Part shown: piece after piece, positions 1 through 42,462 of the stretch
Position numbering within the stretch: the stretch's first letter is position 1
Layout of the letters: each line of letters starts with the position of its first letter
Source of the DNA: Hyphomicrobiales bacterium
Lineage (GTDB): Bacteria; Pseudomonadota; Alphaproteobacteria; Rhizobiales; Methyloligellaceae
Assembly: GCA_028280515.1 (NCBI GenBank)
Contig: JANQLP010000239.1
Location: 1 to 42,462, forward strand
Direction: 5' to 3'
Length of the DNA: 42,462 bases
Notes under the pieces: model-generated
Told to the model about the DNA's origin: nothing
The model's database searches: none
Seen by the model: the letters and a program-made list of their open reading frames with translations, nothing else
Translations under genes and position numbers: made by a program

Positions 1-1
1 G

Positions 2-847
2 CGCAGCAAGGAAGCGCGCGCCATCGCCGACAAGATGAAGATCAAGCGGATCAAGTCGGAAAGCCTGTGCCTGAACTGCCATTTCACGACGCAGATCAAA
101 AAGAAAAAGAAGAAGCCGGTCGCCGGGATTTCGTGCGAGTCGTGTCATTCGGCGGGCAAGGACTGGTACAAGGTGCACAGCGAGTTTTCCGGCAAGACGG
201 AGAAGACGGAATCGCGCGCCGAAGAAGCCGCGCGCTGGAAGAAGGCCGACAAGCTCGGCATGATCCGCCCGTCATCCATCTACAAGCTCGCCAAGAATTG
301 TTACAGCTGCCACGTCGTACCCCATGAGACACTCGTAAACGTCGGCGGCCATCCGGCGGGCAGTGCGTTCGAGCTGGTGTCCTGGTCGCAAGGGGAGGTC
401 CGGCACAACACCTGGTATTCGAAGGGGCAGAACAAAAAGGCCGCCCCGGGCCGGCGGCGCATTCTCTATGTGATCGGATTGGCCGTCGAACTCGAAACGG
501 CCCTGCGCGCGGTCGGCTCCGCCACCGAAAGCAAGGACTACGCCTTTCGCATGGCCCGGCGAGCGGACGCGGCGCGAAAGAAGATGAAGGCCGTGGCAAA
601 GGCGCTGCCCGATGTGCCGGAGGTCTCCCGGCTTGCGGACGCGGGTTATGCCGCCGGACTGAAACTTCAGAACAAGAAGGCGCTGGCTGCCGCTGCCGAT
701 CAGGTCGCAAAGGAAGCGCTCGCACTGGTTGCGAAACATGACGGCAGCCAGTTTGCGGCGCTCGACAGGATGATCCCGGGCGAGGAGAAATACAAAGGCA
801 AACAGCCGAAAAGCAGCGGCAAACAGGCGAAGAACGAGGCCAGGTGA
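2..847 (+). CDS. Multiheme cytochrome c, c554-like family (5' end outside window)
   Basis: The reading frame is open from base 2, so the start and signal peptide lie upstream of the window; the first ATG (base 35) is probably internal. Three CXXCH haem c sites are visible (CLNCH, CESCH, CYSCH), so at least three haems are bound. The segment GGHPAGSAFELVSWSQGEVRH after the third site is typical of periplasmic c554/c'-type cytochromes as I remember them; such proteins often carry a fourth haem nearer the N-terminus, which would be the missing part. The last 130 or so residues are helical, Ala/Lys rich and haem-free. It is expected to be periplasmic and to pass electrons between membrane and soluble partners. 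It precedes the ferredoxin, cytochrome b and decaheme genes on the same strand, which suggests one pathway. Physiological substrate unknown. Confidence 0.85.
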   Translation, partial: RSKEARAIADKMKIKRIKSESLCLNCHFTTQIKKKKKKPVAGISCESCHSAGKDWYKVHSEFSGKTEKTESRAEEAARWKKADKLGMIRPSSIYKLAKNCYSCHVVPHETLVNVGGHPAGSAFELVSWSQGEVRHNTWYSKGQNKKAAPGRRRILYVIGLAVELETALRAVGSATESKDYAFRMARRADAARKKMKAVAKALPDVPEVSRLADAGYAAGLKLQNKKALAAAADQVAKEALALVAKHDGSQFAALDRMIPGEEKYKGKQPKSSGKQAKNEAR

Positions 848-1059
848 CGCCGCTGCGCCGACCGCCGGAAACCGGCATAATTTCGCCAAAAAATCACCCA
901 TTTCGCCGCGAGATGACGCCCCACAATAACCATACGCATCGCTAGACTGATACATGGCTTCGGGGGGTGTCCCGGAATGCACGGGGAACGCGCATTCGCG
1001 CACGTCGCACACACGATCCACGCAGCCGTCAGTACAGTCGATCGTGAGAGGGAAGACGG

Positions 1060-2658
1060 TTGGCGAAAGTCCAGATCATAGACCGGCCGCGTCGTTGGGA
1101 CGTGCCGTTTGCCAGCCGGCGGCTTCCCGCGAACGCGGTGGCCGGCATCATGCGGCTTCCCGCGTTTGCGGCGCTCGACCGCCGCGAGTTCCCCGACGAT
1201 CTCCAGCCGCAGGACATCATCGCGAACGACAGCCGCATTCTGTCGTTCCGGACCGGTGACGTCATCTATGCGGCGGGCGCGTATCAGACCTCGATCTTCA
1301 TCGTCCTGAACGGTGCCGTGCGGATGCAGACCGCTGTGCCTGCGCCGCCGGAAGCGCAGCGGACGGAAGCGGACGACGCCACATGGTTGCGCCGCACGTT
1401 CCTGAAAGGCCGGCAACGTCTGCAGAAGCTTGAGTGGAAACGGGACATTGTTCCGCAACCGTCCAGTGTTCTGGCCCAGAACGATATCTTTGGTGAAACC
1501 GAAGCCATGGCGCGGACAGCGCGGCAGGCAAGCGCGGTTGCGGCCGCGGACCGGACCACGGTGCTTGAGCTTCGCTGGCCGGGCGCACGCGAGTTGCTTC
1601 ACTGGTCCGACGCGTTTCGGCGCCGGGTCGAAAACCTGTACCGGATACGCAGCGTCGAAGCGGCGCTCCGGCAGAGCTTCCTGTTCAACGGAATGGATGA
1701 CGAGCTGCTGCGCGGGATCGCAAAGCAGTGCTTTTTCGAAACGCATGGCGGATTCGGCTGGACGCACATCTACCAGCGTCAACGAACCGAAAAGCCAAGC
1801 GGTGACCGTCCGCTGGACCACGAACCGGTGATTGTGGAGGACGGTCAGTATCTGGAGGACCTGTTTCTGCTGCGGTCCGGATTTGCGCGGCTGACGGTTC
1901 AGACGAACCATACCGAGCAGACGGCGGGCTTTCTCAAGGCCGGCGAGGTTTTCGGGGCGTCCGAGCTCGGCGAGAGCATGCGCACCGGCGGTCCCGCACT
2001 CGCATCCTTCGGTCTGCGGGCTGTGGGATACGCCGACATCGTCCGGGTTCCGGCGCACTTCATCGAGGAACGCGCTTTGCACGCCGTTGCCCAGGCGCAG
2101 CGCACCGCAGGGCCGCCCCGCCAGCGCGTCGCATACCGGGGCCGGTCGCAGCTGGATTTCGTGGTGGACAACCGCTTGATCAACGGCACCAAGGCGATGC
2201 TGGTCGACACGACCCGCTGTGTGAATTGCGATGATTGCGTGCGCGCCTGCGCCGCCACCCATGACAATGTCGCACGCTTCGAGCGGCAGGGGTTTTCACA
2301 CGGCAAGTTCTCCATCTCCAATGCCTGCATGCACTGCGCCGATCCGGTCTGCCTCGTCGATTGTCCGACGGGCGCGATCACCCGCGATCAGGCAACGGGC
2401 AATGTGCTGATTGACGAAAAGACCTGCATTGGCTGCGCCAGCTGCGAGAGCGCATGTCCCTACAACAATATTCGCATGATCGATGCGCGGAACTCCTCCG
2501 GCCAGCTTCTGGTCGACAAAGACGGCACACACATTCGCACGGCAGCGAAATGCGATCTGTGCACAGGCCGAGCCGGCGGCCCGGCCTGTGTGCGTGCGTG
2601 CCCGCACGAAGCGATAACGCGTGTCGATCTCCGCGAATTGCAGACACTGACCAATTGA
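1060..2658 (+). CDS. Fusion of two cyclic-nucleotide-binding-like domains with a four-cluster [4Fe-4S] ferredoxin module
   Basis: A 532-residue protein with no signal peptide or membrane segment, so probably cytosolic. Residues about 50-180 form a CAP_ED-like domain (turn sequence FGETEAMARTARQAS near 144-158). Residues about 200-340 form a second, more degenerate copy in which the phosphate-binding arginine is not obvious. Residues 375-525 carry sixteen cysteines in four cubane sets (387/390/393/397, 423/426/431/435, 456/459/462/466, 498/501/510/514), spaced as in DmsB/NrfC/PhsB electron-transfer subunits. Such subunits wire a redox enzyme to a membrane quinol protein; here the next gene, 19 bp on, is a cytochrome b-like protein. 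The start is TTG with GAGAGGGAAGA just upstream; no ATG is suitable before residue 31. That the N-terminal domains sense a nucleotide and tune electron flow is inference. Confidence 0.85.
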   Translation: MAKVQIIDRPRRWDVPFASRRLPANAVAGIMRLPAFAALDRREFPDDLQPQDIIANDSRILSFRTGDVIYAAGAYQTSIFIVLNGAVRMQTAVPAPPEAQRTEADDATWLRRTFLKGRQRLQKLEWKRDIVPQPSSVLAQNDIFGETEAMARTARQASAVAAADRTTVLELRWPGARELLHWSDAFRRRVENLYRIRSVEAALRQSFLFNGMDDELLRGIAKQCFFETHGGFGWTHIYQRQRTEKPSGDRPLDHEPVIVEDGQYLEDLFLLRSGFARLTVQTNHTEQTAGFLKAGEVFGASELGESMRTGGPALASFGLRAVGYADIVRVPAHFIEERALHAVAQAQRTAGPPRQRVAYRGRSQLDFVVDNRLINGTKAMLVDTTRCVNCDDCVRACAATHDNVARFERQGFSHGKFSISNACMHCADPVCLVDCPTGAITRDQATGNVLIDEKTCIGCASCESACPYNNIRMIDARNSSGQLLVDKDGTHIRTAAKCDLCTGRAGGPACVRACPHEAITRVDLRELQTLTN

Positions 2659-2677
2659 CACTGAAACGCGGAGAAAC

Positions 2678-3493
2678 TTGCGCCAGCTAACGCGAAATGC
2701 CGCGGTGACGATTGTTGCGATCGCCGCACTGTTCTGGATCGTCGGGCAATACGAGACCGCCCTGCGGGACCCGCGGCTCCTTGACGGCTGGATTCTGGCA
2801 GCGGCCATGATGGCGCAGCTTTCCTATCATGTCCGCAAGCAACTCCCCGCGCTCACGCTCGGCCGCGCCGCGAGCTGGCTGAAGCTGCACGTCTATGCGG
2901 GCTACTTCGTCATCGCCGCCTTTTTGATGCACACCAGCTTTTCCCTGCCCGAAACGTCGCTGGAATGGGTCTTGTGGATCCTCTTCATGGTCGTCGCGGT
3001 GAGCGGCATCTTCGGCCTTTTTCTGACGCGATCCATCCCTGCGCGGTTGCAGCACGTGTCCGCAGATCAGGTAACGTTCGAGCAAATCGGTGCGGCCCGG
3101 GCCAGGCTCGCCGGCGAGGTGGACGGCCTCATGCTCAATTCGGTGAAGAATGCCGCATCGGCCGCGCTGTCCGACTATTACGCCGACCATCTGTACGGCT
3201 ACTTCCGCAAACCCCAGCACGTCGGTGCGCATTTGCGCGGGTCGCGCTATCCGTTGCAGGCCATGTGCGATGATCTCGACCGTCTTGAGAGTCATCCCAA
3301 TTCAAAGGCGGAGGAGCTTCTGGAAAAACTGAAGGCGCACGTGGTCGCCAAGTTCGACCTCGATCACCAATATGCGCTTCAGGGCCTGCAGCACGCCTGG
3401 TTGTTTATCCACATTCCCGCAACCTACTGCCTGATCGCCATGTCGGTGCTGCACACCATGGTCGTGTACGCGTACTCGTCGGGAGTGCGCTGA
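2678..3493 (+). CDS. Integral membrane di-heme cytochrome b-like protein
   Basis: A 271-residue protein with about five hydrophobic helices (roughly 8-24, 36-54, 68-88, 97-117, 238-266) and a soluble loop of about 115 residues between the last two. Helix 3 carries His71 and His85, and helix 5 carries His245 and His259. Both pairs are fourteen positions apart, the spacing of bis-His haem b ligands in bc1-type cytochrome b and in ferric-reductase-like proteins. I infer two stacked b haems crossing the membrane, linking a cytosolic donor or quinol to periplasmic cytochromes. Closest known family is uncertain. It starts with TTG after GGAG, 19 bp downstream of the ferredoxin gene, and its stop is one base before the decaheme gene, so the three genes are probably translated as a unit. 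Confidence 0.75.
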   Translation: MRQLTRNAAVTIVAIAALFWIVGQYETALRDPRLLDGWILAAAMMAQLSYHVRKQLPALTLGRAASWLKLHVYAGYFVIAAFLMHTSFSLPETSLEWVLWILFMVVAVSGIFGLFLTRSIPARLQHVSADQVTFEQIGAARARLAGEVDGLMLNSVKNAASAALSDYYADHLYGYFRKPQHVGAHLRGSRYPLQAMCDDLDRLESHPNSKAEELLEKLKAHVVAKFDLDHQYALQGLQHAWLFIHIPATYCLIAMSVLHTMVVYAYSSGVR

Positions 3494-3494
3494 G

Positions 3495-5639
3495 GTGAGT
3501 ATTGCGCGGTATGTGAAGTTCTGGCGGTTCGCGGAGAAGTCCGACCGGGCGCTGCGGACAAAGCGCAACATCATTTCCGCCTGGGTCGCCGTGTTGTCCG
3601 CGGGCCTGTTCATCCTCGCGATTGCCTATGCGAGCGACTCCCGCCATTTCATGCCGGGCCCGGTCACGACGGTTCACGGGACGCTGGAGCAGTGCACCGA
3701 TTGCCACTCCAACGTCTCGAAGGGACAGTTCGGTTGGCTGCACGCCGTCTTCGCGCCCGCCGATCCCGACAAGGACACGAAGTCCTGCCTCACCTGCCAC
3801 ATGATGGGGGAGGCGGCGCGCAACCCGCACGGGCTGGAACTGGCGCGGCTGGATGCCTATGTGCGCCGGGCCGAGGCGTCCCCCCACGCGAGCAAACGCT
3901 CGACGGCCTCGCGCATTCGCGAGGCGACGCTGCCGGTGGAGCGGACCTTCCCCGAGGGGGTGTTCTGCGCGACTTGCCACAAGGAGCACAATGGCCAGAC
4001 CTTTGACCTCACGGCGATGTCGGACGCGCAATGCCACACCTGCCATTCGGTCCAGTTCGACGACTTTCACAGCAGCCATCCCGAGTTCGACAGCTATCCC
4101 TTCAGGCGGCGTACCCGCATCAATTTCGACCATTCGGGCCACTTCAAGAAACACTTCCCCGAATGGCGGACAAAGAAGAACGCCAAGGAGGTGCCGCCCG
4201 CATGCACCGACTGCCATACCGTCAGCGCCGAGGGGGGGCATATGGACATCAAACCTTTCGAGCAGATCTGTACCGCCTGCCATATCGACCAGATCACCGG
4301 CGTCGAGCGGGCGACGGGTCCGAAAGGCATTACGCTGATTTCCCTGCCGGGGCTCGACCTTGAAACGCTGAAGGAGAAGAACGTCGACGTTGGCGAATGG
4401 CCGGAAGATGCCGAAGGCGAAATCAGTCCGCTGATGCGCCTGCTCATCGGACGCGACGAGAAGCACCGCAACACACTGAAGGTGACGGACGAGCTCGACC
4501 TGTTGGACCTGACCGAAGCCTCAGATGCGCAGATCGCCGAGGTCAAGACACTCGCCTGGGAGGTCAAGCGGCTGGTTCATACGCTCACCACCGCCGGCAT
4601 GACCGACTTTTTCAGGCGGATCAAATCGGCGACGGGCGCGCGTATCAGCAAAGACCTCGCCACGCAGTTGAGCGCGAGCATGCCCCATGACGTCCTTCTG
4701 GCGGCGCAACGCGAATGGTTGCCGAACCTCGCGAGCGAAATCGATGAGACGCCCGGAGAGGAAAACGAGGACACATCGCCGGTGTTCACAACCGAGACGG
4801 TTTCCGACGAGAGCAGCGGCACCGACGCCGCGGAGCAGGAAGAGGAAGACGCTGAAGAAAAGCCCAAGACGGTGAGTGCGTCCGCCGCATCTGCCGGACA
4901 ATCCGGGAGCTGGCGGATCGATCCGTTCGGCCGGCTGATCAAGGGCAACCAGCCGCCCGAGGACGAGGAAGACGACGAGGCCGAGGAGGAGGCATCCGAT
5001 CAAGAGGGCGAGGGCTCGGATGATGAGGTCGATACGGCGGACTCCGACGTTTCAGAGAACAATGGCGCGGAGGAGATCGAGGTCGATACGGAAGGATGGA
5101 CCGAACTCGGCGGCTGGTACCGCAAGGACTTTGCGATCCTCTACAGGCCGGTCGGGCATGCCGATCCGTTCCTGCGGGCCTGGCTCGATCTGACGAGCCG
5201 CCTGTTTGCGGAAGACGAGAACAACCTCGCCCGTCCGGCGTTCGAGGAACTCACACACAAGGACGCGCAAGGGCAGTGCGCCAAATGCCACAGTGTCGAC
5301 GCAACGAAAAACGCAAGCCGGGTGGTCAACTGGACGCCATCGTCGCTGGCCTCACGCGAGAGCCCGTTCACGCTGTTCGATCATCGCCCGCACTTCGGCG
5401 TCGCCCAGAAGGACGGCTGCTTTTCCTGCCACGGCATGAGCAAGGCGAAAGGCTATCTCGAGACCTACAAGGGGACCGACCCGTACACCTATGTCCCGAA
5501 CTTCAAGCAGGTGAAGAAGGAGACCTGCGCCGCGTGTCACGGCAAGATGCAGGTGCGTCAGGACTGCCTGCTCTGCCACAAGTATCATGTCAACGAGATC
5601 GCCACGCCGGTTCTGACGACCGAGGTGCCGAAGAACTGA
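3495..5639 (+). CDS. Membrane-anchored decaheme cytochrome c with a split 6+4 haem layout
   Basis: A 714-residue protein with a GTG start one base after the preceding stop. The basic N-terminus and a single helix (about 26-46) predict an inner-membrane anchor with the rest in the periplasm. Ten CXXCH sites are present at residues 67, 98, 158, 180, 237, 259, 595, 642, 678 and 691. The first six and last four are separated by about 330 haem-free residues, of which 412-535 are low-complexity and very rich in Asp and Glu. It therefore resembles a hexaheme and a tetraheme module on an acidic tether. It is much longer than MtrA/PioA decahemes, which are compact and lack this insert. It probably takes electrons from the upstream cytochrome b. 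The gene ends 22 bp from the convergent reductase gene with no clear terminator between. Confidence 0.88.
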   Translation: MSIARYVKFWRFAEKSDRALRTKRNIISAWVAVLSAGLFILAIAYASDSRHFMPGPVTTVHGTLEQCTDCHSNVSKGQFGWLHAVFAPADPDKDTKSCLTCHMMGEAARNPHGLELARLDAYVRRAEASPHASKRSTASRIREATLPVERTFPEGVFCATCHKEHNGQTFDLTAMSDAQCHTCHSVQFDDFHSSHPEFDSYPFRRRTRINFDHSGHFKKHFPEWRTKKNAKEVPPACTDCHTVSAEGGHMDIKPFEQICTACHIDQITGVERATGPKGITLISLPGLDLETLKEKNVDVGEWPEDAEGEISPLMRLLIGRDEKHRNTLKVTDELDLLDLTEASDAQIAEVKTLAWEVKRLVHTLTTAGMTDFFRRIKSATGARISKDLATQLSASMPHDVLLAAQREWLPNLASEIDETPGEENEDTSPVFTTETVSDESSGTDAAEQEEEDAEEKPKTVSASAASAGQSGSWRIDPFGRLIKGNQPPEDEEDDEAEEEASDQEGEGSDDEVDTADSDVSENNGAEEIEVDTEGWTELGGWYRKDFAILYRPVGHADPFLRAWLDLTSRLFAEDENNLARPAFEELTHKDAQGQCAKCHSVDATKNASRVVNWTPSSLASRESPFTLFDHRPHFGVAQKDGCFSCHGMSKAKGYLETYKGTDPYTYVPNFKQVKKETCAACHGKMQVRQDCLLCHKYHVNEIATPVLTTEVPKN

Positions 5640-5661
5640 GCCTCGAAACGACCGGCAGTCT

Positions 5662-6948
5662 CTAGAGATCCAGCACCACGTCGCTGGTCGGCCGCGCGAT
5701 GCAGGGCAGGCATTTGCCCGCCTCCGGTTCGCGCTCGGGCCGGCGCTGATACGCGATTTCCCCGTCCCGCAGCTTGACCGCGCATGTCCCGCACACACCC
5801 TGGCGGCACGAGCAACGGGCCTTGATGTTGTGCTCGATGGCAAGCTCCAGAAGCGACCCGTCGCGCGGCGTCCAATTGATGGTCCGGCCCGATTTCGCAA
5901 ACTCGATCCGGAACCCGGCGTCCGCCTCGGCCTGGTCCCGCGGCGTTTCTTCGGTTCCCGGATCGCTGACGCGATGACCGAAAGATTCGGTGCGGATGTC
6001 CTCTGCGGGAACGCCGATCGCCTCCAGTTGGCCGCGCAGCGACGTCATCATGGCGTTCGGGCCGCACAGATAGATTTCGCACCGGCGCGCCGTGAGCAGC
6101 GGCCGCAGAAGCTCGGCGGTGATGTGGCCCTTGACATGATAGTCGACATTCTTGCGGCAGTTCGGTGTCGGCTGGCTGTAGGCGACCAGCAGGCGAACGT
6201 TCGGCGTATGGGCGTTGAGACGGTGCAGGGTTTCGTACATGGCGTGCTCGCCGCGGTTGCGTACGCCGTAGAAGAACCAGATTTCCCTCCGTGAGCCGGT
6301 GGCGATCAGCCATCGCAACATGCTGAGCAGGGGGGTGATGCCGATGCCGCCGCCGATGAAGATGATCGGGCGCGTCGAGGTCCGGTCGAGACAGAAGGAA
6401 CCTGCCGGCGCCAGCGCCTCGACAACGGCAACGGGCTGCAGATTGTCATGGAAATGCCCCGAAATGCGGCCCCGTGGCGTGTCCGGCCCGGCCCCATGCG
6501 GCGGATCGAGACGCTTGATCGTGACGCGGTAGAAGCCTTCTTCAGTGGGGCTCTCCGACAGGGAGTAGCAGCGCATTTCGGGCTCGGCCTGACCGACGAC
6601 GGGTATGGAGAAAGTGAGGAACTGACCTGGTTGGAACGACGGGATCGCCTTGCCGTCATGGGGCTTGAGGTAGAACGAGCACACATCCTCGTTGAGATTC
6701 TCGTATACGCGCTTGACGATCCGGAACCGCCTCTTGCCCTTCCAGGTCAGCGGTCCGGTCTGCGCCGCGATCTCAGGCTTTGCAAAGACGCGCGAGGATG
6801 CGGCACGAAACTGCGAGATGTATTTCTTGTTCCGGCGCGAAAGGGCGTATCGCCGCCCGGCGAACGTCACCGCACCGATCGCGGCGCGCATCGACACGGC
6901 ACCGACGATCATTGTTCCCAAAAGCTCGACAAATCCGATTTGTGGCAT
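5662..6948 (-). CDS. Membrane-anchored FAD/NAD(P) reductase with C-terminal [2Fe-2S] ferredoxin domain
   Basis: A 428-residue protein. A hydrophobic helix (about 5-29) precedes a ferredoxin-reductase fold. RCYSLS at 126-131 is the flavin-binding signature, and GGGIGITPLLSM at 199-210 and CGPNAMM near 295 are nucleotide-binding elements. The C-terminus is a plant-type [2Fe-2S] domain with Cys381, Cys386, Cys389 and Cys416. This order matches reductases that move electrons between NAD(P)H and one-electron carriers such as oxygenases or ferredoxins. The start was placed at the ATG with AGGAG seven bases upstream; the frame stays open further upstream but into the barrel gene. It is last in a minus-strand set after the barrel and pentaheme genes (43 bp gap). 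Its cytosolic site makes it a candidate NAD(P)H entry or exit point for the cytochromes; that link is inferred. Confidence 0.85.
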   Translation of the reverse strand: MPQIGFVELLGTMIVGAVSMRAAIGAVTFAGRRYALSRRNKKYISQFRAASSRVFAKPEIAAQTGPLTWKGKRRFRIVKRVYENLNEDVCSFYLKPHDGKAIPSFQPGQFLTFSIPVVGQAEPEMRCYSLSESPTEEGFYRVTIKRLDPPHGAGPDTPRGRISGHFHDNLQPVAVVEALAPAGSFCLDRTSTRPIIFIGGGIGITPLLSMLRWLIATGSRREIWFFYGVRNRGEHAMYETLHRLNAHTPNVRLLVAYSQPTPNCRKNVDYHVKGHITAELLRPLLTARRCEIYLCGPNAMMTSLRGQLEAIGVPAEDIRTESFGHRVSDPGTEETPRDQAEADAGFRIEFAKSGRTINWTPRDGSLLELAIEHNIKARCSCRQGVCGTCAVKLRDGEIAYQRRPEREPEAGKCLPCIARPTSDVVLDL

Positions 6949-6991
6949 TGCTCGTCTCCTGCACCAGACGGATCGCGGGTGCCCCGCGACC

Positions 6992-8626
6992 TCAATAGAC
7001 AATCTGAATCTCCGCGCGTGCGCCGTATCCGTCGTCACGGCCCTCGTTGAAGGCGTAGAAAGTTTCGAACTGCAGTTGCACGTGCTGCCCCACGGCCTGC
7101 TGGAGCTGGGCGCCAACGCCCAGGCTGTCGAATCCGTCGCCGCTCAAATCGTGGCGTCCGGCGACTTCGAGAATGAGGTTGCGTCGTTTGTTGTCCCAGA
7201 ACGCCTGATACCCGATGGCGCCGCCGATAACGCTGTCGGTCGTGAACGGATCGAGCTCCGCCAGGTAGGTGCTGAGATTCGGCGATGCGAACAGAATGCC
7301 CGTGTTCGCCAGCGGACCGCCGTTGACTGCCTCGCGTCCGGCCTGCGTGAAGTTCCCGAGGCCGAGGAATGAGTTGAAATAGACGATGTCGTCGGATTGC
7401 TTGACCGTCTTGGAGATCTCGCTCGTCAGCAGGGTGCCGGTGCCGACGACGTTGCCTTCGATCTCGTCCTCCAGCGCGATGGATGTGTTCACGCGAAATG
7501 CCGTGCTGATGCCGCCCCAATGTGCCAGACGCTGGATGGCCGCGAACCCGAAATAGAGGCCGTCGCCGTTGCCTTCGTCATTCACGTAGATGAAATCGTA
7601 ATTGAGGGTGCTGACATGCTTGTCGGCCGCGATGAACAGGCCGAACATATCGGCTTCGTCGCGCCGCCGGTCGAAGTCGTTGCGGTCGAGGCGGTTCCAC
7701 CCCCACATGCCGGAGACCCGCAGGTTCGATGTTCCGGGAAAGACGATGTTGTTGCGGATGAATCCGACCGCGTCGATCGTGTCGTTGATGAGGATTCCTT
7801 CCTGGAAGACGATCGGCTGACGCCCGACTGTGAAACCGAGGTCGATGGGGCGCGAACCTTTCTTGTCCAGCACGGGGAACAGGCTTCCCAGATCGCCTTC
7901 AAAGAACAGGGTTTCGATGTTGAAACCGAACTCCTTGTTGAACCCTTCTTCCCGCCCGTCAAAGGTGTAGCGGGTAAATTCGTCGGGCCGGTTGTTGTCG
8001 GTCGGCCGGATACCCAGCAGGATCTTCTCGGTTCCGGTGAGCTGCAGGTTGACGAAGACGTCGAGCCGGTTGGCGAGCTCCGTCTCCCGGGGGTTGCCGG
8101 ACCGGCCGTCCTCGAAACTCTGGAATGCGGTACGGTTGATCGCATAGGCCCACAGCCGCGGCTGCCACACCGCACCGATAAACGGGACTTCGAAGCCCGG
8201 ATGCAGATTGCCGGTGTCCAGAAAGCCGTTGCCGAGCTCGACGGCCAGCTTCGGCCGGTCCGGCAGTTGCCCGACCGTCTTCGGATCGGTGGTCTCGGTT
8301 TGGAACGGAACGTATTCGTCCTTCAGCGCCTTGACTTCGACCCGGTCGCCGAGCGGCCAGAACGCGCTGTACCATTTTCTGTCGCCGCCATAGGCGTCTT
8401 TCTGCGCCTTGGCGGTTGCCGCCCCTTGTTTTGGCACGGGAAGGGCCATGTAGTCGTCCGGCTTAAGCTTGTCCGACTTGCTGGAGACCGCTATCCGCCA
8501 CGGCTGTGGCTTCGAGGACGACTCGGCGGCAAAGGACGTGGCCAGATCGTTGACGCCCAGGCTAACTGTCAGCAGCGCGATGGCGGCACCTTGCCAGAAC
8601 TTTCGATTACTCGTGCAAACCTGCAT
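6992..8626 (-). CDS. Outer-membrane beta-barrel (porin-like) protein
   Basis: A 544-residue protein with a signal peptide (hydrophobic stretch about 14-25, likely cleavage after SFA near 33). The rest alternates polar and aromatic residues with Gly/Asp turns, and the chain ends in IQIVY, a terminal aromatic residue as BAM substrates have. No CXXCH site is present. I do not recognise a named family. Length and composition would suit a barrel of roughly 16-20 strands. It lies between a pentaheme cytochrome and a flavin reductase on the same strand, so it might be the porin of a porin-cytochrome conduit, or a channel for the pathway's substrate. AGGAAC precedes the ATG. The gap to the pentaheme gene is 101 bp. 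Confidence 0.75.
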   Translation of the reverse strand: MQVCTSNRKFWQGAAIALLTVSLGVNDLATSFAAESSSKPQPWRIAVSSKSDKLKPDDYMALPVPKQGAATAKAQKDAYGGDRKWYSAFWPLGDRVEVKALKDEYVPFQTETTDPKTVGQLPDRPKLAVELGNGFLDTGNLHPGFEVPFIGAVWQPRLWAYAINRTAFQSFEDGRSGNPRETELANRLDVFVNLQLTGTEKILLGIRPTDNNRPDEFTRYTFDGREEGFNKEFGFNIETLFFEGDLGSLFPVLDKKGSRPIDLGFTVGRQPIVFQEGILINDTIDAVGFIRNNIVFPGTSNLRVSGMWGWNRLDRNDFDRRRDEADMFGLFIAADKHVSTLNYDFIYVNDEGNGDGLYFGFAAIQRLAHWGGISTAFRVNTSIALEDEIEGNVVGTGTLLTSEISKTVKQSDDIVYFNSFLGLGNFTQAGREAVNGGPLANTGILFASPNLSTYLAELDPFTTDSVIGGAIGYQAFWDNKRRNLILEVAGRHDLSGDGFDSLGVGAQLQQAVGQHVQLQFETFYAFNEGRDDGYGARAEIQIVY

Positions 8627-8727
8627 TGACGTTCCTGTTGAATCTCGTCGTGTTGCTCTTGGTGCGCCGCTGCCGACAGCACGTTTCAGGGGTTCGTTTC
8701 GTGATGGTCACCTTTCCGGATATGCCG

Positions 8728-10896
8728 TCACCTGTTCTTGTCCTTTGCCCAGGGCAGGCTGGGGTCGGGCTTGAAGGTGCTTGGCGGCGAGAACAGAGCC
8801 GGGGCCGACTGCCTGGTCCCGCGGCGCTTGGAGGTGGTGTTGGCCGCAAGCGTCACTTCGCGCTCCCACAGGACCTGTGTGCCTGCGATGACCGCGCGTC
8901 CGACCTCACCCGGCGTCATGCCGAAGTCGAAGCCGACATCCTGTATGGCGGTGATCAGGTTGATCGGCACGGCCTGTGCCTTGAGCTTGATCGTCGCCTT
9001 GTAGGGTCCCTTGCCGGTCAGCTGGTTCGCTTCGACCTTGTACTTGGCCCAGCGCTCGCCATTGGGCTCGATGCCCTTTTTGTGGTTGCGCTCGGTGGCG
9101 GGCTCGCCGGTGAACACCAGCGAGGTGGTCGACGGCAGGACCCGCGGCAGCGCGAAGGTCGGGAACGGGATCGGGATCACGTGCTCGATCTCGCCGCCAC
9201 GGCCGTTCTGGGTGACGAAGATCGACTGCAGGCTGAAGAGATACGGGTCGAGTTTGACCTTGCCCGCATGCACGTAGGAGGAGTGTCCGTCGCGGACATC
9301 GCCGTTTGGATCCCGGTCGCCCGAGCGGAAGACCGTGTTCCCATCACGATCCTTGACCGTCACGTCGAGCCACACAAGCCGCTCGCCGGTAAATCCGGTC
9401 GGGACGTTGTGGCCGTCCGTGCCGTTGCGGACCCGCACGCGGAAGGCGAGCCCGTTTTCATCCGCGCGATCAATGAGCACGTCGCTGAGAACGAACCCGT
9501 TCTTGAGAACCTCCAGACGCTTGCGCTTGGCATATTCGAGAAGCTCGAACTGCTCGTTGAGGATCTCGCGGGCGTCGTAGCGATCGTCGATGGACTCCCA
9601 GGCCTTCGGGAACTTGTAGTTGGCCGATACTTTCGACTCGAAGGCGTCGGTCCCCCAGCCCTCTTCATGCTTGAACTGCAGCCATTCACGCATGGTCTTG
9701 AAGGCGGCGGCCTTCTGATTGTGAGGAAAGATGCCCGGGTGAATGACCGGATAATCGGGGCCCGAGAACAGATGGTTGGTGATCTTCCGCGTCTTGGTCG
9801 GAACATCGCCGACAACCGCGGCAGGGCCCTGCTCGTATCCGGAAACTTTGCCCTGGATCTTGCCCATATGGCAGTCCTGACAGGTCTCGCCCCTCTTGGC
9901 CGCAGGCGACACCCGGTATTCGCTGAACGCTTCCTCGAGCCGGAACCCGTTGAACAGGGTCACGTCATGGCAGCTTCCGCAGAAGGTCGACGATTTGATC
10001 GGGTCGAATACCTTCGCTTCGTTGTGAATCTTGCGGCCCGGCTCCTTGGGATCCGTGACGACGCGGAATTTCTCCGGTTGCTCCAGGGTTTCCTTGACGC
10101 CGGCATTGCCTTCCGGTCCGAATACCGGTTCGGTCAGACCGCCCTCGACCAGGGCCAACCGTCCGCTGACCTTGTTGTAGTTCTTGTTGATGCGGTGGCA
10201 GACGACACAGGTGATGCCTTCGCGCGACGTCGGATGACGGTCGAGGTTTGACTCAAACGTGCTTTCGCCCAGGTTGGCGCCGACCGGATTGTGGCAGCGC
10301 AGGCAGAAGTCGCCGTTCGAACCGTTGCTGAGCTGGTTGATCTTGTTGTTGAGCGACAGATAGATCGGGCTGAGCTGCGCATAGGCGTGCTGGGAAACCG
10401 ACCATTCCTTGTAGTGCTTGGGATGGCAGATGCCGCACGTCGCCGCGGCCGGGTAACGGTCTTCCACAAACAGCGCCAGATGCTGCTCGTCGGCGGATGC
10501 CGGTTTCTCGCCGTCCGTACCCTCGGTCTTTTTCGGCGGAGTCGACTGTTTGTATTGTGGCGTGGGCTTTTTCTTGCGGCTTTCGCTTCCCTCCGGCCCC
10601 AGCGCCCGGTCCGCTTCACGCAGCAGATCATCGGTCTGGCCGGGTTGAACGAGTGCGGTTGCCTGCGCCAGCCGGATCGGCTTTTCGGTCTTTTTGGTTC
10701 CCGGTGCGGCGAGATACCTCTCGAGCCGTTCGGAAATCCGTTCCGGACTGGTGGCCAGCGGGAAGTGATCGGCAGGGGCGGTCGGGTCTATCCCGGCCTT
10801 CGCGCCGAATGGCCGTTCAAGTATTCCGTCATGTGCCAGTCCGGCGCCGACGACGAGAACAAAAGTGACAATCAGAGTACGGATTAACTGTTTCAT
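8728..10896 (-). CDS. Secreted pentaheme cytochrome c with a long haem-free C-terminal region
   Basis: A 722-residue protein. The start is the ATG beginning MKQLIRTL, preceded by GGGGG, which gives a good signal peptide (cleavage near residue 21); the frame extends 49 codons further upstream without support. Residues 25-145 are charged and low in complexity. Five haem sites follow: CGICH 154, CLRCH 198, CVVCH 230, CGSCH 306 and CQDCH 339, in a c554-like arrangement. Residues 360-722 have no haem motif and contain sequence such as HNVPTGFTGERLVWLDV, suggestive of a beta-sandwich domain. I expect a periplasmic or outer-membrane-associated carrier. It is the first gene of the minus-strand set, with the barrel and flavin reductase after it. 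No lipobox is seen, so surface exposure would have to rely on the neighbouring barrel. Confidence 0.87.
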   Translation of the reverse strand: MKQLIRTLIVTFVLVVGAGLAHDGILERPFGAKAGIDPTAPADHFPLATSPERISERLERYLAAPGTKKTEKPIRLAQATALVQPGQTDDLLREADRALGPEGSESRKKKPTPQYKQSTPPKKTEGTDGEKPASADEQHLALFVEDRYPAAATCGICHPKHYKEWSVSQHAYAQLSPIYLSLNNKINQLSNGSNGDFCLRCHNPVGANLGESTFESNLDRHPTSREGITCVVCHRINKNYNKVSGRLALVEGGLTEPVFGPEGNAGVKETLEQPEKFRVVTDPKEPGRKIHNEAKVFDPIKSSTFCGSCHDVTLFNGFRLEEAFSEYRVSPAAKRGETCQDCHMGKIQGKVSGYEQGPAAVVGDVPTKTRKITNHLFSGPDYPVIHPGIFPHNQKAAAFKTMREWLQFKHEEGWGTDAFESKVSANYKFPKAWESIDDRYDAREILNEQFELLEYAKRKRLEVLKNGFVLSDVLIDRADENGLAFRVRVRNGTDGHNVPTGFTGERLVWLDVTVKDRDGNTVFRSGDRDPNGDVRDGHSSYVHAGKVKLDPYLFSLQSIFVTQNGRGGEIEHVIPIPFPTFALPRVLPSTTSLVFTGEPATERNHKKGIEPNGERWAKYKVEANQLTGKGPYKATIKLKAQAVPINLITAIQDVGFDFGMTPGEVGRAVIAGTQVLWEREVTLAANTTSKRRGTRQSAPALFSPPSTFKPDPSLPWAKDKNR

Positions 10897-11026
10897 GTTG
10901 GCCCCCGTGTCGGTCTTTGGGACGGAAATCTCACGCGTCCGGTGTTGAGTGAAGCTGAATGCCTGATCCGGCCAGGCGGCAGGCAAAGCGGCTCCGGCCC
11001 GCGGGAAGCGGGTGCTTCGCGCGGTG

Positions 11027-11047
11027 TGACTTGACGGCATCAAGTCA
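11027..11047. promoter_or_regulatory. Perfect 8-5-8 inverted repeat, candidate operator of the pentaheme operon
   Basis: TGACTTGA, spacer CGGCA, TCAAGTCA. The centre lies about 140 bp upstream of the pentaheme start and about 650 bp from rplU, so it more likely serves the cytochrome operon. The TTGA/TCAA half sites recall FNR/FixK boxes, but the spacing between them is five rather than six. The cognate regulator is unknown. Confidence 0.4.
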
Positions 11048-11510
11048 AAGTGTGAACGGTCTGCGGCCGGTCCGAGCCAGCGATTTCAGATGATGTCCGG
11101 AAAGCGTGCTGTGGTAGCGGAACGGCCGATCAGATGGTCAGGCATGACGGCGCAGAACGGTCTTGTGGTCCTGCGGTCATAAGCCAGATGCAGTCGGGTC
11201 GCTCCGAAAACTCGGAATTTTAAGATGATTACGCGGATCGATGGTGACCATTTTTTCCCTCATAGACACTCATAGAAAAGTGTCGTCACTCAATCGGTCC
11301 TGCACCTCCGTAGTCTGCACGTTAAGAAATTTAACCATAAGTCGTGACGGAAATTGGGCTTGCAGCTGTCGCAAATGCGGTGATTTTGTGCAACCGGAAC
11401 GGGCAGGGAGACGTCCGGTTACCTTGGGTGTGAACGGGCCGTTTCCGCCATCTCAAGCCGGCGCCGGACCCGGGCCTTGAAACACGGTTTCCTTGAGCCA
11501 CAACTGTAAA

Positions 11511-11538
11511 TTGACTTGGCGGTCCGGATACGTATAGT
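11511..11538 (+). promoter_or_regulatory. Probable housekeeping-sigma promoter for rplU-rpmA
   Basis: TTGACT at 11511-11516 and TATAGT at 11533-11538 are separated by 16 bp. Each differs from consensus at one position. Transcription would start near 11545, giving a leader of about 140 nt before rplU. Confidence 0.6.
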
Positions 11539-11544
11539 GCGCCG

Positions 11545-11683
11545 TCGAAACGCGCAGGTTTCATGATTTGCGCGGGTTCAAGTCGCTGCCCGGGGCAGGC
11601 CGTCGGGAACGGCCCTCGAAGACGAGCAAGACCGCGACGAGGAGCGCGGCGCCGCAGGGCGCGGATCAAGAAGGACGAACGAC
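11545..11683 (+). promoter_or_regulatory. Structured 5' leader of rplU
   Basis: About 140 nt of GC-rich leader with several short hairpins: GGCCGT/ACGGCC at 11598-11614, GCGCC/GGCGC at 11649-11662 just before the ribosome binding site, and TGCC/GGCA around 11587-11597. Ribosomal protein operons are often autoregulated through such leaders, but no known L21 leader motif is recognised here, so regulation is inference. Confidence 0.3.
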
Positions 11684-12262
11684 ATGTACGCAGTTATCCG
11701 CACCGGCGGAAAGCAATACCGCGTTGCGCCGGACGACGTCATCGAGGTCGAGAAGGTCTCGGGCGACGCGGGCGAGATCATCCAATTCAGCGAAGTGTTG
11801 ATGCTTGGCGGCGAAGGTGCTCCGCAGGTGGGTACACCGGCGATCGATGGCGCCAGCGTGGCCGCGCAGGTTGTCGAGCAGAAGCGCGGCGACAAGATCA
11901 TCGTCTTCAAGAAGAAGCGGCGCAAGAACTACCGCCGCAAGAAGGGACATCGTCAGCATCTGACGGCTGTCCGTATCACCGAGATTCTGACCGGCGGCAA
12001 GAAGCCTTCAAAGGCGGCCGCAAAGCCGGCGCCTGCGAAGAAGGCGCCCGCGAAGAAGGCCGACGAGGCCAAGCCGGCTGAGAAAAAGGCCGCTGCCGAG
12101 AAGGCGGAGCCGAAGCCGGCCGCCAAGAAGACGGAGGCCAAACCGGCGGCCAAGGCCAAGGCGCCGGCAAAGAAAGCCGCGCCGAAGGCCGCTGCGGCGA
12201 AGAAACCCGCCGCAAAGAAACCGGCGGCGAAAAAGCCGGCAGCGAAATCAAAGGAAGACTAA
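11684..12262 (+). CDS. rplU: 50S ribosomal protein L21 with long Lys/Ala/Pro tail
   Basis: Residues 1-103 are a complete L21 ([14 protein letters not shown] start, [16 protein letters not shown] rRNA-binding stretch), a structural protein of the large subunit. The protein is 192 residues against about 103 for the family. The additional 89 residues are low-complexity repeats of Lys, Ala and Pro, resembling histone-H1-like tails. Similar though often shorter tails occur on some alphaproteobacterial L21 proteins. AAGGA stands nine bases before the ATG. rpmA follows 44 bp later in the usual L21-L27 pair. Confidence 0.96.
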
Positions 12263-12306
12263 CCGCTCGCACTCGTGTATGAGGTTGCGGCAAGAGGATT
12301 TGAATC

Positions 12307-12570
12307 ATGGCTCACAAAAAAGCAGGCGGATCATCGCGCAACGGACGCGACTCGGCCGGACGGCGTCTCGGCGTCAAGAAATTCGGCGGTGAGCGCGTGA
12401 TCCCCGGAAACATCATCGTGCGTCAGCGCGGGACCAAGTGGCATCCCGGCGAAGGCGTCGGCATGGGCAAGGACCACACGATTTTCGCGATGCGCGAAGG
12501 GAATGTGAGTTTCCGTACCAGGGCAAAAGGACGCGTTTACGTTTCGGTGGACCCGATGGCCGCAAAGTAG
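12307..12570 (+). CDS. rpmA: 50S ribosomal protein L27
   Basis: An 87-residue, full-length L27 starting [16 protein letters not shown], the conserved flexible N-terminus that reaches the peptidyl transferase centre. There is no Firmicute-type cleavable N-terminal extension. AAGAGG precedes the ATG. It is cotranscribed with rplU and followed by a strong terminator. Confidence 0.97.
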
Positions 12571-12631
12571 CGGCGGGTTGCAAAGGGATCCGCCGGCGCT
12601 TCGTCGAACCGGGGATCTTGAAGGTCAAATG

Positions 12632-12667
12632 AAGGGGAGATGGAGCGCCATCTCCCCTTTTTCTTTT
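12632..12667 (+). terminator. Rho-independent terminator after rpmA
   Basis: A perfect 12-bp stem (AAGGGGAGATGG at 12632-12643, loop AGCG, CCATCTCCCCTT at 12648-12659) followed by TTTCTTTT. It lies 61 bp after the rpmA stop and 16 bp before the acetyltransferase start, so it should separate rplU-rpmA from the downstream genes or let through only part of the transcription. Confidence 0.85.
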
Positions 12668-12682
12668 GACCGGAGAGGACCG

Positions 12683-13282
12683 ATGGATGAGGACGACGAC
12701 GATTTCGGAGAACTTGAACGGGGGATGCCGGCAGACGGCGGGTGTCTCCTGACGACGGGCCGGCTGATCTTGCGGCCGCCGCGTGCCGAAGATGCCGATG
12801 CTCTGGCCGGTATTGCCAATAACCGCAAGATTGCCGAGCAGACGCGCCGCATGCCGTATCCGTACCGCATGGAGGATGCGCGCAGGTGGATCGATACGTT
12901 GTCTCGCTCCGGGGAGCGCTCCTTTCTGATCACGACAAGGCACGACTCAGCGCTGGTCGGCGCGTGCGGGTTCGGGGTCGGCGACACCGGTGAGCTCGAG
13001 ATCGGCTACTGGATCGGTGAGCCGTTCTGGGGCAGGGGCTATGCGACGGAATCCGCCCGTGCGGTCATCGACTACGCGTTCGCCAACACGAACGCCACGT
13101 GTCTCAACAGCCGCTGCCGTGTCGTCAACGAAGCCTCGCGCCGCGTGCTCGTGAAGTGCGGCTTCCAGCTCGTCGGCACCGGCATGAGCATGGGGCGCTC
13201 ATACGGCGGGCCGGTGCCGGTTGACGAATTCGTTCTGGAACGCTCGGTCTGGGAAAGCCTGAAGGAGTGGGGCGCGGCATAG
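12683..13282 (+). CDS. GNAT family N-acetyltransferase (RimJ/RimL type)
   Basis: A 199-residue protein. After an acidic N-terminus (MDEDDDDF), residues 24-185 form an acetyltransferase fold: the LTTGRLILRPP beta strand, the IGYWIGEPFWGRGYATE acetyl-CoA-binding segment with its GRGYA loop, and NEASRRVLVKCGF near 145-160. The substrate is probably a protein N-terminus or small amine, but is not predictable. The ATG at 12683, preceded by GGAGAGG, was chosen because the longer frame runs back through the rpmA terminator. The gene sits between rpmA and obgE, as in many Hyphomicrobiales. Confidence 0.9.
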   Translation: MDEDDDDFGELERGMPADGGCLLTTGRLILRPPRAEDADALAGIANNRKIAEQTRRMPYPYRMEDARRWIDTLSRSGERSFLITTRHDSALVGACGFGVGDTGELEIGYWIGEPFWGRGYATESARAVIDYAFANTNATCLNSRCRVVNEASRRVLVKCGFQLVGTGMSMGRSYGGPVPVDEFVLERSVWESLKEWGAA

Positions 13283-13298
13283 CCCGCCCTTCACCAAA

Positions 13299-13320
13299 CC
13301 GCGCAACGCGGGTTGCGCGG
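13299..13320 (+). terminator. GC-rich hairpin between acetyltransferase gene and obgE
   Basis: A perfect 8-bp stem, CCGCGCAA and TTGCGCGG, with a 6-nt loop, 16 bp after the acetyltransferase stop. There is no T-run after it, so intrinsic termination would be weak; it may instead stabilise the mRNA end. Confidence 0.3.
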
Positions 13321-13362
13321 CTGGCCCTGCGCCGATAGACCCGCAGCTATGCGAATGTGTGA

Positions 13363-15560
<2,198 letters not shown>

Positions 15561-15564
15561 GACA

Positions 15565-16857
15565 ATGGACGCAGCCCTCAAGGAACCGGCCGCCGGCGAC
15601 GTGACAAGCGTCATGGCCGATATCGGCGCGCGCGCGAAGCGCGCGGCACAGATGCTGGCCAACGCAACGCCTGAGGCGAAGACCAAGGCCCTTAACGCGA
15701 TGGCCGTCGCCATTCGTGCGCATGAGCAGGACATCCTGTCGGCAAACGCGCAAGACATGGCCGAGGCGGAGGGCAAACGCCGCCCGTCCGCTTTCCTCGA
15801 CCGGCTGAAACTGACGCCGGAGCGGATCGAGGGCATGGCCAGGGGCGTGGAGGAGATTGCCGCACTCGACGATCCGGTCGGTGACGTCATCGCCTCATGG
15901 GAGCGGCCGAACGGGCTCAGGATCGAGCGCGTCCGCACGCCGCTCGGCGTCATCGGCATCATCTATGAAAGCCGCCCCAACGTGACGGCGGATGCGGGTG
16001 CGCTTTGTCTCAAGTCCGGAAACGCGGTGATCCTGCGTGGTGGATCGGAGAGCAAACACTCGGCGCGCGCCATTCATGCCTGTCTCGCGCAAGGCCTGAG
16101 AGCTGCTGGACTTCCGGAGGATGCGATCCAGATCGTGCCGACCGCCGATCGCGCCGCCGTCGGAGAATTGCTCACGGGCCTGAACGGTACGGTCGATGTG
16201 ATCGTGCCGCGTGGCGGCAAGAGCCTTGTCGGCCGCGTGCAGACGGAGGCGCGCGTTCCGGTGTTTGCGCATCTGGAAGGCATCTGTCACCTCTACGTCC
16301 ATGCGCCGGCGGACCTCGAAATGGCTAGGGAAATCGTCGTGAACGCGAAAATGCGCCGTACCGGCATTTGCGGCGCGGCGGAGTGTTTGCTGGTCGACCG
16401 TGCCTGCGCCGATACGCATCTCAAGCCGCTCGTCGAAGCCCTGATCGACGCGGGATGCGAAGTGCGCGGAGATACCGAGACCCAAAAGGCCGATACGCGC
16501 GTGGTCGCGGCGGACGCAGACGACTGGGGTAAGGAATTTCTCGATGCCGTCATCGCCGTTCAGGTGGTCGACGGGCTGGACGCGGCCCTTGCGCATATCG
16601 CGCAATACGGGTCCTCTCACACCGAGAGCATCATCACCGACGACGAGGCCGCAGCCGCGGAGTTCCTGGCCCGGGTCAACTCGGCCATCGTTCTGCACAA
16701 TGCCTCGACCCAGTTCGCGGACGGCGGCGAGTTCGGCATGGGCGCGGAAATCGGCATTGCCACGGGCAAGATGCACGCGCGCGGACCGGTGGGCGTCGAA
16801 CAGCTCACCAGTTTCAAATATGTGGTTCGCGGGACGGGCCAGACGCGCGGTGGGTAG
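15565..16857 (+). CDS. proA: Glutamate-5-semialdehyde dehydrogenase (gamma-glutamyl phosphate reductase)
   Basis: A 430-residue cytosolic enzyme reducing gamma-glutamyl phosphate with NADPH, the second step of proline synthesis. The start chosen is the ATG (MDAALKEP) with TAGGA just upstream, four bases after proB. The frame stays open further upstream but inside proB. Family landmarks are [17 protein letters not shown] (about 130), the LRGGSES segment, and [11 protein letters not shown] with the catalytic Cys near residue 270. The length fits the family's usual 415-430. Its end overlaps the likely GTG start of nadD. Confidence 0.97.
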
Positions 16858-17485
16858 CAACACCGCCGTTCTTCCCCGTTGGGCGCTGCGACCGCCTCCG
16901 GCCTATCCGAACATGTCGGTCGGCCTGCTCGGCGGCACGTTCGACCCGCCGCATGCCGGTCACGTCCATGTCTCGGAGTTGGCACTGAACCGTCTCGGGC
17001 TCGACCGGCTGTGGTGGATGGTGACGCCGGGCAACCCGCTCAAGCAGCGCGCCGACATGGCGTCCTTTATCGACCGGCTGAACGCGGCGCGCGCGCTCGT
17101 GCGTCATCCGCGCATTGACATTACCGGGTTCGAAGCCGCGACCGGAAGCGCCTACACCGCGGACACAATTGCATTTCTGCGGCGCCGCTACCCGGGCACG
17201 CGCTTCGTCTGGATCATGGGTGCGGACAATCTTGCCTCGTTTCATCTTTGGGATCGAAGCGACGACATCATGAGGCGTGTGCCGGTCGCGATCATCGACC
17301 GGCCAGGATATCGCCTCGCGGCATGGGCGAGCCGGACGTCGATTCGCTTTGCCGACGCCTATGTGGAGGAAACCGATGCCCCTGGGCTCAAATCCATCAG
17401 ACCACCCGCGTGGACGTTCCTCACGGTACCGCTTTCATCCCTGTCGTCGACGGCCCTGCGCGGTTCCATGGTTAATGCAGCGTGA
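16850..17485 (+). CDS. nadD: Nicotinate-nucleotide adenylyltransferase
   Basis: About 211 residues. It adenylates nicotinate mononucleotide in NAD synthesis. Motifs are [11 protein letters not shown] (nucleotidyltransferase HxGH), [23 protein letters not shown] and the C-terminal SSTALRGS. The start is uncertain. The GTG at 16850, overlapping the proA stop by eight bases, gives a short leader before MSVGLLGG, as in many related alphaproteobacterial NadD proteins. The ATG at 16913 would start right at the fold, but neither has a clear ribosome binding site. Its place after obgE-proB-proA and before rsfS-rlmH is conserved. Confidence 0.93.
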
Positions 17486-17501
17486 ACGCTGAGGTATTGA
17501 T

Positions 17502-17512
17502 ATTGTCACAAT
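17502..17512. promoter_or_regulatory. 11-bp palindrome upstream of rsfS
   Basis: ATTGT-C-ACAAT, a perfect odd palindrome 110 bp before the rsfS start, in the 136-bp gap after nadD. TTGATA at 17497-17502 overlaps it and could be a -35 element, but no good -10 is seen. It is either an operator or chance. Confidence 0.2.
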
Positions 17513-17621
17513 CTGGGGGCATGCTTGTTGCGTCGCGAGTCCCGAAAGACCGGGCCATGCGACACGCATGAGGTAATGACCATAGCGCACTACTGCACAA
17601 CGGAAGGATATCCACCAAAAC

Positions 17622-18032
17622 ATGGGAACTTCTCGCGAGGGTGCCTCTAAGGGCACGCCTCTCTCCGAGCCTGCTCGGGTTGAGCTCGGTTCGGACTCAG
17701 TATTGGACCTGGTGAACGAGGTCCTTGACGAAGCCAAGGCTCTGGACGTGACGTCCATCGACCTTGCAGGCAAATCCTCCATCGCTGACCACATGGTGAT
17801 TGCTTCGGGGCGGTCCAACCGCCACGTCGGAGCCATTGCGGATCAGGTGATCAAGAAACTCAAGAAGGTGACCAGCTCGGGCGTCCGCGTCGAGGGGCTG
17901 CCGCACTGCGACTGGGTTCTGATCGATACCGGCGATGTCGTTGTTCACATCTTCCGGCCTGAAGTTCGTGAGTTCTACAATCTGGAGAAGATGTGGTCCG
18001 CGGCGCCGCCTGACGAGCGCGTGGCGGTCTAG
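17622..18032 (+). CDS. rsfS: Ribosomal silencing factor RsfS (Iojap)
   Basis: A 136-residue protein that binds L14 on the 50S subunit and blocks joining with 30S under starvation. The conserved fold spans about 28-130: DVTSIDLAGKSSIADHMVIASG, HVGAIADQV, DWVLIDTGDVVVHIFRPEVREFYNLEKMW. The first 25 residues are an additional hydrophilic N-terminus; the ATG at 17622 has GGAAGGA 12-15 bases upstream, so a later start is possible. rlmH follows after 24 bp. Confidence 0.95.
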   Translation: MGTSREGASKGTPLSEPARVELGSDSVLDLVNEVLDEAKALDVTSIDLAGKSSIADHMVIASGRSNRHVGAIADQVIKKLKKVTSSGVRVEGLPHCDWVLIDTGDVVVHIFRPEVREFYNLEKMWSAAPPDERVAV

Positions 18033-18056
18033 CATCGCCGCATCCAGGTCGGGAGT

Positions 18057-18539
18057 ATGCAGCTCATTCTTGCGTCGGTCGGCAAGCTGAAAGCGGGCGC
18101 CGAACGCGAGTTGTATGAGCACTATGCCAAACGCATCGGCGGAATTGGCAAATCGGTGGGGCTGGGGCCGCTCAAAGAGCTCACCGTCAACGAGTCCCGA
18201 AAGGGCAGCGCAAATGCGCGTGCCATGGACGAGGCCCGGATGCTGCTCGCCAGGATACCGGAACCCGCCGCAGTCGTGGCGTTCGACGAAAAGGGCAAAG
18301 GACTGACCAGCGAAGCGTTCGCGCGGTTGCTCGGCGACCTGCGCGACGCCGGAACATCATCCGTTGCGTTGGTGCTGGGCGGGCCCGATGGCCACGGGCC
18401 TGAGATGCGTGACAAGGCGCAGCATACGCTTTCCCTCGGCGCCATAACTCTGCCGCATGGTCTGGCGAGGGTGGTGGTCGCCGAACAGCTGTATCGGGCG
18501 GCGACCATACTGGCCGGCCATCCTTATCATCGAAGCTGA
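18057..18539 (+). CDS. rlmH: 23S rRNA (pseudouridine1915-N3) methyltransferase
   Basis: A 160-residue SPOUT-class methyltransferase that modifies helix 69 of 23S rRNA using S-adenosylmethionine. It shows MQLILASVGKLKAGAE, the FDEKGKGLTSE segment, the trefoil-knot cofactor site VLGGPDGHG and the C-terminal ATILAGHPYHRS, which ends almost exactly as other family members do. It follows rsfS in the usual order. Its stop codon abuts an intergenic repeat. Confidence 0.97.
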   Translation: MQLILASVGKLKAGAERELYEHYAKRIGGIGKSVGLGPLKELTVNESRKGSANARAMDEARMLLARIPEPAAVVAFDEKGKGLTSEAFARLLGDLRDAGTSSVALVLGGPDGHGPEMRDKAQHTLSLGAITLPHGLARVVVAEQLYRAATILAGHPYHRS

Positions 18540-18568
18540 ATTGACTCGGATTTAATCGAAAAGGTTCT
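18538..18568 (+). repeat. Solo copy of an intergenic repeat end
   Basis: Thirty-one bases beginning within the rlmH stop codon match 25 of 31 positions of 23387-23417, the right end of the inverted-repeat element beside atpC. The left partner is absent here, so this is a solo or decayed copy. Confidence 0.55.
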
Positions 18569-18612
18569 ACTCACTTGTGTGGATCCCGCGATGGGCCTAT
18601 GGAGGACTCATG

Positions 18613-19986
18613 ATGAGAGCGCCGATTTGGCCTTGCATCGCCTTGATGCCGCGCAGCCTGTTTGTCTGCGCGTTGGCGCTCGCCTCGGCCATCATGTTGC
18701 TCATGGCGCCGGCGGCAACGCCGCAGGAATCCGTCAGCCAGGAAGACGCGCACAGACAGTTGCGCGAAAGCCAGCGCAATCTTGAGGCTGCGAAGGCCAA
18801 AGAGAAGGAAATCTCGGGCAATCTCGAACAGCTGGAAAAGGAACGCGCGGCGCTCAACAAAGATCTGATCGAGACCGCGAAGAGCATCCAGGTCAGCGAA
18901 GCCAGCCTGACGAAAATCGAGACGCGTGTGGCCAGCCTCACGGAACAGGAAAACCAGGTGCGCGCCTCGATCGCGCAACGCCATGCCACCATCGCTGAAC
19001 TGCTCGCCGCGATGCAGCGTATCGGGCGTCAGCCCCCGCCGGCCGTCGTGACACGGCGCAACGACGCCTTGAAAATGGTGCGGTCGGCCATGCTGATGGC
19101 GTCCGTGTTCCCCGAGCTGAATTTCCAGGCCGAAGGGTTGACCGCCGAACTCGACGATCTCGTGCGTCTCAGCGCGGGCATCCGCCGTCAGCGCGATAAT
19201 TTGAAGACCGAAAACGACAAGTTGATTGCCGCCCGCACCCGGATTGATGGTTTGATCAGGGAGAAGCAGGCGTTGGTGAAGTCACAGCAACAGGAATTGG
19301 CCAGAATCCGGGTGGCGGCCGCGCAGCACTCCAAGGCAGTGGTTTATCTCGGCGATCTGGTGAAGCGTATGGACAAGGAAATCGCGGAAGCGGGCGTTGC
19401 GGCCTACGAGGCGGAGCTGGCGGCGAAGCGTGCAAGGGAAAAGGCACTGGCCGAGGCCGCGAAAAAACAGGGCCGCCCGGCCGATGATAAAACGGCCCGC
19501 GAAACCACAAAAGTGGCGTTTGTCAGCCCCGGGCGCCTCAAGCCGGCGGTCGAGTTCTCCTCGACGAGGGGCAAACTCTCGCTGCCGGTAAGTGGCCGGA
19601 AAATAAGGCTTTTCGGTGCGGCGAACGAGTATGGCCAGCGCGTCAAGGGCATCTCGCTCCGCAGCCGGCCGCAGGCGCAGGTCACCTCGCCGGTGGATGG
19701 ATGGGTGGCTTACGCGGACGAATTCCGCACTTACGGCCAACTCTTGATCATAAATGCGGGCGAGGGGTATCATATACTACTTGCCGGGATGAAACGGATT
19801 GACGTCGAGACGGGTCAGTTCGTTCTCGCTGGAGAGCCCGTTGCGATAATGGGCGCGACTCAATCGGGCGCGGATGCAAAAAGCAGGAGTCCGGGCCCGG
19901 TCTTGTACATTGAATTTCGTAAGGATGGCCGGCCGATCGATCCGGATCCATGGTGGGCCGACAACCCTGGAAGGGCAGAAGGATGA
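18613..19986 (+). CDS. EnvC-family murein hydrolase activator
   Basis: About 457 residues. A signal peptide (hydrophobic 15-32) is followed by long coiled coils (about 40-135 and 175-250, rich in Glu, Lys, Gln) and a C-terminal LytM/M23-like domain (about 330-450). In the LytM domain the metal ligands are not conserved: LRSRPQAQ stands where the first His/Asp ligands would lie, and GYHILLAGM where HxH would be. EnvC proteins likewise are inactive peptidases that activate amidases at the septum. GGAGGA at 18601-18606 favours the ATG at 18613 over the one at 18610. The end overlaps the ctpA start (ATGA), so the two are coupled. Confidence 0.9.
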   Translation: MRAPIWPCIALMPRSLFVCALALASAIMLLMAPAATPQESVSQEDAHRQLRESQRNLEAAKAKEKEISGNLEQLEKERAALNKDLIETAKSIQVSEASLTKIETRVASLTEQENQVRASIAQRHATIAELLAAMQRIGRQPPPAVVTRRNDALKMVRSAMLMASVFPELNFQAEGLTAELDDLVRLSAGIRRQRDNLKTENDKLIAARTRIDGLIREKQALVKSQQQELARIRVAAAQHSKAVVYLGDLVKRMDKEIAEAGVAAYEAELAAKRAREKALAEAAKKQGRPADDKTARETTKVAFVSPGRLKPAVEFSSTRGKLSLPVSGRKIRLFGAANEYGQRVKGISLRSRPQAQVTSPVDGWVAYADEFRTYGQLLIINAGEGYHILLAGMKRIDVETGQFVLAGEPVAIMGATQSGADAKSRSPGPVLYIEFRKDGRPIDPDPWWADNPGRAEG

Positions 19987-21311
19987 TGCGGAAACCAGAG
20001 TTCGCACTTTGGGCTTTTTTGATTCTGGCTGGATTGGCGGCCGGGACAGCAGTACTGAACCTTGCGCGAAGCCACACTGCAGTTGCGGCCAATTCCGAGA
20101 TTTACCGTCAGCTTGATCTGTTCGGCGACGTCCTGGAACGCGTCCGGACCGACTATGTCGAGAAACCAGAGGACGCCAAGCTCATCGAGTCGGCGATCAA
20201 CGGTATGCTCGCGGCGCTCGATCCGCATTCCGCCTATCTCAATCCGAAGCACTTCCGCGATATGCAGGTCCAGACGCGCGGCGAGTTCGGCGGCCTCGGC
20301 ATCGAGGTCACGCTGGAAAACGACGTCGTCAAGGTGGTGGCGCCGATCGATGACACGCCGGCTGCCAAGGCCGGACTGCAGTCGGGTGACTACATCACCC
20401 ATCTCGATGGTGAGCAGATCCGCGGCCTCACGCTTCAGCAGGCGGTCGAGAAGATGCGCGGTCCGGTCAATACCGCGATCAAGCTCACCGTCATTCGCAA
20501 AGGCGAAGACGAGCCGCTGGAAATCAAGGTTGTTCGCGACGTCATCCGCATCAATCCGGTGAAGGCGCGCATTGAAGACGATGTCGCCTATGTGCGTCTG
20601 ACCACGTTCAACGAGCAGACCTATTCCGAGCTGAAGAAGGCGGTCGCCAAGTTGAAGAAAGACATGGGTCCGAAGCTCAAGGGCTATGTGATCGATCTGC
20701 GCAACAATCCGGGCGGACTGCTCGATCAGGCGATTTCCGTATCCGACGCGTTCCTGGAGCAGGGCGCGATCGTTCTGACCCGCGGCCGCAACCTGCAGGA
20801 GTCGCAGCGTTCCAACGCCAGGGCCGGAGACATTACGGATGGCAAGAAGATTGCTGTCCTGATCAACGGTGGTTCGGCCAGCGCATCCGAAATCGTGGCC
20901 GGAGCCATTCAGGATCAGAAGCGCGGCACGGTGATCGGAACGCGGTCATTCGGCAAGGGCTCCGTCCAGACCATCATTCCGCTTGACGGGAACGGCGCCA
21001 TCCGTCTGACCACGGCACGCTATTACACGCCGTCAGGCCGCTCGATCCAGGCCAAGGGCATCGAGCCGAACATCGTCATCGAGCAGGAACTGCCTGAAGA
21101 GCTCAAGAAGCGTCAGCAGAAACCGCGCGGCGAGGCGAGCCTGCGCGGCCATCTGAAGAGCGAGGACGAAAAAGAGTCCTCGGGCAGCTCGGCTTACGTT
21201 CCCCGTGAGAAGGAAAAAGACACCCAGCTCAAATACGCGCTGAACTTCGTCCGCGGCGACGTCAAGGCGGAGAAGGCTGAAACGGAGAACAAGGGAGCGG
21301 CGGCGAACTAG
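19983..21311 (+). CDS. ctpA: Carboxyl-terminal processing protease, S41 family
   Basis: A 442-residue periplasmic serine protease. The N-terminal signal or anchor (about 8-28) is followed by a PDZ domain (about 100-185, FGGLGIEV, AAKAGLQSGDYI) and the S41 catalytic domain, with nucleophile Ser near 300 in SASASE and general-base Lys near 325 in FGKGS. The C-terminal 60 residues are charged and variable. Such proteases trim envelope proteins and peptidoglycan hydrolases. The start overlaps the stop of the EnvC-like gene, and GGAAGGG lies seven bases upstream. The envC-ctpA pairing is widely conserved in Proteobacteria. Confidence 0.97.
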   Translation: MMRKPEFALWAFLILAGLAAGTAVLNLARSHTAVAANSEIYRQLDLFGDVLERVRTDYVEKPEDAKLIESAINGMLAALDPHSAYLNPKHFRDMQVQTRGEFGGLGIEVTLENDVVKVVAPIDDTPAAKAGLQSGDYITHLDGEQIRGLTLQQAVEKMRGPVNTAIKLTVIRKGEDEPLEIKVVRDVIRINPVKARIEDDVAYVRLTTFNEQTYSELKKAVAKLKKDMGPKLKGYVIDLRNNPGGLLDQAISVSDAFLEQGAIVLTRGRNLQESQRSNARAGDITDGKKIAVLINGGSASASEIVAGAIQDQKRGTVIGTRSFGKGSVQTIIPLDGNGAIRLTTARYYTPSGRSIQAKGIEPNIVIEQELPEELKKRQQKPRGEASLRGHLKSEDEKESSGSSAYVPREKEKDTQLKYALNFVRGDVKAEKAETENKGAAAN

Positions 21312-21430
21312 CGCTTGCCATTTGCCCGTTTGGCGACTTGCTGTAAAACTCTGTCGTAGAAGACATTTCGGTTTGTGGCGGGTCGCCTTGTCGCGCATGT
21401 GGCAGGGTTGACGGGGAATACAGAGGCGGA

Positions 21431-22582
21431 ATGAAGGCGCTTGCCATCACGACGATCGCGATTGCGGGGATAATCGCGTCGACCATCGTATGGTTCGTCA
21501 TGCGAGCCGATCCCATGGGCGGTGAGCCCCTCGTCGTCGTTCAAATCGATCCTGCCGCCCGGCCTGCCGCCGGACTTGCGAGCGGCCCGCCGGTGCCGGA
21601 CGTCAAGGAGGTGGCACCTGTCGCGCCCGTCGTGCCGCCCCCTTCCGCGGCGCCCGAGCAGCAGAACGTTCCTGCAGCCGCATTCAGTGGTCCGCAGCAG
21701 CCGGCGCAAGGCGCGCCCCGACCCGAAACCGCCAACGTTCCTGCGGATCAGGAACTCGTCAGGCTGCCGCCGGTACCGATACGGGCGGTGGTCGAAAAAT
21801 CGCGCTACGGACCGTTGCCGAAAATCGCGTCCGACGGCCGCCGGCCGAGCGAAGTCTATGCGCGCCCGGTCAACGGCGCCGTGGCCTCCGGCGCGGGCCA
21901 GCCGGCGCGTATTGCGCTTCTGATCACCGGCCTCGGTCTCTCGGAAATCGCCACCACACAGGCCATCGACTCGCTTCCCGGACCCGTCACGCTGGCATTC
22001 GGACCCTATGGGCGGAACCTGGAAGGATGGGTGCGCAAGGCGCGCGACCTTGGACATGAAGTCATGCTTCAGGTGCCGCTTGAGCCGTTCGATTATCCCG
22101 ACAACGATCCCGGTCCGCACACACTTCTGACCAGCCTTCCCGCCGAAGAGAACATGAAACGGCTGCACTGGATCATGTCGCGGTTCACCGGCTATACGGG
22201 CATCACCAATCATATGGGCGCGAAGTTCGCCGCCGCTCAGGACTCGTTTCTTCCGGTGCTGGAAGAGCTGAAGGCACGCGGTCTGATTTATCTCGACGAC
22301 GGGACTGCGGCGCGCTCGACCGCCGGCCAGATCGCCCGCGACCTGGGCCTCGACTACTCAGCCTCCCAGGTCGTGATCGACGAAGAACGCAACGCCAGGG
22401 AAATCGAGCTTGCCCTCAAGAAGCTCGAGGGCATTGCAAAGGAGAAGGGTCTGGCTATCGGTGTCGGCACCAGCCTGCCCCTGACCATTGGCCGCGTCGC
22501 CGAGTGGTCGCGGCAGCTCAAGGACAAGGGCATCGAGCTCATTCCGATCAGCGCCGCGGTCCGCAGCGACCGCCAGACCTGA
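21431..22582 (+). CDS. Divergent polysaccharide deacetylase family protein
   Basis: A 383-residue protein with an N-terminal membrane anchor (about 4-24) and a Pro/Ala-rich periplasmic linker (40-150). The C-terminal domain (about 155-380) belongs to the divergent polysaccharide deacetylase (YibQ-like) family: LLITGLGLSE, PVTLAFGPYG, QVPLEPFDYPDNDPGPHTL, TNHMGAKF. The Asp-Asp of active NodB-type deacetylases is replaced by TGL here, so catalysis is uncertain. It regularly follows ctpA, which suggests a role in envelope or peptidoglycan remodelling. ATG has GAGGCGG just upstream. Confidence 0.92.
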   Translation: MKALAITTIAIAGIIASTIVWFVMRADPMGGEPLVVVQIDPAARPAAGLASGPPVPDVKEVAPVAPVVPPPSAAPEQQNVPAAAFSGPQQPAQGAPRPETANVPADQELVRLPPVPIRAVVEKSRYGPLPKIASDGRRPSEVYARPVNGAVASGAGQPARIALLITGLGLSEIATTQAIDSLPGPVTLAFGPYGRNLEGWVRKARDLGHEVMLQVPLEPFDYPDNDPGPHTLLTSLPAEENMKRLHWIMSRFTGYTGITNHMGAKFAAAQDSFLPVLEELKARGLIYLDDGTAARSTAGQIARDLGLDYSASQVVIDEERNAREIELALKKLEGIAKEKGLAIGVGTSLPLTIGRVAEWSRQLKDKGIELIPISAAVRSDRQT

Positions 22583-22597
22583 GCGTCAGCGCTCGCG

Positions 22598-23110
22598 ATG
22601 AGAGAAGACAAAGACCTCGCCAAACTGCCGTACCGGCCCTGCGTCGGCATCGTCCTCGTCAACACGGAGAAGCTGGTGTGGATCGGCCGGCGGATTGTGC
22701 AGCGCAACGACGAAGAGGCGACGGGTGTCGGCATGTGGTGGCAGATGCCGCAAGGCGGCATCGACGAGGGTGAGGATATCCAGGCGGCTGCCCTGCGCGA
22801 GCTCACCGAGGAAACCGGAGTCACGTCGGCGGAGTTTGTGGGCGAGATTTCGTCATGGCTTTCCTACGATCTGCCGGATCATTTGATCGGCGTGTCGTGG
22901 AAAGGGCGTTACCGTGGCCAGAAACAGAAATGGGTCGTCTTCCGTTTCACCGGCGAAGACGCCGAGATCGATATCTCCGGTGTCGGTCACAAGCCGGAAT
23001 TCGATGACTGGCGTTGGGCGCCCATGGAAGAGGTGGTCGACCTGATCGTGCCGTTCAAGCGGCCGGTCTACGAAGCGTTGGCCAGGGAATTTGCGGCCTT
23101 CGAGAAATAG
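22598..23110 (+). CDS. rppH: RNA pyrophosphohydrolase (Nudix)
   Basis: A 170-residue cytosolic enzyme that removes pyrophosphate from 5' triphosphate RNA, starting decay by 5'-end-dependent endonucleases. The Nudix box GGIDEGED...RELTEETGV (about residues 53-75) fits GX5EX7[18 protein letters not shown] and RYRGQKQKW are RppH signatures. It starts 15 bp after the deacetylase-like gene. The gene ends in TAGAGC, at the edge of a repeat-containing gap. Confidence 0.96.
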
Positions 23111-23140
23111 AGCGCTTTCGCCGTTGCCTGTCGAGCAAAC

Positions 23141-23419
23141 CTGGAGCTTATTCGGCTAAATCGTAGCCATTCTGACGGGGCGATTTTGCGACAAGATCAA
23201 GCGAAGGCCCGTGGCGCGTACCCGAGTGTACGGGCATGGGGCTTTACGCCGAGATTGGCGCAAAACCGCCCGTCCCGAAAGGGTTTCCGATTGGCGGACG
23301 CCCGCCGGCGAAACGGCCTTGCCCGATGCGCTAACATCGCGCCGCGACCGTCTCAGCGACGGATCGCACACGCCAATCGAGAAACAGAATTAACTCAGAT
23401 TTAGCCGAATAGGCTCTAG
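23141..23419. repeat. 279-bp inverted-repeat element between rppH and atpC (MITE-like)
   Basis: The 22-bp ends, 23141-23162 and 23398-23419, are inverted repeats matching at 20 of 22 positions. Inside is a second, imperfect inverted pair, 23174-23192 against 23257-23275 (GACGGGGCGATTTTGCGAC and its near complement), and a GTAC/GTAC hairpin near 23219-23231. No protein is likely inside. The right end contains the atpC stop codon. No target duplication was found. The folded RNA might also terminate the convergent rppH and atp transcripts. Confidence 0.6.
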
Positions 23420-23823
23420 TTCAAGCCAAGCGTGTCACGGATCAGCTTCAGCTGATCGAGCTTGTCCTGCGCCTTGTCGCGGGTCTGGTCGTCCTTGGCG
23501 TCGGCCACGTCTTCCTCGGCGTTCTGGATTTCCTGTGCCAGTGCCGCCTTGTTGAGGTCGGCGGAATCGATGGCGGTCTGGGCCAGAACGGTGAGGTTCT
23601 CCGGCCCGGCCTCGGCAAAGCCGCCGCGTACGAAGATGCGCCGCTCCTTGCCGTCCGGCAGCACCACATCGAGCAGGCCGGCGCGCAGGGTCGACAGCAC
23701 CGGCGCATGATTGGCCAGAACCTGAAAGTCACCTTCCGAACCGGGAACGACAACACTTTCGACATCCTCCGAGATCAGAAGCCGCTCGGGCGAGACGAGC
23801 TCGAATGTGAACGTATCAGCCAT
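23416..23823 (-). CDS. atpC: ATP synthase F1 subunit epsilon
   Basis: A 135-residue central-stalk subunit, inhibitory in the F1 sector. The N-terminal beta sandwich (FELVSPERLLISEDVESVVVPGSEGDFQVLANHAP) and C-terminal helical hairpin (about 85-133) are both present. It is last in the operon, 44 bp after atpD. Its TAG stop lies within the end of the inverted-repeat element. Confidence 0.97.
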   Translation of the reverse strand: MADTFTFELVSPERLLISEDVESVVVPGSEGDFQVLANHAPVLSTLRAGLLDVVLPDGKERRIFVRGGFAEAGPENLTVLAQTAIDSADLNKAALAQEIQNAEEDVADAKDDQTRDKAQDKLDQLKLIRDTLGLN

Positions 23824-23867
23824 GCAATGTCAGTCTCCGGTTTGTTTTTAACGGACGGGCCGCGACG

Positions 23868-25322
<1,455 letters not shown>

Positions 25323-25393
25323 CTATCCGTCGGCCCGTCGGGGGTTGACCTTTGGCGGACCACGATTTTTCAAACCTCAATTCCAGTTCGCGA

Positions 25394-26284
25394 TCAGAGC
25401 GCCTCCGCACCCGACACGATTTCAATCAGCTCCTTGGTAATCTGAGCCTGACGTGTCCGGTTGTAGTGCAAGGTCAGCTTGTCGATCATGTCGCCCGCGT
25501 TTCGCGTGGCGCTGTCCATCGCGGTCATGCGCGCGCCCTGTTCGCTGGCGGCGTTTTCCAGCAGACCGCGGAATATCTGCGTCGAAACATTTAGCGGCAG
25601 CAGGTCCGCAAGGATTTCCTCTTCATCCGGCTCATATTCGTATGCCGCATCGGGGCCATCGGCCTTTGCCGCCTCGCCATCGGCCTCGGGCAGTTTCGCG
25701 GGGATCAGCTGCAGCGCCGTCGGCGCCTGGCTCAGGATCGATCGGAACTCGGAGAAGAACAGCGTGCAGATGTCAAATTCCTCGTTGGCGAACATCTCCA
25801 GCACGCGCTGGCCGATCTCATCGGCGTTTTCGAAGCCAACGGTGCGTATGCCCCGCAGTTCGAGGAGGTCGATGATGTAGGAATTCAGATCACGGCGCAG
25901 CGCGTCGCGGCCCTTGCGTCCGACACACAGGATCTTGACGGTCTTGCCGTCGTCGATCAGGCGCCGCGCATGCTCCCGTGCCAGTCTGGCAATGTTGGAG
26001 TTGAAGCCCCCGCACAGGCCGCGTTCAGCGGTCGCGACCACCAGCAGGTGCACCTTGTCCGATCCGGTGCCGACCAGAAGAGGCGATACACCTTCCTGCG
26101 CCGACACCCGCTGACCGAGATTGGCCAGGACCGTGTCCATCCGTTCCGCATAGGGGCGGGCGGCTTCTGCCGCTTCCTGGGCGCGGCGGAGCTTGGCCGC
26201 GGCCACCATCTGCATCGCCTTGGTGATCTTTTGCGTCGCCTTGACGCTGGCGATGCGGTTGCGAAGGTCCTTGAGAGACGACAT
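25394..26284 (-). CDS. atpG: ATP synthase F1 subunit gamma
   Basis: A 296-residue rotary shaft subunit. The conserved N-terminal helix ([26 protein letters not shown]) and C-terminal helix ([34 protein letters not shown]) form the coiled coil. An insertion around 200-225, acidic and Ala-rich, is typical of alphaproteobacteria. It starts 23 bp after atpA. Confidence 0.97.
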
Positions 26285-26307
26285 GACGCCTGATTCCTAG
26301 AGTGCCG

Positions 26308-27840
26308 TTAGACGGCGAAGGATTTCGCAAAGGCGTCCATCGCCTTATTGAGTTTTTCTTCGATCTTGTCGTCGAGCTCGCCCTTCAACCGGATTTCGTC
26401 GAGCAGGGCGGCGTGTTTGTCCTTGAGGTGGCGCAACAGCTCGTCCTCGAAGCGCCCCACGGCCGACACCGGGATATCGTCCAGGTATCCGCGCGTTCCG
26501 GAATAGATCGCGACCACCTGCTCATCGACCGTCATCGGCGAGAACTGCGGCTGCTTCAGCAGCTCGGTGAGCCGCTCGCCGCGGCTGAGCATGCGCTGGG
26601 TCGCGGCGTCGAGGTCCGAGCCGAACTGCGCGAAGGCCGCCATTTCGCGATACTGGGCAAGCTCGCCCTTGATTGCGCCGGCAACCTGCCGCATGGCCTT
26701 CACCTGCGCCGCCGATCCCACGCGGCTGACCGACAGGCCGACGTTCACCGCCGGACGGATGCCCTGATAGAACAGGTCGGTCTCCAGAAAGATCTGGCCA
26801 TCGGTGATCGATATGACGTTGGTGGGAATATAGGCGGACACGTCGTTGGCCTGGGTTTCCACGACCGGAAGGGCCGTCAGGGAACCGGCGCCGTGCTCCT
26901 CGTTGAGCTTGGCGGCGCGTTCCAGCAGGCGCGAATGAAGATAGAAGACGTCACCCGGATAGGCTTCGCGTCCCGGCGGGCGGCGCAGCAGAAGCGACAT
27001 CTGCCGGTAGGCGACGGCCTGTTTCGACAGATCGTCGTACGAAATGAGCGCATGCATGCCATTGTCGCGGAAGAACTCGCCCATGGTGCACCCGGAATAA
27101 GGGGCGAGAAACTGCATCGGCGCCGGGTCGGAGGCGGTGGCGGCGACGACAATCGAGTATTCGAGCGCGCCGTTTTCCTCAAGCGACTTCACGAACTGCG
27201 CGACCGTCGACCGCTTCTGGCCGACCCCGACAAAGACGCAGTAGAGCTTCTTGCTCTCGTCGTCGCCTTCGTTGACCGGCTTCTGATTGAGCATGGTGTC
27301 GAGGATAACCGCGGTCTTGCCGGTCTGACGGTCTCCAATGATCAGCTCGCGCTGACCACGGCCGATCGGAATGAGCGCATCGATTGCCTTCAGCCCCGTC
27401 TGCATCGGCTCGTGCACGGATTTGCGCGGCAAGATGCCCGGCGCCTTCACTTCCACGCGCGACTTTTTCTTCGACTTGATCGGCCCCTTGCCGTCGATCG
27501 GGTTACCGAGCCCGTCGACCACGCGGCCGAGAAGCTCCTTGCCGACCGGAACCTCGACGATCGCGCCGGTCCGCTTGACCGTGTCGCCTTCCTTGATGTC
27601 GCGGTCGTCGCCGAAGATCACGATGCCGACATTGTCGACCTCGAGGTTCAGCGCCATTCCGGAGATGCCGCCGGGAAACTCGACCATTTCACCGGCCTGA
27701 ACATTGTCCAGACCGTAGACGCGCGCGATACCGTCGCCGACGGAAAGCACCTGTCCGATCTCGGAGACTTCCGCCTCCTTGCCAAAATTCTTGATTTGCT
27801 CCTTCAGGATCGAGGAGATTTCAGCGGCGCGGATTTCCAT
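26308..27840 (-). CDS. atpA: ATP synthase F1 subunit alpha
   Basis: A 510-residue nucleotide-binding, non-catalytic subunit. Landmarks are the P-loop GDRQTGKTA near 170, [14 protein letters not shown], and the C-terminal helical domain. The ATG ([10 protein letters not shown]) overlaps the atpH stop by one base (TGATG), with GAGGT upstream; a TTG directly before it is less likely. Translational coupling with atpH is expected. Confidence 0.98.
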
Positions 27841-28400
27841 CAACCGACCTCTTTCATTGCGTATTGCAGATTGTCCAGTTTCGTCTTGAGCGACGTGTCG
27901 ATCATGCGGCTGCCGACCTTGACCACCAGTCCGCCAAGGAGAGCGGGGTCGACGTGGGATGTGATCTGAACGTCCTGGCCGACAGCAGACTTGAGCGCTG
28001 TTTGCAGGCTTTTGGTCTGTTCGGCGGTGAGCTTTTTGGCGGAGGCAACTTCCGCGGTCACTTCGCCGCGGTGGCGCTCGACAAGGGCATTGAAGGCGCG
28101 GATCATGTCGGCAATCGCGAACAACCGGCGGTTGCGGGCGATAAGCTGCAGGAAATTGATCGTCAGTGGTGAGAGCTTGGCGTCTTTCGCGAGCGCCGCA
28201 ATGGCCCGGGATTGTTCTTCGGCGGAAAAGACCGGCGAGCGGACAAGGCGCTTCAGGTCTGTGCTGCCTTCGAGAAGCTTCGTGAACGACGTCAGGTCCG
28301 CTTCGACATTGTTGAGTTTCTTCGCCTCTAGCGCCAGCTCGAACAATGCGAGTGCGTAGCGGCCCGCCATGCCTGCAATGATGGGATCTTCGCCTGCCAC
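27840..28400 (-). CDS. atpH: ATP synthase F1 subunit delta
   Basis: About 186 residues. This peripheral-stalk subunit ties F1 to F0. The frame is open far upstream, but family length and sequence ([14 protein letters not shown] near the start, [23 protein letters not shown] at the end) fit a GTG start at 28400. It is first in atpHAGDC. The F0 genes are absent, as usual in alphaproteobacteria, which encode them in a separate operon. Confidence 0.93.
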
Positions 28401-28663
28401 CTGATACGCTCTTCGTTGCCGGATTTGAGCCCGTGATTGTGACGCCGGTCTGAATGTCCCGCGTCCTGTAGACGAGGGGCCGAAAGTGTGCCGGACCCCC
28501 AAAGCCGGGCCTGATCTAGCATAGGCCCTTCGGGCTGGCAACATGCGCGCGAAACCCTGTCCGGCGTGGTTTTTGGACGCATCGGCGGGCGGGGCGAAGT
28601 TCGCCGCCGTGATGCGCCACAAGTCTCTGGAGTTTAAGGAAAAGCCGGTGGCGACCAGACGAT

Positions 28664-29554
28664 TTATGACGCCGGTTTGCGCCCGCGTGCGACCGCGACG
28701 CCCAGCAGAATGATGGCCAACGCGATATAGGCGTTCGGCGGCGGGCGCTCGGCGAGAATGAGCGCGCCCAGGAAGACGCCGAACAGAGGCGTCAGGAAGT
28801 TGATCTGCGAGAAGAATGAGGCGCCCTGCCGGTCGACCAGTTTGAACATGAGCAAGGTCGCGTATGCGGTGGGCAGGATGCCGAGCACAATCACGGCGGC
28901 AAAAGACGTGGTGCTGACGTCCAGGGTCCATGGCTGATCGGCAACAAGACTGAAGGGTATCATCATCCCCGTCGCGGCAATCATGACGGCGGCGACGAGC
29001 CCGCGGCGCGGCTGCGCGATAAGTGATTTGGTGATGATGGCATTGATGCCGTAGCACGCACCCGCTCCCGTCACGGCAAGCTGCCTGAGGGTGTCGTCCC
29101 CGAGCGTTGCCAGCTTCTCCGGCCCGATCAATACAACCAGACCGATCACGCCGAGGGTAACGCCCAGACCCTTTCGCACGTTCAGTTTTTCGTCGTCGGT
29201 CAGAATGTGTGCCAGAAGGACGGTCGTCAGAGGCATGGCGCCCATCAGAATGGCGGCGAGCCCGCTGTCGATTTCTTCCTCGCCCCACCCGATGAGGTAA
29301 AACGGCAGCGCGAAGCCGAACAGCGCCGACAGACCAATCAGCCGCCACAGCGCCAGGTCACGCGGCAGGTGCTGCCCTGCGTGCCGGGCGACCGCGTACA
29401 TGATGAGCGCCGCGATGGCCAGCCGGGCTGCCGTCATGGTGGCCGCGGGCATCGTCGCCACCGCCAGTTTGATGATCAGAAAGCTGCTGCCCCAGATGGC
29501 GCCGAGGGCCAGCAGGAGCATGTAGTCAGGCGGTCCCGGATGCGACCGGTTCAT
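28664..29554 (-). CDS. EamA-family (DMT superfamily) transporter
   Basis: A 296-residue integral membrane protein with about ten helices in two repeated EamA halves (roughly 10-138 and 155-290). Motifs such as ALGAIWGSSFLIIKLA and the second-half INFLTPLFGVFLGALILAERP are standard. It is probably an exporter of a small metabolite; substrate unknown. Its start overlaps the stop of the DJ-1-like gene by four bases, so the two are cotranslated and may share a function. The gap of 263 bp to atpH holds the atp promoter, which I could not locate with confidence. Confidence 0.92.
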   Translation of the reverse strand: MNRSHPGPPDYMLLLALGAIWGSSFLIIKLAVATMPAATMTAARLAIAALIMYAVARHAGQHLPRDLALWRLIGLSALFGFALPFYLIGWGEEEIDSGLAAILMGAMPLTTVLLAHILTDDEKLNVRKGLGVTLGVIGLVVLIGPEKLATLGDDTLRQLAVTGAGACYGINAIITKSLIAQPRRGLVAAVMIAATGMMIPFSLVADQPWTLDVSTTSFAAVIVLGILPTAYATLLMFKLVDRQGASFFSQINFLTPLFGVFLGALILAERPPPNAYIALAIILLGVAVARGRKPAS

Positions 29555-30234
29555 GAGGCGAGCTTTGCCGCGGCCTGCCTGACCGCCTGCAAACGCTCAT
29601 CCTGCCGGGCCTTCGCCGCGTCCCGTGTCCGTGCGACCAATTCCGGTGCGGCACCGTCCGGTGATCCGGACGCGAAGGGTGGCGCGGGGTCGTATTCGAT
29701 GCCGAGCTGGATCGCCTTGGCGACGTCCTCGCCATGCAATTCGGCCGCAATGGCCAGCGCAAAATCGATGCCTGCCGTGACGCCGCCGCCGGTCACGATG
29801 TTGCCGTCGACCACATAGCGCTCGTTCACGGGGATTGCTCCGAGTTCAGCCAGCATCTCATGGGACATCCAGTGGGTGGTGGCGCGCTTGTCCTTAAGGA
29901 GGCCCGCCGCGCCCAGCACCAGCGACCCCGTGCAAACCGATGTCACGAAGCGCGCGCCTTTCGCCTGCTTCTGCAGGAAGCCAAGCGTCTCCTCATCGTT
30001 CAGCAGCGGGTTCATGCCGGCGCCGCCCGGAACGCAGATGAGGTCGAGCTGCGGGCAGTCCGCGAAAGTCGTGTCCGGCGTCAGCTTCATACCGCCGCCG
30101 GCGACAACCGGATCGAGCGATTTCCAGACCAGCCGGACGTTCGCGTCGGGAAACTTGATGAACACCTCGTACGGGCCCGTCATGTCGAGCTGGGTGATAT
30201 TGGGAAAGACGAGAAGGCCGATTTCGAAAGACAT
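29551..30234 (-). CDS. DJ-1/PfpI family protein, isonitrile hydratase-like
   Basis: A 227-residue cytosolic protein of the DJ-1/PfpI glutamine-amidotransferase-like fold. The nucleophile elbow SVCTGSLVLGAAGLL places Cys at 101, the same number as the catalytic Cys of Pseudomonas isonitrile hydratase; VPGGAGMNPLL and THWMSHEMLAELG are also of that subgroup. It may hydrate isonitriles to N-formamides, but closely related proteins include regulators and other hydratases, so the activity is inference. There is no AraC-type DNA-binding domain. The last 40 residues are charged and may be disordered. It lies 35 bp after priA and overlaps the transporter gene. Confidence 0.85.
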   Translation of the reverse strand: MSFEIGLLVFPNITQLDMTGPYEVFIKFPDANVRLVWKSLDPVVAGGGMKLTPDTTFADCPQLDLICVPGGAGMNPLLNDEETLGFLQKQAKGARFVTSVCTGSLVLGAAGLLKDKRATTHWMSHEMLAELGAIPVNERYVVDGNIVTGGGVTAGIDFALAIAAELHGEDVAKAIQLGIEYDPAPPFASGSPDGAAPELVARTRDAAKARQDERLQAVRQAAAKLAS

Positions 30235-30269
30235 GGGGGATATCCTGGCGAGCGTGGGCGATCTTCATC

Positions 30270-32462
30270 CTACATGAAGTTGTAGGGGTCAATATCGACG
30301 GCAAGACGTGTGCTGCCCTTGGGCCGGGGCAGCGTCCCCAGCCATTGACGCAGATAGGCCTGGATGTCGGTTTCACGGGGCGCCTTGACGAGGATACGGA
30401 CCCGGTGACGGCCTCTGATGACCGAGAGCGGAGCTTCGGCGGGGCCGAGGATGCGGATTTTCTCAGCCCGTGGTGCGCGCGCGGCAGCACCCCGTGCATA
30501 GTCCATTGCCTGCGGCATGGTGGTTGCCGAAACCACCAGCGATGCGAGCCGGCCGTAGGGGGGATAGCCGGCCTCGTGGCGCGCTGTGAACTCCTGCCTC
30601 AGAAACGCATCACGGTCGCCCGACACCAGCGCCTGGATCACCGGGTGCTCCGGCATGTAGGTCTGAATGTAGCCCTTTCCCGTGATCCGCTCGCGCCCGG
30701 CGCGGCCCGTCACCTGGTTGAGAAGCTGGAATGTGCGTTCCGCGGCGCGCGGGTCGCCATGGCCGAGCCCGAGATCGCCGTCGATCACGCCGACGGTTGC
30801 CAGCTGCGGAAAGTGGTGGCCTTTTGCAACGAGTTGCGTGCCGATGATGATGTCGGCGTCGCCGCGTGCGATCGCATCGAGCACCTCGCGCAGCGAGTTG
30901 ACGTTCGGGGCGAGGTCGGAGGACAGAATGACCGTGTGCGCGTCGGGGAAGCGCGTGCGGACTTCCTCCGCGATCCGCTCCACGCCGGGCCCGCAGGGCA
31001 CGAGCGAGTCCTCGGCGCCGCAGCTCGGGCAGGTGTCGGGGGCGCGCGTCGCATACCCGCAATGATGACAGCGGAGTTGCTTGCGGAAGCGGTGTTCCAC
31101 GAGCCAGGCGTCGCATTGCGGACACTCGAAGCGAAAACCGCAGGCGCGGCACAGCGTCAGCGGGGCGTAGCCGCGGCGGTTGAGGAACAACAGAGCCTGC
31201 TGGCCGTCTTGCAGCGTGTCCTCGACCGCCTTGATCAGGACCGGCGACAGCCACGCACCCTTTTGCGGCGGCGCCTTGCGCAGATCGATCGCCTCGATGT
31301 CGGGCATCGCGACCCCGGAGAACCGCTGCGAGAGCTCCACATGTCCGTAACGGCCCTGCTGCACGTTCACGAGGCTCTCCACACTCGGGGTCGCGGAGGA
31401 GAGGATCACGGAAAAACCGCCGATCGAACCGCGGACAACGGCCATGTCGCGGGCGTTGTAGTTCACGCGCTCGTCCTGCTTGAAGGACGGGTCATGCTCT
31501 TCGTCGACGACGATGAGGCCGAGTTCGTGGAAGGGAAGGAAGAGCGCGGAGCGCGCGCCGACCACGACGCGGGCCTCGCCGAACGCGACCGCGCGCCAGT
31601 TCAACCCGCGCTGGCGAAGCGTCAGATCGGAGTGCCATTCGACGGGCGCGCAACCGAAGCGTTGCTCGAAGGCCTGCACGAACTGTCGCGTCAGGGCGAT
31701 CTCGGGCAGCAGAATGAGGGCCTGACGTCCGGCCCGCAGCGCCGCGGCCACGGCTTCGAAGTAGACCGGCGTTTTGCCCGAGCCCGTCACGCCGTCGAGC
31801 AGGGTGACCGAGAACGACCGCGCCTCGACCTTCTCGACGAGCGTTTTGGCGGCGCGCTTCTGGTCCCTGGTCAGCTTCGTACGGACGTAACCGGCATCGG
31901 GCCGGGGCGGCTGTTCCAGCGGCATCGGCTCCGCACTCAGCGTTCCCGCATCGACAAGTCCGTCGATGACGCCGGGACTGACACCGGCGGTCTCGATCAA
32001 CTCGCGCTTGGGCCACAAGAGCCCGCCCGCGGCCGCATCCAGCACACGGCTGCGCGCCGGTGTCATGCGGGCGGGCGGCGCCCCAGTCAGCCGCACGCCG
32101 ATGCGCGGTTTCGGCGGGGAGAAGGCTTCGCGGGCGCTCATCATCATGCGCAGCACCATGCCCGGTGGCGTCAGCGTGTAGTTGGCGACCCATTCCACAA
32201 GCTGCAGGGACTCGCGCGGAAGCAGCGGCACATCGACCCTGTCGATCACCGCGCGCAGCTTGGCGGTGTCGACGAGGGGGCGGTCGGCCGCGAGCGCGCC
32301 TTCCCACACGACGCCGATACGTTCGCGCGTTGCCAGCGGCACGACAACGAAGTCGCCCGGCGCCAGCTCGAGACCGGGCGGCACCAGATAGTCGTAAGGC
32401 GCATCGAGCGCCAGCGGCAGCAGCACGGGAACGGTTCGCTCGGAAGCCAGGACGGGCCTCAT
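30270..32462 (-). CDS. priA: Primosomal protein N' (PriA helicase)
   Basis: A 730-residue replication-restart helicase that recognises stalled forks and loads the replisome. The N-terminal DNA 3'-end-binding domain (about 8-105) precedes helicase motifs GVTGSGKT (Lys230) and DEEH (320-323). Eight cysteines for two zinc ions are at 438, 441, 447, 450, 465, 468, 478 and 481. The helicase C-terminal part (GTQLVAKGHHFP, QVTGRAGR) is complete. It is divergent from fsa with 91 bp between, and no strong ribosome binding site is seen. The DJ-1-like and EamA genes lie immediately downstream. Confidence 0.97.
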   Translation of the reverse strand: MRPVLASERTVPVLLPLALDAPYDYLVPPGLELAPGDFVVVPLATRERIGVVWEGALAADRPLVDTAKLRAVIDRVDVPLLPRESLQLVEWVANYTLTPPGMVLRMMMSAREAFSPPKPRIGVRLTGAPPARMTPARSRVLDAAAGGLLWPKRELIETAGVSPGVIDGLVDAGTLSAEPMPLEQPPRPDAGYVRTKLTRDQKRAAKTLVEKVEARSFSVTLLDGVTGSGKTPVYFEAVAAALRAGRQALILLPEIALTRQFVQAFEQRFGCAPVEWHSDLTLRQRGLNWRAVAFGEARVVVGARSALFLPFHELGLIVVDEEHDPSFKQDERVNYNARDMAVVRGSIGGFSVILSSATPSVESLVNVQQGRYGHVELSQRFSGVAMPDIEAIDLRKAPPQKGAWLSPVLIKAVEDTLQDGQQALLFLNRRGYAPLTLCRACGFRFECPQCDAWLVEHRFRKQLRCHHCGYATRAPDTCPSCGAEDSLVPCGPGVERIAEEVRTRFPDAHTVILSSDLAPNVNSLREVLDAIARGDADIIIGTQLVAKGHHFPQLATVGVIDGDLGLGHGDPRAAERTFQLLNQVTGRAGRERITGKGYIQTYMPEHPVIQALVSGDRDAFLRQEFTARHEAGYPPYGRLASLVVSATTMPQAMDYARGAAARAPRAEKIRILGPAEAPLSVIRGRHRVRILVKAPRETDIQAYLRQWLGTLPRPKGSTRLAVDIDPYNFM

Positions 32463-32553
32463 TCGGATCGGTGTTAAAGAACACGGAAGAATCAGGGTCC
32501 TATTGTAACGGCGGGCGCGCTATAAGCGCATCAGCAGTTTACAGGGACCTCTC

Positions 32554-33210
32554 ATGAAATTCTTTGTCGATACCGCCGATACGGACGAAATCCGCGACCT
32601 TGCCGCGACCGGCGTTGTGGACGGCGTCACCACGAATCCGTCGCTCGTCGCCAAATCCGGGCGCGACTTCACCGAAGTCGTCAAGGAGATCTGTGCCATG
32701 GTCGATGGTCCGGTCAGCGCCGAGGTGACCGCAACCGACGCCGATGCGATGATTGAGGAAGGGCGTACGCTCGCGAAGATTGCCGACAACGTGACGATCA
32801 AGGTGCCGCTGACGTGGGACGGTCTGAAGGCGTGCAAAGCGCTGTCGCAGGGCGGCACGATGGTCAACGTGACCCTGTGTTTCTCTGCCAACCAGGCACT
32901 GCTCGCGGCGAAGGCGGGCGCGACATTCATTTCGCCGTTCATCGGCCGGCTCGACGATATCGGTGAGGACGGCATGCAGCTCATCCGCGACATCCGCGTG
33001 ATCTACGACAATTACGATGCGCTCTCGACGCAGATCCTTGCCGCGTCCATCCGCAACGACGAGCATGTCCGGCAGTCCGCCCTTGGCGGTGCCGACGTGG
33101 CGACCGTGCCGCCACAGGTGCTGCGCGGCCTGATCCAGCACGATCTGACGGACAAGGGCCTTGCTGCCTTTCTCGCCGACTGGGAGAAGACGGGCCAGTC
33201 GATCCTCTGA
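32554..33210 (+). CDS. fsa: Fructose-6-phosphate aldolase / transaldolase-like protein
   Basis: A 218-residue protein of the small transaldolase (TalC/FSA) subfamily, a TIM barrel. Conserved parts are [21 protein letters not shown], the Schiff-base Lys83 in [13 protein letters not shown] and [11 protein letters not shown]. It acts in interconversion of sugar phosphates; whether it is a true transaldolase or an aldolase cannot be told by eye. AGGGAC precedes the ATG. TATAAG at 32521-32526 may be the -10 element. Confidence 0.93.
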
Positions 33211-33280
33211 TTGGAGGGCACTTGGCCGTTTCTGGCGGTTTCAGAGAATTCCTTAAGACCTTTGCCGCTTAAATGGACGT

Positions 33281-34237
33281 ATGTCCGGAGTTCCAACCGA
33301 TCTGATCGCGGAGGCCGACCTCCAGGCGGCGGTCGGGACGTGGTTCGCTTATCTGTCGAGCGAACGCCAGCTTGCGGAAAAAACGCAGGAGTCCTACGGA
33401 CGCGACCTGAAGTGCTTCCTCGGGTTCCTCGCCCATCACATGGGCGGTCCGGCTTCGCTGAAAACACTCCGTGAGCTCAACCCCCGCGATTTCCGCGCCT
33501 TCCTGGCGGCGCGCCGCAATGATGGTGTTTCGAGCCGGTCGCTCGCGCGCGCCCTTTCGGCGATCCGCATGTTCTTCCGGTTCCTCGACCGGCGCGGTAT
33601 TCTGAAAAACGACGCGGTGCTGGCCGTGCGTTCGCCGAAACTGCCGCATGCTGTTCCCAAGCCGCTCAGTGTCGACGCCGCGACATCGGTGACCGCGGAC
33701 ACCAGCGCCGGCACGCATGCGGACGCGCCGGAGTGGGTGGTCGCGCGCGACGCGGCGGTTCTGACGCTTCTCTACGGCTCGGGTCTGCGCATCTCCGAAG
33801 CCTTGGGCCTCAACCGCGGCGATGCGCCAGTAGGCCGCCGCGATGTGCTGCGCATCACGGGAAAGGGCGGCAAGGAGCGCGCTGTTCCGGTTCTTCCCGT
33901 CGCCCAGGACGCGGTCGCCCGCTATCTCGAACTGTGCCCGTTCGCGCTGGCGTCGAAAGGGCCGTTGTTCGTCGGGGTGAAAGGAAAACGTCTTTCGGCG
34001 CGGATCATACAGCTTCTGATGCAGCGGCTGCGCGGCGCGTTTGCACTGCCGGACACCGCGACGCCTCATGCATTGCGCCATTCGTTCGCAACCCATTTGC
34101 TGGGCCATGGCGCGGATTTGCGCGAAATCCAGGAGCTTCTCGGCCATTCGAGCCTGTCGACGACGCAGATCTACACCGAGGTCGACGCGGCGCGGTTGCT
34201 CAAGGTCTATGACGAGGCGCATCCGCGGGCCCGCTGA
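33281..34237 (+). CDS. xerC: Tyrosine recombinase XerC
   Basis: A 318-residue site-specific recombinase that resolves chromosome dimers at dif with XerD. The SAM-like N-terminal domain covers about 12-105 and the catalytic domain about 150-312, with Arg170 (GSGLRISEAL), Lys195 (GKGGKER), His263 and Arg266 (HALRHSFATH), His289 (LLGHSSLSTTQ) and nucleophile Tyr298. All six catalytic residues are present. It stands near priA, as in many Hyphomicrobiales, and is not associated with any mobile element here, so a housekeeping role is likely. Confidence 0.94.
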   Translation: MSGVPTDLIAEADLQAAVGTWFAYLSSERQLAEKTQESYGRDLKCFLGFLAHHMGGPASLKTLRELNPRDFRAFLAARRNDGVSSRSLARALSAIRMFFRFLDRRGILKNDAVLAVRSPKLPHAVPKPLSVDAATSVTADTSAGTHADAPEWVVARDAAVLTLLYGSGLRISEALGLNRGDAPVGRRDVLRITGKGGKERAVPVLPVAQDAVARYLELCPFALASKGPLFVGVKGKRLSARIIQLLMQRLRGAFALPDTATPHALRHSFATHLLGHGADLREIQELLGHSSLSTTQIYTEVDAARLLKVYDEAHPRAR

Positions 34238-34358
34238 TCGCGCACGAGCGATGACGCATTGTCAAAATGTCGGCACTCAAGCACGGTTTACTTGATCTTG
34301 AGGTGCAAGTGATTACATCGTGCATTAGTTCGATGCGGCAAGATTCTGGAGGGAAGCC

Positions 34359-35795
34359 ATGAAGCACCTGCCGTTCCGTACGGATTCAGTAACGCGTAAC
34401 GTCGGGCGGCTGTCGATTTTGTCGGCGGGTGTCGCTGTCTTTGTGTTCGGCCTGACAGGCGGGCCAACGGAAACCAACGCGCAATATTACTACCCCGGAT
34501 ACGGGTACTATCAGCCGTTCTTCGGAAGCTACTACCAGCCGCGGCGGCGCTATGTCCGCCCGCGCTACCGGGGCAATCGTTACCGGCGCAACCGCGTCCG
34601 GCGCAGCAGGCCGCGGGCGCCGGTGCCGCCGCCGAAGTGGGCATCGAACGGCAACTCCAAGGACCCGGTCCAGATTGTCGTGTCGCTGCCGGACCAGAAG
34701 CTAACCGTCTTTCAGGGCGACAAGGCACTGACCACCTCCAGAGTGTCCTCCGGCAAGCCGGGCTATTCCACGCCGTCGGGTGTCTTCAGCATTCTGCAGA
34801 AGAACCGCCACCATCGCTCGAATATCTACAGCAACGCCCCGATGCCGTTCATGCAACGGCTGACCTGGTCGGGGATCGCGTTACATGCCTCCAATTCCGT
34901 GCCGAACCATCCCGCGTCGCACGGTTGCGTGCGGCTTCCCCATGCCTTTGCCAGCCAGCTGTTCCGGTTTACCGAAATGGGCGGACATGTGGTGATCGCC
35001 AACGAAAAGAACGTGGCGCCGTTCGAGATCACCCATGAAAACCTGCTTCAGCCGATAACCCCCGCGCCGAAGGACTTCGACCAGGTCGAGGAAGAGCGCG
35101 TTGCCAGGGCCAACGGCGTAAAGATCAAGGACGTGAAGCGCTCGACCGAGCCGGTGCGCATTCTCATCACCCGCCGCACCGGCAGGGAACGCATAAAGGA
35201 CGTTCAGCGGCTCCTGAACGAGCTCATGTTCGAGGCCGGCGACGTGGATGGCTATATGGGTCCTGACACCGCCAAGTCCATCCGCCGTTTCCAGTCGACA
35301 TACGGGATGCCGGCCGACGGACTGATTTCCGAGCAACTCATTGAGAAACTGTATGAAGTGGCCGAGGCAGGCCGGCCGGCGAACGGGCATCTCTATGTTC
35401 GTCAGAACTTCAAGCCGGTGTTCGATGCCCCGATCTTCATCAAGGGGGGCGACGCGCCGCTTGGGTCGCATCTGTTCACGGCCATGCATTTCGATCCCAC
35501 GGCGGACGAAGCACGTTGGCTGGCGGTTACGTTGAAGAAGGGCTCGCCGACCAACCGGTATGCGCGGCGCAACGTCAGGCGGCAGAAGAACCGGATGGAT
35601 GATGTGGTGCTGACGGCCAATGTGCCGGTCGCGGCGACGGCCGCGGAAGCGCTCAGCCGGGTCGAGATCCCGGAAGAGGCGCGCGTGCGTCTTGAAAAGA
35701 TGCTGACACCCGGGTCCTCGCTTGCCATCACAAACGATGGCATCAGCAAGGAAACGACGCCCAAGGGCACGGACTTCGTCGTGCTGATGCAATAG
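34359..35795 (+). CDS. Periplasmic L,D-transpeptidase with peptidoglycan-binding domain
   Basis: A 478-residue protein. A signal peptide (about 17-41) is followed by a stretch very rich in Tyr and Arg (43-88) that could bind the negatively charged wall. The YkuD catalytic domain spans about 104-215, with His176 and the active site SHGCVRL (Cys190). A PG_binding_1-like domain lies at about 278-335 (VQRLLNELMF, GPDTAKSIRRFQ). The remaining 140 residues are not recognised. The enzyme should form 3-3 crosslinks or attach proteins to peptidoglycan. GGAGGGAAG is close upstream of the ATG. The 120-bp gap after xerC suggests its own promoter. Confidence 0.92.
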   Translation: MKHLPFRTDSVTRNVGRLSILSAGVAVFVFGLTGGPTETNAQYYYPGYGYYQPFFGSYYQPRRRYVRPRYRGNRYRRNRVRRSRPRAPVPPPKWASNGNSKDPVQIVVSLPDQKLTVFQGDKALTTSRVSSGKPGYSTPSGVFSILQKNRHHRSNIYSNAPMPFMQRLTWSGIALHASNSVPNHPASHGCVRLPHAFASQLFRFTEMGGHVVIANEKNVAPFEITHENLLQPITPAPKDFDQVEEERVARANGVKIKDVKRSTEPVRILITRRTGRERIKDVQRLLNELMFEAGDVDGYMGPDTAKSIRRFQSTYGMPADGLISEQLIEKLYEVAEAGRPANGHLYVRQNFKPVFDAPIFIKGGDAPLGSHLFTAMHFDPTADEARWLAVTLKKGSPTNRYARRNVRRQKNRMDDVVLTANVPVAATAAEALSRVEIPEEARVRLEKMLTPGSSLAITNDGISKETTPKGTDFVVLMQ

Positions 35796-35882
35796 GGTGG
35801 CAACTCGGGCGCATTGCGAAATTGCGCGGGTCCCGCCGACCCCCTAAGATCGTCCGCCGAGGTTGACGGCGAAGGGGGCAAA

Positions 35883-36194
35883 ATGCGTACAGTTGTGTCT
35901 GCAACGGGCGTTGCGTTGGCCGGCGCCCTTGTCATAAGTGCGAGTTCAACGCCGGCGATGGCGGTCTGCAAGACAATGCAGGCATCCTACAACGGCACCG
36001 ATATGTTTCATAAGACCGGTGCAGAAGGTGCGGCCACCAACAGGCTGCTCATCCAGATCGATGCGTTGCGGCGCGAAAAAGCGCCGAAACGGGTGCGTAT
36101 GGGACGCGTCCGCGTGAAATGCGGCGACTGGTTCATGAAGTACCTGCTGCCGCACAAGCATTGCGTGGCAAGGGCGCGAGTTTGCTACCAGTGA
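35883..36194 (+). CDS. Small secreted protein of unknown function
   Basis: About 103 residues. A clear signal peptide (MRTVVSATGVALAGALVIS..., cleavage after AMA near 26) leaves a mature chain of about 77 basic residues with four cysteines (VCKTM, VKCGDW, HKHC, RVCYQ), which might form two disulfides. No family is recognised. The start ATG is preceded by AAGGGGG; the frame extends upstream without a ribosome binding site. It lies 87 bp after the L,D-transpeptidase gene. Confidence 0.65.
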   Translation: MRTVVSATGVALAGALVISASSTPAMAVCKTMQASYNGTDMFHKTGAEGAATNRLLIQIDALRREKAPKRVRMGRVRVKCGDWFMKYLLPHKHCVARARVCYQ

Positions 36195-36215
36195 CGCGGA
36201 TGAGGATATAGAGAC

Positions 36216-37307
36216 GTGGCAGGCGGTGGACCGGCCGTCGCCGTGGTCGGCGCGGGGATCATCGGTGCGTCGATCGCCTGGCACCTCACGCGCGCCGGTG
36301 CGCGGGTCAGGATCATCGAGGCAGCGGCGCCCGGCGGCGTGGCGACACCCAATTCCTTCAGCTGGATCAACTCCAATTTCTCCTTCGCCCGGGATTATTT
36401 CGAGCTGCGCCACCACTCCATGGGCGAATGGCGGCGGCTTGCGGGCGCCCTTCCGCATTTGCCCTTGTCCCTGTCGGGCTCGCTCTATCTGCCTGCGGCC
36501 GGGCTCGATCTGGAGGAATTCGTCGCCCGGAACTCTGCTTGGGGCTATCGCATCGATCTGATCGGTGCGTCCGAGATCGAGCAACTGGAACCGAACCTGA
36601 CGCTCAAGGCGGATATGGCCGCACACGCCCATGACGAGGGCGCGGCGGAGGCCGAGGACGTGGCGAGATTGCTGACGCAAGCGGCGGTGGAAGAGGGCGC
36701 GGAACTTCTCCAGGGTATGCCTGCGGAAACGCTTTCCTGTTCCGGCGGCCGGATCGACGGCGTTCGCGTCGGCGGGGAGTTGGTCGCGGCGGACGAGGTG
36801 GTCGTTGCGGCAGGGGTCGCGACGCCGGACCTGCTCAGGGAAGCCGGATATGTGCCGCCGATCTCTTCGCCACCCGGAATGCTCGTCCACACGAAACCGA
36901 TCGCGCCGGTGCTCAACGGCCTCGTTCTGGCGGACGGTCTGCACATGCGGCAGAAGGCAAGCGGTGAGCTGTTGGCGGGCTGTGATTTTCAGGGCGGCAC
37001 CGGGCTCGATGATCCTGAAGAAACGGCCAACAATCTGATGTGCGAATTGGGTGAGGCCATAGGCACCAATGAAACGCTCACATTCGAGCGTTACTCCGTC
37101 GGACATCGTCCCATGCCGGAGGACGGAGTTCCCATTGTGGGACGTCCGCCGGGTTTAAGCGGTCTTTATGTTGCGGTGATGCACTCCGGCGTGACCCTGT
37201 GCCCTGCGGTCGGCGCGTTCGCCACGCGCGAAATCCTTGAGGGCGACCGCGACCCCTTGCTCGGCCCGTTCGGGCCGGAACGGTTCGACGGTGCCGCCGG
37301 CGCATAG
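36216..37307 (+). CDS. FAD-dependent oxidoreductase, D-amino-acid oxidase-like
   Basis: A 363-residue DAO-family flavoprotein. The N-terminal dinucleotide fold has VVGAGIIGASIAWHL (about 10-24); the C-terminal part has SVGHRPMPEDGVPIVGRPPGLSGLYVAV, the conserved flavin-contacting end. Such enzymes oxidise amines of amino or imino acids, often glycine, sarcosine or D-amino acids; the substrate is not predictable. It starts with GTG, with GAGG ten bases before, 21 bp after the small secreted protein gene. Confidence 0.9.
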   Translation: MAGGGPAVAVVGAGIIGASIAWHLTRAGARVRIIEAAAPGGVATPNSFSWINSNFSFARDYFELRHHSMGEWRRLAGALPHLPLSLSGSLYLPAAGLDLEEFVARNSAWGYRIDLIGASEIEQLEPNLTLKADMAAHAHDEGAAEAEDVARLLTQAAVEEGAELLQGMPAETLSCSGGRIDGVRVGGELVAADEVVVAAGVATPDLLREAGYVPPISSPPGMLVHTKPIAPVLNGLVLADGLHMRQKASGELLAGCDFQGGTGLDDPEETANNLMCELGEAIGTNETLTFERYSVGHRPMPEDGVPIVGRPPGLSGLYVAVMHSGVTLCPAVGAFATREILEGDRDPLLGPFGPERFDGAAGA

Positions 37308-37334
37308 CCTGCAACCCGGTCACGGCCAGTTGAC

Positions 37335-37364
37335 TTGTCTCGCCGACGTCACAATCCGATAGTC
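37335..37364 (+). promoter_or_regulatory. Possible promoter of the DUF3750 gene
   Basis: TTGTCT at 37335-37340 and GATAGT at 37359-37364 with an 18-bp spacer, each four of six to consensus, 36 bp before the start codon. A weak match that could be chance. Confidence 0.25.
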
Positions 37365-37399
37365 TCATCTCGTTCCGGACACAAACCGCCAGCTTTTCC

Positions 37400-38137
37400 A
37401 TGCGCGCAATCCGCACACTGCTTCTCGCATTTGTCCTCTTCTTCGCCGCGCCGCTCGGTCTGCACGCGGCTTTCTGGATGAGCAAGGATCACCCCTCGAG
37501 CTGGTCGACCGCGGACTGGTCGAGCACGAACACGCTGCCTCGGCCGTCCCACAATCGGCCGGCCATGGTGCGCGTCTATTCCGCGCGCACCGGGCGCTGG
37601 AAGGGCGTATTCGCAACCCATAGCTGGATCGTTCTGAAGGACAAGGGCGAGTCGAGCTACGAGCGCTGGGACAAGGTTGGCTGGGGCCGTCCTGTCCGCC
37701 GCAACAATTACGCGCCGGACGGGCGCTGGTACGGCAACGATCCGATGCTTGTCCGCGAGGTGCGTGGGCGAAAGGCTGAACGTCTCATTCCGAAAATTCG
37801 CGCCAGCATCGCGGCCTATGCCTACCAGGCGCGCGGTGACTATCGCATCTGGCCGGGACCGAATTCCAACACGTTCATCGCTGCCGTGCTTGCGGACGTG
37901 CCGGAGCTCAAAGCTGCGCTGCCGCCGACCGCCATCGGCAAGGATTTTCCCCATGACGGGCGCTGGCTCGCGCCAACGCCTTCGCGAACCGGCTTCCGTC
38001 TGTCGCTTGGCGGTTACGCCAGCCTGACGCTCGCCTGGTTCGAGGGATTGGAAATCAACATTCTGGGGGCCGTCGCAGGTCTGGACTTCGTTCATCCGGC
38101 GCTCAAACTTCCGGGGTTTGGACGCATCGGTCTGTGA
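37400..38137 (+). CDS. DUF3750 domain-containing protein
   Basis: A 245-residue protein with a signal or membrane helix at about 5-22. The body contains RVYSARTGRWKGVFATHSWIV, ARGDYRIWPGPNSNTFIA and GFRLSLGGYASL, which I recognise as the DUF3750 family of Proteobacteria. His and Cys-free polar motifs (THSW, NSNTF) suggest an enzyme-like site, but no function is established. It is probably periplasmic or membrane-anchored. It is flanked by unrelated metabolic genes. Confidence 0.85.
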   Translation: MRAIRTLLLAFVLFFAAPLGLHAAFWMSKDHPSSWSTADWSSTNTLPRPSHNRPAMVRVYSARTGRWKGVFATHSWIVLKDKGESSYERWDKVGWGRPVRRNNYAPDGRWYGNDPMLVREVRGRKAERLIPKIRASIAAYAYQARGDYRIWPGPNSNTFIAAVLADVPELKAALPPTAIGKDFPHDGRWLAPTPSRTGFRLSLGGYASLTLAWFEGLEINILGAVAGLDFVHPALKLPGFGRIGL

Positions 38138-38233
38138 GCGTTTCTCTTTTCTGGCCACTGGCGCAAGACGACGTTATCTTGCGCGTCTTTCGTGCGTGCC
38201 TGTTTGCACGATGTGCAAGGTGGGAGGTGTCAA

Positions 38234-39088
38234 ATGACCGAGTGGTCGCAAACCTGGACGTTCTTCGACGGGACCTGGCACGAAGGCAACCCGCAATTGC
38301 TCGGCCCGCGTGATCACGCCGCATGGCTCGGCTCGACCGTCTTTGACGGCGCGCGGGCGTTCGAGGGCGTAACCCCGGATCTCGAGGCCCACTGTCAGCG
38401 CGTCAACGATTCGGCACGCGCGCTTGGCCTGATCCCGGATCGCAAGACGGGCGAAGTGATGGAAATCGCCAGGGAGGGCGTTGCCAAGTTCGACCCGGAC
38501 ACGGCGGTCTACATCCGCCCGATGTACTGGGCGCAGGACGGCGGGCGTTTCTCCGTGCCGCCCAACCCGGAAAGCACCGTGTTCTGCATGTGCATCTACG
38601 AACTGCCCATGCCGGAACCGGCGGGTTTCTCGGTGACGCGTTCGAGCTACCGCCGTCCGGCGGTCGATCAGGCAACGGTCAACGCCAAGGCCGCCTGCCT
38701 CTATCCGAACTCGGCGCGCGCGCTCGCGGAAGCCGCGGAAAAAGGGTTCGACAATGCGCTCGTCCTCGACCCTTCCGGCAACGTGGCCGAACTGGCGACC
38801 GCCAATGTGTTCCTGGCCAGGGACGGTGCGGTGCACACGCCCCACCCCAACGGCACCTTCCTGAACGGCGTCACCCGGCAGCGCGTGATCAAGCTGCTGG
38901 AAGACACAGGCACCCCGGTACACCAGCGGTCCCTGACGTTTGAGGATTTCGAGGAAGCAGACGAGATCTTCGCGACAGGCAACTATTTCAAGCTGATGCC
39001 CGTAACGCGCATTCAACAAAGATCGCTCCAACCCGGACCGTTCTATACCCGCGCGCGCGAACTTTACTGGGACTGGGCGCACCGATAG
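38234..39088 (+). CDS. Class IV PLP aminotransferase, branched-chain aminotransferase-like
   Basis: A 284-residue enzyme of fold type IV. It has WLGSTVFDGARAFEG near 35, the YIRPMYW strand, the PLP Lys in VNAKAACLYPN near 160 and the phosphate-binding ELATANVFLARDG and GVTRQRVI segments. Members include branched-chain aminotransferase, D-amino-acid aminotransferase and aminodeoxychorismate lyase. This sequence is closest, by my reading, to the alphaproteobacterial branched-chain type, with moderate certainty. The ATG of MTEWSQTW, with GGGAGG upstream, is preferred over the longer frame. Confidence 0.85.
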   Translation: MTEWSQTWTFFDGTWHEGNPQLLGPRDHAAWLGSTVFDGARAFEGVTPDLEAHCQRVNDSARALGLIPDRKTGEVMEIAREGVAKFDPDTAVYIRPMYWAQDGGRFSVPPNPESTVFCMCIYELPMPEPAGFSVTRSSYRRPAVDQATVNAKAACLYPNSARALAEAAEKGFDNALVLDPSGNVAELATANVFLARDGAVHTPHPNGTFLNGVTRQRVIKLLEDTGTPVHQRSLTFEDFEEADEIFATGNYFKLMPVTRIQQRSLQPGPFYTRARELYWDWAHR

Positions 39089-39210
39089 ATGTCGGCGCGC
39101 TCTCCCTCTGCGGAAGCTGACTTGAAAGATTTCAGGCCCTGGCGTTCCTTGCGACCATCGCCACGGGGCTATCAGACAGACATAGGACCTCGACACAGGA
39201 AGCGTATGCC

Positions 39211-40374
39211 ATGTCCATCCTCGACCACGTTCGCCAGTATCACGACGAGCTGACCGCCATCCGCCGCGACATCCACGCCCATCCGGAGCTGGGACTGGAG
39301 GAGGAGCGCACCAGCGCGCTGGTGGCGGAGAAGCTGAAGGAATGGGGTGTCGAGGTGCATCGCGGCGTGGGCAGGACCGGTGTCGTCGGCACGTTGCGCG
39401 TCGGAAACAATCCCCGCTCCGTCGGCCTGCGCGCGGATATGGATGCCCTGCCCATAACCGAAGCGAACGACATTGATTACCGGTCGACCTATGACGGCAA
39501 GATGCATGCCTGCGGCCATGACGGTCACACCGCCATGCTGCTCGGCGCCGCGCGCTACCTTGCCGAGACGAGAAACTTCGACGGCTGTGTGCACTTCATC
39601 TTCCAGCCGGCGGAAGAGGGGCTTGGCGGAGCGCTGGAAATGCTGGAGGACGGCCTGTTCGAGCGCTTTCCCTGCGACACGGTCTTCGGCATGCACAACC
39701 ACCCCGGATTGCCCGTCGGTGAGTTCGGCATCCGGCCCGGCGCCATGATGGCGGGCGGCGCGTTTTTCGACGTCGTGATTTCAGGCCGTGGATCGCACGG
39801 CGCGCGGCCTGAAGGCGGCATTGATCCAGTCACCGTCGCCGCGCACATCATCACCGCCTGCCAGACGATCGTCTCGCGCAATATCTCGGCGCGCGATACC
39901 GCGGTCCTGTCGATCACGCAGATGCACGCCGGCGACGCCTATAACGTCATTCCCGACGAAGCCCGTCTGATGGGCACGGCGCGCGCCTTTACCGATGAGA
40001 CCATGAAGAAGATCGAGGACAAGCTGCGCCGCACGGTCGAGGGCGTGGCGTCTGGTCTCGGCGCGACGGCGGACATCGACTTCCGGTTCACGTTCGCACC
40101 TCTGATCAACGATCCCGAGGAGACCGATTTCGCCGCTGACTGTGCCGTGGACGTCGTGGGTGAGGGCAATGTCACCCGCACGTTCCACAAGATGATGGGG
40201 TCGGAGGATTTCTCCTTCATGCTGGAGAAATCACCGGGTGCCTACATCCGCATCGGCAACGGCGTGGACAGCAGTCCGGTGCACAATCCCGGCTACGATT
40301 TCAACGACGAGATCATTCCTCTCGGCGTGGCGTTCTGGGGCGAACTGGTCGAGAAGAAACTGGCCAAGACGTGA
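39211..40374 (+). CDS. M20 family amidohydrolase (hippurate hydrolase-like)
   Basis: A 387-residue metalloenzyme. Metal-binding and catalytic elements are HACGHDGHTAML (about 98-109), FQPAEEG (about 131-137), MHNHPG and GRGSHGARPEGGIDP of the lid domain, and MGSEDFSFML near the end. This subfamily hydrolyses N-acyl or N-aryl amino acids (hippurate, IAA conjugates, N-acetyl derivatives). The substrate is not predictable. CAGGAAGC lies just upstream of the ATG. It stands alone between the aminotransferase gene (122-bp gap) and the chemoreceptor. Confidence 0.93.
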   Translation: MSILDHVRQYHDELTAIRRDIHAHPELGLEEERTSALVAEKLKEWGVEVHRGVGRTGVVGTLRVGNNPRSVGLRADMDALPITEANDIDYRSTYDGKMHACGHDGHTAMLLGAARYLAETRNFDGCVHFIFQPAEEGLGGALEMLEDGLFERFPCDTVFGMHNHPGLPVGEFGIRPGAMMAGGAFFDVVISGRGSHGARPEGGIDPVTVAAHIITACQTIVSRNISARDTAVLSITQMHAGDAYNVIPDEARLMGTARAFTDETMKKIEDKLRRTVEGVASGLGATADIDFRFTFAPLINDPEETDFAADCAVDVVGEGNVTRTFHKMMGSEDFSFMLEKSPGAYIRIGNGVDSSPVHNPGYDFNDEIIPLGVAFWGELVEKKLAKT

Positions 40375-40529
40375 TCGCCTGTCGGCGAGGACCCGCCAAC
40401 TTCTAAGTGCGCGTAAAGGCCTGGACGTTGCAACTTATTGGGGAAATTATTCTGTGCCGAATCGGGTCGGAAGGCTGGCTGACGGATGAAAAAATCAATA
40501 ACATCAATATATTAAGACGATTTTTGCCG

Positions 40530-40544
40530 CTAACCCTTTCTTAA
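40530..40544 (+). promoter_or_regulatory. CtrA-like binding box upstream of the chemoreceptor
   Basis: CTAA, seven bases, TTAA differs at one base from the CtrA consensus TTAA-N7-TTAA. It lies 97 bp before the chemoreceptor start in an AT-rich 266-bp gap. CtrA controls motility and chemotaxis genes in many alphaproteobacteria. An AGCCT-A-AGGCT palindrome overlaps its right end. Confidence 0.4.
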
Positions 40545-40640
40545 GCCTAAGGCTGCACGCTAATGCAACTAAAACGGGGGTATTTATCATATATGCACGT
40601 ATAGAGTGTGCAGACGGTTGCGAGATGTGGAGCTTGCTCG

Positions 40641-42407
40641 ATGCAGAAAATTACTTCCGTGCTTTCCAATTTCAAGGTCGGTCACAAGATCTGGGGCCTT
40701 GTCGGTCTGATGATCCTGGCGAACCTGATCGTGGTCGGCACGATCATGTTCCAGATGAGCAAGATCAAAAAAGAGATTCACGCCGCGGCGGTTGAGCATA
40801 TGCCCCTGACCGAGCTGACGACGAAGCTGACGGTCCACCAGCTTGAGCAGGCCATTCATTTCGAGCGTGGCGTTGGCGTCGGCTGGCAGCTCGATGCCGA
40901 CCCGCAGGCGCCGGACCTGTTCAAGAAGACGATTCGGGAGTTCGATGCATACGGCGAAAAGGTCAATACGGAAGTCATCGAGGCCGAGCAGCACATCGAG
41001 GAGGTGCTCAAGGTCGAGACCAATCCGCGCGTCGTTTCGGAGTATCAGGAGCTCATGAAAGGCTTCAAGCACTTCGAAGGGGCACACAAGGTGTACGAGC
41101 AGCACGCGCGCGAGGTCTTCGACGCTATCAGGTTGCGGTCGTCCTCAGTTCCTGAACTGGCTGATTTCGTGCACAAGGTCGAAGAGGAGCAGGATGCGCT
41201 CGATGCCGAGATCGAGGGGCTTTTGCACAAGATCGAGGGCGTGACGGAGAGGACCCTCACCGAAGTCGACGCGCACCAGTCCGAGGCTCTGTTCCTGGGC
41301 ACGGTGACGTTGATTGTCGGTATTCTGCTGACCCTGCCGCTTTGTTATGTGATCGTCCGGGGAATTGTCGGTCCCTTGAGCGCAGTGGTGCGTGCGCTGG
41401 GCGTGCTCGCGGACGGCGATACCAGCCAGGCGCTTGAGGTCGTCGGCAAGGACGAGGTTGCGCAGACGGCGCAGGCCTATGAGGTGTTGCGCGAGAAGAC
41501 CATCGAGGCGGAACGCCTTGCCGAGCAGCAGCGCCAGGAAGAGGAAGAAAAGCGCCGCCGCGCCGAGGCGATCGAGCAACTGACGCACGATTTCGACACC
41601 TCGGTGAAGCAGGTTCTGGAGGCGGTCGGCAACTCCGCCACGGGCCTTGAAGAGAGCGCCAACACAATGGCGGCAGCCGTTAAGGAGACCAATCAGAAGT
41701 CGACCATCGTCGCAAGCTCGACGGAGGAAGCCGCGGCCAACGTTCAGACCGTTGCCTCCGCCACTGAGGAGATGGACAGCTCTATCCGGGAAATCTCAAC
41801 CCAGGTGCAGCAGTCCGCGGCGATCGCCAAGGAGGCGGTCGAACAGGCGAATTCCACCAACAGCTCGGTTCAGGCGCTGGAGGGATCGGCCCGCGAGATC
41901 GGCGAAGTGGTCAAGCTCATTTCCGAGATTGCGGAACAGACCAATCTGCTGGCGCTGAACGCGACCATCGAAGCGGCGCGCGCCGGCGAGGCCGGCAAGG
42001 GATTTGCGGTCGTTGCCCAGGAGGTGAAGGATCTGGCCAGTCAGACCGCCAAGGCCACCGAGACGATCTCTCAGCAGATCGAGTCGATCCAGACCGGTAC
42101 GACGGGTGCGGTCGGCGCCATCGAGTCGATCAGTTCCACGATCTCCAGGCTCGACGAGATTGCGTCTGCAATCGCGGCCGCCGTGGAGGAACAGACCGCC
42201 ACCACCGGCGAGATCACCAAGAGCGTGCAGCAGGTTGCGCAAGGGACCAATGAGACGACCCAGGCGATGACCGAGGTGCGCTCCGCGACCGAGAGCACCG
42301 GTCAGGTCGCAGGGACCGTTCAGTCCGCCGCAAAGGATCTGATGTCCCGGTCGGAGGCCCTGGGCAACAGTGTGAACGACTTCCTGGAGGGTATCCGCGC
42401 GGCCTAG
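40641..42407 (+). CDS. Methyl-accepting chemotaxis protein
   Basis: A 588-residue transmembrane receptor. TM1 is at about 15-38; a helical periplasmic sensor of about 175 residues follows (many Glu and Lys, ligand unknown); TM2 is at about 216-240. Next come HAMP (about 237-290), a Gln/Glu/Arg coiled coil (285-312) and the MA signalling domain (about 320-580). The tip, [22 protein letters not shown] near 429-450, binds CheW and CheA. No C-terminal CheR-tether pentapeptide is present (it ends FLEGIRAA). The ATG at 40641, with GGAG eight bases upstream, is preferred to a GTG at 40608. Other chemotaxis genes are not in the window. Confidence 0.94.
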
Positions 42408-42408
42408 A

Positions 42409-42462
42409 GCAAAATCCGATTAGGTTGACTCACCCTGTTTCAACCTAATCGGATAACTTTGC
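42409..42462. repeat. Palindromic intergenic repeat, cut by window end
   Basis: Arms of 15 bp, ATCCGATTAGGTTGA at 42414-42428 and its exact complement at 42440-42454, with an 11-nt spacer, and an outer GCAAA/TTTGC pair. It begins directly after the chemoreceptor stop (TAGAGC). The hairpin might also terminate transcription, but no T-run beyond TTT is visible. Confidence 0.65.

Follow-up and report, generated by a model that had tools for sequence, protein, structure and literature searches.

A PCC4-type porin-cytochrome cluster in a Hyphomicrobiales bacterium and its possible role in NAD(P)H-driven electron export

Introduction

The window analysed here, a 42,462-nucleotide stretch from a Hyphomicrobiales bacterium, carries seven redox and envelope genes in two convergent sets within positions 1 to 10,896. 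This locus raises three questions: whether the seven genes form one system, whether that system has been described, and in which direction electrons would move along it. A sequence-only reading had noted the same seven genes and convergent layout, and our annotation agrees.

Results

Gene content of the locus

Eighteen CXXCH heme motifs were counted inside the window, in line with the earlier count of at least 18 in three proteins, and the total rises to 19 once the remainder of gene 1, carried by a neighbouring contig, is counted. Ten are in gene 4, five in gene 7 and four in gene 1, three of which lie within the window (Table 1). The left end of the window coincides with the edge of a contig. 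The adjoining contig, C30, shares exactly 99 bases with the window and supplies the 5' part of gene 1 (about 300 bases), encoding a hydrophobic N-terminus and the first CXXCH. The sequence-only reading had the set continuing leftwards, which holds for these bases of gene 1 but not further: no other redox gene was recognised upstream on C30 in an ORF list named by eye, where the ORFs were LysR-like, NHL-repeat-like or unnamed.

Table 1. Redox and envelope genes of the cluster, with coordinates in the window.
Gene	Coordinates	Strand	Product and features
1 (P1)	1..847	+	Tetraheme c554-type cytochrome, 3' part; PF13435, E 5.3e-8
2 (P2)	1060..2658	+	Cyclic-nucleotide-binding domains and 4x[4Fe-4S] ferredoxin domain; TTG start
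3 (P3)	2678..3493	+	Predicted inner-membrane di-heme b-type cytochrome; two WX3HX13H motifs and SGXXG
4 (P4)	3495..5639	+	Decaheme cytochrome; N-terminal membrane anchor, acidic linker; GTG start
5 (P5)	5662..6948	-	Membrane-anchored FAD/NAD(P)/[2Fe-2S] reductase; PF00970, PF00175, PF00111
6 (P6)	6992..8626	-	Predicted outer-membrane beta-barrel, about 18 strands, OprD/Occ/AlgE-like fold
7 (P7)	8728..10896	-	Pentaheme cytochrome with C-terminal Ig-like domain; pentaheme c552 family

P1, in the reading joined across contigs, has four CXXCH motifs. Eight His and eight Cys columns are conserved at 90% or more across 70 relatives, corresponding to the four heme motifs and four candidate distal ligands, and the P1 profile resembles cytochrome c554 (1bvb, E 8.8e-11). 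P4 has 20 Cys and 21 His columns at the same level (60 relatives), a single transmembrane-like segment at residues 26-44 (hydropathy scan), and a C-terminal part that scores above the cut-off of PF22113, the Pfam MtrC/MtrF domain II/IV (41.2 versus 30 bits). There is a candidate second His for every heme in the cluster (4+4 in P1, 10+11 in P4, 5+6 in P7, and four His for the two b hemes of P3). DDLL-motif arrays occur in disordered regions of two of the cytochromes; the disordered arms of P4 and P7 are acidic and DDLL-bearing in many relatives.

P2 combines PF00027 (E 1.1e-16) with PF13247 (E 2.1e-13). Its ferredoxin part, previously described as a 16-Cys ferredoxin, has 16 Cys columns that are invariant in all nine aligned sequences, the window included, leaving room for four [4Fe-4S] clusters. 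The phosphate-binding-cassette pattern GE.{8}R..[TS] is present in the window and in 33 of 40 relatives. A search for a membrane segment in P2 found none, so the protein is probably cytoplasmic. The motifs of P3 are W67-H71-H85, W241-H245-H259 and S109-G110..G113, and the four His residues (H71, H85, H245 and H259) are invariant in two alignments of 48 and 67 sequences, consistent with the four-His membrane protein of the sequence-only reading. A simple hydropathy scan of P3 gave four peaks, two of them overlapping, where the PCC4 description discussed below has five transmembrane helices. P5, whose start (MPQIGF) was picked by comparison with relatives' starts, has an N-terminal hydrophobic segment and the FAD, NAD and 2Fe-2S domains expected of the reductase first noted there.

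The modelled fold of P6 is a barrel (mean pLDDT 83) with about 18 strands by our count and an OprD/Occ/AlgE-like architecture in structure comparison. The earlier reading had described a signal-bearing protein ending in an aromatic residue; the C-terminal residue is indeed Tyr, while the N-terminus is signal-peptide-like by eye only, with no segment there in a hydropathy scan at a threshold of 1.6. A Pfam search of P6 and of 48 aligned members assigned none of them to a family. By this search P6 falls neither in the MtrB/PioB-type barrel family of Mtr and Pio systems nor in the OprD sequence family, leaving the likeness to OprD as one of fold only, and MtrB-type barrels were absent among the 50 matches listed in the structure comparison. 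The modelled fold of P7, a pentaheme core with an Ig-like domain, is shared with the pentaheme c552 of Thermochromatium tepidum (5ze8), from which P7 differs in sequence (20% identity), in its long disordered N-terminal tail and in its strict pairing with a barrel. In a quick tree of 57 P7 rows, which carried a long-branch warning for L164, the window's sequence grouped with MAGs of Hyphomicrobiales and apart from the Hyphomicrobium branch.

The cluster matches the putative system PCC4

The sequence-only reading suggested that the set may be undescribed. We reject this, as the gene content is that of PCC4, a putative porin-cytochrome system named on sequence alone in 2017 by He, Barco, Emerson and Roden (PMC5566968, cited by PMC13264449). 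None of the papers we found reports a measured function for PCC4. PCC4 and the window both have a porin and multiheme cytochromes with 4, 5 and 10 hemes, and no further multiheme gene. The PCC4 inner-membrane protein is described with the same two WX3HX13H motifs and SGXXG as P3, and in PCC4 subgroup II a PF13247 Fe-S gene lies upstream of the inner-membrane gene, as gene 2 does here. Each also carries another redox gene; in PCC4 it is upstream of the tetraheme gene, whereas in the window the reductase belongs to the convergent set with the barrel and pentaheme genes. Judged by its genes, the window carries a PCC4-type cluster with the gene content of subgroup II, but its genes run in two directions, a layout that fits neither published subgroup exactly. 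The homologues recovered included Hyphomicrobium loci whose genes are those reported for subgroup I.

Other known systems share parts of this arrangement. The Geobacter extHIJKLMNOPQS cluster likewise groups a porin, a pentaheme (ExtKL), a decaheme, a tetraheme and an inner-membrane cytochrome b, but also has a rhodanese, a Rieske protein and a 12-heme cytochrome, and neither 'ferredoxin' nor 'cyclic nucleotide' occurs in that paper's text (PMC5877670). P7 was rejected as a member of ExtKL, scoring 38.9 bits where the model (NF040886) requires 250, and within the window's order ExtKL gave weak matches in 7 of 61 genomes and none over the cut-off. MtrAB, MtoAB and PioAB share with the window the idea of a barrel with a multiheme cytochrome, but P6 differs in its lack of a Pfam family and its modelled strand number, and no MtrA/DmsE-type decaheme model was listed for P4 at curated cut-offs. 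NADPH oxidases and ferric reductases offer a functional parallel, combining NAD(P)H and a flavin with two membrane-crossing b hemes held by HX13H pairs; He et al. noted that the PCC4 membrane protein resembles this domain (PMC5566968). In the window, by contrast, the components are separate polypeptides, there are additional Fe-S clusters, and 19 c hemes lie on the predicted far side of the inner membrane; P3 had no Pfam match to the ferric-reductase transmembrane domain.

Co-occurrence across genomes

Loci were collected around the best 80 of 392 P1 relatives. All seven genes were found in 34 of these 80 loci, spanning Pseudomonadota, Nitrospinota, Nitrospirota and Planctomycetota, and in 28 of the 80 they form a single array on one strand; seven-gene arrays occur in named cultured species, for example of Tistlia, Roseibium, Thalassobaculum and Nisaea. 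Heme counts of 4, 10 and 5 in P1, P4 and P7 are constant in nearly all complete genes. Among the 38 relatives' loci of at least 20 kb, genes 1, 3, 4, 6 and 7 are together in 35 and all seven in 20; P5 and P2 each score at least 100 bits in 24 of these loci. The homologues are therefore not found mostly alone, and the proposal that the seven genes form one system, made in the sequence-only reading, is supported by their keeping company across four phyla.

P6 and P7 are strictly paired. Strong P7 matches were found in 27 of 337 sampled genomes of the window's class, all 27 of which have P6; conversely, 27 of the 29 genomes with P6 also have P7, and the other two P6 matches are at contig starts. 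The P6-centred neighbourhood scan covered 28 of 29 regions, the 3.5-kb G341 contig being left out, and one genome (G067) has a second, partial P6 match on a contig already in that scan. A nutrient-porin family with no cytochrome association had been named as an alternative for the barrel. The OprD-like fold goes some way towards it; the lack of a Pfam family and the P7 partner do not. In the phylum of a Planctomycetota carrier, 30 of 246 sampled genomes have strong P7 matches, making the gene set common among the genomes sampled.

Could the two convergent sets be separate systems that are merely side by side? Pairwise distances, compared over the 68 of 108 loci with five full-length proteins, correlate more strongly within the outer pair (P6-P7, r 0.967) and the inner pair (P3-P4, r 0.931) than between the pairs (0.59-0.65), and 2 of the 38 complete loci (L088 and L101) lack one half. 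Against this stand the one-strand arrays of all seven genes, the presence of P7 elsewhere in 8 of the 10 genomes whose P1 locus lacks it, and a P3 match in 28 of the 29 genomes with P6. Separate systems are thus disfavoured by co-occurrence and we consider them very improbable.

The cytoplasmic end varies. The 11 Hyphomicrobium-type loci lack P2 and have P5 scores of 56-70 bits; in the one checked (L054), a 2Fe-2S/FAD/NAD reductase adjoins P1. In Oceanospirillum sediminis P2 and P3 are fused in a single 858-residue frame, and L175 encodes a 797-residue fusion of an FAD/NAD(P) oxidoreductase, cyclic-nucleotide domains and 4Fe-4S clusters, adjoining weak P3-like (75 bits) and P4-like (55 bits) matches. 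Clustering of neighbouring ORFs in the 80 loci found no conserved extra partner in more than 12 loci; the commonest neighbour is in 12 (the 11 Hyphomicrobium-type loci and L062) and the next, in nine, lies a median 4.4 kb off. P4 had no match in plasmid records.

RuBisCO (PF00016) was searched for in 49 chosen carriers, namely the window's genome and 48 of the 80 loci (L082 not included). It was found in 11, eight of them at E < 1e-130, including the window's own genome and, among the seven named isolates or strains in the set, Roseibium aggregatum, Tistlia consotensis and MnTg02, so CO2 fixation is not common to the carriers.

Motif scans covered 193 upstream regions, which were placed from longest ORF starts, so the counts are only rough. 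FNR-like sites numbered 6 under strict settings (1.4 ± 1.9 expected) and 7 under relaxed settings (3.0 ± 2.1 expected), CRP-like sites 8 (2.4 ± 1.4 expected, five of the eight downstream of the assumed ORF start), Fur sites 1 (0.7 expected) and Irr sites 8 (8.5 expected). These scans of rough upstream regions gave no regulatory clue for Fur, Irr, FNR or CRP.

Discussion

The gene content suggests a plausible trans-envelope electron chain. Electrons from NAD(P)H would enter at P5, through its FAD and 2Fe-2S centres at the inner membrane, and pass to the four 4Fe-4S clusters of P2, whose cyclic-nucleotide domains would be a likely on/off control. They would then cross the inner membrane by the two b hemes of P3, reach the ten c hemes of the anchored, presumably periplasmic P4, and be carried by P1, a basic tetraheme shuttle, to the putative outer-membrane pair of P7 and P6. 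The cytoplasmic end formed by P5 and P2, together with the relatives' fusions of flavin reductase, Fe-S and cytochrome b modules, points to NAD(P)H-driven export rather than transfer from a donor to quinones. We tentatively favour the reading that this PCC4-type system takes electrons from cytosolic NAD(P)H and delivers them to the outer membrane, from where an extracellular acceptor would most likely receive them, and we give it slightly less than an even chance. Several observations weigh against export: the cluster offers no additional multiheme protein that could act outside the cell, the 18-strand barrel seems too narrow for the pentaheme core, making heme passage through it doubtful, P3 may exchange electrons with quinones as He et al. 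proposed (PMC5566968), the Hyphomicrobium branch lacks P2 and a true P5, the upstream scans gave no regulatory clue, and the cyclic-nucleotide cassette pattern is missing in seven of the 40 relatives.

The published model runs the other way: a donor outside the cell, for instance Fe(II) or Mn(II), would supply electrons that pass by way of the porin and the cytochromes to P3 and the quinone pool; the main text of He et al. sends electrons there and mentions neither NAD(P)H nor cyclic nucleotides for PCC4 (PMC5566968). Its setting fits, since PCC4 was reported from marine Zetaproteobacteria that oxidise Fe(II) and from Hyphomicrobium in an enrichment that oxidised pyrite, and the P3 motifs resemble those of quinone-active b cytochromes (PMC5566968). 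The RuBisCO genes of the window's genome and ten other carriers also favour uptake; those of Roseibium, Tistlia and MnTg02 slightly raise this model and slightly lower the export readings. However, uptake leaves P5, P2 and the flavin/Fe-S/cytochrome b fusions without a role, and PF00016 is absent from 38 of the 49 carriers. We regard it as unlikely. A different end to the chain is also conceivable, in which the inner half is the same but P6 is a substrate channel. It would let a small soluble oxidant, such as a metal or metalloid oxyanion or a chelate, into the periplasm, and there P7 would pass NAD(P)H-derived electrons to this oxidant. The modelled fold of P6 is that of substrate-selective channels. 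In the architecturally similar Geobacter ext system, loss of the porin ExtI affected selenite and tellurite reduction but not that of Fe(III) citrate (PMC5877670), and pentaheme c552, whose fold P7 shares, is related to the family that holds ExtKL (PMC11976967). Yet P7 matches the ExtKL model only weakly, and with at least five invariant His outside its heme motifs, it has no heme that is clearly open for catalysis. We consider such a channel unlikely too, by a slightly smaller margin.

A stronger form of the export reading would make PCC4 a widespread cyclic-nucleotide-gated, NAD(P)H-driven exporter: a split NADPH-oxidase-like machine with 19 c hemes, in which the disordered arms of P4 and P7 would catch the basic tetraheme and so bridge the periplasm, ending in an OprD-like barrel-pentaheme pair. 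PCC4 would then not serve lithotrophic uptake into the quinone pool. This fuller version is unlikely on present evidence; if it were true, heterotrophs of several phyla could dump reducing power outside, independently of quinones.

New here are the apparently NAD(P)H-linked cytoplasmic end, the strict P6-P7 pairing, the OprD-like barrel model, the c552 fold of P7 and the DDLL arrays. Export from NAD(P)H and uptake to quinone make opposite predictions. If NAD(P)H export under cyclic-nucleotide control is true, regulated reduction outside the cell or at its edge would be open to many marine and soil bacteria, with a bearing on iron, manganese and extracellular redox chemistry.

The gene set and its surroundings

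The sequence-only reading had suggested that the system may be undescribed. By its gene content it is PCC4, a putative porin-cytochrome cluster with two subgroups (He et al. 2017, PMC5566968), and its layout in the window combines traits of both subgroups as published there. Contig C36 begins with the window, and its left neighbour, C30, overlaps it by exactly 99 bases. The count of 18 CXXCH motifs claimed for the window was exact. As for the expected leftward continuation of the set, the join to C30 supplies a nineteenth CXXCH, but no additional redox gene was recognised on C30 upstream of P1.

Redox and envelope genes of the window (P1 to P7)
Gene	Product	Position	Strand
P1	Tetraheme c554-type cytochrome	within 1-10896	+
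P2	Cyclic-nucleotide-binding domains fused to 16-Cys ferredoxin domain	within 1-10896	+
P3	Four-His membrane protein (cytochrome b)	within 1-10896	+
P4	Decaheme cytochrome	within 1-10896	+
P5	Membrane-anchored FAD/NAD/2Fe-2S reductase	within 1-10896	- (convergent to P1-P4)
P6	Barrel	within 1-10896	- (convergent to P1-P4)
P7	Pentaheme cytochrome	8728-10896	- (convergent to P1-P4)

A perfect inverted repeat (CTTGA-CGGCA-TCAAG, 11030-11044) lies upstream of P7 and is a possible operator. Housekeeping genes, named by eye, follow to the right of the cluster (rplU, rpmA, obgE, proB, proA, ATP synthase); ribosomal protein L21 (11684-12262, name by eye) has a long Lys/Ala-rich C-terminal tail. L161, a locus from a distant member of the class, carries a P1/P7/P6-like set (5724-10555) and, immediately downstream, rpmA-obgE-proB-proA-nadD (by eye), the housekeeping block found next to the window's cluster from 11684 onward; the position may be shared or coincidental.

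Co-occurrence of the seven genes

Relatives of P4 were found in 13 of 61 genomes (own genome counted; two matches weak). The neighbourhoods retrieved contain the same genes, most of them in the window's layout. Exceptions are L030, where the 16 kb read hold no P5-P7, and L031, which lacks P2 and P5. In L031 (2560-17212; genome G030, same order) a Fer2-like gene adjoins P1-P3-P4, and soluble formate dehydrogenase-like genes lie downstream (by eye).

A scan of named bacterial genomes yielded 392 relatives of P1, and the best 80 of the 392 loci were kept. Going by record titles, these span seven phyla (Alpha- and Gammaproteobacteria, Nitrospinota, Nitrospirota, Planctomycetota, Acidobacteriota, Verrucomicrobiota and Omnitrophota). 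All seven genes, each at at least 100 bits, were present in 34 of these best 80 loci (including L108, with broken frames), from Pseudomonadota, Nitrospinota, Nitrospirota and Planctomycetota. The complete loci are one-strand arrays in 28 cases, usually ordered P7-P6-P5-P1-P2-P3-P4, and six have a convergent layout like the window's. Four CXXCH motifs were counted in 79/80 P1, ten in 61/72 P4 and five in 58/65 P7; deviating counts mostly reflect cut or broken frames, and four P7 show four motifs.

Wider profiles, applied at at least 100 bits to 38 loci of at least 20 kb, matched P1 in 38, P4, P6 and P7 in 37 each, P3 in 36, and P2 and P5 in 24 each. P1, P3, P4, P6 and P7 occurred together in 35 and all seven genes in 20. 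The three exceptions to the five-gene set are L078, with P2 and P3 fused in a single frame, L088, with P7, P6 and P1 only, and L101, with P6 and P7 missing nearby. P2 is missing from eleven Hyphomicrobium-type loci, in which P5 scores just 56-70 bits. In ten genomes with no P7 within reach of the P1 locus, whole-genome searches found a strong P7 elsewhere in eight, one match containing a stop codon.

Because these loci had been picked by P1, a sample started from the barrel was added. The P6 profile matched 29 of 337 genomes sampled from the class, and 16 of the 28 loci scanned for neighbours carried all seven genes at at least 100 bits. The P6 matches of L155, L162 and L167 lie at contig starts, L156 is cut by the end of the region taken, L171 and L173 miss P1 alone, and six loci (L161, L165, L169, L172, L175, L178) are divergent or reduced variants. 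A strong P7 (E 1.7e-58 or better) was found in 27 of the 337 genomes, each of them among the 29 P6 genomes. The remaining two of the 29, G187 and G284, have no P7, and their P6 matches lie at contig starts. Ten more genomes had weak P7 matches alone. P3 matched 54 of the 337 genomes, among them 28 of the 29 P6 genomes, and 20 of the 21 strong P3 genomes had P6. P3-like proteins are therefore also found without the barrel, in agreement with the porin-less clusters described in PMC5566968. The proposal that the window's seven genes form one system is right: the complete set recurs in four phyla, and again in the P6-started sample.

Outer and inner units

Pairwise raw distances among 68 loci are uncorrected for shared descent, so that only the contrast between correlations is meaningful: 0.967 for P6-P7 and 0.931 for P3-P4, against 0.59-0.65 between P6/P7 and P3/P4. 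P1 correlated at 0.77 with P3/P4 and at 0.44-0.50 with P6/P7. Judged by these sequence comparisons, the barrel pairs with the pentaheme as an outer unit (P6/P7) and cytochrome b with the decaheme as an inner one (P3/P4), and the two units have sometimes been re-paired.

Arrays of a D-D-L-L motif occupy disordered-looking parts, the P7 N-terminal tail and the P4 linker, in L083, L071, L100, L103, L113 and others; they belong mainly to the one-strand branch. Copies numbered 154 across 62 P7 tails (shuffled: 12.1 ± 3.4) and 76 across 62 P4 linkers (shuffled: 10.6 ± 3.1). Whole proteins gave 159 in 91 P7 (14.4 ± 3.0) and 91 in 90 P4 (18.8 ± 4.5), while P1, P2 and P5 were within about 2 standard deviations of shuffled and P3 and P6 had no excess. 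The window has one copy in P7 (residue 89) and zero in P4. The motif is possibly a docking motif shared by decaheme and pentaheme. Net charges in the window are -39 for the P4 linker, +3 for the P7 tail and +36 for mature P1; among relatives, P1 is positive in 77/97, the P4 linker negative in 62/80 and the P7 tail negative in 50/82. Our guess is that linker and tail are a tether capturing a basic P1 shuttle, but the window's P7 tail disagrees with the acidic half of this idea.

In a divergent branch, the decaheme (L175:4218-5921, L165:4773-6911) has an FHA-like N-terminal domain, which in L175 scores 22.5 bits (cut-off 20.7); an FHA-related model matched both under its cut-off. The decaheme of other relatives has a Cys-rich N-terminal region with CGxxxxGxxCxxGP repeats, which the window's copy lacks.

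Direction of electron flow

In the PCC4 model of PMC5566968, an extracellular donor supplies the electrons and the quinone pool receives them. One protein of 797 residues at L175 (921-3314) unites an FAD/NAD(P) oxidoreductase with two cyclic-nucleotide domains and 4Fe-4S clusters, and its gene adjoins P3- and P4-like genes (weak matches). At L054, the single Hyphomicrobium-type locus checked, a 2Fe-2S/FAD/NAD protein adjoins P1, with no P5 or P2. Together with the P2-P3 fusion of L078, this fusion and this substitution point to a PCC4-type chain with a cytosolic NAD(P)H end, rather than the published donor-to-quinone direction. On general thermodynamic grounds, NAD(P)H could deliver electrons outward by way of two b hemes, helped by the membrane potential; NAD+ reduction by Fe(II) along the same route would need an energy input, which no gene here would supply.

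Some carriers may nevertheless take up electrons. Of 49 carriers searched, 11 had PF00016 (RuBisCO), eight of them at E < 1e-130, and these eight include the window's genome, Roseibium aggregatum, Tistlia consotensis and MnTg02, which we count against the export direction. With PF00016 in just 11 of the 49, however, lithoautotrophy is not the common denominator; no PF00016 was found in carriers such as Hyphomicrobium CS1BSMeth3, Oceanospirillum sediminis, Thalassobaculum litoreum and Nisaea denitrificans. Export by heterotrophs is also proposed by the authors of PMC13264449, whose first PCC group (a large decaheme, a porin of ~20 strands and a ferredoxin-NADP reductase nearby in 7/11) may be related to the window's system.

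No published experiment on PCC4 was found in the literature searched, and domains counted as new here may already be in Supplementary Figure 4 of PMC5566968. What this analysis most usefully adds to PCC4 is its NAD(P)H and cyclic-nucleotide end, the strict pairing of P6 with P7, the fold of the barrel and the system's wide distribution.
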